From the NCBI GenBank assembly GCA_017520545.1, contig JAFXFM010000017.1:1-48197 (forward strand): a DNA stretch of 48,197 bases, in the 5' to 3' direction. The stretch comes from Alistipes sp. (GTDB taxonomy: Bacteria > Bacteroidota > Bacteroidia > Bacteroidales > Rikenellaceae). The position numbers and the translations under genes were made by a program. The notes under the pieces are model-generated. The model was not told where the DNA came from and did not search any database. It was given only the letters and a program-made list of their open reading frames with translations. Shown here piece by piece: positions 1 through 48,197 of the stretch. Position 1 is the first letter of the stretch. Each line of letters starts with the position of its first letter.

Positions 1-16
1 AATTTTTAATTTTTAA

Positions 17-34
17 TTTAGTCTTGCGACTAAA
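17..34 (+). promoter_or_regulatory. small hairpin in the truA 5' region
   Basis: TTTAGTC, loop TTGC, GACTAAA form a 7-bp perfect stem ending 5 nt before the truA ATG. It follows AT-rich AATTTTT repeats at the window edge. It occupies the place where other genes here carry a TAATGGC repeat. Its role is unknown and it may be incidental. Confidence 0.35.
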
Positions 35-39
35 ATCGT

Positions 40-768
40 ATGCGTTATTTTATTGAGTTACAATACGATGGTGGGGCATACTGCGGTTGGCAGCGACAAC
101 CCAATGAGCCCACCGTGCAGGGAGCGATAGAGGAGGCGCTCTCCAAACTACTGCGTCGTACTACCGAGATAGTAGGTGCCGGTCGTACCGATACGGGCGT
201 AAATGCTTCGTTCTACGTAGCACACCTCGATACTCCCGAGGAGATAGATTGCGACCACATAGCCTATAAACTCAACGCTATGCTGCCGCAAGATATCGCT
301 ATAAAGCGTATATATAGGGTAGCAGATAACCTTCACGCACGTTTCGATGCCAAAGAGCGTGAATACACCTATCTGCTTTCGCCCGTAAAGGCTCCGTTCC
401 GTCGTCATACGGCTTGGATATACTATATACCATTAGACGTAGCGAAGATGAACGAGGCTGCGAAGGTGTTGCTTGCGACCTCCGACTTCACCACATTCGC
501 AAAGCTAAACTCTAATAATAAGACCAATATATGTAGAGTTTCGCACGCCGAATGGGTGGTAGAAAGCGATGGTACACTGCGTTTTACGATACGTGCAGAC
601 CGCTTTCTGCGTAATATGGTACGTGCCATTGTGGGCACACTCGTAGATGTCGGTAGAGGACGATATACGGTTGCGGAGTTTGCCGAAATCGTAGCCTCAC
701 GCGACCTCTCACGTGCCAGCAGCGGCGCCCAACCGCAAGGCTTGTTCCTATCAAACATTAAGTATTAG
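40..768 (+). CDS. truA: tRNA pseudouridine(38-40) synthase TruA
   Basis: This enzyme isomerises uridines 38-40 in the anticodon stem-loop of many tRNAs. The 242-aa length is normal for the family. The N-terminus has the typical strand YFIELQYDGGAYCGWQRQ. The catalytic motif GAGRTDTGVNA contains the nucleophile Asp51, and the C-terminal half has the expected RFLRNMVRAIVGTLVDVGRG block. The ATG at 40 is the natural start. The gene ends in TAG, and repeat-filled DNA then runs to dapB, so truA is probably the last gene of an operon entering from the left. The assignment is secure. Confidence 0.97.
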   Translation: MRYFIELQYDGGAYCGWQRQPNEPTVQGAIEEALSKLLRRTTEIVGAGRTDTGVNASFYVAHLDTPEEIDCDHIAYKLNAMLPQDIAIKRIYRVADNLHARFDAKEREYTYLLSPVKAPFRRHTAWIYYIPLDVAKMNEAAKVLLATSDFTTFAKLNSNNKTNICRVSHAEWVVESDGTLRFTIRADRFLRNMVRAIVGTLVDVGRGRYTVAEFAEIVASRDLSRASSGAQPQGLFLSNIKY

Positions 769-891
769 CAACGAGCCCTTAGCAATTGGCTAATTGAGAA
801 TTGAGAATTAAAAATTAAAAATTAAAAATTGAGAATCAACTCCCTAAATTCTCTAAATTCTCTAAATTCCCTAACGACCCTAAACCATAAC
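769..891. repeat. intergenic AT-rich short repeats
   Basis: This spacer after truA holds a degenerate AATTGGCTAATTGAG piece, then tandem AATTAAAA/TTGAGAA words, then CTAAATTCT repeats. The same words recur in many spacers of this window. No gene is visible. Confidence 0.7.
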
Positions 892-1020
892 AAGCGTAAC
901 AAGCGCAACAGGCGTAACAAGCGCAACAGGCGTAACAAGCGTAACAAACGTAACAGGCATAACAGACGTAACAAGCGTAACAGGCGTAACACGTGTTACG
1001 GTTGTTACGGTTTTGTTACG
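892..1020 (+). repeat. tandem 9-bp array ending in a palindrome
   Basis: Eleven 9-mers of consensus ARGCGTAAC run from 892 to 990. A perfect 16-bp palindrome follows at 985-1000 (CGTAACAC/GTGTTACG). Three units then run in inverted orientation (GTTACG at 995, 1004 and 1015). RNA from this stretch could form a long imperfect hairpin. It ends a few bases before the dapB promoter. The Lys/Arg/Asn-rich reading frame across it is a by-product of the repeat. Confidence 0.85.
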
Positions 1021-1025
1021 TTTTC

Positions 1026-1056
1026 TTGCGCGACACAATCTTTTTTCTTATCTTTG
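1026..1056 (+). promoter_or_regulatory. promoter of dapB
   Basis: The Bacteroidetes -7 box TATCTTTG is at 1049-1056, with a TTG at 1026-1028 in the -33 position. The dapB ATG is 30 nt downstream of the -7 box. Confidence 0.7.
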
Positions 1057-1085
1057 CGTTTTAATAACATTAAAACGAACGAAAG

Positions 1086-1799
1086 ATGAAAGTTGCAATT
1101 ATCGGCTACGGCAAGATGGGACACGAGATTGAGCATGTATTGCTCGATAGAGGACACTCCGTAGCACTCATTATAGACCAAGACAACGTGGCAGATTTGA
1201 ACGCCGCGAATTTGGCTGACGTAGATGTCGCCATCGAATTTACCACCCCTGCCACAGCCTACCACAACGTCCGCACCTGCATCGAGTGCGGCACTCCTGT
1301 CGTAAGTGGCACTACGGGTTGGCACGAGCAACTCGCCGAGCTGCAAGCATTGTGCCGCGAGAAACAATCGACAATGATTTGGTCGTCGAACTACTCGTTA
1401 GGAGTGAACATCACCTTCCGCCTCAATCGCTACTTGGCGGAGTTGATGAACCGCTTCGAGGGCTACAACGTGGCTATCGAGGAGATTCACCACACACAGA
1501 AAAAGGACGCTCCGAGTGGCACAGCCATATCGTTGGCAGACGACATCATCAAGCGCGTGGAGCGCAAGCAGTGCTGGGTGAACGAGCCTACTGCCGAGGC
1601 TGATGCTATCGCCATAACATCGTTGCGCGAGGGCACCGTACCGGGCACGCACACGGTAACCTACCTCTCCGATGACGATAAAATCGAGGTTAAGCACACA
1701 CTCTTTTCGCGCCGTGCCTTGGCTCTCGGTGCGGTAGTTGCAGCGGAGTTTATCGCCCCAAAGAAGGGCGTATTTACTATTGACGACCTCTTCGAGTAA
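1086..1799 (+). CDS. dapB: 4-hydroxy-tetrahydrodipicolinate reductase DapB
   Basis: DapB reduces hydroxy-tetrahydrodipicolinate with NAD(P)H in the lysine and diaminopimelate pathway, so it supplies both cell wall and lysine. The dinucleotide-binding motif GYGKMG spans residues 7-12. The GTTGW motif is at 75-79. The catalytic and substrate-binding stretch HHTQKKDAPSGTA starts at His135, with Lys140 as part of the signature. The length of 237 aa is on the short side but complete. The gene has its own promoter just upstream. Its stop codon runs directly into GGAAAAC repeats. Confidence 0.97.
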   Translation: MKVAIIGYGKMGHEIEHVLLDRGHSVALIIDQDNVADLNAANLADVDVAIEFTTPATAYHNVRTCIECGTPVVSGTTGWHEQLAELQALCREKQSTMIWSSNYSLGVNITFRLNRYLAELMNRFEGYNVAIEEIHHTQKKDAPSGTAISLADDIIKRVERKQCWVNEPTAEADAIAITSLREGTVPGTHTVTYLSDDDKIEVKHTLFSRRALALGAVVAAEFIAPKKGVFTIDDLFE

Positions 1800-2063
1800 C
1801 GGAAAACGGAAAGCGGAAAACGGAAAACTTTTAGTTTTTCTATTTTCGCTTGGAGTGGGAAAACGGAGCCGACGCACGAAGCAAGAGCAGAGGCCGCTTG
1901 CGGACTATGCCTTGCAAGAAGGAGGAAAAGCCTGCAAAGCAGGGTTAAAGCGGAAAACGGAAAACTTTTAGTTTTTCTATTTTCGCTTGGAGTGGGAAAA
2001 CGGAAAACTAAGAAATTCTTAATTTTTAATTTAGCCAATGGCTAATGGCTAATGGCTAAAAGC
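1800..2063. repeat. composite repeat spacer between dapB and lepB
   Basis: Starting at the dapB stop there is a GGAAAAC/GGAAAGC block, then ACTTTTAGTTTTTCTATTTT. Next comes a GAGCAGAGGCCGCTTGCGG element (about 1866-1948) whose near-inverse lies at 48050-48197. A second GGAAAAC block follows, then AATTTTTAAT. The spacer ends with four TAATGGC-type units finishing GGCTAAAAGC at 2063, 8 nt before the lepB ATG. Confidence 0.85.
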
Positions 2064-2071
2064 AAAAAACT

Positions 2072-3400
2072 ATGAAGAACTTTTTAACTAATCGCTGGAC
2101 GAAGTTTGCAATTGCCAGCATCGTATATATCCTTTTGTTCGTGGTCTGGACGGGTAACCTATGGCTACTGCTCGGTTTGCCGTTCATCTACGACTACTTT
2201 ATTTCGCGCCTTGCGTATCGCTACATAGGCTCGAAGAACGACGCCCTGCGTGCGAAATACCCACTCTACAACAGTATCTATGGCTGGATTGATGCTATCG
2301 TATGGGCTACCGTAGTGGCTCACCTCGTGCATCTCTTCATCTTCCAGCTCTACGTGGTGCCAACCTCGTCGATGGAGAAGACTATTCTCATTGGCGACTA
2401 CCTCTACGTCAGCAAACTATCGTATGGTCCGCAGGTACCAAATACCCCTGTGGCTATGCCGTTTGTCTACAACACAATGCCATTCTCCACTGCCAAATCC
2501 TACTCGGAGTGCATACAGTGGGACTACCACCGTTTGCGTGGTCGAGGCAAAATTGAGCGCGACGACGTTGTGGTATTCAACTTCCCTGCGGGCGACACGG
2601 TACTACTCGAAAATCAGGCGGTAAACTACTACGACGAGTTACGACACTATCAGGCAGAGTTCGGCATCGAGGAGGGCAGAAAGCGACTCTACAACGACTT
2701 TACCGTAATTTCGCGCCCTGTCGATAAACGCGAGAATTACATAAAGCGTTGCGTTGCCATACCTGGCGATACGTTGCGCATCGAGGATACACAACTCTTT
2801 GTGAATGGCAAGGCGCAGGGTGCGTGCGAGGAGCGTCAGCACATTTACTTCATCAGAACGTCGGCTCCGCTGTCGGAGTACGCCTTCTCGAACCTCCACA
2901 TCACCGAGTACAACGGACAGTACCCATACTACTACGCAGCAACCACCGAAAAGGGTGCCGAGCAGTTGCGTAAGTACAAGAGCGTGGAGAGCGTAGAGCG
3001 CTTCAACAATCGCGAACCATCGCTCGATAACTTCCCTAACAGCACCCTCTACCCTTGGACACAGGACAACTTCGGACCTCTCTACGTGCCGCAGAAGGGT
3101 ACAACCATTGAACTTACGACCAATAATTTACCTCTCTACAAGCGCATAATCGACCAATACGAGGGGCACGATTTGCGTGTAGAGGGCGACAAGATATACA
3201 TCGACGGAGTGGAGGCAACCTCCTACACTTTTGCGATGGACTACTACTTTATGATGGGCGACAATCGCCACAACTCGGCAGACTCTCGTTTTTGGGGTTT
3301 TGTGCCCGAGGACCACATCGTAGGCAAGGCGTTGTTCATCGTATTCTCGAAGGGCGACGACGGTATTCGTTGGAGCAGAATGTTCAAGAAGATAGAGTAG
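2072..3400 (+). CDS. lepB: signal peptidase I (large Bacteroidetes type)
   Basis: This is an inner-membrane protease that removes signal peptides from exported proteins. Hydrophobic segments lie at about residues 11-45 and 72-95. The catalytic serine is Ser100 in [10 protein letters not shown]. The general base is Lys225 in [11 protein letters not shown]. The C-terminal box [16 protein letters not shown] is present. At 442 aa it is much longer than E. coli LepB because of inserts between the boxes, as is common in this phylum. The ATG at 2072 is preceded at 8 nt by a TAATGGC repeat. The stop codon shares one base with the next gene's GTG start. Confidence 0.96.
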
Positions 3401-4032
3401 TGGCAGAGCAGAAAGACTCATATTTGACCATTGCCAAGCCCGCCGAGGCTATCTACAAGGAGCGCAGCAGCAAGTTCCTCACATACGCCTACCCCGTAGA
3501 GAGCGAGGAGGAGATTAAGGAGTTGCTCGACGCTCTGCGCAAGGAGTACTACGACGCCACGCACCACTGCTACGCCTATCGGCTTGGAGCGCAGGGCGAG
3601 GTTTTCCGCGCCAACGACGATGGTGAGCCTTCGGGCACGGCAGGAAAGCCCATTTTGGGGCAGTTGCTATCGGCAGAGCTGACCAATGTATTGGTGGTTG
3701 TAGTGCGTTATTTTGGTGGCACAAAATTGGGTGTTTCGGGACTTATTCAGGCATACAAGGAGTCCACAGCCGAGGTTATCGCAGCCAGCGAAATAGTCGA
3801 AAAGACGGTAGACAGGGTTATCGACATAGCCTTCTCCTACATCTCGATGAATGGCGTTATGCGTGTTATAAAGGAGTTATCGCCACGCATTGATGAGCAG
3901 GTATTCGACAACCTCTGCACAATGCGGTTGCGTATCCGCGAGAGCGAAGCAGATATACTTGTGTCGAAACTCCTCAAAGTAGAAGGTGTAACGATAGAAA
4001 CGGAAAACGGAAAGCGAAAAACGGAAAACTAA
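3400..4032 (+). CDS. YigZ/IMPACT family protein
   Basis: It belongs to the UPF0029 (YigZ/IMPACT) family. The conserved block DATHHCYAYRLG is followed by NDDGEPSGTAGKPIL and VVVVRYFGGTKLGVSGLI, all diagnostic. The function is not firmly known; eukaryotic IMPACT regulates the GCN2 pathway. The GTG at 3400 overlaps the lepB TAG by one base and gives 210 aa, the usual family length, so translational coupling is likely. The last residues (ENGKRKTEN) are encoded by the GGAAAAC repeat seen in spacers, so the repeat supplies the natural C-terminus. Confidence 0.92.
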   Translation: MAEQKDSYLTIAKPAEAIYKERSSKFLTYAYPVESEEEIKELLDALRKEYYDATHHCYAYRLGAQGEVFRANDDGEPSGTAGKPILGQLLSAELTNVLVVVVRYFGGTKLGVSGLIQAYKESTAEVIAASEIVEKTVDRVIDIAFSYISMNGVMRVIKELSPRIDEQVFDNLCTMRLRIRESEADILVSKLLKVEGVTIETENGKRKTEN

Positions 4033-4048
4033 TTCTGCATTTTGAATT

Positions 4049-6838
4049 TTGAATTTGATTTTGGATAACAAAATCTACATAAAAGGAGCGAGGGTACATA
4101 ACCTCAAAAATATCGAGTTGGATATTCCGCACGAGAAGTTGGTTGTCGTAACGGGACTATCGGGCTCGGGCAAATCGACGTTGGCATTCGACACCATCTT
4201 CGCCGAGGGACAACGTCGCTATGTTGAGAGCCTCTCGGCGTATGCTCGTCAGTTCTTGGGACGTATCTCCAAACCCGATGTCGATTTCATCTCGGGCATC
4301 GCTCCCGCCATCGCCATCGAGCAGAAGGTATCCTCGCGCAACCCACGCTCTACGGTGGGCACCGTAACCGAGATTTACGACTACCTCAAACTGCTCTATG
4401 CACGTGTAGGCAAGACCATTTCGCCTGTTTCGGGCATCGAGGTCAAGTGCTACGACACGGACGACGTGGTCGATTTTCTCCTCTCGTTGGGCGAGGGTGC
4501 AAGGGTTGTTATTGCCGTGCCTATGCAGTTGGAGCAGGGCGAAGGCATTATAGAGCGACTGCTACGCCTCGTTAAAGATGGCATTGCCCGCCTTGTCGTC
4601 GAGGATAAGACAGTGCTTATAGACGACTTCATCAAGGAGGTCGATTTGGAGCACACGGGCGAGGGTATCTACATCGTTATCGACCGCCTGCGAGTGCTCG
4701 GCGACGACGACACACTAACCCGAATGAGAGAGTCGGTGTCGCAAGCATTTGGCTATGGCACAAGCAGTTGTGTGGTCATCGAGGGCGACAACAAGCACCT
4801 CTTCAACTCCAACTTCACGGCTGATGGCATCGAGTTCGAGCGACCTACCGAGCATCTCTTCTCGTTCAACAACCCGTTGGGAGCCTGCCCAAAGTGCGAG
4901 GGTTGGGGCAAAATTACGGGTATTGACGAGGATTTGGTTGTTCCCGACAAGTCACGCACCATATTCGACAATGCCATTGCTTGTTGGCGAGGCGACACGA
5001 TGCGTTGGTTTAGGGACCAACTCGTGATGAATGCGCACAAGTTCGACTTCCCGATACACGCACCATACCACACTCTCACCGAGGAGCAAAGGCGACTATT
5101 ATGGCTTGGAAACGAGCATTTTGAGGGCTTAAACACCTTCTTCGAAATGCTCGACAGCCAACGCCACAAGATACAATATCGAGTTCTTAAAGCGCGTTTT
5201 ACGGGCAAGACAATATGCCCTGAATGTGAAGGCAACCGCCTACGTCCCGAGGCTCTTTACGTGCGGTTTGGAGGCAAGAACATCGCCGAGGTGGTACGAA
5301 TGACCGTAGACGAGGCGTTGGAGTTCTTCGCGTCGGTGGAGTTGGACGAGCACGACACAACGAGTGCCAAGCGACTCCTTACCGAGGTGCAAAACCGACT
5401 GCGCTACCTAAGCGAGGTGGGTTTGGGATATCTCACGCTCGACCGAGCATCGAACACGCTCTCGGGAGGAGAGAGTCAGCGTATAAACCTCGCTACATCG
5501 CTGGGTAGCAACCTTACGGGCTCGCTCTACATCTTGGACGAGCCGTCAATAGGTCTGCACCCACGCGACACGCACCGCCTTATCGAGGTGTTGAAGCAGT
5601 TGCGCGATATGGGCAATACGGTGATTGTCGTAGAGCACGAGGAGGAGGTAATTCGCAGTGCCGACTACATCGTCGATATAGGTCCCGAAGCGGGCGAGAA
5701 TGGTGGCAGAGTGGTCTATGCAGGCGATTTGGAGCATCTTCCGACAGCCACCGAGAGTTACACCGCCGACTACCTCTCGGGGCGTCGCGAGATAGCCGTA
5801 CCGTCGTCGCATCGAGGTTGGAGCAACTTCATTAAACTGAAAGGTTGCCGCCATAACAACCTCAAAAATATAGACGTAAAGATTCCTCTCGGCGTAATGA
5901 CCTGCATCACGGGCGTCAGCGGCTCGGGCAAGTCGTCGCTTGCACGAGATATTCTCTATCCTGCGCTGCATCGCTTGTTGGCAGATACGGGCGACCACCC
6001 GGGCGACTTTGATGGTTTGTCGGGCGACGTGTCGCTGCTGCGAGGTGTAGAGTTGGTAGACCAGAACCCGATAGGCAAATCCTCGCGCTCGAACCCCGCC
6101 ATCTACATCAAGGCGTGGGACGAGATACGCAAGCACTTTGCCGAACAACCATACGCCAAGCACAACAACATCACGGCATCGCACTTCTCGTTCAACTCAT
6201 CGGGTGGACGATGCGAAGTGTGTCAGGGTGAAGGCGTTATAAAGGTGGGTATGCAGTTTATGGCGGATATTACGCTCACCTGCGAGGCGTGCGGTGGCAA
6301 GCGCTTCAAGGAGGAGGTTTTGGAGGTTAAGTACCGCGATAAGTCGTGCAGCGACATCTTGGATATGAGTGTCGATGAGGCGATAGCCTTTTTCAGCGAA
6401 GATGCCAAGGAGTGCCGTCGCATAATCGAGAGGTTGAAGCCGTTGAGCGACGTAGGACTTGGCTATGTAAAACTCGGACAACCCTCATCAACCCTTTCGG
6501 GCGGTGAGAGTCAGCGCGTGAAGTTGGCATCGTACTTGGCGAAGGAGTTCTCGGATAAGCGAATGATGTTTATCTTCGACGAGCCTACTACGGGACTGCA
6601 TATACACGATATAAATCGCCTTTTGAGGGCGTTTAATGCACTGATTGAGGCGGGGCATACGATAGTGATTGTGGAGCACAATATGGAGGTTATCAAGTGT
6701 GCCGACCACGTTATCGACCTCGGGCCCGAAGCGGGTACAGAGGGTGGAAATATCGTCTTCGAGGGCACTCCATCGGAACTCGCAAAGTGCAAAGCAAGCC
6801 ACACGGCGAAGTTCCTTAAACTGAAAACGGAAAAGTAA
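4049..6838 (+). CDS. uvrA: excinuclease ABC subunit A
   Basis: UvrA is the damage-sensing ATPase of nucleotide excision repair. It has two ABC cassettes: Walker [10 protein letters not shown] at residues 36-44 with a later signature [14 protein letters not shown], and a second Walker [10 protein letters not shown] with signature [14 protein letters not shown]. Zinc-binding cysteine pairs are visible as [16 protein letters not shown] and [16 protein letters not shown]. The length of 929 aa is normal. There is no ATG near the N-terminus; initiation must use a TTG (4049, 4055 or 4061), all within or beside a CATTTTGAA repeat. The C-terminus LKTEK comes from a GGAAAAC repeat. It is probably co-transcribed with lepB and the YigZ gene. 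Confidence 0.96.
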
Positions 6839-6861
6839 CTTTTAATTTTGAATTTTGCATT

Positions 6862-8082
6862 TTGAATTCTGAATTTTACATATACGAACTTTCGAACGGC
6901 ATACGCTGCATACACCGTCAAACCAAGAGCGGTGTTGCACGTTGTGCCATTATGATAAATGCAGGTACTCGCGATGAGCGCGAGGGGGAGCAGGGCATTG
7001 CCCACTTCACCGAGCACGGCTTCTTCAAGGGTACTGAGCATCGCAAGGCGTACCAAGTGAACTGCCGATTGGAAAACCTCGGTGGCGAACTGAACGCCTA
7101 CACCACAAAGGAGGACACCACCGTTCACGCTACGGTGTTGCGTGGCGACTTCACGAAGGCTGTGGAGTTGTTGGCAGATGTGGTCTTTCATTCGACCTTC
7201 CCCGACCACGAGCTCGACAAGGAGCGAGAGGTAATTCTCGACGAGATAAACACCTATCGCGACTCGCCAATGGACGCCATATACGACGAGTACGAGGACC
7301 TTATCTTTGCCGACTCGGAGTTGGGGCACAATATCCTCGGTACACCCCGAAGTCTGAAAAAGATTAACTCGGCAGCGATACACCGCTTCCGCCAACGTAC
7401 GCACACCACCGACAAGATGGTATTTGCCTCTATCGGCAACATATCGCCTACCCGCATCAAGGAGATAGCAGAGCGATATCTTGGCTGTTACGCCCCTACA
7501 AAGCGTGAATTTGAGCGTATAGCACCCGCAGTGGTAGCGCCATTCGAGAGGGTTTTAAACAAGCATACCCACCAAGCGCACTGCATCATCGGAGCGCGTG
7601 CCTACAACCTCCGCGATAATCGCCGATTGCCCTATGCACTCTTCACGAATATCTTGGGAGGACCTTGCGCCAACTCGCGCCTCAATGTAAGCGTCAGAGA
7701 GCGTAACGGGCTCACTTATAACATCGGAGCAAGTTACGCCTCGCTCTCCGATTGTGGTCTTGCATCAATCTACTTCTCGTCCGACCACGAGAATAGCGAC
7801 AGATGCCGAGAGATTATAGAGAAAGAGATTAAACGCTTGCAGGACAACGCCCTAACCTCGCGCCAACTCTCGATGGCAAAACGTCAATTCATAGCGCAGT
7901 TAGCCATCGTAAACGAGGCTGCCGAGGGTTATATGCTCGGCGTAGGCAAGAGCCTTCTAGCATACGGCGAGGTCGATACCTTGGAGGAGTCGTACAGCAA
8001 AATAAACGCCGTTACCGCCTCCGAGATTATGGAGGTAGCGAACGACGTATGGCGTGAGCCGTCGGTGTTGCTATATAAATAG
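6862..8082 (+). CDS. M16 family zinc metallopeptidase
   Basis: It is a pitrilysin-type peptidase. The inverted zinc motif HFTEH is at residues 48-52, and the downstream metal-ligand glutamate lies in REVILDEIN. A C-terminal M16 half-domain has the expected GGPCANSRLNVSVRERNGLTY block. The length of about 406 aa matches single-chain processing-protease-like members. No ATG fits the N-terminus: YIYELSNGIRC begins almost at once, so TTG 6862 inside the repeat is the best start. The substrate is unknown. The gene is 23 nt after uvrA and likely in the same transcript. There is no signal peptide. Confidence 0.9.
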   Translation: MNSEFYIYELSNGIRCIHRQTKSGVARCAIMINAGTRDEREGEQGIAHFTEHGFFKGTEHRKAYQVNCRLENLGGELNAYTTKEDTTVHATVLRGDFTKAVELLADVVFHSTFPDHELDKEREVILDEINTYRDSPMDAIYDEYEDLIFADSELGHNILGTPRSLKKINSAAIHRFRQRTHTTDKMVFASIGNISPTRIKEIAERYLGCYAPTKREFERIAPAVVAPFERVLNKHTHQAHCIIGARAYNLRDNRRLPYALFTNILGGPCANSRLNVSVRERNGLTYNIGASYASLSDCGLASIYFSSDHENSDRCREIIEKEIKRLQDNALTSRQLSMAKRQFIAQLAIVNEAAEGYMLGVGKSLLAYGEVDTLEESYSKINAVTASEIMEVANDVWREPSVLLYK

Positions 8083-8186
8083 ACGAGAGAAATGCAAAAT
8101 GCAAAATGCAAAATGCAGAATTAAAAACTACTCACTACTCTCTACTAACTAAAAAAGCTAATGGCTAATGGCTAATGGCTAAAAGC
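8083..8186. repeat. CAAAATG and TAATGGC repeat spacer
   Basis: After the peptidase gene come four AAAATGC units, ACTACTCACTACTC words and then TAATGGC units ending GGCTAAAAGC at 8186, 10 nt before the next ATG. Confidence 0.8.
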
Positions 8187-8196
8187 CCATTAAATT

Positions 8197-8832
8197 ATGG
8201 AGAAACTTGACCAATACATCGAGGCAATGTCCTCGCCACAGACGGAGTTATTGCACGAATTGGAGCGTGAAACATACCTTCGTGTAATCAATCCACGAAT
8301 GATTTCGGGCCATATTCAGGGTAAACTTTTGGAGATGATTGTCCGTATGCTTCGTCCTCGCAGAGTGCTCGAAATTGGCACTTTTACGGGCTATTCGGCA
8401 CTCTCAATGGCAGCAGGCTTGGAGGAGGGCGCAATAATCGACACTTGCGAAATAGACGACGAATTGGAGGATATCGCAGCCTCCTACTTCGAACGTAGCG
8501 GGCTTTGCGACAAGATACGCCAGCACATCGGCTCTGCACTCGAAGTAGTTCCACCGCTGGGTGAGAAGTACGACCTCGTATTTATCGACGGCGACAAACG
8601 CGAATATCGCGCCTACTACGAAATGCTCTTCGAGCACAACCTCGTGCATAGCAACTCGTTCATCTTAGCGGACAATATCCTATGGTATGGTAAGGTTGTC
8701 GAGGAGGTCGCCCGCAAGGATAAGCAGACCGCCGAAATTGTAGCCTTCAACGACTACGTCCGCAACGACAGCAGGGTAGAGAACGTAATCCTTCCCCTCC
8801 GTGACGGCATAAACCTGATAAGAGTAAAATAA
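8197..8832 (+). CDS. SAM-dependent O-methyltransferase
   Basis: This is a class I methyltransferase of the catechol/caffeoyl-CoA O-methyltransferase type (Methyltransf_3). The SAM-binding motif VLEIGTFTGYSA is at residues 57-68. The acidic CEIDDE follows, and the metal-binding VFIDGDK is at 128-134. A second ligand stretch ADNILWYGKV lies near residue 165. The length of 211 aa is typical. The natural substrate is unknown in Bacteroidetes. The TAATGGC repeat lies just before its ATG, and its stop runs into GGAAAAC repeats. Confidence 0.92.
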   Translation: MEKLDQYIEAMSSPQTELLHELERETYLRVINPRMISGHIQGKLLEMIVRMLRPRRVLEIGTFTGYSALSMAAGLEEGAIIDTCEIDDELEDIAASYFERSGLCDKIRQHIGSALEVVPPLGEKYDLVFIDGDKREYRAYYEMLFEHNLVHSNSFILADNILWYGKVVEEVARKDKQTAEIVAFNDYVRNDSRVENVILPLRDGINLIRVK

Positions 8833-9015
8833 ACGGAAAACGGAAAACTGAAAACGGAAAACGGAAAACTGAAAACGGAAAACGGAAAACGGAGAGAAAT
8901 GCAAAATGCAAAATGCAAAATTACTTTCAGCGCTCCCTTACTTGCCCTTAATAGCCGTTAATAGCCCTTAATTGATTAGCGCCGTAACAAGGCTCCGAGT
9001 CCCCAACTACTCACT
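8833..9015. repeat. GGAAAAC, CAAAATG and TTGCCCTTAATAGC repeats
   Basis: From the stop codon on there are about eight GGAAAAC/TGAAAAC units, then CAAAATG units, then CTTACTTGCCCTTAATAGCC. The last word recurs near 34270-34310. No coding potential is seen. Confidence 0.8.
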
Positions 9016-9017
9016 AA

Positions 9018-9049
9018 AAAAAGAGTTACCTTTATCGGTAACTCTTTTT
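9018..9049. terminator. bidirectional intrinsic terminator
   Basis: AAAAAGAGTTACC and GGTAACTCTTTTT form a 13-bp perfect stem with loop TTTATC. A-tract and T-tract flank both sides, so it can serve both the methyltransferase (+) and the converging aminotransferase (-). Confidence 0.9.
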
Positions 9050-9072
9050 CTCTATATGGCGTATTCTCTTCT

Positions 9073-10257
9073 CTACTTAGTATATCTTGCCTTTACGTTG
9101 TCGGTTGCCTTTTTCAGCAACTCGGTAGGACAGCAGAGCGTGATACGGACATATCGCTTACCCTCCGTACCGAAGATACCGCCGGGTGTGAGGAACACGT
9201 CGCACTTCTCCATAACCTCGTCCGAGAAGTCGTAGCAGTCGCCCTCGTAGTCGGCAGGGATCTCCGCCCAGATAAACAAGCCCGCCTGATTTGGCTGGTA
9301 GGTACAACCGAGAGCGTCGAGCAACTCATATCCCTGCTTCTCACGCTCGCGGTAGATGGCGTTGAGCTCCGTAAACCAATCCTCACCCAACGAGAGAGCC
9401 GTTTCGGCAGCCGCCTGAATAGGGTAGAACATACCCGAGTCCATATTCGACTTAAAAGTGAGGATAGAGTTTATCCACTCCTCCTTGCCGATGATAACAC
9501 CTACGCGCCAGCCCGCCATAGAGTGTCCCTTCGACAACGAGTTCATCTCCATAGCCACATCCTTCGCACCCTCAATCGAGAGTATACTCATAGGCTTGTC
9601 GGCATTGCGGATAAACGAGTATGGGTTGTCGTGGATAATGAGAATGTTGTGCTTGCGACCAAACGCCACAATCTGCTCGAACAACTCGCGTGTAGGAGTC
9701 TGACCGGTTGGCATACCCGGGAAGTTGGCAAACATAATCTTCACGCCATCGACACCTGCCTTCTCGATAGCGTCGAAGTCGGGCTTAAAGCCGTTCTCCT
9801 TGGTAAGCGAATATGGCAACATCTCGCCGCCTGTCATCGATACAGCAGCCTTGTATGCAGCGTATCCCGGATTAGGTACGAGCACCTTATCGCCCGGATT
9901 GATAAATGTTTGGCAGATGTGCATAATGCCCTCTTTCGAGCCGATAAGTGGCAACACCTCGGTGTTGTAATCAACCTCTACGCCGTACCACTTGCCGTAC
10001 CAATCGGCAAAAGCCTTACGAAGAATAGGCTCGCCCTTGAACGACATATACTTGTGAACGTCGGGGCGAAGAGCCTCCTTCGACAGACGCTCCACAACCG
10101 ATGGGTGTGGTGGAAGGTCGGGGCTTCCCATAGCCAATTTGATAATCTGACGACCTGTTGTCGCCTCAATCTCTGCGATTTCGCGCAGACGACGCGAGAA
10201 GTAGTACTCGCCTGTGCCGTCCATACGATGCGCGCGCTCGATAGTAACCTTGCTCAT
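9073..10257 (-). CDS. class I/II pyridoxal-phosphate aminotransferase
   Basis: This is a fold-type I aminotransferase of 394 aa. The PLP-binding lysine is Lys243 in SLSKGHSMAGWRVG. Asp210 and Tyr213 in HDNPYS contact the cofactor. NPGYAAY and NFPGMPTG are the expected boxes, with Gly-Met replacing the usual Asn-Asn in NNPTG. The overall pattern resembles AlaC/YfdZ-type alanine or DAP-related aminotransferases, but the substrate cannot be fixed. The ATG at 10257 is chosen because the upstream in-frame codon at 10293 lies inside the promoter box. Confidence 0.9.
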   Translation of the reverse strand: MSKVTIERAHRMDGTGEYYFSRRLREIAEIEATTGRQIIKLAMGSPDLPPHPSVVERLSKEALRPDVHKYMSFKGEPILRKAFADWYGKWYGVEVDYNTEVLPLIGSKEGIMHICQTFINPGDKVLVPNPGYAAYKAAVSMTGGEMLPYSLTKENGFKPDFDAIEKAGVDGVKIMFANFPGMPTGQTPTRELFEQIVAFGRKHNILIIHDNPYSFIRNADKPMSILSIEGAKDVAMEMNSLSKGHSMAGWRVGVIIGKEEWINSILTFKSNMDSGMFYPIQAAAETALSLGEDWFTELNAIYREREKQGYELLDALGCTYQPNQAGLFIWAEIPADYEGDCYDFSDEVMEKCDVFLTPGGIFGTEGKRYVRITLCCPTELLKKATDNVKARYTK

Positions 10258-10290
10258 AACTCTATATATGGTATTAGAAATTCTTTGGTG

Positions 10291-10298
10291 CAAAGATA
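10291..10298 (-). promoter_or_regulatory. -7 box of the aminotransferase
   Basis: On the minus strand the box reads TATCTTTG followed by CACC, 33 nt before the ATG. It matches the Bacteroidetes TAnnTTTG consensus. Confidence 0.65.
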
Positions 10299-10357
10299 GT
10301 AAAAAGAGAGGAGTTAGAAGTTGGTTGCGAATAGTTTTTTCAACAAAAAGTTAAAAG

Positions 10358-10392
10358 AAACCGACCACGCAGAAAAATTTTGTGGTCGGTTT
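10358..10392 (-). terminator. probable terminator after the BspA-like gene
   Basis: AAACCGACCAC and GTGGTCGGTTT form an 11-bp perfect stem with a 13-nt loop. On the minus strand it is followed by CTTTTAACTTTTTG, a weak U-tract. It lies between the lipoprotein gene and the aminotransferase. Confidence 0.6.
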
Positions 10393-10569
10393 GAAAACCA
10401 ATGACAATCAATGGCATTGAATGGCATTCGTTCGCCAAGGCTCACTTAATGGCAACGAATGGCAAAAAACTTTCAGCGCCTGCCATTTAGCACGCTACAA
10501 GAGTGCGTATGTCATTAAATGTTATTCAGGGCGTAGCCCGAATGCCATTATTGTTACGCCAGCTCTGCA
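10393..10569. repeat. AATGGCA-rich intergenic repeat
   Basis: The words AATGGCATT and AATGGCAACGAATGGCA recur, mixed with GCCATTTAG and TGTCATTAAATG. No gene is seen. It resembles the other word-built spacers, with a distinct word. Confidence 0.5.
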
Positions 10570-12189
10570 TTAGAAGTCGTAGCCCTCGATACTATCTGCG
10601 TAATCGCTCCAATACTGCGTAGACTTATATACACTTACTGAACTGTGTGGTACATAAATCTTGCGACCTAAAGCATTTTCATCAAACATACACTCATTGC
10701 CACTTGGAGGAGTTGTTGGCTTACAATACACTTTGGTCAACTTATCGCAGCCTTCAAGGAATGCTCCTCCGATTTCAGCTACACTATCTGGAATGGTTAT
10801 ACTTGATAAATTATCACAATCAACAAAAGCACTCCACCCAATACTTGTGATACTGTTTGGTAATACTATATTTGCTAAACTACTGCAATAGGCGAATGTT
10901 CCTTCTCCGATTTTACTTACCCCATTTGGAATTATAATGCAACCTGTTATACTAATGCAATCATATAAAGCATACTTTCCAATTTCAATAGCATTCTCCG
11001 GTATATTAAAATTATCAAGATTTTCGCAGCCTGCAAATGCAAACTCTCCAATAGATGTAATGCCACTTGGTAGAGTGATATTTATAAGATTTATGCAACC
11101 AAAAAATGCATAGTCTCCAACCATTGTAATTTCGCCATCAAATTTAATAGTACCTTTTCCATTTTCGTAAGTATTCGACATGATATTTGCACCGAAAGAT
11201 GGAGTTGCATAGTTATTTTCCTCTCCACTATATGGCTCAATAATCTGTCCATCTGTCGAGGTGTACCAAATTTCGTTATTGGCTGGCATTGGCGTGTCAT
11301 CGGGGTTGTAAGTTGCCTCGCCACTGTAGATATTATCATCTACGCTCCACTCCTTAATGCTAAAATTTACAACTAATCCATTACTGGGTGCAGAGACCGT
11401 TACCTCAATCTTATGTTGAATTCCCGCCGTAAAGGTTATATCGGTGGCAAATGAATACTCTTTGCCATTAATACTTATCGAAATCAAATTTGTATCAGCG
11501 CTAACAGTTTGAGGAACTATCATTGCACGGTAGTACGCTCCAGTGTTCCAAGGTATAATCTCGGTTACACCGCCCGTTGCCGTTGCAACACCGGTTGCAA
11601 GGTTGATGGTTGCAGAGTTCTTGATATTGCAAATTTTAACTTCGACATCTGCCGCTGCAAGTTCTTCTGCGGTGTAGCCCTCGCCAGCCTTGATATAAAC
11701 CAACGCATTGCTTAAAAGATGTTCCGTGGTAATTGTTACCGCATTTTTCGTAGGAGCAACACCACTGCGCTTGCCCCACAAAAAATCACTTGCCCAATAA
11801 TCAGCCTCTGCGCTTTGATCTATCTTAACACTGAATGGATATGCCGAAACATCGGTTGGGTTACCATATGGATAGTAAGCATAAAAATCTGCTTTGGTAG
11901 ATGCATCTCTCCAATACAACTCCTCATCTGCTCTCCAATCGGTTGAAAGAGTAAAACAAGCATTGCTTATATGGTTCTCCGTAGATGTTAAAGTTCCTGC
12001 CGTAGAGCCATTGTAATTTACCACATATAATCCGACCTGATCGCCACTCTCGAACGCAGTGTCATTAGCACGCGATTTTTCGAGGCTAATTTTAATCGGC
12101 ATTCGGTCAGCGAGTTGCTCGATTTGAGAATCATTTTGTGTGCAACCAATCAGCAATGCAGCCAATGCAAATAGTGAAAATCTTTTCAT
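10570..12189 (-). CDS. fimbrillin-like / BspA-type leucine-rich repeat lipoprotein
   Basis: This 539-aa protein is a predicted surface lipoprotein. The signal peptide MKRFSLFALAALLIGC has a lipobox with Cys16. Residues of about 30-300 look like a Mfa/fimbrillin-like domain (SGDQVGLYVV, AYYPY, YRAMIVPQ). After a linker, NEIWYTSTDGQ introduces about six 23-aa BspA-type LRR_5 repeats of pattern IGxxAFxxCxxLxxIxLPxxITS. The C-terminal IYVPHSSVSVYKS cap is typical. The reading frame stays open 98 codons further upstream, but that stretch is the structured leader and ATG 12189 begins the signal peptide. The gene is AT-richer than its neighbours. Adhesion or surface display is inferred from the family. 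Confidence 0.88.
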   Translation of the reverse strand: MKRFSLFALAALLIGCTQNDSQIEQLADRMPIKISLEKSRANDTAFESGDQVGLYVVNYNGSTAGTLTSTENHISNACFTLSTDWRADEELYWRDASTKADFYAYYPYGNPTDVSAYPFSVKIDQSAEADYWASDFLWGKRSGVAPTKNAVTITTEHLLSNALVYIKAGEGYTAEELAAADVEVKICNIKNSATINLATGVATATGGVTEIIPWNTGAYYRAMIVPQTVSADTNLISISINGKEYSFATDITFTAGIQHKIEVTVSAPSNGLVVNFSIKEWSVDDNIYSGEATYNPDDTPMPANNEIWYTSTDGQIIEPYSGEENNYATPSFGANIMSNTYENGKGTIKFDGEITMVGDYAFFGCINLINITLPSGITSIGEFAFAGCENLDNFNIPENAIEIGKYALYDCISITGCIIIPNGVSKIGEGTFAYCSSLANIVLPNSITSIGWSAFVDCDNLSSITIPDSVAEIGGAFLEGCDKLTKVYCKPTTPPSGNECMFDENALGRKIYVPHSSVSVYKSTQYWSDYADSIEGYDF

Positions 12190-12482
12190 TATTGAAATAA
12201 TTTTTGCTGCCCACCAACCCCGAATGAGGCATTTATATAAATAAAGAAAGTGTGAGGCTGACTTTCCGTTTATTGAATAGAAGGTTGTGGAATGACCTTT
12301 AAGAGAATAAACGCTGCATACCCCACACCTGTATATAGCAATACATTGGCATAGAGCATACCAACTGCGTATATACAAGAAATGAGTGCTGTTCGTTCGC
12401 CCTCTCTTATGAAAACTTCCACATTTTCTATTCAGGACTGCGAAAACACTTTCTATATGTCTGCAATCCGAGGACTGCACCA
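12190..12482 (-). ncRNA. structured leader RNA, copy A
   Basis: On the minus strand a 5' hairpin (12463-12478) starts the leader. A closing stem GAAAGTGT/ACACTTTC pairs 12446-12453 with 12246-12253. Stem 2 pairs TGAATAGAA and TGTGGAA (12417-12434) with TTCCACA and TTCTATTCA (12274-12292) across an AA/ACC internal loop. Stem 3 pairs TAAGAGA (12403-12409) with TCTCTTA (12300-12306). The conserved GGTGTGGGGTAT and CATTCGGGG follow. The copy at 34464-34753 has the same stems with compensating changes. The closing stem ends 56 nt before the ATG, as in the other copy. Function is unknown; a cis-regulatory leader is inferred. Confidence 0.75.
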
Positions 12483-12490
12483 CAAATATA
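12483..12490 (-). promoter_or_regulatory. promoter -7 box of the BspA-like gene
   Basis: TATATTTG on the minus strand, immediately followed by the GTGGTGCAGTC sequence that begins the leader hairpin. Confidence 0.7.
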
Positions 12491-12540
12491 GCAACTTATC
12501 TCGAAAAGTACAAAACAAGAGAACTCTTTTCCTGAAATAA

Positions 12541-12603
12541 TTCTGCATTTTGCATTCTGCATTTTGAATTTAATTTTGCATTTTGCATTCTGCATTTTGA
12601 ATT
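12541..12603. repeat. TTCTGCATTTTGCATTCTG repeat
   Basis: Two copies of a roughly 30-bp unit built from TGCATTTTG and GCATTCTGC words end in GAATTTTTC. The block leads straight into the promoter of the next gene and may supply its -33 region. Confidence 0.8.
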
Positions 12604-12608
12604 TTTCT

Positions 12609-12616
12609 TACCTTTG
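12609..12616 (+). promoter_or_regulatory. -7 box of the YidE-type transporter
   Basis: TACCTTTG lies 27 nt before the ATG. A TTTTG that could serve as the -33 element lies in the preceding repeat. Confidence 0.6.
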
Positions 12617-12643
12617 CGCAGAAAATGGTAAGAAGCTGATTTT

Positions 12644-14302
12644 ATGGAATTTCTCAACCAATTTATATTCGGAGAGGGCATTGCTCACTCGATATTTGTG
12701 CTGGCAATGACGATTGCCGTAGGTACCTTGCTCGCCAAAATCAAGGTCGGAGGCATATCGCTCGGTGCCACGTGGATACTCTTTGCCGGCATCGTAGCAA
12801 GCCACTTCGGTATGCAGTTGCACACCGACACGCTCAACTTCGTGCGCGACTTCGGACTGACGCTCTTTGTCTTCTCGATAGGTTTGCAGATTGGACCGTC
12901 GTTCTTCTCGTCGTTGCGACACGGCGGAGTGCGACAGATGTGGTTATCAATTCTGACGATGATTTTCGGTGCTGTGGTGGCATACCTGCTCTTCCTCGCC
13001 ACCGACACGCCACTCCAAACAATGGTCGGTGTGATGGACGGAGCCGTAGCCAACACCCCCGCAATGGGTGCTACACAGCAGGCGTTTCTCGACCTGAAAG
13101 GTATCGACGACCGTACAATTCCTATGGGCTTTGCCGTAGCCTATCCTGTTGGCGTTATGGCGGTTATACTCGCCTTTATGTTGTTGAAGGCCGTTTTACG
13201 CATCGACATTAACAAGGAGCGCGAAACCCTTGCCAACAAAATGGCGGGCAACAAACTCGCATCGAAGTTCTCCATTGAAGTTACCAACGAGCAGATGGAC
13301 GGCAAAAGTGTTGGCGAACTGCGCCAAATCATTGCACGTCAGTTCGTCATATCGCGCATTTCGCACGATGGCAACAAGGCATTTATAGCCGACGCATCGA
13401 GCAAGGTGCATCGTGGCGACAAGATATTTGTGGTCTGCGCAGCCGAGGACAAAGAGGCTATTTTAGCCTTTCTCGGACGCGAAATAGAGATGCTCGAAGA
13501 GGAGTGGGGAGAGTTCGAAGGAGAGCTCGTATCGCGTCGCATAGTGGTTACACAGCCCAAAATCAACGGCAAGCGTTTTATCGATTTGCGACTGCGCACC
13601 AAGTACGGCATTAACATTACCCGCGTAAATCGCGCCGGCGTGGACATTATTCCGCATCAGGGTATGGAGCTACAACTTGGTGATAAAGTGATGGTTGTAG
13701 GTTCCGAAGCTGCAATTAACGAGGTTTCGAAACTACTCGGTAATTCGCTGAAAAAACTACACGAGCCACACATTTTCACCCTCTTTATCGGCATTGCCTT
13801 GGGTGTTTTGGTCGGCTCTATTCCGCTGATTGATGCACCGCAACCGATAAAACTTGGCTTGGCGGCAGGACCTATGCTTATGGCTATCATCATAGGTCGT
13901 TTCGGCACCCATTGGCACCTCATAACCTACACCACATTGAGCGCAAACCTTATGCTACGCGAGGTGGGTTTGGCGATGTTCCTTGCCTCGGTGGGCTTGG
14001 CGTCAGGAAGTGGTTTTGTCGATGCGGTGGCAAGTGGCGGATATATTTGGCTGCTCTACGCCCTCATCATCGCCGTTGTGCCGTTGTTGATAGTGGGCAT
14101 CTACGCCCGTCTGCGCCACAAGATGGACTTCTTTACAATTATGGGTACACTGTCGGGTAGTATGACCAACCCGATCTCCCTAAACTACGCCAACTCTATG
14201 GCCGGTAGCGATATGCCTGCAATCAGCTATGCCACAGTCTACCCGTTAGCGATGTTCCTGCGCGTGGTTATCGCACAAGCAATGATACTTATGTTGATGT
14301 AG
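12644..14302 (+). CDS. YidE/AspT-type putative transporter
   Basis: This 552-aa inner-membrane protein belongs to the AspT-YidE-YbjL duplication family (aspartate:alanine exchanger-like). The N-terminal half has about five membrane segments and the motif DGAVANTPAMGATQQAF. Two TrkA-C-type cytosolic domains lie at about residues 190-365 (for example SVGELRQIIARQFVISRISHD, reading on to KIFVVCA). The C-terminal half repeats the membrane domain with GTLSGSMTNPISLNYAN. The substrate is unknown. The gene stands alone with its own promoter. The next gene converges from the other strand 8 nt after its end. Confidence 0.9.
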   Translation: MEFLNQFIFGEGIAHSIFVLAMTIAVGTLLAKIKVGGISLGATWILFAGIVASHFGMQLHTDTLNFVRDFGLTLFVFSIGLQIGPSFFSSLRHGGVRQMWLSILTMIFGAVVAYLLFLATDTPLQTMVGVMDGAVANTPAMGATQQAFLDLKGIDDRTIPMGFAVAYPVGVMAVILAFMLLKAVLRIDINKERETLANKMAGNKLASKFSIEVTNEQMDGKSVGELRQIIARQFVISRISHDGNKAFIADASSKVHRGDKIFVVCAAEDKEAILAFLGREIEMLEEEWGEFEGELVSRRIVVTQPKINGKRFIDLRLRTKYGINITRVNRAGVDIIPHQGMELQLGDKVMVVGSEAAINEVSKLLGNSLKKLHEPHIFTLFIGIALGVLVGSIPLIDAPQPIKLGLAAGPMLMAIIIGRFGTHWHLITYTTLSANLMLREVGLAMFLASVGLASGSGFVDAVASGGYIWLLYALIIAVVPLLIVGIYARLRHKMDFFTIMGTLSGSMTNPISLNYANSMAGSDMPAISYATVYPLAMFLRVVIAQAMILMLM

Positions 14303-14310
14303 GGTAGAGG

Positions 14311-14883
14311 CTACCTAATCTGGAAATCGAGCAGTTTAGTACCGCATAACGACACCTCCACGCACTCGTCAATATGCGGCGCAAAAGGCTCGGTTGCAGC
14401 GACATAGACTATATCACCCGTTTTGAGAGTGAGCAACTCCGATGCCCTTACAAGGGCCATATCAAGCGATAATTTAACGGCAGATAAGTTGCCGGCGAAC
14501 TCCGCATTGCCAATCTTCACATCAAGCGCTCCATCAGCTACTGCGTCGGGAGCAACAGTTTCGGGCGAGAGAGCAATAGATTTATCGAAGCAGTACGCCT
14601 CGTCGCACGGTCTGCCGAGCACGCAATACCTCTCCACAATATCTTGTGCAGTAAAGGCGACCGCCACACCCACAGCATCATAACAACGCGAAGCAAACTT
14701 CTCGCTCATACACCTTGCAAGTCGCGTAACACGCAGATAAAATCCCACCGTACAGCGCATATCCTGCGAGAAGGCAGGCATATAGAACGCATCGTTATTA
14801 CGTAATACCGACGAGTCGGAACGGACGCTCAAATAGAGGTCGTCTGCGCTATGCAATGCGTTATCAATACAAACTATCTTCAT
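14311..14883 (-). CDS. FAH-fold family protein, probably degenerate
   Basis: This 190-aa protein resembles the short fumarylacetoacetate-hydrolase family proteins of Bacteroidales. Matching stretches are VAFTAQDI, SELLTLKTGDIVYVAATEPF and the terminal KLLDFQIR. In related proteins a metal-binding Glu-x-Glu sits near residues 43-45. Here the stretch reads DMRCTVGFY, so those acidic ligands appear lost, and the usual GTP near the end of the family motif reads AAT. Loss of catalysis is therefore suspected. The start abuts the lpxB stop, so the two genes are co-transcribed and probably coupled. The function is unknown. Confidence 0.7.
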   Translation of the reverse strand: MKIVCIDNALHSADDLYLSVRSDSSVLRNNDAFYMPAFSQDMRCTVGFYLRVTRLARCMSEKFASRCYDAVGVAVAFTAQDIVERYCVLGRPCDEAYCFDKSIALSPETVAPDAVADGALDVKIGNAEFAGNLSAVKLSLDMALVRASELLTLKTGDIVYVAATEPFAPHIDECVEVSLCGTKLLDFQIR

Positions 14884-16008
14884 CTATCTCAACGATTTAA
14901 CTATATCGTGGGCAGTGCGACGGCTCGATCCCTCGCCTCCCATCATCGTTTGCAATTCGGCAAAGTCGGCGAGCATTTTTTCGCGTGCCGAGCCCCCCTT
15001 CAAGATGGAACGCAACTCCTTGCTCACCGCTTCAACATCAATTTTATTTACCACAATCTCTCGCACACACTCTCTGTCGAGATTTATATTTACTAGCGAG
15101 ATATACGGTATTTTCAGCACGATAGGGCGCAACCACTCATACAACTTCGGCACGTGGTAAAGCACTATCTCGGGCGTATTCATCAATGCCGTTTCGAGGG
15201 TTGCCGTACCCGAGGTTACGATTGCCGCCTCGGCATATATCAGCGCATCGTAGGTCTTGTTGCAGACCACTTTAACCTCCGAGCCTTGCAGAATCTTCTC
15301 GTAGAGTTCTCTTTCGAGCCACGGCACCGCCGCCACGACAAACTGATAGTCGGGAAAATTGCGAGAAATGGCTATCATATCCGCCAAATTATCCTTTATC
15401 TCCGAACGACGGCTACCTGCCAATAGGGCAACGATAGGGCGCTCGTCGAGCCCGTTTTCGCTCAGAAACACCTCACGAGGAGCCATCTGCACTTTGTATT
15501 GCGCTATCGAGTCGCAGAGCGGATTTCCGCAAAATATAGGCTCTATGCCTTTGGAACGGAAGTACTCTGTTTCGAACGGGAAGATAGTATAAAGCCTATC
15601 GACATATTTGCGAATCTCCTTCACTCGCCACTCCTTCCACGCCCACACCTTTGGGGCGATGTAGTAATAGACCTTCAACCCCTTTGACTTTGCCCACTTG
15701 GCGATGCGCATATTAAAGCTCGGGTAGTCTATAAGTATCACAACATCGGGGTTGAACGCCTCGATATCGCGCTTGCACTCGTCGATCTGACCGAGCACGG
15801 TGCGGAGATTGCGCAACACATTCACTATGCCGAAAAACGACGTTTCGCGATAGTGCTTTGCGAGGTTCTCCTTGCCACCAACCTCCGCCATCTTGTCGCC
15901 ACCCCAAAAGCGGAACTGCGCCTCGGAATCCTCCGCCACAATTCCCTTCATAAGGTTGCTACCGTGCAAATCTCCCGAAGGCTCACCTACGACAATGAAA
16001 TACTTCAT
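14884..16008 (-). CDS. lpxB: lipid-A-disaccharide synthase
   Basis: LpxB is the glycosyltransferase that joins UDP-diacylglucosamine and lipid X in lipid A synthesis at the inner membrane. The family signature GEPSGDLHG is at residues 8-16. The UDP-sugar binding region includes LLAGSRRSEI and TSGTATLETALMNTP. The length of 374 aa is normal. The ATG is preceded by AATTCTTAATT repeats. It is co-oriented with, and abutting, the FAH-fold gene. Confidence 0.97.
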   Translation of the reverse strand: MKYFIVVGEPSGDLHGSNLMKGIVAEDSEAQFRFWGGDKMAEVGGKENLAKHYRETSFFGIVNVLRNLRTVLGQIDECKRDIEAFNPDVVILIDYPSFNMRIAKWAKSKGLKVYYYIAPKVWAWKEWRVKEIRKYVDRLYTIFPFETEYFRSKGIEPIFCGNPLCDSIAQYKVQMAPREVFLSENGLDERPIVALLAGSRRSEIKDNLADMIAISRNFPDYQFVVAAVPWLERELYEKILQGSEVKVVCNKTYDALIYAEAAIVTSGTATLETALMNTPEIVLYHVPKLYEWLRPIVLKIPYISLVNINLDRECVREIVVNKIDVEAVSKELRSILKGGSAREKMLADFAELQTMMGGEGSSRRTAHDIVKSLR

Positions 16009-16011
16009 TGC

Positions 16012-16160
16012 AAATTAAGAATTGAGAATTAAGAATTAAAATTATTTTTCTTTATCTATTATATCGTCATTCCGAGCGAATGCAATGAGCGTGGGAATCT
16101 CACACGTTTCATTTTAGCAACAAGGGAGATTGCCACGTCGCTACGCTCCTCGCAATGACG
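16012..16160. repeat. AATTAAGAA words plus an inverted-repeat element
   Basis: AATTAAGAATTGAG words at 16012-16040 are followed by an element at 16065-16160. It begins CGTCATTCCGAG and ends CTCGCAATGACG. Its inner parts GTGGGAATCTC and GAGATTGCCAC also pair imperfectly. The right half is a dispersed repeat also found at 18832-18869 and 30140-30174. Confidence 0.8.
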
Positions 16161-16227
16161 CTTTTATTTATCTACCGCAAAATTAAAAATTTTTGCCGAC
16201 AATACCGCAACTCTCGAAAATAATTTC

Positions 16228-16235
16228 TAAATTTG
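16228..16235 (+). promoter_or_regulatory. promoter -7 box of the secreted-protein gene at 16501
   Basis: TAAATTTG. The preceding 50 bp (from 16174) closely match the region upstream of the promoter at 34456, so the two promoters are paralogous. Confidence 0.7.
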
Positions 16236-16500
16236 TAATCGGATTGCGGAATACGCAATTCTTGTAGATGGCATTTAGGCTATTGTTTTGTTGATAAAAC
16301 GACCAATTTTATTTAGCGAACAGACAATAGGCACAATAAATGCCCTCGCCGTTTTGGCGTGGGTTGTGCTTTTGTTCGCGTGGGTACTTGGTCGTCCCCT
16401 TCAACTTAAAGCATCTATCCACGCTTCTTTATTTTTAGTTAAGCGGTTGCTATCTGACAGCAACGATGAACTTATGTTTAACTAAAAGTATTAAAGCATT
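16236..16500 (+). ncRNA. structured leader B with two competing folds
   Basis: A short 5' hairpin precedes a long rod. Nested stems are TAGATG/CATCTA, GTTGA/TCAAC, ACGACCAA (16299-16306)/TTGGTCGT (16388-16395), GCGAACA (16316-16322)/TGTTCGC (16373-16379), GCACAA/TTGTGC and CGCC/GGCG. An incompatible fold pairs GGCATTTA (16270-16277) with TAAATGCC (16337-16344) and CTATTGT with ACAATAG. A later hairpin near the start codon pairs TTTTAGTTAA with TTAACTAAAA around GTTGCT/AGCAAC. Cis regulation is inferred. A short reading frame across it looks spurious. Confidence 0.6.
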
Positions 16501-17094
16501 ATGAAAAAGTTATTATTAACAACAATGTGTTTGTTTGCAATTTGTTTTTCTTACGCTCAAACAAATGAGACTAATACAGAACAACATTTGAAATTCAAAG
16601 GTATTGCTATTGATGGTACACCAAATGAGTTCGGCTCAAAATTAGAAAATGCAGGGTATTCTTATACCAACAAAAATGGGGGAAACTATTATTATAACGG
16701 AGCATTTGCAGGATACGATAATTGCGAAATCATTGTCAAATCAACCAACAATCTAGTATATGAGGTTGTCGCCATTTTTCCAAAAAGTTATTCTTGGGGG
16801 CATTTACATAATACATATAGTTCATTAAAAAATATGTTAACTACAAAATATGGCAAACTAGAAGGTAAGGAGATATTTGAAAATACGCCAACTTATGTAA
16901 ATATAAATGACGACAATGTCAAATACAGAGAGGTTGGCTATAATAGATGTAAGTATTATTCGGTATTCACAAGTATCTTAGATGGATGGGGAACTATTGT
17001 ATTAGAAATTAAAAGTACTCATCGCGTAGGAATACACTATATAGATTTCTATAATGAACAAAAGAAAAAATCTTCTGCAATAAACGATTTGTAA
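16501..17094 (+). CDS. secreted protein of unknown function
   Basis: This 197-aa protein has a clear signal peptide (MKKLLLTTMCLFAICFSYAQ), so it is periplasmic or exported. The mature part has FKGIAIDGTPNEFGSKLENAGY, then a roughly 100-aa region rich in Tyr and Asn. I recognise no named family. The gene is AT-rich with codon use unlike the neighbouring trmD and lpxB. It has its own promoter, a long leader and its own terminator. The flanking signals are shared with the gene at 34754, which suggests the two belong to one class of transferred cassettes. Confidence 0.8.
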   Translation: MKKLLLTTMCLFAICFSYAQTNETNTEQHLKFKGIAIDGTPNEFGSKLENAGYSYTNKNGGNYYYNGAFAGYDNCEIIVKSTNNLVYEVVAIFPKSYSWGHLHNTYSSLKNMLTTKYGKLEGKEIFENTPTYVNINDDNVKYREVGYNRCKYYSVFTSILDGWGTIVLEIKSTHRVGIHYIDFYNEQKKKSSAINDL

Positions 17095-17100
17095 ACAACT

Positions 17101-17130
17101 ATCGCCTCGCAGTTTATTCTGCGAGGCGAT
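17101..17130 (+). terminator. strong hairpin terminator
   Basis: ATCGCCTCGCAG and CTGCGAGGCGAT make a 12-bp perfect stem with a 6-nt loop. A near-identical hairpin ends the gene at 34754. The converging trmD gene follows. Confidence 0.8.
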
Positions 17131-17160
17131 AACTTTAATTGTCAACTCGTCAATTGTCAA

Positions 17161-17838
17161 TTATTCTTCAAGTAGGTCGGGGCGAAGGAGTTTTGTCCTT
17201 TCGTAGGCCTGCTCATCTTGCCACTTCGCTATCTCGGCAAAGTTGCCCGACAACAAAACATCGGGTACTTTCCAGCCGTTAAACTCCGCAGGGCGTGTAT
17301 ATACGGGCGGTGCAAGCAAATCATCTTGGAAGCAGTCGGTGAGAGCCGAAGCCTCATCGCCAATAGCACCCGGCAAGAGGCGCACCACCGAGTCGGTGAT
17401 AATCGCTGCTGCCAACTCGCCACCCGTCAAGACATAGTCGCCAACCGAAATCTCGCGAGTGATAAGATGCTCACGAATGCGGTAGTCGATGCCCTTATAG
17501 TGTCCGCAGAGGATAATTATATTTTCGAGTGTCGAGAGTCGGTTTGCCTCGTGCTGGTCGTAGCGAATACCGTCGGGCGAGGTGAAGATAATCTCGTCGT
17601 AATGACGCTCGCTCTTTAACTTCTCGATGCAGCGGAACACCGGCTCAATCTTCATCACCATACCTGCCTCGCCACCGAAAGGGTAGTCATCGACCTTGTG
17701 GTGCTTATCCTCCGAGTAGTCGCGGATATTGTGGATATGAATCTCGGCAAAGCCGCCCTCCTGCGCACGCTTCAATATCGACTCGTTCAGAGGCGACACC
17801 AAGAGTTCAGGCACAACTGTTAAGATATCTATACGCAT
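17161..17838 (-). CDS. trmD: tRNA (guanine-N1)-methyltransferase
   Basis: TrmD methylates G37 of tRNAs reading CNN codons and helps prevent frameshifting. It is a SPOUT enzyme with a knotted SAM site: [13 protein letters not shown] and [17 protein letters not shown] are the diagnostic boxes. The length of 225 aa is normal. On the minus strand the start is preceded at 8 nt by TAATGGC repeats ending GGCTAAAAGC. The stop is followed by AATTGACAATT words and then the terminator of the opposing gene. Confidence 0.97.
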
Positions 17839-17846
17839 ATTATTTA

Positions 17847-17918
17847 GCTTTTAGCCATTGGCCATTAGCCATTAGCTTTTCAGAAGAATTTTTAATTTTT
17901 AATTCTTAATTTTTAATT
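17847..17918. repeat. TAATGGC block plus AATTAAAAATT block
   Basis: Read on the minus strand, AATTAAAAATTAAGAATT words follow the upstream gene's end and lead into three TAATGGC-type units. These end GGCTAAAAGC just before trmD. The order is the same as in other spacers. Confidence 0.8.
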
Positions 17919-18584
17919 GGAGAAGTTCACTTCTCCGTTCAAGGCCTCGACCACAAATGGGTTATAGAGCGATTCGTGGCCGATATTGCTCTTGTCGCCG
18001 TGTCCGGGGTAGATTGTAACCTCATCGCCCAACGGCAGAATTTTGCCCAAAATCGAGCGCATAATGGTAGGGTAGTCGCCACCCGGCAGGTCGGTACGAC
18101 CAATACTCTCACGAAACAAAGTATCGCCCGTAAAGAGTGTTTTCGACTCCTCGTGTAGCAGCGACACACAACCCTTTGAGTGTCCCGGAGTAGCAATCAC
18201 ACGCAATACGGTGTTACCGAAGCGCACCTCCTCCACCGAAGCGAGGTCGATATCTATTGCTTCGGGCAGTGCGTATGGCTCGATACCGAACATTGAGCAG
18301 TGCTCCTTAGCCGAACGAAGCAGTTCGTTATCTGCCGACGATGCAGCGAACTTCACTCCATAGTTATCGCGCAAGAACTCCACACCGAAGATATGGTCGA
18401 AGTGGCAGTGTGTATTGATCGCCATCATCGGCTTCAAGCCATTCTCGGCGATAAACTCCGCCAATGCGCCATCCTCGCGTGCCGAGCAATTTCCCGCATC
18501 GACAATTACACACTCCTTTGTCTCGTCCCATAGAACGTATGTATTCTCCTGAATAGGATTAAAAACAAACGACTTAATCTCCAT
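17913..18584 (-). CDS. MBL-fold (glyoxalase II-like) metal hydrolase
   Basis: This 223-aa metallo-beta-lactamase-fold hydrolase carries the dinuclear metal motif THCHFDH at residues 58-64. ATPGHSKGCVSL, LFTGDTLF and YPGHG hold the further ligands. The size and pattern fit the YcbL/glyoxalase II-like group; the substrate is not defined by sequence. ATG 18584 is preferred over a codon 7 residues upstream because that codon lies next to the promoter box. The C-terminal residues run into the AATTAAAAATT repeat. Confidence 0.9.
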   Translation of the reverse strand: MEIKSFVFNPIQENTYVLWDETKECVIVDAGNCSAREDGALAEFIAENGLKPMMAINTHCHFDHIFGVEFLRDNYGVKFAASSADNELLRSAKEHCSMFGIEPYALPEAIDIDLASVEEVRFGNTVLRVIATPGHSKGCVSLLHEESKTLFTGDTLFRESIGRTDLPGGDYPTIMRSILGKILPLGDEVTIYPGHGDKSNIGHESLYNPFVVEALNGEVNFSN

Positions 18585-18602
18585 AGTATTCCTTATTTTT
18601 TG

Positions 18603-18610
18603 CAAAAATA
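18603..18610 (-). promoter_or_regulatory. -7 box of the MBL hydrolase
   Basis: TATTTTTG on the minus strand, within a 9-bp AT hairpin (CTTATTTTT/AAAAATAAG), 18 nt before the ATG. The short spacing makes it tentative. Confidence 0.45.
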
Positions 18611-18617
18611 AGAAAAA

Positions 18618-18869
18618 GAACGGAAAACGGAAAGCGGAAAACGGAAAACTATCTATTTTTTATGGCTTTTAGCCATTAGCCGTTCGCCATTAGCTAAAAT
18701 CGTCATTCAGAGAGTCGTTAGACTCGTGGGACCGCTGCGATTAAGTCGAGGGCAGAGGCTGCTTGCAGACTTTGCCGAGGCGGAGCAGTGAAGACCAACG
18801 GTCAATCTCCCTTATTGTTGTTAAAATTAAAGTGGGAGATTGCCACGTCGCTACGCTCCTCGCAATGAC
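18618..18869. repeat. mosaic of dispersed repeats
   Basis: In order: GGAAAAC/GGAAAGC units, an inverted TAATGGC block (GCCATTAGC), then an element from CGTCATTCAGAG at 18701 to CTCGCAATGAC at 18869. Inside it lies the block 18731-18806 with GCAGAGGCTGCTTGCAGAC, almost identical to 31507-31582. The right end is the dispersed AGATTGCCACGTCGC element. No gene is visible. Confidence 0.8.
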
Positions 18870-18906
18870 AAATTATATATTTCTTGCAATTTGCGAAATA
18901 AAGTAT

Positions 18907-18914
18907 TATATTTG
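18907..18914 (+). promoter_or_regulatory. promoter -7 box of the gene at 18972
   Basis: TATATTTG, followed directly by the GTAGTCTTCGGATTGC hairpin. Confidence 0.7.
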
Positions 18915-18971
18915 TAGTGTAGTCTTCGGATTGCGGACATCTTTTGAAGTTGGCAGACAAACTTAAATAAT
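18915..18971 (+). promoter_or_regulatory. short leader C with UUCG-capped 5' hairpin
   Basis: GTAGTC, loop TTCG, GATTGC form a stem at 18919-18934, followed by GGACAT as in leaders A and D. The rest of the long rod is absent; the ATG comes 37 nt later. Confidence 0.6.
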
Positions 18972-20936
18972 ATGAATCAAATTAGACATACGATTATTGC
19001 CTTCATAATGGTATTATGTTTTGCGCCTTGTTATGCTAAATATAAAACCTACTGCACTGTTGATAATAACACATATATTACAACGGCCCCAGACGCAAGA
19101 CTATACGAACTCTCAGATAAGCAAAGTGCTACAAACGTTAGAGAATTCATCGATATACAAAATTCAAAAATCAAGAAATTAAGAAAACCGCAACAATTGC
19201 GAGTTTTAAGGCTTACAAATACTAGCAAACAGCTAACTTTTAATGCCTACATTGTTGAGCACAAAGACAATTTGTGGGTCTTGCAGGATGGAAATGTACA
19301 AGATAATTCCATTCTTAAAGAAAAGAGTGCGAAGATATTGCAACATAGGAAGGAATTAGAGGAGAAATACATCCACTTAAACTCTCAATACGATAGTTTA
19401 ACTTCCCGAATTAATGGTGCCAAACTTCATTATGATAGTTTGGTCGCAAAATATACCAGCCTATGCACGGACAGTATAACTTATTACAAAAAACTAAAAG
19501 CACAAATTCCCCACATAAAAGATTCATTAGTATCAGCAGCAGAAGCACGAGAACAGGACAGAGTAAATAGATTGTATAAACAGTGGTATGATGCTTTGCC
19601 TGCATCTACGAAGAGAGTGGCAGATATCATCTCTATAACCGAGGCTGGATTAAGTTCTCCGAATAGCGCAGGAGGATGTGATTATTATTTTTGTTATCAA
19701 AACAAATCAAAAAAGGCAATCAAATACCTATATTGGACAGGAACGGTGTATAACGCAGTAAATGACCCGGCATATTGTGATATAAGAAGGACCGCAACAT
19801 ATAAAGGTAAAGATACAGGACCGGTAGGATATGGCGAGTCCGGAGGTGGAGGCTGGGATTGTGTCGTTTATAACTATTCAGCAGATACTATGAAACTTAG
19901 TAACATAAGAATAGTATATATGGATGGTTCATCGACCAGTATAGCAGCGGCTGATATTAGAAGATTATTCGAAGAGCCTTCTACCAAAGTATATGTAAGC
20001 ACCTACGACATCACAAACAAGGTTATCTCCGAGCACGCGTGCCAAAACAGGATAAAAATATGGGAGGAGCGATTGAATAATGCAAAAAAACAAAAGTTTG
20101 ACAAAGGCTCCTATGAAGAGTATTTTAACGACAAGCCGGATTCAACGCTCAATGAAATCAGATCGGCAATAAGAGATTGCCGCCTCAAATTGGACAATAT
20201 GGGCAATGATGTAGAGACAAAACGAAACGAAGCAATGGCGGCCCATAAGGAGTACGAAAATTTTGATAAATTCGTTAATTTTGAAGTATATTCAGACTCA
20301 AAAAGTGGCAGTTCGTATTCAAACTATGTGTATAGTTCTTCTAACAAATTAAATAGTAAAAATAGCAAAAAGAGCCCTTTTGTTACACTTGGTTTAGAAG
20401 GCTCTATTGAGGGATTGAAAAGTTTTTCGACAGGTTGGGGTGCATCTGTGCGCATTGGTCGCTTTAATTCGGTAATTAATGCTACAATAGGCGTTAAATA
20501 TCAATATACAAGTTGCAATCAGCATATATGGTATGTATATTCTGATCCGAATTCTTATCACGTATATTCAGGAGATGCAGACTATAAACAACGAGCTCAT
20601 CAGTTAGTAGTTCCTATCGCCGTTAATTGGAATCCGTATAGAGACGACAAATTTGCATATTTTATAGGAATTGGATATGAACACGGTTTCCTGTCTGCAA
20701 CGACAAGAAAATACGAAAATCTTTCATATGATTTTAGCGAAGAGCATATGGTACAAAGTGGCGATTGTGAAGATGTAACATACCTATCTACACCATCGCG
20801 CACTGTAATTTTTCAAACCGGTCTATCTGGCAGGCATTGGGATTGGAAGGTATATTATAAATTATACGCTAATAAATCTAAATTCACAAATGGGGATCCC
20901 GGTGCCATAGGAACGGCATTCGTATATTATTTCTAG
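18972..20936 (+). CDS. exported coiled-coil protein with C-terminal outer-membrane-like barrel
   Basis: This 654-aa protein has a signal peptide (MNQIRHTIIAFIMVLCFAPCYA). Residues of about 110-200 form a coiled coil. A middle domain has IKYLYWTGTVYNAVNDP and GGGGWDCVVYNYS. A second helical stretch at about 360-440 precedes the last roughly 190 residues, which look like an outer-membrane beta-barrel: alternating aromatic strands, GVKYQYTS, YFIGIGYEHGF, and a terminal Tyr-Tyr-Phe. I recognise no named family. The gene is AT-rich compared with mutS next door. It has the promoter/hairpin module shared with three other exported-protein genes. Confidence 0.8.
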   Translation: MNQIRHTIIAFIMVLCFAPCYAKYKTYCTVDNNTYITTAPDARLYELSDKQSATNVREFIDIQNSKIKKLRKPQQLRVLRLTNTSKQLTFNAYIVEHKDNLWVLQDGNVQDNSILKEKSAKILQHRKELEEKYIHLNSQYDSLTSRINGAKLHYDSLVAKYTSLCTDSITYYKKLKAQIPHIKDSLVSAAEAREQDRVNRLYKQWYDALPASTKRVADIISITEAGLSSPNSAGGCDYYFCYQNKSKKAIKYLYWTGTVYNAVNDPAYCDIRRTATYKGKDTGPVGYGESGGGGWDCVVYNYSADTMKLSNIRIVYMDGSSTSIAAADIRRLFEEPSTKVYVSTYDITNKVISEHACQNRIKIWEERLNNAKKQKFDKGSYEEYFNDKPDSTLNEIRSAIRDCRLKLDNMGNDVETKRNEAMAAHKEYENFDKFVNFEVYSDSKSGSSYSNYVYSSSNKLNSKNSKKSPFVTLGLEGSIEGLKSFSTGWGASVRIGRFNSVINATIGVKYQYTSCNQHIWYVYSDPNSYHVYSGDADYKQRAHQLVVPIAVNWNPYRDDKFAYFIGIGYEHGFLSATTRKYENLSYDFSEEHMVQSGDCEDVTYLSTPSRTVIFQTGLSGRHWDWKVYYKLYANKSKFTNGDPGAIGTAFVYYF

Positions 20937-20939
20937 TTA

Positions 20940-21210
20940 TCAAGCCCCCACGCAACCACAGGTATCGAAAACAATACCCGGCAGTAGGGAGTGTAGGGAA
21001 TTTAATGAGAATAGGGAGAATAGCATCGCTAAACTCCCTAAATTCTTTAATCTCACTAAAAAGCCACAAGTTTTCCGCTTTCCGTTTTGCAGACTCTCGC
21101 CCTTATCACGGCGCAGCATTTCTGGCAGTGCAGTTTGCAACTGCTTAATGAGGGCTGGCGTTCCGAAAAGTTTTCAGTTTTCCGCTTTCCGCTTTCCGTT
21201 TTCCGTTTTA
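20940..21210. repeat. intergenic mosaic between two converging genes
   Basis: GTATCG-AAAA-CAATAC with CCCGGCAGTAGGGAGTG (20962-20990) matches two places near 31324 and 31395. CTCCCTAAATTCT words follow, then inverted GGAAAAC words (TTTTCCGCTTTCC) up to the mutS stop. No gene or clear terminator is seen other than the small hairpin. Confidence 0.7.
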
Positions 21211-23904
21211 TTATATTCCTGCAATCTTTTTGATTTCGTTCAACTTATTCAACGCCTCCAATGGGGTGAGGGAGTTGATATCTAAACCTTTGATTTGGTC
21301 GCGGATCTGCACCAAAACGGGATCGTCGAGTTGGAACATCGACAACTGCATCTCTGCGGGGCGTACCGACTCGGCAACGTCCGCAACGCCCTGTGCCGAC
21401 ATCTTTTTGCCACGCTTGCGTAGTTCGCCCTTCGGCACCATATCGCTATTGCCATACGCCTTCTCCAACGCTTCGAGAATTGCCGTAGCACGCTCCACGA
21501 TAGTCGCCGGCATACCTGCCAATCGTGCCACGTGAATACCGAACGAGTGCTCCGTGCCGCCACGCTCCAACTTACGCAGGAATACCACCGTGCCATCAAT
21601 CTCCTTGACCGAAACGTGGAAATTCTTTACTCGCTGACACACCTGCTCCATATCGTTGAGTTCGTGGTAGTGCGTAGCAAAGAGTGTGCGAGGGTGCGCC
21701 GTAGGGTGGTTGTGCAGATACTCAACCATAGCCCACGCTATCGAGATACCGTCGTAGGTACTTGTGCCTCGACCAATCTCGTCGAGCAGTACCAAGCTGC
21801 GCTCCGAGATATTGTTAAGAATACTTGCCGACTCCAACATCTCGACCATAAAGGTAGATTCGCCCTGCGAGATATTGTCCGAAGCTCCCACACGAGTAAA
21901 AATTTTATCCACCAGACCAATCTCCGCCTTCGCAGCCGGTACAAACGAGCCCATCTGCGCCATCAGCACAATCAATGCCGTCTGTCTGAGCAGCGCCGAC
22001 TTACCCGACATATTCGGGCCTGTAATCATCATAATCTGCTGCGAGGTGGTGTCGAGCATCACATCGTTCGGAATATACTGCTCACCCACCTTCATCAGCG
22101 TTTCGATAACAGGGTGGCGCGCCGCCTTCAAATTTATGGTTGTAGAGTCGTTGAGTTGCGGTCGTACATACTTGCGCTCAACCGCTACAACCGCCAACGA
22201 ATAGAGGCAATCTATACGCGCTACAATCTGCGCATTCAGCTGTATATCGCGCAAATAGTGCATCACATAGGCAATCAACTCGCTATATATCTGCTGTTCC
22301 AACTGCAAAATGCGCTCCTCAGCACCGAGAATTTTCTGCTCATACTCCTTCAACTCCTCGGTGATATATCGCTCGGCTGCCGCCAAGGTCTGCTTGCGAA
22401 TCCAACGCTCCGGCACCTTATCTTTGTGGGTATTGCGCACCTCGATATAGTAGCCAAAGACGTTGTTGTAGCCGATTTTGAGCGAAGGGATACCCGTAAG
22501 TTCGCTCTCCTGCTCCTGAATTTTTTGGAGTACCTCCTTGCCGTGCAACGCCACACGTCGAAGGTCGTCCAACTCCGCCGAAACACCATCGGCAATAATT
22601 CCACCCTTCTGAATTTGATTGGTTGCAGGGTCGGGGTAGATGGTCTGCGCTATGCGCTGCGACACCTCGGCAAGAGGGTTAATCTTCGATGCTGCAAGGT
22701 GCAGAATATCGCTATCCGACGACTCCAGCGCCGCTTTCAAGAGTTCTATCGCTTCCAGCGAGTTCTTCAACTGAATCATCTCGCGAGGCAACACACGCAT
22801 CGAAGCCACACGCGAGCCGATACGCTCAATATCGCCCGTAGCCGAAAGGTGTTCATTTACGGTTGAACGAGTTGCTGCATCATTCACAAACACCTCAACC
22901 ATATCCTGTCGCTCCTCGATACGTTTCAAGTCGAGTATCGGCATCGCTATCCAACGACGCAACAGTCGCGCACCCATTGCGGTGCGTGTTCTGTCGAGAG
23001 TCTTCGCGAGCGAGCAACTCGCATCGCCACTGCTCGACGTAAAGAGTTCGAGATTGCGCGAAGTGAATTTATCAATCCACACATACTCCTCACGATCCAA
23101 ACGCGAGAGTGTGGAGATGTGGGCTATATCGTTATGCTGTGTAAATTCGAGGTAATAGAGTATCGCTCCCGCCGCCGAAATGGCATTTCGCATACCTTCG
23201 ACGCCAAAACCTTTGAGCGATGGCACCGAGAAGTGGGTTTTCAACTTGCCATAATTGACCTCGTAGGAGAACACCCAATCTTCGAGGCAGTAGATATAGT
23301 AGCGCGAGCCAAAAGCCGACACGAAACGCTCCTTCAAGCCACGCTGATAGACAATCTCCTTTGGAGCGAACGACGAGAGGAGTTTCTCGATGTAGCGGTC
23401 ATCGCCCTCGGCAACCGAAAACTCGCCCGTTGTGAGGTCAAGGAATGCCACGCCCGTAGCCGACTGTCCGAAATAGACCGATGCGAGGTAGTGATTTTCG
23501 CGCTGCTCGACAACATTATTTTCGAGCACCACACCCGGAGTAACCACCTCTATAACGCCACGGCGCACTACGCCTTTTGCACTCTTTGGGTCTTCGAGCT
23601 GTTCGCATATCGCCACGCGTTTACCGGCACGCACCAAACGAGGAAGATAGGCATCTATGGCGTGGTGAGGGAAGCCGGCAAGTTCGACCATTGCAGCACC
23701 GCCATTCGCACGACGAGTGAGCGTAATGCCGAGTATTGCACTCGTTTCGATAGCATCGGCTCCGAATGTTTCGTAGAAGTCGCCCATACGGAACAACAAA
23801 ATCGCATCGGGATATTGCGCCTTTACGTTGTCGTATTGCTCCATCAACTTGGTCTTGCCCGACTTTTCCTTCTCCTCTTCGTTATTTTTATTTCCTCGTG
23901 CCAT
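21211..23904 (-). CDS. mutS: DNA mismatch repair protein MutS
   Basis: MutS recognises mismatches and starts post-replicative repair with MutL. The mismatch-probing Phe-x-Glu motif is Phe43-Tyr44-Glu45 in RMGDFYETFGADA. The ATPase has Walker A GPNMSGKS at residues 629-636 and Walker B LVLLDEIGRGTSTYDG. A C-terminal helical region ends the 897-aa protein. The 5' UTR, between the TATCTTTG box and the ATG, contains a TAATGGC repeat ending GGCTAAAAGC 13 nt before the start. The stop is followed by GGAAAAC repeats. Confidence 0.98.
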   Translation of the reverse strand: MARGNKNNEEEKEKSGKTKLMEQYDNVKAQYPDAILLFRMGDFYETFGADAIETSAILGITLTRRANGGAAMVELAGFPHHAIDAYLPRLVRAGKRVAICEQLEDPKSAKGVVRRGVIEVVTPGVVLENNVVEQRENHYLASVYFGQSATGVAFLDLTTGEFSVAEGDDRYIEKLLSSFAPKEIVYQRGLKERFVSAFGSRYYIYCLEDWVFSYEVNYGKLKTHFSVPSLKGFGVEGMRNAISAAGAILYYLEFTQHNDIAHISTLSRLDREEYVWIDKFTSRNLELFTSSSGDASCSLAKTLDRTRTAMGARLLRRWIAMPILDLKRIEERQDMVEVFVNDAATRSTVNEHLSATGDIERIGSRVASMRVLPREMIQLKNSLEAIELLKAALESSDSDILHLAASKINPLAEVSQRIAQTIYPDPATNQIQKGGIIADGVSAELDDLRRVALHGKEVLQKIQEQESELTGIPSLKIGYNNVFGYYIEVRNTHKDKVPERWIRKQTLAAAERYITEELKEYEQKILGAEERILQLEQQIYSELIAYVMHYLRDIQLNAQIVARIDCLYSLAVVAVERKYVRPQLNDSTTINLKAARHPVIETLMKVGEQYIPNDVMLDTTSQQIMMITGPNMSGKSALLRQTALIVLMAQMGSFVPAAKAEIGLVDKIFTRVGASDNISQGESTFMVEMLESASILNNISERSLVLLDEIGRGTSTYDGISIAWAMVEYLHNHPTAHPRTLFATHYHELNDMEQVCQRVKNFHVSVKEIDGTVVFLRKLERGGTEHSFGIHVARLAGMPATIVERATAILEALEKAYGNSDMVPKGELRKRGKKMSAQGVADVAESVRPAEMQLSMFQLDDPVLVQIRDQIKGLDINSLTPLEALNKLNEIKKIAGI

Positions 23905-23913
23905 TATCTCTTT

Positions 23914-23960
23914 TTGGGCTTTTAGCCATTAGCCATTGGCTATTAGCTTTTTATTATACA
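23914..23960 (-). repeat. TAATGGC repeat in the mutS 5' UTR
   Basis: Read on the minus strand: GCTAATAGCCAATGGC and GCTAATGGC units end in GGCTAAAAGC before CCAAAAAGAGATA and the ATG. Confidence 0.85.
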
Positions 23961-23966
23961 ATCGTG

Positions 23967-23974
23967 CAAAGATA
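23967..23974 (-). promoter_or_regulatory. -7 box of mutS
   Basis: TATCTTTG followed by CACG on the minus strand. It places the TAATGGC repeat downstream, inside the transcribed leader. Confidence 0.65.
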
Positions 23975-23982
23975 ACGAAATA

Positions 23983-24060
23983 AACGGAAAACGGAAAGCT
24001 CCAAACGGAAAACTTTTGTTTTTCGTTTGGAGCGAAAAGCGGAGCCGACTCCATTGAAAT
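23983..24060. repeat. GGAAAAC repeat and GGAGCCGAC composite
   Basis: GGAAAACGGAAAGC, ACTTTTGTTTTTCG and GGAGCGAAAAGCGGAGCCGA recur in the same order in the dapB-lepB spacer (about 1823-1873). Confidence 0.7.
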
Positions 24061-24079
24061 TGGCGCACCCCTAACAACC

Positions 24080-25978
24080 CTACTTTAAATAATACTCCGA
24101 AATCGGCTTATACCCCCTCTCCTGCATCAGTTTATCCCAATCGCGCGGCAACTCGATGTAGACCGTTTCGAAGCCACCACCGGGCATTGTCTGAACCTTG
24201 TTGCGGCTCGAATCGCCCGTAACTATAAATGCGGTCATATCCTCTTTCATCGTCGGAATAGTCATAATCTCGGTTTCGGGCGTATCGTACCAAACAGGCG
24301 TTGGTGTCATCGAAGCCCCCTCGGTGCGGGTTAAATGTCCCTTCCAGTTGCGAATAGGGTGGCGCTCCTCGGGATTACTGCCCGGATTTGCATAGTAGTT
24401 CGCAAATACTCGCTCATTCAGCGAACGACGTGCCGTGCGGATAAGATCTTGTTCGAGTGCAAACGGAGTGCGATACTTCGTGGCAAGATTCTTCGCAATA
24501 GGTTTCGTAAGCAGAATCGTACGATAAGTAAATTGCTTGCCACTGCCGAGGGCAAATTGGCAACGCTCGGTGATATCCCACGCTAGCAACTCCATAATTT
24601 TCTGCGGATTGGTGGTCGAAGGCGCCATATTATTACCCCAAAGCAGGGTAGAGCAGGTGGTAACGGTATTGTCGTTCATCTGATAGCCAAGTCGTGCGTG
24701 GTATGGTTTCCAGCCAATCTCGCGACACGCCACCTCGTCCTCCACCAAGCACCACGGCATAGGGTAGCCAAATGTGCCCATACGATTTTGCTTTATGTAG
24801 TAGCCCGCCAGATTCATCAGCGCAAGGCTCATAAATCGTCCTATCGAGGCGTTTGCTGCCTCGTTAATCTCGCCCTGCTCACAGTCGATACCAAGTTGCC
24901 GTGCAACAGGTCCATTCAACCAACAATATGGCACCCAAGCGTGCGTACTCGCCAGAGTGCGACGGAACGAGCCCGCGCCCATAGCCTTTGTCATAGCGAT
25001 AAGGATAGGCATATATTCGGGCTTACAACCCGCCATAACACCATTTACCGCAACGTGCCAAACCGTAGTATTACGATGCGCCACAGGCAACACCGCCACG
25101 GTTTCGTCCCACTTTTTGTCAGTGTAACGCAAAAACTCACTAACCTTCTCGAACGTAGGGGGCACAATCGGCAGACCATCTGACCAATTCATCTCGCGGA
25201 AATGGTCATTAACCTCTTGGAATGTACCATAGAAGATATCGTCGCGCAGACCTCCCTGATTGCTTTTGGCACTGCGAGCCAACTCCTCGGCGGTAATTGG
25301 CGAAGTCAGAGCCTTAACGATTTGAGGGAATAGCACCTCGCGCGTATTCTTTATAAGTTCGTCGTTTGTATGCGAAGCAAATGCCCCCGGATACTCAGCC
25401 ACACGCGGTGCAGGCACACCATTATTTGTAGACGTATAGAACACCTGCTCGGTGAATGTCGGTGCTGCTATAGCAACCGCAGGAATACCGATATATTCGG
25501 CAGCAATGCACGAGCCAACCTCCTTTGGAGTACAAAGTCCGCAACCGCAATTGCCCGAAACGACTGCATCTACGCGCATAGAACGAAGACGCTCCTGAAA
25601 CTCATCTTTCGAGCGTCTGGTAACGCCTGGTGCAGGATACACACCCGCCGAGCCTATCTCATCAAGCAAAATAATACGGCAAGTAGGGTAGTTTTTCTCG
25701 AAGAGTCGCTTCAACTCGGGGTGCGTTGTGCGAGCCATAAAACTGCCACCCACAAGGGCTATCGTCTTGCCTTCGAGAGTCGTAAGGCGTGGAGCCATCT
25801 CTATCATCTGCACCGTACCACGACCTACGGGCGACACCACAGCAAAGCCATCACCTTTGACAACCGCAGCACCCGTTTCGGTCTTGCAGGTTTCATCACA
25901 AACCACACGCTGCGGTGTTTGTGCCGATGTCATAGCATATACTCCACATAGAAAAATAAGTAGTAATACTTTTTTCAT
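24080..25978 (-). CDS. secreted UGSC-like two-domain protein (Cys form)
   Basis: This 632-aa protein has a signal peptide (MKKVLLLIFLCGVYAMTSAQ). Residues of about 60-250 resemble the UGSC family, many members of which carry selenocysteine in Sec-Gly-Ser-Cys. Here the matching place reads CGLC (Cys146-Cys149) within SGNCGCGLCTPKEVGSC, so cysteine replaces Sec, with extra Cys144 and Cys157. Residues 255-632 form a second domain with MNWSDGLPIVPPTFEKV, NGVMAGCKPEYMPIL and FALGSG. I believe such a domain occurs beside UGSC proteins but cannot verify this here. A thiol-redox or metal/organomercurial-type role is speculation. ATG 25978 starts the signal peptide. Confidence 0.6.
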   Translation of the reverse strand: MKKVLLLIFLCGVYAMTSAQTPQRVVCDETCKTETGAAVVKGDGFAVVSPVGRGTVQMIEMAPRLTTLEGKTIALVGGSFMARTTHPELKRLFEKNYPTCRIILLDEIGSAGVYPAPGVTRRSKDEFQERLRSMRVDAVVSGNCGCGLCTPKEVGSCIAAEYIGIPAVAIAAPTFTEQVFYTSTNNGVPAPRVAEYPGAFASHTNDELIKNTREVLFPQIVKALTSPITAEELARSAKSNQGGLRDDIFYGTFQEVNDHFREMNWSDGLPIVPPTFEKVSEFLRYTDKKWDETVAVLPVAHRNTTVWHVAVNGVMAGCKPEYMPILIAMTKAMGAGSFRRTLASTHAWVPYCWLNGPVARQLGIDCEQGEINEAANASIGRFMSLALMNLAGYYIKQNRMGTFGYPMPWCLVEDEVACREIGWKPYHARLGYQMNDNTVTTCSTLLWGNNMAPSTTNPQKIMELLAWDITERCQFALGSGKQFTYRTILLTKPIAKNLATKYRTPFALEQDLIRTARRSLNERVFANYYANPGSNPEERHPIRNWKGHLTRTEGASMTPTPVWYDTPETEIMTIPTMKEDMTAFIVTGDSSRNKVQTMPGGGFETVYIELPRDWDKLMQERGYKPISEYYLK

Positions 25979-26003
25979 ATTGATGAATTTCATAGGTTTT
26001 ACA

Positions 26004-26030
26004 GAAGATAAGACTACTCATCTTCGAAGA
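26004..26030. other. hairpin before the UGSC-like gene
   Basis: GAAGAT (26004-26009) pairs with ATCTTC (26020-26025), which overlaps the perfect palindrome TCTTCGAAGA (26021-26030). It lies in the 77-bp gap between the CWC and UGSC-like genes. It could be a weak terminator or a regulatory site. Confidence 0.35.
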
Positions 26031-26055
26031 GGTTAAATAATATAGACTCAGAAAA

Positions 26056-26229
26056 TTACTCTTCGCTATAATGCAGAAGGCATCTACGACACAAACAGTC
26101 GTTATAGAGGGCTTTTATCTTATCGCGCTGATTTGAGGTAAGCGTAACATACGAACAATGGCAACGACTCATATCCTGGTCGTGCATACAATCAAAAGAG
26201 GCTCCGCAGCGAGGACAAATTTTCTTCAT
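26056..26229 (-). CDS. cysteine-rich CWC-family mini-protein
   Basis: This 57-aa protein has the pattern of the cysteine-rich CWC family: CPRCGASFDC near the start, CHC where the family usually has Cys-Trp-Cys, and a final CLCRRCL. It probably binds zinc; its function is unknown. ATG 26229 follows the helicase stop by 14 nt, so the two are likely co-transcribed. The longer upstream reading frame is only overlap with the helicase. Confidence 0.8.
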   Translation of the reverse strand: MKKICPRCGASFDCMHDQDMSRCHCSYVTLTSNQRDKIKALYNDCLCRRCLLHYSEE

Positions 26230-26243
26230 ATACAGGAATGGAT

Positions 26244-27677
26244 TTAAGCTTTGTCGGGGTCCTCGAAGAATCGTTCGTCGAAATTGACGAAATAGAGGCG
26301 TTCCGTAGCACGAGTGATAGCGGTGTAGAGCCATCGCAACATATCTTTTGTCATAGACTCGTCGCCAAACAAGCACCTATCCACAAATACCGCTTTCCAC
26401 TGTCCTCCCTGCGCCTTATGGCACGTTACCGCGTATGCAAACTTTATCTGCAAAGCGTTGAAATAGTCATTCTCGCGAATCTCCTGCAAACGCTTTATCT
26501 TGCTCTTCACATCGAGATAATCCTTCTCCACCTCGCGGAAAAGGCGTTCGCTCTCCTCGCGCGTAAGCGATGGCGACTCGGAGTGTAGTGTATCCAACAA
26601 CACCTTACACTCAATCTCCGTATCGTCGTAATCGCCAAACGACAGGGTTGCCGTAGCGAAGCGAAAACCATAGAACTCCTCCACACGACGCAGTCGCTTC
26701 AAGCGGGCAATATCGCCATTGGCAATAAAACTTATCGGACAATCTTCGAGGCGCTCTGTATAGTGGTAATTATTCTTCGCAACCATCAGTATATCACCGC
26801 TTTCCAGCTCCTCCTCCGCCATTAGATTTATGCGACGGATACCCTCATTATAGCGATTTGCGCGTTTATTCGAACGTGTAATTACAATAGTCTCTTCGCG
26901 TCCATAGCGGTCGTAACAATCTTGCAGGGCCTCCAATAGCTCCGAGCCACCGACAGCCTCGACATCGTCGTAATCGGTATCAAAATGGGGAATCTCATAT
27001 ATTCCGTTTTCGAGCATACAACGCACCAACGTTGCATTGAAGAGTATTCCCGAATCTTGCTCCTGACGTACAACCTCGTCCATCGAGCCATATACCACAT
27101 CGCCATAGGTGCGCATCTCCGACACATCGAGCGCCGGCGAGAAGTCGGCACCAACGGGAGGCAACTGTGCATTATCGCCAACCAACACCAAGCGACAATT
27201 CCTGCCGGAGCGAACATATTGCACCAAATCTTCGAGCAATGACCCGCTACCGAACTGCACTCCGTCCGAACCGGTATGAGCCGACAACATCGAAGCCTCA
27301 TCGACGATGTATATCACATCCTTATCACGATTTATATTAAGCGAAAATTTAGATTCATAGGAGGCATTTGTTCGCTCGCGATAGATGTGTTTGTGAATAG
27401 TCAGAGCCTTCTCGCCCGAGTAGTGTGAAAGCACCTTCGCAGCACGACCCGTAGGGGCGAGCAATACGCTGCGAATACCCACACTTTTCAGCGCAGCAAC
27501 TATCGCCGACACAAGAGTTGTTTTTCCCGTTCCGGCATATCCGTTCAGCACAAAAATTGTCGAAGAATCACTCTCTACAAGGTACTCAGAGAAGGCCTCT
27601 ACGATTTTTTTTTGATTATTAGTTGGTGAATACAATAATTTTGCGTAAATTTGGCTCGCAATATCGGAGATATTCAT
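26244..27677 (-). CDS. RecD-like SF1 DNA helicase / AAA ATPase
   Basis: This 477-aa enzyme is a superfamily 1B-type helicase. Walker A GYAGTGKT is at residues 46-53. LLAPTGRAAKVLS, VIYIVDEASML, LVLVGDNAQLPPVG and AYAVTCHKAQGGQW are RecD/Pif1-type motifs, the last in a UvrD_C2 domain. YTAITRATERLYFV completes motif VI. It is shorter than RecD2 and lacks its N-terminal part. Such stand-alone genes are common in Bacteroidetes; a repair or recombination role is inferred. It is divergently transcribed from the gene at 27722, with overlapping promoters. Confidence 0.9.
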   Translation of the reverse strand: MNISDIASQIYAKLLYSPTNNQKKIVEAFSEYLVESDSSTIFVLNGYAGTGKTTLVSAIVAALKSVGIRSVLLAPTGRAAKVLSHYSGEKALTIHKHIYRERTNASYESKFSLNINRDKDVIYIVDEASMLSAHTGSDGVQFGSGSLLEDLVQYVRSGRNCRLVLVGDNAQLPPVGADFSPALDVSEMRTYGDVVYGSMDEVVRQEQDSGILFNATLVRCMLENGIYEIPHFDTDYDDVEAVGGSELLEALQDCYDRYGREETIVITRSNKRANRYNEGIRRINLMAEEELESGDILMVAKNNYHYTERLEDCPISFIANGDIARLKRLRRVEEFYGFRFATATLSFGDYDDTEIECKVLLDTLHSESPSLTREESERLFREVEKDYLDVKSKIKRLQEIRENDYFNALQIKFAYAVTCHKAQGGQWKAVFVDRCLFGDESMTKDMLRWLYTAITRATERLYFVNFDERFFEDPDKA

Positions 27678-27687
27678 CGTTGTTGCT

Positions 27688-27705
27688 TAATTTTGCACAA
27701 ACTTA
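27688..27705. promoter_or_regulatory. divergent promoter pair
   Basis: TAATTTTG (27688-27695, +) serves the gene at 27722. TAAGTTTG on the minus strand (27698-27705) serves the helicase. The boxes are 2 bp apart, so the two transcripts may compete. Confidence 0.55.
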
Positions 27706-27721
27706 ACAATAAAATATCAAA

Positions 27722-28372
27722 ATGAAAAACAAAATCGTTTTAATCTCTATCGAAGTAGCTCTTGCAGCCGTAGTTTTAGGTCTTGTATACTGGCTCTTCG
27801 TGGTTATTTCAACCCCTATTAAGTTCGAGTCAGAGTTGGCCGAGCGTCAGGGTGCCGTTATCGAGCGCATTAAGGATATCCGTAATGCCGAGCGCCAGTT
27901 CAAGAGCAAGAATCAGCGTTTTACAGCAAGTTTCGACACGCTCATCAATTTCGTTCTCACCGAGAAGATGGAGGGAGAGCGCAAGTTGATCGACGAGGAC
28001 GACTCCGTAGCTATGGCACAGGCACTGAAAAAGTATGGTCGCAAGTTTAAGAATGTCGAGAAATTCACCTATTCTGTGAAGGATTCGCTCTTCAAGCACC
28101 TCACAGTAGATCAGGTGAAGGATTTGCGTTATATTCCTTACTCGAACAAGAAGGAGTTTATTCTCGAAGCTTCGATGTTGCAGACCGAGTCTAAGGTTGT
28201 TATTCCGGTTGTAGAGTGTCGTGCACCTTACAAGGCATTCCTCGACACAGTAACCTATCGCCAGCAAGTTATCAATCTCGTTGATAATTTGAAGAATAAC
28301 TTCAACAAGTATCCGGGCGTAATGTTCGGCTCAATGGAGCGTGGTAACAATGAGGCAGGAAACTGGGAGTAA
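27722..28372 (+). CDS. membrane-anchored conserved protein of unknown function
   Basis: This 216-aa protein has one N-terminal membrane segment (about residues 5-30, IVLISIEVALAAVVLGLVYWLFV). A helical stretch ERIKDIRNAERQFKSKN and a mixed extracytoplasmic domain follow. The general look is pilin-like (short cytosolic end, one long helix), but no prepilin cleavage site is evident. It overlaps the DUF3822 gene and precedes rsmD, an arrangement I recall as common in Bacteroidales. The function is unknown. Confidence 0.8.
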   Translation: MKNKIVLISIEVALAAVVLGLVYWLFVVISTPIKFESELAERQGAVIERIKDIRNAERQFKSKNQRFTASFDTLINFVLTEKMEGERKLIDEDDSVAMAQALKKYGRKFKNVEKFTYSVKDSLFKHLTVDQVKDLRYIPYSNKKEFILEASMLQTESKVVIPVVECRAPYKAFLDTVTYRQQVINLVDNLKNNFNKYPGVMFGSMERGNNEAGNWE

Positions 28373-28943
28373 TCCTATTTTGACCGACAAAAAGGTGTCC
28401 ATTCAAGTAAAATTGGGTGGACGCTCTTTTTCTGCAGAAAACATTAACATTGCCGACGATGTCGAGCAGGTGGAGTTCATCATTGACACCCCTCGCGTAA
28501 CCCTTACCCCTCGCGAAGAGGTCGCACTTGACACCGCATCGGAGCTATTGCGCATTGTCGGCAAGCCTTGCCGCAACAACGAGCAGAGCGTATGCAGCGA
28601 ACTTCGGGCCGACATCGTTGCCATTATGGCAATAGATAGCAACGCCTTAACTGCAATCATAAGCAAGTGTGGTAGCCGTGCAACTTTTATCTCGCCACTC
28701 TTGGATATGCGCCATAGCGAGGAGACGTGCCTTACAATCGACGCAACCGATAAAGTGTGCTATATGCGACTCTTCGACAACGGTTTGCAACGTGCCGAAG
28801 CATTCGAAGCCACAACTCCCGAGGACATCTTGTGCGCTGCTGCCGAGTGGACGGGTAGCGGCAAAACACCTATATATATAAAGGGGGACAAATCAATAGC
28901 AAAGTTTCTGCGTAAATACTTCAAACGAGTGATATGCGAATAA
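28350..28943 (+). CDS. DUF3822 family protein
   Basis: This protein of about 197 aa has EEVALDTASELLRIVG, VGKPCRNNEQS and WTGSGKTPIYIKGD, typical of the DUF3822 family, predicted to have an actin-like ATPase fold. No biochemical role is known. The start is ATG 28350 with GGAG 11-14 nt upstream; a GTG at 28341 is the alternative. It overlaps the preceding gene by 23 nt and the rsmD start by 10 nt, so all three are one transcript with coupled translation. Confidence 0.8.
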   Translation: MRQETGSNPILTDKKVSIQVKLGGRSFSAENINIADDVEQVEFIIDTPRVTLTPREEVALDTASELLRIVGKPCRNNEQSVCSELRADIVAIMAIDSNALTAIISKCGSRATFISPLLDMRHSEETCLTIDATDKVCYMRLFDNGLQRAEAFEATTPEDILCAAAEWTGSGKTPIYIKGDKSIAKFLRKYFKRVICE

Positions 28944-29467
28944 TTAGCGGCAAATACAAGGGTAGAGCGATAAATCCGCCTCGCAACCTCCGCGCGAGAC
29001 CGACAACCGATTTTGCCAAGGAGAACTTGTTCAATGTGCTGAACAACCTCGTCGATTTCGAGGAGTGCGACATTTTGGACCTCTTTGCCGGCACGGGCTC
29101 GGTGAGCTATGAGTTTGCTTCGCGTGGCGCTCGCAGTGTAACCTCGGTCGAAATAAACGCCGTACACCACGCCTTCATCCGCCGTACCGCCAAAGAACTC
29201 GGCGCAGATAATATGTTTGTCGTCAAGGCAAATGCCTTTCTCTACCTACGCAGTTGCCCCAAGCAGTTCGACATCGTATTCTCGGACGCGCCATACGACT
29301 TGGAGGGGTTGGAGGAGATTGTTCCGCTTGTTTTAGAGAGCAATATACTGCGCGAGGAGGGAATTTTTATTTTCGAGCACTCCGATAAGTACGACTTCTC
29401 CGAACACCCAAATTTTTGGCAGCTAAGGAGTTACGGAAGTGTTCAATTTTCGTTCTTCAAAAAGTAA
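28934..29467 (+). CDS. rsmD: 16S rRNA (guanine-966-N2)-methyltransferase
   Basis: RsmD methylates G966 of 16S rRNA in the assembling 30S subunit. N-terminal MRIISGKYKGR and RPTTDFAKENLFNVL are diagnostic. The SAM motif is LDLFAGTGSVSYE, at about residues 48-60. The catalytic motif, usually Asp-Pro-Pro-Tyr, reads Asp118-Ala119-Pro120-Tyr121 here, an unusual replacement of the first proline. The length of 177 aa is normal. The start overlaps the DUF3822 gene. Confidence 0.94.
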   Translation: MRIISGKYKGRAINPPRNLRARPTTDFAKENLFNVLNNLVDFEECDILDLFAGTGSVSYEFASRGARSVTSVEINAVHHAFIRRTAKELGADNMFVVKANAFLYLRSCPKQFDIVFSDAPYDLEGLEEIVPLVLESNILREEGIFIFEHSDKYDFSEHPNFWQLRSYGSVQFSFFKK

Positions 29468-29520
29468 CATTTTTTAGCAAAAAAAGTTGCTAAAAATTTT
29501 GCAGAACAAATAATTTGCTC

Positions 29521-29528
29521 TATATTTG
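29521..29528 (+). promoter_or_regulatory. promoter of tRNA-Asp
   Basis: The -7 box TATATTTG is preceded by a TTTTGC about 21 bp upstream. The 19 bases CTATATTTGCACTCGCAAT are identical upstream of tRNA-Arg at 32818. Confidence 0.8.
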
Positions 29529-29545
29529 CACTCGCAATCAGCAAT

Positions 29546-29622
29546 GGTGCGTTAGTTCAGCTGGTTAGAATACGTGCCTGTCACGCACGGGGTCAGGGGT
29601 TCGAGTCCCCTACGCACCGCCA
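29546..29622 (+). tRNA. tRNA-Asp (GTC)
   Basis: The 7-bp acceptor GGTGCGT/ACGCACC, D-arm GTTCAGCTGGTTAGAA, anticodon loop CTGTCAC with anticodon GTC and T-arm GGGGTTCGAGTCCCC are all intact. The CCA end is encoded (29620-29622). The 3' 27 nt recur 249 bp downstream. Confidence 0.97.
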
Positions 29623-29635
29623 AAATCGGATAGCA

Positions 29636-29662
29636 AGCGACTGAGTTTTCAGTCGCTTTTTT
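29636..29662 (+). terminator. terminator of tRNA-Asp
   Basis: AGCGACTGA and TCAGTCGCT form a 9-bp perfect stem with a 4-nt loop, followed by a T-run. Confidence 0.92.
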
Positions 29663-29780
29663 GTTTATGTATATAGTTCGCTATGTAAATAAATTTACAG
29701 CGCCCTATACACATAAACAGCAAACAGGCGTTTGCACGCTATCCTACTACGTTGGGCACTGCTCACAAGTTAAAGGGGTT

Positions 29781-29835
29781 GCGAGGATATTTATATCTAC
29801 TGCTCGCCTACGGCTACGCTATGTGGTATCCTCGC
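29781..29835. other. inverted repeat inside the duplicated-tRNA interval
   Basis: GCGAGGATA (29781-29789) and TATCCTCGC (29827-29835) are a perfect 9-bp inverted pair. They enclose CGCCTACGGCTACGC. The surrounding 29663-29847 holds no credible gene. Confidence 0.6.
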
Positions 29836-29847
29836 TTCGGCTATGCC

Positions 29848-29874
29848 GTTCGAGTCCCCTACGCACCGCCAAAA
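29848..29874 (+). pseudogene. tRNA-Asp 3'-end fragment (duplicate)
   Basis: These 27 nt are identical to 29599-29625: the T-loop, T-stem 3' side, acceptor 3' side, CCA and AAA. The 5' two thirds of the tRNA are missing. It could be a remnant of a second tRNA gene or an integration (att) scar. It cannot make a tRNA. Confidence 0.85.
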
Positions 29875-29917
29875 GACGACTTGAAAAGGTCGTCTTTTTT
29901 TGTGCGTAGGGAACTCG
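29851..29917 (+). terminator. long tRNA-derived hairpin with inner terminator
   Basis: The fragment 29851-29866 pairs with 29902-29917 at 15 of 16 positions. Inside it AAAAGACGAC (29871-29880) pairs with GTCGTCTTTT (29889-29898), followed by a T-run. The inner stem alone is a good intrinsic terminator. Confidence 0.8.
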
Positions 29918-30299
29918 GTCAGTCGGGGGCGGTGTGGCATACTTATCTACGAGATGTGCGATAGTAGTTGTTGCTACGCAACTGCGATAACAGATTAAAA
30001 AACGATAGTTCAAATGGATTTGATTACCGCTTTTTAATCTGTCCTCTAAACATTCAGTTTAACTCCTATCGTATATCTCTGCGGTCTGCGCAAACCTGCG
30101 GCGACCGTTCGAATCCAAAGTAAGTAGAAAAAAACAAATCGTCATTGCGAGGAGCAAAGCGACGTGGCAATCTTCTTTTTTATGCTTAAAGTCGGGGGCG
30201 GCGCGGCAGAGTCGTCTGCGCGTTATGATATCGGAGTTGTTTTATCATCATTTTGCAAAATTTTCACGAGGAGGAAGTTGTAATTGGCTAAAATTAATA
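29918..30299. other. gene-free region with nested repeats
   Basis: An 18-nt near-direct repeat (GTCGGGGGCGGYGYGGCA) lies at 29922-29939 and 30191-30208. Between them CAGATTAAAAA (29991-30001) pairs perfectly with TTTTTAATCTG (30031-30041). A dispersed CGTCATTGCGAGGAGC element runs from 30140 to 30174. No protein gene is supported. Confidence 0.6.
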
Positions 30300-30307
30300 T
30301 AACTTTG
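30300..30307 (+). promoter_or_regulatory. -7 box of the YD-repeat gene
   Basis: TAACTTTG, 23 nt before ATG 30331. It rules out the GTG at 30307 as start. Confidence 0.6.
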
Positions 30308-30330
30308 TGAAAACAAAATCAAAAAAAACT

Positions 30331-31263
30331 ATGAAGAAAACTATTCTATTTGCACTATTGCTGTCGCTACTGACAGTTAATGCGTATGCGCAAAAGGCCA
30401 AAGCACCAGAAAGACAAAATTGGTATGGAACCCCTCTCTATGGCAATGTGGAGAGCGTAACAATTACCGAATACAAATCTAAAGAGTCATCTGGCGAAGT
30501 CGTTAAAGATATTATAAGCAAAAAAGAGTTTTATAAATTTAACCAACACGGCGATGTGATTGAAGAGGCTGAATACAACGGCGACGGATCACTGAATAAG
30601 AGGATAGAGTACAAATATAACTCGAAAAGAGATGTAATTGAAGAGGCTAAATACAACGGCAACGGTTCACTGGATGGAAAGGATCTTTACAAATACAAAT
30701 ACGACTCACGAGGTCATATGATTGAGAAGGCTAATTACAACGGCGATGGCTCACTGGTGTATAAAATTGTTTTCAAATACGACTCGCGAGGCTATGAGAT
30801 TGGGAATACTTATTACAACCACAACGGCTTGCCGGATCACAAATGGCTTTACAGATACAATTCGCAAGGTAAAAAGATTCAGGTGGCTAATTACCGCGGT
30901 GGCGTGTTGGAAGAAAAATATATTTACAGATACAACTCGCAAGGCAATATGATTGAAGAGATTTGGTACAACGGAGACAGCTCGCTGCGCGGTAAGAATC
31001 TTTACAAATACGACTCGAAAGGCAATATGATTGAGGTGGCTGAATACGATTTCATTTACAGCCCGTTGTGTCAAAAAACAAAGTACAAATACGACTCGAA
31101 AGGTCATATGATTGAGAGGGTTGATTACAAAGAGGACGGCTCACTGGATGGAAAGTTTCTTTTAAAATACGACTCGCGAGGAAATATGATTGAGCGTAGT
31201 ATTTACTGGAGTTACCGGAGAGAGGAGATAACAATAGAAGTACAAGAGATTGTCTATCGCTAA
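30331..31263 (+). CDS. secreted YD-type repeat protein
   Basis: This 310-aa protein has signal peptide MKKTILFALLLSLLTVNAYAQ. After an N-terminal stretch there are nine tandem repeats of about 25-27 aa from about residue 70 to the end. Their consensus is YDSRGNMIEExxYNGDGSL, then a Lys and aromatic-rich strand, resembling RHS/YD repeats. The last repeats lose the GDGSL part. There is no RHS core or toxin domain, so this is a small stand-alone repeat protein, probably on the surface or in the periplasm. The repeats are also visible in the DNA, making the number prone to change. The function is unknown. Confidence 0.8.
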   Translation: MKKTILFALLLSLLTVNAYAQKAKAPERQNWYGTPLYGNVESVTITEYKSKESSGEVVKDIISKKEFYKFNQHGDVIEEAEYNGDGSLNKRIEYKYNSKRDVIEEAKYNGNGSLDGKDLYKYKYDSRGHMIEKANYNGDGSLVYKIVFKYDSRGYEIGNTYYNHNGLPDHKWLYRYNSQGKKIQVANYRGGVLEEKYIYRYNSQGNMIEEIWYNGDSSLRGKNLYKYDSKGNMIEVAEYDFIYSPLCQKTKYKYDSKGHMIERVDYKEDGSLDGKFLLKYDSRGNMIERSIYWSYRREEITIEVQEIVYR

Positions 31264-31308
31264 TAGAGTTCTACAAGAGAGACAACTGCTACATAAATAT
31301 AATTGTTC

Positions 31309-31582
31309 TCGGCGCAACCACAAGTATCGAAAACGATACCCGGCACAAAAGGGAGAGCCGCCACCCAAAAGGAAAAGCCTCCTCGCCCTCGCGGGTATCG
31401 AAAACGATACCCGGCAGTAGGGAGTGAAGGGAATTTAGGGAGATTAGAGAGAATAGCATTTCGCTAAACTCACTAAACTCCCTAATTTCACTAAAAGCCA
31501 ATGGCTACCGCTGCGGTTAAGCCGAGAGCAGAGGCTGCTTGCAGACTTTGCCGAAGCGGAGCAGTGAAGACCGGAGGTCAAT
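31309..31582. repeat. mosaic of dispersed repeats
   Basis: GTATCGAAAACGATAC hairpins with CCCGGCA occur at 31324 and 31395. CTCCCTAAATT words and an AAAAGCCAATGGCT piece follow. The block 31507-31582 (GCAGAGGCTGCTTGCAGAC, GAAGACC) matches 18731-18806. A small ATATTTG near 31612 may be part of the next gene's promoter. Confidence 0.75.
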
Positions 31583-31650
31583 GGCTTATAGCCAAACCTA
31601 TAATTGCACGATATTTGCCTCAATGCAGTAGGGAATAAAAACTACTGCTT

Positions 31651-32214
31651 ATGAAACGCAAAATTTTAATTACCGCATCTATTATCTTCGCCGTGGCGAT
31701 ATGTGTGATTGGTTACACACAAGCAACCACAAAAACCTCTGCCGAGCGAGCGCAGCAGCGCGAGCAACGGCACATCGAGCGCGAGAAGCGTCGTGCCCAA
31801 CGGCAAGCCGAGTACGAGAAGTATATCGACTCTATAATCCTCGCACGCAACTACGAATTTACGCCACAATCGATGACGCAACAACCTGCCGGGCAGATGC
31901 GACTGCTCAATAACCCCAATTTCGGCTTACAGGTGTGGGGTAGAGAGGTTGATATCTTCTTACCCTACATCAAAGGTGTAACACCTCCATACTATACGGT
32001 AATGTTCAACTACACGATGCCTTCGGTGAACAAGTATGTTACCGAGCAGACACGAGAGGGGTGGCTCGTAACATTCTCCTCGTCGCTATTTTCGGGCTCA
32101 GACTACGACTTCTCGCTCGAAATCTACACCTCGTCGGGTAGCGCAACGCTCACCATTTCGTCGCCGTGGTATCCCGATGTTCAATATATTGGCGGAATTT
32201 CAGGTCTCAACTAA
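31651..32214 (+). CDS. DUF4251-type exported protein (first copy)
   Basis: This 187-aa protein has an N-terminal hydrophobic signal (MKRKILITASIIFAVAICVIGYTQA) and an Arg/Glu-rich helix (residues of about 32-58). A beta-rich domain follows, with IILARNYEFTPQSM, VDIFLPYIKG and GSATLTISSPWYPDVQYIG. This is the DUF4251 pattern of Bacteroidales periplasmic or outer-membrane proteins of unknown function. It is 2 nt ahead of a paralogue, so a tandem duplication is likely. Confidence 0.8.
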   Translation: MKRKILITASIIFAVAICVIGYTQATTKTSAERAQQREQRHIEREKRRAQRQAEYEKYIDSIILARNYEFTPQSMTQQPAGQMRLLNNPNFGLQVWGREVDIFLPYIKGVTPPYYTVMFNYTMPSVNKYVTEQTREGWLVTFSSSLFSGSDYDFSLEIYTSSGSATLTISSPWYPDVQYIGGISGLN

Positions 32215-32216
32215 TT

Positions 32217-32759
32217 ATGACGCGCATATATATCCTTGCGGCGATGCTCCTACTCAGCATCTCCGCACGTGCAGGGGTCAGCGAAACAGACCACCAAAAC
32301 TCCATATCGAAGGCAAAATCCGAGCGTGAGGCGCGCAGGGAGGCGTATTCGGCAGAGATTGACAACATCATTCATTCTCGCAACTACATCTTCCGCCCGA
32401 TTACGATGCAGAATATCGTTACGGGCAATACACGCTCGGTATTTGCCTACTACCTATTTATGGGTGTAACGGGAGATAAGCTTGTCCTGCATCTGCCCGT
32501 TGAGTTCACATCCTATCTTATCGATACGGTAAATCTCGACTCCTATATCGAGGGTTACACCGCCGATATGGCAGATAACAATTGGCGCATCACTTTTTCG
32601 TTTATGAATGGCTCGGAACGATGGTTTGCCGAGATTTTTCTATCCAGCATCACAGGCCAGACTCGCTTGGCTATCGTTACGCCACAAGGTGTAATGCGAT
32701 ACCTCGGCACAATCGAGAGCGGAGCAACCGTTACGAAGAAAAAACGCAAAAACAGATGA
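32217..32759 (+). CDS. DUF4251-type exported protein (second copy)
   Basis: This 180-aa paralogue of the preceding protein has signal peptide MTRIYILAAMLLLSISARA. Shared positions include an R/E-rich helix, IIHSRNYIFRPITM, LVLHLPVEF, and a C-terminal GQTRLAIVTPQGVMRYLGTI. The tail KKKRKNR is basic. ATG 32217 follows the first gene's stop by 2 nt; an upstream frame extension overlaps that gene and is not needed. Confidence 0.8.
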   Translation: MTRIYILAAMLLLSISARAGVSETDHQNSISKAKSEREARREAYSAEIDNIIHSRNYIFRPITMQNIVTGNTRSVFAYYLFMGVTGDKLVLHLPVEFTSYLIDTVNLDSYIEGYTADMADNNWRITFSFMNGSERWFAEIFLSSITGQTRLAIVTPQGVMRYLGTIESGATVTKKKRKNR

Positions 32760-32817
32760 TTTTCTAAAAATTATTAAAAATTTTTCGTAAAATACTTGCA
32801 CAACTAAAAAAAAGCCG

Positions 32818-32836
32818 CTATATTTGCACTCGCAAT
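32818..32836 (+). promoter_or_regulatory. promoter of tRNA-Arg
   Basis: CTATATTTGCACTCGCAAT, identical to the tRNA-Asp promoter region, ends 2 nt before the tRNA. A TTGC in the -33 position lies about 22 bp upstream of the -7 box. Confidence 0.8.
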
Positions 32837-32838
32837 TC

Positions 32839-32912
32839 GGCTCCGTAGCTCAACTGAATAGAGTACTTGACTACGGATCAAGCGGTTCCAGGTTTGAATC
32901 CTGGCGGAGTCA
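32839..32912 (+). tRNA. tRNA-Arg (ACG)
   Basis: Acceptor GGCTCCG/CGGAGTC (one G-U pair), anticodon stem CTTGA/TCAAG with loop CTACGGA and anticodon ACG, T-arm CCAGGTTTGAATCCTGG. The CCA end is not encoded (CAA follows the discriminator A), unlike tRNA-Asp. Confidence 0.95.
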
Positions 32913-32917
32913 CAAAG

Positions 32918-32948
32918 CGGCAGTCCATTCGGGCTGCCGTTATTGTTT
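32918..32948 (+). terminator. terminator of tRNA-Arg
   Basis: CGGCAGTCC and GGGCTGCCG pair over 9 bp (one G-U) with loop ATTC, followed by TTATTGTTTT. Confidence 0.85.
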
Positions 32949-32971
32949 TAACTCGCTCCCAAACAGGAGAT

Positions 32972-33007
32972 AAAAAAAGCGAGAAACATCAGGCTTCTCG
33001 CTTTTTT
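32972..33007. terminator. bidirectional terminator
   Basis: AAAAAAGCGAGAA and TTCTCGCTTTTTT form a 13-bp stem with A and T tracts on both sides. It lies between tRNA-Arg and the end of the minus-strand gene at 33024. Confidence 0.88.
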
Positions 33008-33023
33008 ATTATCGCTACTTCTT

Positions 33024-33410
33024 TTATAGATATCCATCAGAGAGGCCTGTATCCAGCTCAATGGTAAGGCTCTCTATTTCGACAAAGACATATATGTGGC
33101 ACGGTTTGCCTTCATACTCGCCAACGCCCTCGTACATATATTTCATTCCTCCGGGAACCTTCGAGGCTGCCTCATAGCCATATTTTTCTGCCTCGGTATA
33201 TGAACGGGCAGAAACCAAGAACTCCTTATTGTACAACTCCCCGAGTATCTCTCCGTACATTTTGCTTTCGATGTTTTGTTGCTCGTAGCACCTCCTAACA
33301 TAGCGCAATGATGCCGATATATTCCAATTCGTATATTTTTGCGCTGATAGGGTAGGCAACTCCACAAACGAAATCATCAGGAGCGACAGCAGGGCGACAA
33401 CTCTTCTCAT
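33024..33410 (-). CDS. small exported protein of unknown function
   Basis: This 128-aa protein has signal peptide MRRVVALLSLLMISFVELPTLSAQ. The mature part has one helix-rich region (SLRYVRRCYEQQNIESKMYGEIL) and a beta-like C-terminus (KPCHIYVFVEIES). No named family is recognised. It starts 6 nt after the methyltransferase gene ends, so it is probably co-transcribed. Confidence 0.7.
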   Translation of the reverse strand: MRRVVALLSLLMISFVELPTLSAQKYTNWNISASLRYVRRCYEQQNIESKMYGEILGELYNKEFLVSARSYTEAEKYGYEAASKVPGGMKYMYEGVGEYEGKPCHIYVFVEIESLTIELDTGLSDGYL

Positions 33411-33416
33411 AACTCA

Positions 33417-34184
33417 CTATTTTTCGGCAACAAAGAATAGGTCAAAGCACTGCAAACCATCCACGTACGGCACAACAGAGTAGTCCGCCATCGTTATCGA
33501 GTCGGTAAGTTCAGTATTCTTCTTATGCAGAGAGCGACGATTTAGGCGATTGAGCAGGTCGTACGGAATTTGCAAAAGTCGTCGAGGAAGGCGATGCTGC
33601 ATATCGAGAATATCAAAACGTGTAATTTTTCGTACGCTTGCTCGATTTTTGGCGTAGTAGTCCATAATCTTCTCGTTGCCAACCACGCCATACGCCTCGA
33701 CCTTCGAAAAGTTACACTCCAACAGATTTCGCAACTCGTCGGCATTATACTCTCGCACGTGCCAAGGGTTGCGCGTGAGCGACATCGGCGCATTTGGGGT
33801 CGAAACAACAAACTTTCCACCCGGGCGCAGCACACGTGCCACCTCGCGTACAAATTCCATATCCTCCTCGATATGCTCGATAACCTGAAATGACACTACC
33901 GAGTCGAACGAACAGTTTTCAAAGCCTATTGGTGGCACCTCCATATCGTAATACTCCACATTTTCGAGTTGAAGGATCTCCTGCGGCAACTGCTTGTCAA
34001 TCGATATATATCGGGTAGCCTTTGGCGATACAATCTCCACGCCATAACCCATTCCGGTACCTATTTCGAGGATATCGCCCCCGACTATAGTGGCGGCGTG
34101 ATGATACGCCAACGCCGAGCGTTGGAATACGTAGTTATCCGATTTCTCGAGCGATACACGCTCTGCGGTAGCAATGTTTGACAT
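33417..34184 (-). CDS. SAM-dependent methyltransferase (type 11)
   Basis: This 255-aa class I methyltransferase has SAM motif DILEIGTGMGYGVEIV near residue 37, SIDKQL as the acidic loop, and the type-11 block VVSFQVIEHIEEDMEFVREVARVLRPGGKFVVSTPN. No target-specific domain is visible. A role in polysaccharide or lipid modification would be a guess. On the minus strand a 7-bp hairpin (AAAAGCC/GGCTTTT) lies 7 nt before its start. Confidence 0.85.
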   Translation of the reverse strand: MSNIATAERVSLEKSDNYVFQRSALAYHHAATIVGGDILEIGTGMGYGVEIVSPKATRYISIDKQLPQEILQLENVEYYDMEVPPIGFENCSFDSVVSFQVIEHIEEDMEFVREVARVLRPGGKFVVSTPNAPMSLTRNPWHVREYNADELRNLLECNFSKVEAYGVVGNEKIMDYYAKNRASVRKITRFDILDMQHRLPRRLLQIPYDLLNRLNRRSLHKKNTELTDSITMADYSVVPYVDGLQCFDLFFVAEK

Positions 34185-34191
34185 AAATTCT

Positions 34192-34208
34192 AAAAGCCTT
34201 CGGCTTTT
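34192..34208. other. hairpin in front of the methyltransferase start
   Basis: AAAAGCC and GGCTTTT pair with loop TTC. A T-run follows on the plus strand and A-rich sequence on the other. It may be an old terminator or a 5' UTR hairpin for the minus-strand gene. Confidence 0.5.
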
Positions 34209-34320
34209 TTAGGGGCGTTAGCGGCGTTAGCGGCATTAGAGTTTTTCTCTTCTTTTTGCGCCTACCTTACTTACCCTTACTTGCCGTTACTTGCCCTTAA
34301 TAGCCTTTATTATTTGGCGC
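34209..34320. repeat. GCGTTAGCG and CTTACTTGCCC repeats
   Basis: GGCGTTAGCGGCGTTAGCGG tandem words are followed by TTACTTACCCTTACTTGCC and CTTAATAGCC words as at 8935-8970. No gene is seen. Confidence 0.65.
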
Positions 34321-34379
34321 AATTTTCCTACCGCAAAAATAAAAATTTTTGCTCACAATACCGCAACTCTCGAAAATAA

Positions 34380-34451
34380 ATTTTAGGGCTTTTAGCTGTT
34401 AGCCATTAGCCATTGGCTTTTTAAGGTATTTTTTGTTGATTTAAGAAATAA
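34380..34451. repeat. inserted TAATGGC block with possible target duplication
   Basis: The promoter at 16174-16235 reads straight through CGAAAATAATTTCTAAATTTG. Here the same sequence is split by about 66 bp containing GCCATTAGCCATTGGC. AAATAA is present on both sides (34374-34379 and 34446-34451). Confidence 0.7.
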
Positions 34452-34455
34452 TTTC

Positions 34456-34463
34456 TAAATTTG
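34456..34463 (+). promoter_or_regulatory. promoter -7 box of the gene at 34754
   Basis: TAAATTTG, followed by the leader hairpin GCAGTTTTTGGATTGC at 34468-34483. Confidence 0.7.
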
Positions 34464-34753
34464 TGGTGCAGTTTTTGGATTGCAGACATAATTTGATGAA
34501 AGTGTATTAGCTTTTATCCTTGAATGGAAATCTGGAAAATTTCAAATGACCAAGGAGAGCAACGCACTCGTCACCGTGTATTTGGTGTTATGGCACTTTC
34601 GTTGCCCTATGCCTAAATACGGGTGTGGGGTATTGTTTATTTGGTCATAGGTATTCCAGAACCTCCATTCAGATAAACTAATCGGCCTCACACTTTCTTT
34701 TTTTATACTAACCGCACATTCGGGGCAGGTGAGCAAACAAAAAGTTATTTATT
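34464..34753 (+). ncRNA. structured leader RNA, copy D
   Basis: A 5' hairpin spans 34468-34483. The closing stem GAAAGTGT (34498-34505) pairs with ACACTTTC (34690-34697). Stem 2 pairs TGAATGGA and TCTGGAA (34521-34537) with TTCCAGA and TCCATTCA (34654-34671) over an AA/ACC loop. Stem 3 pairs ATGACCAA (34546-34553) with TTGGTCAT (34641-34648). Apical stems enclose GCACTC and lead to GGTGTGGGGTAT. CATTCGGGG follows. Relative to copy A the stems differ in sequence but keep pairing. The closing stem ends 56 nt before the ATG. Function is unknown. Confidence 0.75.
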
Positions 34754-36172
34754 ATGAAACGAATTTCTATTTTGTCAGTAGTTATGGCAATCCTATCCGT
34801 TTCTTTTATCTCTGCTCAAAACACGAGCGAGAAAGAGGTGTTATTCAAGAATGGAACTGTTAAAGGGGTATTTGCGAAGGGAGAGTTACAAAGAGGAAAT
34901 GCCTCTTTTTACTTTAATAAGGCAGAGATGCTTTTTGAAGGCAAATATATACCACACACAGACGCAGATAGCGGTGGTTTCAATTTCCGTGGAACATTGG
35001 TGTACAAAAACGAGAAATACACCTGCGTTGCTGCTTTAACAAACAATCTCGCAGAGTGGGGAGCAGATGCTGATTGTTGGGTACAGACAATTTACAAAAG
35101 AGGCTCCAAAAAGAGGAGTATAAACATTTCACACTTATACATTGCAGAGTATTGTCCCGCCGAAAAGTTTAGTCTTGTTGATAAAATTGTATCAAAAGAG
35201 AAAGAAGTCAAAGAGTGGGAGCGTTCATACTATAGAGAGCCTTTCTCCATTTTGGTAAATGGCAAGCACTCTATCTACTACAAAAATGGCAATATATATA
35301 CTGGCGAAAAGGGCGACGAGGAACTACTCATTGAATATATTTGGGCAAATGGAGATAAATACGAAGGATATGCAGCTAATTCCGCAGTGTATATAAAAGA
35401 GAAACTGGACCCTAGTGTAGGAGCGTTCGCTATGGACACTCGCGGATCAAGCACAGTGAATTTCGAAGATGTAAATAGAATTCTTTCTACCGATAAGTTT
35501 CCGCATTACATCAATCGTGAAGGCTGTTTTAAGTTAAAAGATGGTCGAGAAATTAAAATTTCAACATTATACGATATATATGATTGTGAAAACAAAAAGT
35601 TGGTATATAACGCATCTCAACTCTCTGGTGAAGGCAAAACCCCATCGGAAATTGTCGCTATTCGAGATAGTGTTGTCTTAGCGCAAGAGGCAAAAAAGCA
35701 GCAATTAGAAGAAGAGAAAAGGCGTTTGGAGGAGGAGAAAAAACGCCAAGAAGAGGAAAAAAGACAGGAACGAATTAAGAAGTATGGAGAAGAGATTGCT
35801 TCATTAATAGAAAAGGGAGAGGTTTCAATTGGTATGACCAAAGAGGCGGTATTAGAGTCGATACAGAACAAGAAGAAGATATACGACATCACCTACAACC
35901 AAAACCAAGAGTTCTGGCAGGCAAATCGCAATAAGGCAAATAAGTATATCCAATACGAAATGCCTAAATCTGCAGAAGAGGCAATGGCAGGAATGTTTAT
36001 GGGCGCAATTCTTCAAGTAACGGGGTTGTCAGAAGACTATCTGAAAGCATTATTCAAATACGACTATTTAGAGTTCAAAGATGGTGTTTTAGTTAGTTTT
36101 AGGGAGTGGCAAGACAGAGGAAATAGCTCCCCTCGTTATTACAGCAATCCGATGTCGTTATTTGGTCTATAA
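34754..36172 (+). CDS. exported coiled-coil protein with MORN-like segments
   Basis: This 472-aa protein has signal peptide MKRISILSVVMAILSVSFISAQ. The N-terminal 220 residues are beta-rich with MORN-like pieces (NGDKYEGYA, KNGNIYTGEKG). A charged coiled coil (QLEEEKRRLEEEKKRQEEEK) lies near residues 315-340. After it, IEKGEVSIGMTKEAVLESI resembles the start of SmpA/BamE-type domains, a weak likeness. The C-terminus contains a short hydrophobic AMAGMFMGAILQVTG. The gene is AT-rich compared with its neighbours. It shares promoter type and terminator with the gene at 16501 and leader fold with the BspA-like gene. No named family is recognised. Confidence 0.8.
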   Translation: MKRISILSVVMAILSVSFISAQNTSEKEVLFKNGTVKGVFAKGELQRGNASFYFNKAEMLFEGKYIPHTDADSGGFNFRGTLVYKNEKYTCVAALTNNLAEWGADADCWVQTIYKRGSKKRSINISHLYIAEYCPAEKFSLVDKIVSKEKEVKEWERSYYREPFSILVNGKHSIYYKNGNIYTGEKGDEELLIEYIWANGDKYEGYAANSAVYIKEKLDPSVGAFAMDTRGSSTVNFEDVNRILSTDKFPHYINREGCFKLKDGREIKISTLYDIYDCENKKLVYNASQLSGEGKTPSEIVAIRDSVVLAQEAKKQQLEEEKRRLEEEKKRQEEEKRQERIKKYGEEIASLIEKGEVSIGMTKEAVLESIQNKKKIYDITYNQNQEFWQANRNKANKYIQYEMPKSAEEAMAGMFMGAILQVTGLSEDYLKALFKYDYLEFKDGVLVSFREWQDRGNSSPRYYSNPMSLFGL

Positions 36173-36178
36173 ACAACT

Positions 36179-36208
36179 ATCGCCTCGCAGAACAAACTGC
36201 GAGGCGAT
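36179..36208 (+). terminator. strong hairpin terminator
   Basis: ATCGCCTCGCAG and CTGCGAGGCGAT with loop AACAAA. The stem is identical to that at 17101-17130; only the loop differs. Confidence 0.8.
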
Positions 36209-36226
36209 ACCTTTAATTCTCAATTA

Positions 36227-37063
36227 TCAACTCTTAATCTGAATTGCATCGTCGGTACAAACAACTCGATTGTGGCTCATAAGCACACCTAACGAGCGTT
36301 TGAAGAGTTTTTTGCTCATATTTAGTTGCTCGCGAATCTCCTCTGGCGAACTATTATCCGAGAGTGCGAGCGAGCCGCCCGCTGCCACAATAGCATCGTA
36401 GAGCACCTCTGCCGAGTCCTTAACCTGCGCAAAGCCCTTCTGCTGCAACGACAAATCGATGCGGTTATCGTCGGTTATGCGGCTTACATACGCCTCTACC
36501 TTATCGCCGAGAGCCACATCGCGGAACAACTGATTTTTATAAATCATTCCCCAATGGCGATTTTCGACAATGGCACGATAGCCGATTTCGCTCTCCGACA
36601 CAATCAACGCCTCCACCTTCTGGCGTGGTGCAAGCGTGATAATATCCTCGTTATTAACGTATTGCTTCAACTTTGATGTTGCCACACAGCGGTCTGTGAT
36701 GTTATCCACATAGAGATATACCGCCTTATAGGAGCCAACCACAACGCCGCCTTGCTGATTGCGGTTTGGGAGGAACAGATCCTTGCCCGTGATACCCCAA
36801 TCGAGGAATGCACCGTGGATATTCTTATCCACAACCTTCAAATAGGCGCACTTGCCCACAGTGATTTTCGGTGTTTCGGTGGTTGCAACGATTCTATCCT
36901 CCGAGTCGTGGTAGACAAAAACTTCGACCTCATCGTCCACCTTCTGCGTTAGCGATACGTAGCGATTTGGGAGCAAAGCCTCATTGCCCTCCTCGTCAGC
37001 AAGATACAGACCAAACTCCGATACACGCGCCACCCGCAGCGTTTGAATCTCTCCAATTCTCAT
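36227..37063 (-). CDS. S1-like RNA-binding protein, CvfB family
   Basis: This 278-aa protein matches the CvfB/YitL family: consecutive S1-type OB folds (LRVARVSEFGLYLADEEGNEALLPNRYV; KCAYLKVVDKNIHGAFLDWGI; VEALIVSESEIGYRAIVENRHWGMIY) and a C-terminal winged helix (EIREQLNMSKKLFKRSLGVL). Relatives bind RNA and affect virulence gene expression in Staphylococcus; the role here is unknown. It lies 15 nt after korB as the last gene of a long minus-strand run. Confidence 0.88.
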   Translation of the reverse strand: MRIGEIQTLRVARVSEFGLYLADEEGNEALLPNRYVSLTQKVDDEVEVFVYHDSEDRIVATTETPKITVGKCAYLKVVDKNIHGAFLDWGITGKDLFLPNRNQQGGVVVGSYKAVYLYVDNITDRCVATSKLKQYVNNEDIITLAPRQKVEALIVSESEIGYRAIVENRHWGMIYKNQLFRDVALGDKVEAYVSRITDDNRIDLSLQQKGFAQVKDSAEVLYDAIVAAGGSLALSDNSSPEEIREQLNMSKKLFKRSLGVLMSHNRVVCTDDAIQIKS

Positions 37064-37078
37064 TTCTCTCTCTTTTTT

Positions 37079-38107
37079 TTACTTTACCTCCCACGTTTCG
37101 CCACCAAAGAACAGGTCGTCAGAGCACTTATTTGGCTCACGTTGCTGCTGTTCGTCGATTTGGCGAGTTACCTCGCTATCGTAAGTCGGGCGCTCTACAT
37201 CGCGGATAATACCCACAGCCACAGGGTACTCCGGATAACGCATCGACGCAAGCATCGTATGCAAAGCCGTATCCTCCGTATGTGCATCGTGTGTCAGCAC
37301 ATCGTCAATCGTATAACCATCTTCGCCAACAGTTACAACCTTCAAGTGCAAGCCATCAAGCACCAAGCCCTTCTCCTTGTTTGCACCAAAGAGCATCTTC
37401 TCATCGTGAACAAGACGAATGGTGCGCTCCTCGCGAATAGCCTTCGACTCAGCATAATCGGCGTGAGTTTTATGGTTGAAAATCACGCAATTTACCAATG
37501 CCTCGGTTACCGCCATACCTTTGTGGCAAGCACCTGCAACAAGCACATCTTTGGTCAATTCCAACTCCATATCAATCGTGCGGGCCACGAACGACGCCTT
37601 TGCGCCAATCGCCAACACCGCAGGCGAAAATGGCTCTTCGATAGTTCCAAATGGCGAGGTTTTAGTAACCTTGCCCAACTTCGAAGTAGGGGAGTATTGA
37701 CCTTTGGTCAAACCATATATCTCGTTGTTGAAGAGCAACAAATTCAAATCTATATTTCTGCGGCAAGCGTGGATAAAGTGGTTTCCACCAATTGCCAACG
37801 AGTCGCCATCGCCCGAGCAAACCCACACCGAAAGGTCGGGACGAGCCGTCTTCAAACCCGTAGCTATAGCTGCTGCACGACCGTGAATGGTGTGAAAGCC
37901 GTAGGTATTCATATAGTAGACAAATCGGGACGAGCAACCAATACCCGAGATAAATGCGAACTGCTCTCGCGGGATATCCAATCGCTCCGCCACCTCGGGC
38001 AGCGCCTTCAACACTGAGTTAAATATGGCGTGATCACCACATCCAGCACACCACTTCACAGCGTTGCCATTACGAAAATCATTTGGGGTATACTCTCTCT
38101 TTGCCAT
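37079..38107 (-). CDS. korB: 2-oxoacid:ferredoxin oxidoreductase, beta subunit
   Basis: This is the thiamine-diphosphate subunit of an oxygen-sensitive 2-oxoacid (probably 2-oxoglutarate) ferredoxin oxidoreductase, which makes acyl-CoA and reduced ferredoxin. Cys20 and Cys23 in KWCAGCGDH belong to the iron-sulfur site. The ThDP motif GDGDSLAIGGNH is at residues 99-110, followed by LLLFNNEIYGLTKGQYSPTS. The length of 342 aa is normal for KorB. It starts 2 nt after korA ends, as expected for one enzyme. The 2-oxoglutarate preference is inferred from the family. Confidence 0.92.
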   Translation of the reverse strand: MAKREYTPNDFRNGNAVKWCAGCGDHAIFNSVLKALPEVAERLDIPREQFAFISGIGCSSRFVYYMNTYGFHTIHGRAAAIATGLKTARPDLSVWVCSGDGDSLAIGGNHFIHACRRNIDLNLLLFNNEIYGLTKGQYSPTSKLGKVTKTSPFGTIEEPFSPAVLAIGAKASFVARTIDMELELTKDVLVAGACHKGMAVTEALVNCVIFNHKTHADYAESKAIREERTIRLVHDEKMLFGANKEKGLVLDGLHLKVVTVGEDGYTIDDVLTHDAHTEDTALHTMLASMRYPEYPVAVGIIRDVERPTYDSEVTRQIDEQQQREPNKCSDDLFFGGETWEVK

Positions 38108-38109
38108 AA

Positions 38110-39966
38110 CTAATTCATATTAAGGTTTGACAAAATAGCCTTTTTTAAGTGCTCCACCTCGAATGGCTTCGCCTCCATACTTGCCATCGAGCGGATATTG
38201 CCGTGCGCAGTTACCGAACGCAAGTACGATGCAAATTGTCCGCTATTGCTCTCGCATACCAACACTCGATTGAAACGGGCTACACTCTCCTTCACTCCAC
38301 TTTGGAGCGGATTTACGAGGTCGATTGTTACGTAGGCAACATCAACACCTTCTGCAACGAGTTGCATCACAGCCTCGCGTACCTTTCCGGCATTGCTGCC
38401 CCAAGCCAAAACCAACAATTCACCGCTATCGCCACCCTCGACAGAGATTTGCGGCACCATCTCCGCTACACGCGCGACACGCTCGGCACGCAACGCGCCC
38501 ATAGCAGCGTGGTCGGCAGGGGAGTATGATATAACGCCCGTAGTTGGTTGCTTTTCGAGTCCGCCAAGTCGATGTTCCAGTCCCTCAGCACCGGGTATCG
38601 CCCAATAGCGAGCAGAATTTTCGTTTGTCGAATACGGATTGAACAGACCTCGTTCATTGAAGCACTCCGCTTTTGCTGCCAACTCCTCGCGCGACACGAT
38701 TGGTGGTGTGATCGTAGGCATATCCGAAACTCGCTTCACACGCCAAGGCTCCGTGCCATTCGCAAGGTTTCCGTCGGTGAGAAGCACCACCGGCATCATT
38801 CTCTCCAACGCAATTTTCGCCGCCATAAAAGCCTTATCAAAGCAATCTGCCGGCGAGTGTGCCGTCAAGACCACTAACGGGCTGTCGCCATTGCGACCAT
38901 ACATCGCCTGCAACAAATCAGCCTGCTCACTCTTTGTTGGCAAACCCGTCGAAGGTCCGCCTCGCTGAACATCGACTACAACAAGTGGTATCTGAGCCAT
39001 AACTGCCAAGCCCAACGCCTCGCTCTTCAAAGCCAAACCCGGACCCGAGGTGGTAGTTACCGCCAACGAGCCACCAAACGATGCACCTATGGCAGTACAG
39101 ATTCCGGCAATCTCGTCCTCCGCCTGAACGGTCTTCACGCCCAAAGCCTTGTGCTTTGCCAACTCCTCCAAGATACCCGTCGCAGGGGTAATAGGGTAGG
39201 AGCCACAGAAGAGCGGTCTGCCACTCCTCTCTGCGGCAGCAATAAAGCCCCAAGCAACCGCCTGATTACCGTTGATAGAGCGATAGACACCCTTCGAGAG
39301 GACATTCTTTTCCGCTTTCATCTGGTTTTCTCCCACAAGGTGGGTGTTCTTTGCATAGTTCTCGCCCGCGTGCAGCGCTGCGATATTCGCATTACAAACG
39401 AGTTCACTCTTCGCACCAAACTTCTTTATTAAAAACTTCTCGGCATATTCAGTCGAGATATCATACATACCGAGCGTAATGCCTAACACCACCATATTAC
39501 GACACTTCAACGCCGACTTACGATCCAAGCCAAACTCAGCAACTGCATCGAGAGTCATCTGCGTAATTGGCGCCTCGACGATATTGCACTCGGTCATATT
39601 CAACTCTGCTACAATTGTTTCGATATCGTAGCCTAACTTCGCTACCGACTCCTTCGTAAAGTTGTCGCTATCGAGCAACACCATAGCCGTAGCCGCAGCA
39701 TATTTGCGGTGCGCCACCAATGCCGCAGGGTTCATAGCCACAAACACCGAGCACTTGTCGCCCTCGTGCGCAACAATTTGCGAATCGAAATGCACTTGAA
39801 ATCCAGAAACTCCGGCAACCGTACCTTGCGGTGCACGAACTTCGGCAGGGTAGTCGGGGAATGTAAACACGCCATATCCTGCAAATGCTGCACTCTCCGA
39901 AAAGAGGTTTCCTACCAATTGCATTCCATCTCCCGAATCTCCCGAAAAACGAATAACAACACTCAT
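38110..39966 (-). CDS. korA: 2-oxoacid:ferredoxin oxidoreductase, fused gamma-alpha subunit
   Basis: This 618-aa partner of KorB has residues 1-190 as the gamma (POR) domain, starting VIRFSGDSGDGMQLVGNLF with FPDYPAEVRAPQGTVAGVSG. Residues of about 230-618 form the alpha domain: GNQAVAWGFIAAA, YPITPATGILEELAK, VQAEDEIAGICTAIGASFGG, TTTSGPGLALKSEALGLA and VDVQRGGPSTGLPTKSEQADL. The gamma-alpha fusion is usual in Bacteroidetes. The enzyme serves reductive or anaerobic TCA reactions with ferredoxin. Confidence 0.93.
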   Translation of the reverse strand: MSVVIRFSGDSGDGMQLVGNLFSESAAFAGYGVFTFPDYPAEVRAPQGTVAGVSGFQVHFDSQIVAHEGDKCSVFVAMNPAALVAHRKYAAATAMVLLDSDNFTKESVAKLGYDIETIVAELNMTECNIVEAPITQMTLDAVAEFGLDRKSALKCRNMVVLGITLGMYDISTEYAEKFLIKKFGAKSELVCNANIAALHAGENYAKNTHLVGENQMKAEKNVLSKGVYRSINGNQAVAWGFIAAAERSGRPLFCGSYPITPATGILEELAKHKALGVKTVQAEDEIAGICTAIGASFGGSLAVTTTSGPGLALKSEALGLAVMAQIPLVVVDVQRGGPSTGLPTKSEQADLLQAMYGRNGDSPLVVLTAHSPADCFDKAFMAAKIALERMMPVVLLTDGNLANGTEPWRVKRVSDMPTITPPIVSREELAAKAECFNERGLFNPYSTNENSARYWAIPGAEGLEHRLGGLEKQPTTGVISYSPADHAAMGALRAERVARVAEMVPQISVEGGDSGELLVLAWGSNAGKVREAVMQLVAEGVDVAYVTIDLVNPLQSGVKESVARFNRVLVCESNSGQFASYLRSVTAHGNIRSMASMEAKPFEVEHLKKAILSNLNMN

Positions 39967-39976
39967 ATCTTCCTAA

Positions 39977-40372
39977 TTAATCCTTTGCAACTCCTTTTAA
40001 AGTCAAAATTACAGCTCCTCCAACCGAATTGGAGCGGACTTGTACTACACGATGAAAAATTCCTTTATCCATCTTCTTCACATCGACAAGCAGCTCTATC
40101 TTGCCCTTTTCGCCTACGGCAATCGGCTTGCGCAAAAATATAGGCTTCACGCACGAACAAGAGGTCGTAACGGAGAGTACAACCAACGGCTCTGTTCCAT
40201 TGTTCACAAAGTTGAAAACGCACAATTGGTTCGACCCTTTGCGCGATACCTCGCCGAAATCGCACTCTGTCTGCTCGAACTTAACGTGCGCACCATCACG
40301 CCGTCCCTGCGCCTCGGCGTTCAATGGTAACGCCGCCACAGCAACACAAAACAGTATCGACAAAAATCGCAT
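39977..40372 (-). CDS. DUF1573 exported protein
   Basis: This 131-aa protein has signal peptide MRFLSILFCVAVAALPLNAEAQ. The mature part is one Ig-like DUF1573 domain, marked by FDFGEV-type CDFGEVSRKG, FNFVNNGTEPLVVLSVTTSCSC and a final LTLKGVA. Members are abundant in Bacteroidetes and probably act in the periplasm or envelope; their role is unknown. It sits between tonB (3 nt) and korA (10 nt). Confidence 0.88.
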   Translation of the reverse strand: MRFLSILFCVAVAALPLNAEAQGRRDGAHVKFEQTECDFGEVSRKGSNQLCVFNFVNNGTEPLVVLSVTTSCSCVKPIFLRKPIAVGEKGKIELLVDVKKMDKGIFHRVVQVRSNSVGGAVILTLKGVAKD

Positions 40373-40375
40373 AAC

Positions 40376-41098
40376 CTAATTCAATCTAAACTTATAGGTG
40401 ATTGTTCCACTAATAGTGGTTAAATCGTTGGTTTTACTAAATCTCGCCCTTCGCGCCGCCTTCAACGCTGCATTTTTCAGCTCGGGGTCTTGCGTAGTAG
40501 AGCCGCGCTGCTCGTAAGCCGCACTCGACACCTTTCCCGTAGGATCAACAACAACACGCACCACTACGATACCGCCTTTATTGCCAGGAGGGTAGGTCGG
40601 CGAAGGGAGTACATCGCAACCACGACCCGCCAATCCCTTGTCTATATCGAGGTCGATTGTTCCAATCTCGCTCAAACCACGACCTGCGCCCGTAGATTTG
40701 GTTACACTATCCTGCTTTGCCTTCGGATTACCAACATCGGCAGGTTTATCGACGCCATTCTTCAAGTTTGGCATCTGTGCACGCGGATTTACCGTACGAG
40801 TAACCTCCTCTTTACCCTCCGACTGCTGGGTATTCTCCTCCGGGTCGGGGGTCTTATGAGGTGGATTTTCCTTTACGTTTGGTTTGGTTGTTGGCACAGG
40901 CGGAGCCACCGTCTTTGCCCTACGCTTCTGCTCGGGCTCGGGCTTTGGTGGCGGTTCAGGCTCGACATACTCGATGTAGATGACGTCGTTTTGTTGCATT
41001 GCCGCCGGACGAGATTTTATCTCGACGAGCAGAAACGCAACCACCAACACCACCGCATACACAGCCGAGGATATGCCGGCATAAATTTTTGAATCCAT
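40376..41098 (-). CDS. tonB: TonB-family energy transducer
   Basis: This 240-aa protein has one N-terminal membrane anchor (IYAGISSAVYAVVLVVAFLLV). A periplasmic proline-rich linker follows (PEPPPKPEPEQKRR, PPVPTTKPNVKENPP). The C-terminal TonB domain (GGIVVVRVVVDPTGKVSSAAY, ending FSKTNDLTTISGTITYKF) contacts outer-membrane receptors. ATG 41098 lies 1 nt after the exbD stop; the frame extension into exbD is not real. With exbB and exbD it forms a proton-driven motor for active transport or envelope work. Confidence 0.9.
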   Translation of the reverse strand: MDSKIYAGISSAVYAVVLVVAFLLVEIKSRPAAMQQNDVIYIEYVEPEPPPKPEPEQKRRAKTVAPPVPTTKPNVKENPPHKTPDPEENTQQSEGKEEVTRTVNPRAQMPNLKNGVDKPADVGNPKAKQDSVTKSTGAGRGLSEIGTIDLDIDKGLAGRGCDVLPSPTYPPGNKGGIVVVRVVVDPTGKVSSAAYEQRGSTTQDPELKNAALKAARRARFSKTNDLTTISGTITYKFRLN

Positions 41099-41099
41099 A

Positions 41100-41513
41100 C
41101 TACTCCGCTTGGGTTGCAAGTATCAACCTATATCCATTACCTTTGGCGATATTCATCACCTTGACCACCTCATCAACAGCCACCGACTTGTCGCAATGCA
41201 ACGATACGGTTGGCTCCTTCTGCTCCTGTAAACGGGTCTGTAGCTCCTTCTCGATGCCCTTTATGCCCGCAACAGCCACATCCTCGACATAGTAATAGTA
41301 CGAGTCCATCACCTTATCGTGCTTAATCGACACGGCGGTAATCTTCTTGTCCGACAATTGATTTGAACTCTTTGGCAGATCCAACTTCAACGCATTTGTA
41401 GGCGTAATAAGTGTGGTTGCAATGAGCATAAATATCAACAGAAGGAACATCAAGTCGGTCATAGCCGAACTCGAGAACGACTTATCGACCTTCGAACCTC
41501 TCTTAATTGCCAT
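41100..41513 (-). CDS. exbD: ExbD/TolR-type biopolymer transport protein
   Basis: This 137-aa protein has one membrane helix at residues 18-38. It includes the proton-carrying aspartate in SSAMTDLMFLLLIFMLI, the key residue of this family. The periplasmic domain has VSLHCDKSVAVDEVVKVMNIAKGNGY. It lies 10 nt after exbB. It is the motor component with ExbB and TonB. Confidence 0.92.
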   Translation of the reverse strand: MAIKRGSKVDKSFSSSAMTDLMFLLLIFMLIATTLITPTNALKLDLPKSSNQLSDKKITAVSIKHDKVMDSYYYYVEDVAVAGIKGIEKELQTRLQEQKEPTVSLHCDKSVAVDEVVKVMNIAKGNGYRLILATQAE

Positions 41514-41523
41514 AATCCCTTAA

Positions 41524-42231
41524 CTATTTTTGAGCTGGTTGATTCAAAATATCCATAAATGCGATTGAGTTGGACTCCATACGGAACACCAACTTCTCGA
41601 TACGGGCCACCAAGTAGTTGTAGCCGAAGTATGCCGGAATACCTACAATAAGACCACCGACGGTAGTTACCATTGCTACGTACATACCGCTCGATAGCAA
41701 CGCCATATTCACGGTACCACCCGCAGCCGACATATCCATAAAGGTTTGCACCATACCGAGAACTGTACCTAAGAATCCGACCATCGGAGCACCACCCGCG
41801 ATAGTCGCAAGGAATGGAAGACCATTCTCCAACTTCGAAACCTCCAAATTGGCAACATTCTCGATCGCGCTCTGAACATCGCTCATTGGGCGACCAAGAC
41901 GCTCCAAACCCTTCTCTATCATTCGGGCAATAGGGGTATTCGTCTTGCGGCAATACGCCATAGCCTCCTTAACCTTTCCTGCCACGACATAGGCACGAAT
42001 ACTCTTCATAAAGTTCATATCGAGACGCTGAGCCTTGTGAATTGCAACAAATCGCTCCACGAAGATAAAAATTGTTACACCACCCAACAAGAGCAAAACC
42101 CACATCAACCAGCCTCCGCTGTTGAACAACTCCCAAAGGGACATTTCGGATACTTTCTCGGTTGTCTTCTCAACCACGGTTCCCGCAGCTGCCAAAGAAT
42201 CGGCAACATTTACATTCAAAAGTTTGATCAT
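41524..42231 (-). CDS. exbB: ExbB/TolQ/MotA-type proton channel protein
   Basis: This 235-aa protein has three membrane segments: WLMWVLLLLGGVTIFIFVERFVAI near residue 40, a long helix pair around GLPFLATIAGGAPMVGFLGTVLGMVQTF, and GGTVNMALLSSGMYVAMVTTVGGLIVGIPAYFGYNYLV. The family block GFLGTVLGM is diagnostic. It follows tamB by 26 nt and precedes exbD by 10 nt. Confidence 0.93.
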   Translation of the reverse strand: MIKLLNVNVADSLAAAGTVVEKTTEKVSEMSLWELFNSGGWLMWVLLLLGGVTIFIFVERFVAIHKAQRLDMNFMKSIRAYVVAGKVKEAMAYCRKTNTPIARMIEKGLERLGRPMSDVQSAIENVANLEVSKLENGLPFLATIAGGAPMVGFLGTVLGMVQTFMDMSAAGGTVNMALLSSGMYVAMVTTVGGLIVGIPAYFGYNYLVARIEKLVFRMESNSIAFMDILNQPAQK

Positions 42232-42257
42232 AATCGTTTGTTTTTAATTGTTTATTT

Positions 42258-45200
42258 TTATTTAGTTTGTTCTACTTTTTCACCCTTTGAGTCCTCCTTC
42301 GAATCGTTATCATTGGCAGACACTCTCTTCGACTCCGCTCGCTTTTGTTTACGCTTTTTTGAGGTTTTATTATCTGCCTCGTCATCACTTTTCTTCTCTC
42401 GTTTGAAGCGGTTTTTCAGACGCATACGCAGATCTTTTGCATTGTTGAAATCCTCCTTGAAGTATATTCCTATACCCGTCTCTTGCAGACCTTGGTTCTC
42501 GTCGAAGCGGTCTATCGTATGGGTAAAGCCCTTCAATCGAAGCGTTCCCGCGCTGTCAATGAGCCAAGTCAGGTACGCCTCGCCCGTAAAGTTCGAGTTC
42601 GCATTCACCACCTGCGTTTTATCCACAATGTAGTTACCCTCAACCTCTATCAAGAGTCTGTTATTAACCAATCCCTTCGAGAATCCGAAATCGACCTCAT
42701 CGCTCATCTGCTCGGTACGAGGACGATAGCGAAGTACAATTTTGTAGTCGTCGCTCGACAGCCAGTTGCTAAATTGGTTCGACAACATCTCAAAGCCCGT
42801 AGCGGCAGTTGCCGACGCACCCATCGACGAGGTCATCGCATTCGACGACTCCGAGATAAAGCTGTTTGCAACTATCAGATAGAGGAACTGCTGCGACTTA
42901 CTCTCCGGTGTTGCCAGCGCACTTGCAATAAGGCTCTGCACCTCCGAGTCGGCACTTGGCACAACGATATCGAAATTCACGGTCGGCTGCATCAGGCGAT
43001 CGGTCAAATGAATGAAGCACTCCACAGGTACAGCGCGTGTCGAGCGATTAATGCCCGTAAGCGAACCCTCCAACAGAGGTTGCAACGACGCCTTCAATTT
43101 ATATACGGCATTGATATTCAAAAGAGCATCGAACGGGTCGCCCGCCCACTGTATCGTTGAGCCCGGCTCTATCTCGAACCACTTATTGATGACGCTCTGC
43201 AACGTAAAGAGGTAGCTTCCCTTCTCGATTGTGTAGTCGCCATACATCTCGAAAATATCGGCCTGCGGATTGATTCGCATATTGATCTGTCCCTCACCCG
43301 TACCCTTGATAATATCGCCTACGGTAGGGTCGATAACCAACTGCGCCTCGGCATTCGGGCGGATATCCAACGAAAGGGTTATATCCATAGCACCACCGCT
43401 CGAAGTGCGACGCTTCTGCTTATTCTCAAACATCAACTTCTTACGAGCAAGATATGAGGTGGTATCACGCTCCTCTTTTGCAAAGGTTACAAAGTCGGCC
43501 GTCGAGATATCGCTATTATCGGTCAATGGCAGATAGAACTTGGAGTTATCGTCGCTACGCGCCACAAAGTCCATCTTCACTCCCGCCTTATCGCCACGCA
43601 CCGTACCTGTACCCGTAGCGAATACCGAGCCGTAGAACATCGAATTATCCTCTTCGGTGGTGTTGAGCACCTCCATATTATTAGCCTTAACATCAATATC
43701 GTACTCGATATTGGAGAGGTGAGCCAACGACACATCTAACGACATCTCGCCCTTATGTCCGTGGCGGTCAAAAATTGGAACACCAGCAGCAGTAAGACGA
43801 TTATTCTCCACCTTAACCGTCGCCTTTGGTGCGGCATACCTACACTGGGTATAGTCAATAGTTGTAGCGAGGCTATCAACCTCAATCTCGCCTCGGAGCT
43901 CCGCCATACGGCCCTTTCCGGTGATATTCAAATCAACAGATGCCACGCCCTCTGTACCTGAAATAACACCACGCAAAACAGGGTCGAGCAATCCCATCTG
44001 CACACCATCGGTCTGCATACGTGCATAGTAGCGCATCTGCGAAGGTGCGAAGTATCCCTGAATTACTCGATGATTATCCTCTCTCGTAGTGATATCCAGC
44101 GTTGCTCGGCTCTGACCGAAGTCCCAACGCGAAACGAGTAGCAGATTTGGAACATCAATACCACTGACATTCACACTATCCATCTCGATACGCGCATCTA
44201 TTCGAGAATCTTTCAATAGCGAATGGACCGTAGCGTATCCGTTTGTGCGACCATCAACCACATAGCCAATCCGATTGGTAATCTGCGTGAGTGGAGCCAA
44301 CGAGAAGTTGCGCATAGTCATATGCACCGAATCCCTATCATTTCGTGAAGCGACACCATTCACATACAACTCCTGCGAATCACTACGCACCGCAAAACTA
44401 CGAATATCAACACGCGAAGAGTCCATATCGATACCGTCAGTTGTAATCTTCCAAGAGGTATCGCCGCTCGTCAGCGATGAAGGATTGAGCGTAACGAGCA
44501 TATTGCGACGATTATTCTTTCGCGAAATTTTTGCATTTGCCGATAACTCACCGGTCAGGTGCTGCAACGAGTCTGCGAACAGTGCATCGACACGGATATT
44601 ATTATCCTTCACACCTCCTTGCACATCTACACCCGATAAATGGAAGGCTCCTGCATACAAATCCTCGGCAACCATAGACATTGCCAACGAGTCGCCCGCA
44701 TTGCCTGCCTTAACATCAATGTTAGTAACGAGGTAGTTGGTATGCATAAGATATTCGGACGAGGCCCGCATCACGAATCGGTTATCCGACGGACTCACAA
44801 GCATATCTAACTTTGAGCCCTCAGCAATCTCCAAGCCTCCGGAGATACAGTTGAGCAGTGGATCTATATCCTTGGTTGTAACTGATAACACGGCTACCTC
44901 GTTACCGATTTTTGCAACCTGCGTGTCAATATTCTGACGAGCCTTTTCGTCATAAAGTAGCGGAACATACTGCACCAAAAGATTTCGCAGATAGTATATC
45001 ACATTCTTATACGGCGTACGGCTCTCGAACATCGCATTCGCAAAGTCCGATTCGAGAGTCAGCGTTCTCGCATCCTCGTTGCTCATTATGGTAAGTTCCA
45101 CCAAATCTGCATCGCATTCGCGTTCCACAGTTTCGTACTTTGCATCGGCAATACGTACTACGCCATTCATATCATCGAGCGTGGTTCCTCTCGCCGACAA

Positions 45201-46853
45201 CCCCAAATTACAACTCAACACCGATATGGAGTCGCGCTTGTTGATATTCATCGCGTGGAGGTCTGCTCTTGCCAGCTCCACAACAGCATCGTACTGCGGA
45301 GCCTCCTCATTCGCAAGGTCCACAATAGCCTGAGCATCAAGTTTCAGAGCCTCGTCAGCAGCAGTAAGCGAACCCGCGATATTATTATCCTCGATATCGG
45401 CAATCAGGCTCAAATTTTTGTAGTCATAGCCTTTCAGACCAATTTTTGCAACCTCACCCTTTCCCTTCAATCGTATAGGTTCTCCACTTGCAATCTCAGC
45501 ATTGACATTCGCCACAAAGGTGGTATTACCAAAAATGTTCGATGCCAATAGGGTAGATAGGTTGAGATTATCCGCACCAACCACAGCGTCGAGCCCCTTG
45601 CTACCTCTAACAGGGTTCTTCATTGAGCAAGTTAAATCAATAGCGCCGCCACTGCCGAGCACACCCTTCGCCTCAGCCTTAAAGTCGCGAATTGTTCCGT
45701 TAAATCGACCCGAAGCATTAATACTTCGCACTCGGTCGATATACTGTTTTGCACCATTACCAATTGAAAGATTTGCGATATTTCCAACAAGACGTGCCAA
45801 CCCCGAGGTCGAAGCATTAACTCGCTCTACGTTTATATCAAAGTTCGTATGTTCGACATCAATCAACCCCCTTACACGACCCGAGCCTTTCAGCGTTCCG
45901 ACATTCGCAATCGTAGCATCGGCAATCCGACCCTCAAAATCGGACACCGTACCCTTCATTGATGCCGTAGCATTGCGAACTGTCGTCTTCCAACGCCACA
46001 TTGCCGGAGCAAAGTAGCCGATATCTTCGGTCGAAATATCACTATCGCTGATGCGACAGTCCATAGGTATAACATTTATATAATCTCGATATTCGAGCCA
46101 GTTCTCTCCATCGAGAAGACAGTAATCGAGATTTATCTTGCTCTGCTTGGTTTGCAAATAGGCATCATTAATATATACCTTACCGGCATAGACATAGAAA
46201 TGTCCATCCATCTTCTCTAACTCGAAGCCCGAACGCTCTACAAAGGACAAATTTTTGAATTTGGAATCAACCGCACCGCAATTTACCGAGAAGTCGTAAA
46301 GATTGGCCTTCATATTGAGGAGTTGCATATCTGCGAAGTCGATACCTTCATCGCGCTTTTCATCGTTGCGCAGCAGCTGAAACTCCACGCCTGAGGCGTC
46401 TAAAATATGGAAATCCAAGCGGAATTGACTCTTTCTTTCACGATTTATAAGCTGGTCGGTAATCTCCTTAACCGCATAAGTTCCTCGCTCGGTCTCTCGC
46501 ACTACAAACTTACCACCCTGAACACTACCGTAGTCGAATACAAGGTTTTTATTCACGAGCGTCGTAAGCGTAGCGATACGAGCATCTGCACGATTTACAT
46601 ATAGCAGGGTATCTCCGTCCCAATCGGCAACATAGAAGTCGTGAACGGTTATGCGATTGAACATTCCTATAGCAATGCGACCCACCCGAACCTCGGTACC
46701 GAGCTTTTCGCTCGACCAAGCAGCAGCCTTGCCGATAGCATAGTTTTGAAAGGTAGGAACAGAGAGCAACAGCGCAACAGCCAAAGGCAAAATTATCAGC
46801 AATAAAACGATTGCAGATAACAAGCTTAACAATATTTTTGTAACTTTGCGCAC
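42258..46853 (-). CDS. tamB: translocation/assembly module TamB-like protein
   Basis: This is a 1531-aa AsmA/TamB-class envelope protein. It has one N-terminal membrane helix (ILLSLLSAIVLLLIILPLAVALLL) and a very long repetitive beta-rich middle, as in bridge-like lipid transporters. The C-terminal DUF490 region contains VDFGFSKGLVNNRLLIEVEGNYI. TamB acts between inner and outer membrane in outer-membrane protein insertion or phospholipid transport. The last 60 residues are a Lys/Ser/Asp-rich tail (KKRKQKRAESKR), unusual for a periplasmic end. The gene heads the minus-strand run and is divergent from tsaD. Confidence 0.92.
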   Translation of the reverse strand: MRKVTKILLSLLSAIVLLLIILPLAVALLLSVPTFQNYAIGKAAAWSSEKLGTEVRVGRIAIGMFNRITVHDFYVADWDGDTLLYVNRADARIATLTTLVNKNLVFDYGSVQGGKFVVRETERGTYAVKEITDQLINRERKSQFRLDFHILDASGVEFQLLRNDEKRDEGIDFADMQLLNMKANLYDFSVNCGAVDSKFKNLSFVERSGFELEKMDGHFYVYAGKVYINDAYLQTKQSKINLDYCLLDGENWLEYRDYINVIPMDCRISDSDISTEDIGYFAPAMWRWKTTVRNATASMKGTVSDFEGRIADATIANVGTLKGSGRVRGLIDVEHTNFDINVERVNASTSGLARLVGNIANLSIGNGAKQYIDRVRSINASGRFNGTIRDFKAEAKGVLGSGGAIDLTCSMKNPVRGSKGLDAVVGADNLNLSTLLASNIFGNTTFVANVNAEIASGEPIRLKGKGEVAKIGLKGYDYKNLSLIADIEDNNIAGSLTAADEALKLDAQAIVDLANEEAPQYDAVVELARADLHAMNINKRDSISVLSCNLGLSARGTTLDDMNGVVRIADAKYETVERECDADLVELTIMSNEDARTLTLESDFANAMFESRTPYKNVIYYLRNLLVQYVPLLYDEKARQNIDTQVAKIGNEVAVLSVTTKDIDPLLNCISGGLEIAEGSKLDMLVSPSDNRFVMRASSEYLMHTNYLVTNIDVKAGNAGDSLAMSMVAEDLYAGAFHLSGVDVQGGVKDNNIRVDALFADSLQHLTGELSANAKISRKNNRRNMLVTLNPSSLTSGDTSWKITTDGIDMDSSRVDIRSFAVRSDSQELYVNGVASRNDRDSVHMTMRNFSLAPLTQITNRIGYVVDGRTNGYATVHSLLKDSRIDARIEMDSVNVSGIDVPNLLLVSRWDFGQSRATLDITTREDNHRVIQGYFAPSQMRYYARMQTDGVQMGLLDPVLRGVISGTEGVASVDLNITGKGRMAELRGEIEVDSLATTIDYTQCRYAAPKATVKVENNRLTAAGVPIFDRHGHKGEMSLDVSLAHLSNIEYDIDVKANNMEVLNTTEEDNSMFYGSVFATGTGTVRGDKAGVKMDFVARSDDNSKFYLPLTDNSDISTADFVTFAKEERDTTSYLARKKLMFENKQKRRTSSGGAMDITLSLDIRPNAEAQLVIDPTVGDIIKGTGEGQINMRINPQADIFEMYGDYTIEKGSYLFTLQSVINKWFEIEPGSTIQWAGDPFDALLNINAVYKLKASLQPLLEGSLTGINRSTRAVPVECFIHLTDRLMQPTVNFDIVVPSADSEVQSLIASALATPESKSQQFLYLIVANSFISESSNAMTSSMGASATAATGFEMLSNQFSNWLSSDDYKIVLRYRPRTEQMSDEVDFGFSKGLVNNRLLIEVEGNYIVDKTQVVNANSNFTGEAYLTWLIDSAGTLRLKGFTHTIDRFDENQGLQETGIGIYFKEDFNNAKDLRMRLKNRFKREKKSDDEADNKTSKKRKQKRAESKRVSANDNDSKEDSKGEKVEQTK

Positions 46854-46906
46854 GGTTTTGTTCTCATTTTCGGCACTTTACGTCCGATAAGTTATATAAT
46901 AACTTA

Positions 46907-46914
46907 CAAAGATA
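46907..46914 (-). promoter_or_regulatory. -7 box of the tamB operon
   Basis: TATCTTTG on the minus strand, followed by TAAGTTATATAAC, 53 nt before the tamB ATG. No other equally good box is seen down to cvfB. Confidence 0.6.
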
Positions 46915-46979
46915 ACCATAATTTACCGAACTTGCAAACAAAGGACCAAAAAAAAGAGTAAAAAATTTCAAAATATATT

Positions 46980-47999
46980 ATGAACGATAACATCATCATT
47001 CTCGGCATCGAATCCTCGTGCGACGACACCTCGGCAGCGGTCTTGCAAAACACGACACTCCTTTCGAGCGTCATCGCCTCGCAAGCTGTACACGAACGAT
47101 ATGGCGGAGTCATTCCCGAACTCGCATCACGAGCACACCAGCAAAACATTGTACCCGTGGTAGATGCAGCACTGCGCGACGCAGGAGTTACACCCGACAA
47201 AATCGACGCCATAGCATTCACCCGCGGACCGGGTTTGCTCGGCTCGCTGATGGTAGGAACGTCGTTCGCCAAGGGCTTAGCAATAGCCAACAACATTCCC
47301 CTTGTCGAGGTAAACCACCTTCACGGACACATCCTTTCACACTTTGTGGATATGCCCGACAAGGAGTGCGAGCACCCGAACTTTCCATTCCTCTGCCTCT
47401 TGGTAAGCGGAGGACACACCCAAATTGTAAAGGTTAATTCGCCATTCGATATGGAGATTGTCGGCTCAACCATCGACGACGCAGCCGGCGAAGCACTTGA
47501 CAAGTGTGCCAAGGTTATGGGCTTGCCTTACCCCGGAGGACCCGTTATTGACGCCCTTGCAAAGGAGGGAAATCCCGATGCTTTCAAGTTTGCAAAACCT
47601 CGCACCGGAGAGTTCGATTTTTCGTTTTCCGGTTTAAAGACATCATTCCTCTACACACTGCGCGACGCTGTGGCCGAAAACCCAAATTTCATCGAGGAAC
47701 GCAAGGCAGACCTATGTGCAGCAATACTTCACACCGTCGTTGATATCCTCGTAGAGCGACTTGTAAAGGCGGCTAAGCACTATCGCATTTCGGACATAGC
47801 AATAGGCGGTGGAGTAGCAGCAAATTCACTACTTCGAGAGCGCATTGCAGCCGAGGGCGAGAAGCGAGGTTGGCGCACATTTATCCCCGAACGCCGATTC
47901 ACAACCGACAACGCGGCAATGATTGCCGTAGCAGGATACTACAAGTATCTGAAAGAGGAATTTTCTACTCTCGATGCTGCTCCGGTAGCAAGATTTTAG
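46980..47999 (+). CDS. tsaD: tRNA N6-adenosine threonylcarbamoyltransferase
   Basis: TsaD transfers the threonylcarbamoyl group to A37 of tRNAs reading ANN codons, with TsaB and TsaE. The ASKHA-type start ILGIESSCDDTSAAV is diagnostic. The metal-binding histidines are His113 and His117 in VNHLHGHILSH. LLVSGGHTQIV, FDFSFSGLKTSFLY and IGGGVAANSLLRERI are further family blocks. The length of 339 aa is normal. The start follows an A-rich leader, and tamB diverges upstream. Confidence 0.97.
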   Translation: MNDNIIILGIESSCDDTSAAVLQNTTLLSSVIASQAVHERYGGVIPELASRAHQQNIVPVVDAALRDAGVTPDKIDAIAFTRGPGLLGSLMVGTSFAKGLAIANNIPLVEVNHLHGHILSHFVDMPDKECEHPNFPFLCLLVSGGHTQIVKVNSPFDMEIVGSTIDDAAGEALDKCAKVMGLPYPGGPVIDALAKEGNPDAFKFAKPRTGEFDFSFSGLKTSFLYTLRDAVAENPNFIEERKADLCAAILHTVVDILVERLVKAAKHYRISDIAIGGGVAANSLLRERIAAEGEKRGWRTFIPERRFTTDNAAMIAVAGYYKYLKEEFSTLDAAPVARF

Positions 48000-48029
48000 A
48001 CAATTCGCCCTATTATAAGATTGAAAACC

Positions 48030-48197
48030 TGAAAGTTTTCCATTTTCCATTTTAATCCTGCTTTGCAGGCTTTTCCTCCTTCGCGCCAAGGCAAAGTCTG
48101 CAAGCAGCCTCTGCGCTAGGCTTAATGTTCCATTTTCTTCCTTCTTGCAAGGCATAATCAAAGTAAACTTTGCTTCTGCCCTTACTTCGTGCGTCAG
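48030..48197. repeat. inverted composite repeat at the window edge
   Basis: TTTTCCATTTTCCATTTTAAT is followed by CTGCTTTGCAGGCTTTTCCTCC, GCAAAGTCTGCAAGCAGCC and CTTCTTGCAAGGCATA. Read in reverse, it parallels the dapB-lepB spacer (1866-1948) and partly 18731-18806. No gene is seen. Confidence 0.7.

Follow-up and report, generated by a model that had tools for sequence, protein, structure and literature searches.

The SAM-I and lysine riboswitches are 5' leaders in which a terminator and an antiterminator exclude each other; they are present in several copies per genome and also as tandem copies, and they hold a conserved unpaired core between variable helices. The leader family described here has the same layout in all these respects, and with the T-box leaders it shares a long leader with a choice between terminator and antiterminator. 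Riboswitches occur in tandem, and the genes of a usual riboswitch regulon share a pathway. A survey of 2017 is said to comprise 224 motifs. DUF805 RNA (Rfam RF03081) is, like the present family, a cis-regulatory motif that is found in multiple copies in some genomes. Finally, the passages on Rfp18 of Flavobacterium psychrophilum in PMC9723704 describe a trans-acting small RNA, made as an independent transcript and linked to secreted proteases.

Rfp18 resembles our leaders in being a structured RNA of Bacteroidota with a link to secreted proteases. We set it aside on its description in those passages (trans-acting, independent transcript). The initial annotation of this DNA supposed that an orphan RNA of Bacteroidales in Rfam could match. 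This was not borne out: at the gathering score no family of Rfam 15 covers the leaders in the window or in the loci of 20 relatives, and permissive E-values add only weak matches far below the cut-off. The family is undescribed in the open literature that was searched and in the text passages of PMC6414381, PMC9723704, PMC8040213 and PMC11109978, i.e. outside their supplementary tables, and the terms sought for it are absent from the searched part of PMC8632094. It is possible that the family was listed earlier under a motif number.

Leaders in the window and the first fold

The window, i.e. the whole stretch of 48,197 nucleotides of Alistipes sp. DNA that was analysed, contains leader A (34464-34753, + strand) and leader B (12190-12482, - strand), which have a common fold with compensatory changes. 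The structured core of leader B, from P1 to P1', is at 12246-12453 (-) and is found by the covariance model R1 with an E-value of 4.2e-51. A diverged third copy, leader C, is at 16267-16427 (+; 29.4 bits, E 1.6e-4; 18.6 bits with R1), and it is absent from the whole-genome matches of R1 and R2 despite its 29.4 bits in the window. Inspected by eye, leader C has kept the helices of the second fold described below (Px as CTATTGT/ACAATAG, 3.4 as GCGTGGGT/ATCCACGC) together with a P2b of CGACCAA/TTGGTCG, and its P1 is weak.

The gene behind leader A (34754-36172, +) encodes 472 aa and the gene behind leader C (16501-17094, +) 197 aa, both with a signal-peptide-like start and with no Pfam match at E<=0.001. 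The gene behind leader B (10570-12189, -) encodes 539 aa with a start that looks lipoprotein-like by eye, and its Pfam domains are fimbrillin (Mfa_like_1) and BspA-type LRR_5. The closing stem ends 56 nt before the ATG both in A (34697 to 34754) and in B (12246 to 12189), exactly as had been annotated.

Read 5' to 3', the first fold (fold I) consists of P1, P2a, an internal loop AA/RCC, P2b, P3 and P4. On the + strand of leader A, the 5' strand of the closing stem P1 (strand 1, GAAAGTGT) is at 34498-34505, the 5' strands of P2a and P2b at 34521-34537 with the AA side of the loop at 34529-34530, and the 5' strand of P3 (ATGACCAA) at 34546-34553. Their partners P3, P2b and P2a follow at 34641-34671, with the ACC side of the loop at 34661-34663. 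Strand 2 (CACTC, 34565-34569, +) is the P4 partner of strand 3, a pairing that cannot be separated from relatedness. P1 rests on covariation, P3 on covariation and on the swap test given below. A small hairpin, P0 (TGCAG/TTGCA, followed by ACATA), was seen by eye in the own-genome copies near the presumed transcription start and is at 34467-34484 (+) in leader A.

The base changes between A and B that the initial annotation reported could all be reproduced. The closing stem GAAAGTGT/ACACTTTC has the same sequence in both leaders. Stem 2 changes on both sides, from TGAATGGA/TCCATTCA in A to TGAATAGA/TCTATTCA in B and from TCTGGAA/TTCCAGA to TGTGGAA/TTCCACA, and the AA/ACC loop is kept. Stem 3 is ATGACCAA/TTGGTCAT in A and TAAGAGA/TCTCTTA in B, and both versions pair. 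The proposal of a cis-acting leader with covarying stems is supported by covarying copies that were found elsewhere in large numbers. The shared fold stood; the third copy, the wide spread of the family, the pseudoknot and the competing fold with its terminator layout were missing from that description.

Fold I was evaluated on alignments of 60 and of 102 leaders, both of which were fitted to it; the larger one (A5) was built from 99 chosen sources, and an alignment A4 was made without L010, L042, L082, L085 and the antisense matches of L052 and L055. Among the 102 leaders 94.0% of the cells are paired, two-sided changes occur in 34 of the 38 pairs, and the number of two-sided cells is 1107 as compared to 338.7 after shuffling and at most 157 in the slid controls. 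The 60 leaders give the same picture (92.6% of cells paired; 565 two-sided cells vs 159.5 shuffled and at most 77 slid). All 22 pairs of P2a, P2b and P3 have changed on both sides in some of the 102 leaders, and the duplex energy falls off when a strand is exchanged with that of the nearest relative, from -10.3 to -3.3 for P2a and from -10.7 to -3.9 for P3. The pairing of fold I is thus far beyond chance. The internal loop is almost invariant: each A is conserved in 99% and both C in 100%, a purine precedes the two C in 98%, and AA and NCC are jointly present in 100 of the 102 leaders.

A second fold that competes for strand 4

The segments GGTGTGGGGTAT and CATTCGGGG had been annotated as unpaired, which does not hold: both can pair, the first in a competing hairpin and the second in a pseudoknot. 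The hairpin, 3.4, is formed by strand 3 (GTGTGGGG, 34623-34630, +) and strand 4 (CCTCACAC) and ends at a U-tract. In other leaders strand 3 is often GCGTGGGCTG and strand 4 CAGTTCCCACGC, and the helix is paired in 97.4% of the cells. Two more helices belong to this second fold (fold II). Helix 5.6 consists of strand 5 (GTTTAT, 34635-34640, +) and strand 6 (ATAAAC, 34673-34678, +), and Px joins the strand before P2 with the strand after P3, in leader A TCCTTG (34517-34522, +) with CAAGGA (34551-34556, +), the latter overlapping P3. Both helices are supported by swap tests and by the count of pairs. Px and 5.6 join the ends of the P2-P3 helix without a linker, from which we infer that they are unable to coexist with P2-P3. 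RNAalifold, applied to the first nine copies, returned the pairs of fold II and not those of fold I; noise as an explanation was rejected, since these pairs are the second fold.

Strand 4 (CCTCACACTTTC, 34686-34697, +; covariation, swap test) is common to three pairings, i.e. P1 (34690-34697), the terminator-like hairpin (34686-34693) and the pseudoknot (34685-34689). In the pseudoknot CATTCGGGG pairs back, GGGG with CCTC of the 3' strand of the closing stem; in leader A the downstream strand GGGGC is at 34722-34726 (+) and its partner GCCTC at 34685-34689. The partner of strand 4 is the loop of a small downstream hairpin. A duplex of -8 kcal/mol or better is present in 77 of 102 leaders, and several copies have no partner that is visible by eye.

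The pairs of fold II played no part in the fitting of the 102-leader alignment. They are paired in 85.2% of the cells (79.1% shuffled, 46-59% slid), with 158 two-sided cells vs 74.4 after shuffling. In a swap test covering 97 of the 102 leaders, true pairs were compared with swapped ones, giving z values of -15.0 for Px, -13.3 for 3.4, -10.8 for 5.6, -12.7 for the pseudoknot and -10.9 for P1. Six of the eight comparison pairs were between -1.5 and +2.2, and the remaining two (z -3.8 and -6.5) correspond to short additional helices, which we named P1b and P3b.

When strands were exchanged between nearest relatives only, the excess persisted for Px (p=9e-7; 68 better, 30 worse), for the pseudoknot (p of about 4e-6, 3.8e-6 for the GGGGC strand), for 5.6 (p=2e-3; 56 better, 42 worse) and for 3.4 (p=9e-3; 50 better, 36 worse), and none of the five controls showed an excess (p 0.08 to 0.90). 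With relatedness controlled in this way, 3.4 and 5.6 retain a small effect. P1, 2.3 and 1.2 show no excess over the nearest-relative swap (p 0.88, 0.89 and 0.39), though they are above the distant swaps; they are inseparable from relatedness because their strands hardly vary. Px is 13 of 14 pairs, by eye, in the Segatella copri copies L265 and L267. As a separate observation by eye, strand 1 can form a local hairpin with the adjacent sequence (AAAAGC GTTA GCTTTT in L070), which makes a third possible partner of the P1 5' strand; the swap test of this self-fold, at leader positions 1-20, gave no covariation (z -1.5).

Distribution, promoter and downstream genes

In the own genome (1.93 Mb, 24 contigs) a DNA search with leader A recovered, besides A, seven more places at E<=2.3e-5, whose identity to it is 67-77%, followed by short matches in the promoter region and elsewhere. 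Model R1, built from nine own-genome copies, finds 11 copies at E<1e-10 and the broader model R2 finds 16 at E<=1e-5; the weaker R2 matches comprise one of E 1.35 and three that mirror true leaders on the opposite strand (E 0.015-0.096). At E<=0.01, R1 matched 36 of 61 genomes, i.e. 32 of 37 in the same genus (the own genome included) and 4 of 24 in other families. Up to 28 matches occur in one genome of about 1.8 Mb (G005). Five genomes of the genus (G009, G010, G016, G019, G026) have no R1 match, and since G019 is 99% complete, the family can be lost.

The search of further genomes with a covariance model, which the initial annotation had suggested, was run with R2. It had matches in 110 of 295 genomes of the order (74 of 178 genera), in 47 of 246 of the class sample, 40 of which are outside the order and 33 of those with one copy, and in 18 of 198 of the phylum sample, two of them outside the class. 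The order is taken to be Bacteroidales, as the match G052:C597:212-373 coincides with L137, whose record is named Bacteroidales bacterium. Each of these samples includes the own genome, and the copies per genome are lower bounds, since the best 8 (order), 10 (class) or 13 (phylum) candidates were scored. In named genomes a pattern scan gave 97 stretches, a number that is no measure of frequency as the pattern was chosen from the family itself, and R2 confirmed 78 of the 80 loci examined at E<=0.01. The two misses are in records named Alcaligenaceae and Parablautia; two genomes with non-Bacteroidota names had no R2 match at E<=0.01, which is weak evidence. Named carriers include Polaribacter glomeratus (L194), Galbibacter mesophilus, Aequorivita echinoideorum, Sunxiuqinia indica and Segatella copri. 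In S. copri there are 6 matches at E<=0.01, the best of them at 9.4e-18. The family occurs in gut and environmental Bacteroidota. A search of plasmids gave no match to the leaders. Leaders L025, L026 and L024 are on scaffolds filed as Bacteriophage sp. or as viral contigs, and a phage context from MT838511 and MT836914 was rejected as proof, as these are unannotated faecal scaffolds. In L114 two divergent leaders (745-903, -; 1471-1634, +) are less than 600 bp apart.

So many copies before unrelated genes (16 here, 28 in G005) could also be expected of a mobile or repeated, MITE-like DNA element whose terminal inverted repeats mimic the closing stem, and one genome does carry duplicated half-leaders (L155). 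We consider this very improbable: the own-genome copies are only 67-77% identical to A and yet keep compensatory pairs, the promoter, U-tract, pseudoknot and gene are kept in a strand-specific manner, and two alternative folds covary. In L155 the duplicated genes each follow a half-leader (1814-1925 and 2472-2569) in which the 5' half and strand 3 are present and the 3' half is absent, and a complete leader adjoins. A repeat element at contig ends was rejected after BLAST in three locus sets, where the leaders were mostly about 74-88% alike over some 80-330 bp at the leader, so that identical repeats do not account for the breaks.

Leader A is preceded by the promoter element TAAATTTG at 34456-34463 (+). 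It conforms to TAnnTTTG, which we take to be the Bacteroidota promoter consensus; this motif is found within 140 nt in 40 of 41 same-genus leaders, as opposed to 0.119 expected by shuffling, and its median spacing upstream of the stem is 32.5 nt. The downstream genes were counted for 176 unique leaders without a shared 40-mer, using one start rule for all ORFs and omitting L147 and L193 (cut) and L196 (partial). Full flanks, i.e. at least 400 nt on both sides, are available for 158 of them. Of these 158, 132 are followed within 260 nt by the start of a gene on the same strand, and 33 have a divergent gene within 320 nt upstream. Under the same rule the distance from closing stem to start in 142 genes has a median of 55 nt, with quartiles of 50 and 69 nt. 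Signal peptides, called by a simple rule of our own, are predicted for 100 of the 142 downstream genes and, among the other local ORFs, for 83 of 413 (Fisher 5e-27). Additional ORFs on the same strand, up to 4 kb away, have them in 103 of 222 cases, and the contrast with both sets pooled is 100 of 142 vs 186 of 635 (Fisher 2e-19).

The own promoter element and the terminator-like end would also suit an independent small RNA that is merely placed before genes. This is improbable in view of the same-strand gene that follows in 132 of 158 cases at such a narrow distance, of the enrichment of signal peptides behind the leaders, and of the covariation of strand 4 with sequence past the terminator.

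That the genes behind the leaders are unrelated, as was annotated for A and B, is borne out at the level of the family. The Pfam scan covered 121 of the 170 referenced downstream proteins and found 86 families in them, of which the 25 most frequent were listed; LRR_5 is the largest (n=7). The 121 proteins include BspA-type repeats in 7, an outer-membrane beta-barrel in 5 and a T9SS tail in 5. DNA methyltransferase or type I restriction domains are found behind L235, L236, L244 and L063, whereas TonB-dependent receptors are further downstream of L229, L237 and L240 and not the first ORF. PADLOC named LmuB for 3 of the 121 proteins and gave none for L043 and L087, which were checked, so that we base no claim on it. 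The genes behind L026 and L092 have a REase-ARP match. The common thread would seem to be exported or phage-facing accessory genes.

Terminator layout and comparison with known RNAs

At the end of 3.4 the T fraction in the family leaps from 0.08 to 0.95; it is 0.47 to 0.95 over eleven bases and then about 0.3. In leader A this U-tract is at 34694-34704 (+), directly 3' of the hairpin, i.e. in the arrangement of an intrinsic terminator. P1 takes strand 4 plus the first U's of the tract, and because it thereby claims a strand of 3.4, the hairpin has the layout of a terminator and P1 that of an antiterminator.

Minimum free energy predictions place 3.4 in 102 of 102 isolated 3' halves and Px in 91 of 102 isolated 5' halves, while whole leaders (n=102) have P2a in 98, P1 in 85 and 3.4 in 4 cases. 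In a growing transcript Px is predicted at 0.93 before P3' emerges and at 0.03 after, being replaced by P3 and P2; when the U-tract is reached, P1 is predicted at 0.83 and 3.4 at 0.04, and 60 nt of downstream RNA lower the share of P1 from 0.83 to 0.47. Fold I nearly always wins at equilibrium, so that for termination to occur either the kinetics would have to be fast or a factor would have to assist.

We propose, with a probability of roughly 0.6, that the leader is a cis-acting two-state transcription attenuator of a riboswitch-like kind. Early in transcription the 5' half would fold on itself as Px. Fold I would be reached only by breaking Px during transcription: once the 3' half emerges, P3 and then P2 would displace it, P1 would sequester strand 4 together with the first U's, and without a terminator the polymerase would continue into the gene, with the pseudoknot to the downstream loop holding strand 4 in the read-through RNA. 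In fold II, Px would persist, 5.6 and 3.4 would close against the U-tract and transcription would stop. The AA/RCC loop is nearly invariant and exists only in fold I, and it is therefore the likeliest candidate site for a putative ligand or protein that would favour fold I, which would make the leader an ON switch. L111 (1280-1651, -) has two tandem leaders before one exported-protein gene.

The pseudoknot beyond the terminator counts against a pure attenuator, which needs nothing conserved there. A structured leader could instead act after transcription, with P1 and the pseudoknot near the start controlling translation or mRNA stability, and the U-tract could be a pause site or a structural part rather than a terminator. 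The pseudoknot is under selection past the U-tract, close to the start codon, where it makes sense only in read-through RNA, and in L234, L236, L244 and L248 an A-tract immediately 5' of the ATG can, by eye, pair with the U-tract. We nevertheless regard this reading as rather unlikely, since 3.4 ends at the U-tract and forms in all 102 of the 3' halves, features that translation control does not need. The four leaders just named are a subtype from outside the order whose pseudoknot partner is not visible by eye, and L236 and L244 are followed by DNA methyltransferase genes. The terminator/antiterminator layout is also that of a leader-peptide attenuator read by the ribosome, which is hardly probable here: ATG ORFs of at least 8 codons are fewer than in shuffled leaders (67 of 102 vs 84.8), and no alignment column has a start codon in more than 17 of 102, so a conserved short reading frame is not seen.

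One may ask whether the leaders serve a phylum-wide RNA regulon, in which dozens of switch copies in some genomes read one global cue and set the expression of surface-exposed, exported and restriction-modification genes. This wider reading is doubtful at present. If it is true, the cue could be a second messenger, an RNA-binding protein, temperature or polymerase speed, the controlled genes would be those that face phages and hosts, and one RNA over BspA-type, T9SS cargo, outer-membrane and restriction-modification genes would form a new layer of surface and defence control. With up to 28 copies per genome in a phylum that is important in the human gut, and absent from Rfam 15, the family could rank among the larger uncharacterised cis-RNA regulons. 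The named cultured carriers make termination, signal and regulon directly testable, and the near-invariant AA/RCC loop within a hypervariable helix offers one precise site for mutation or for a ligand or protein screen.

A DUF805 RNA was met next to a leader. In L123 (4471-4539, -) it lies 46 nt behind the leader, which gives the gene two cis motifs in series, and the genome concerned (G137) has 8 matches to DUF805 RNA at E<=0.01, 6 of them over the cut-off. The gene downstream of L044 codes for a DUF805 protein. The two RNAs differ: the DUF805 model has 68 positions and matched no leader in 20 loci, and the own genome has no match to it at E<=0.01.

With the riboswitch classes the leaders have in common a structured 5' leader in cis, as judged from position and structure, and mutually exclusive folds that computation ties to an expression platform. 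Their 86 downstream Pfam families, on the other hand, do not point to one ligand or pathway. Unlike T-box leaders they have no Rfam match and no aminoacyl-tRNA synthetase among the 25 most frequent Pfam families. Unlike SAM-I and lysine riboswitches, they stand before genes that share no pathway, they have a pseudoknot downstream of the U-tract, and their antiterminator is the whole long-range fold. Apparently, then, this is a new RNA family with a known kind of mechanism, in which the regulon, the copy number and the whole-leader exchange of strands are unusual.
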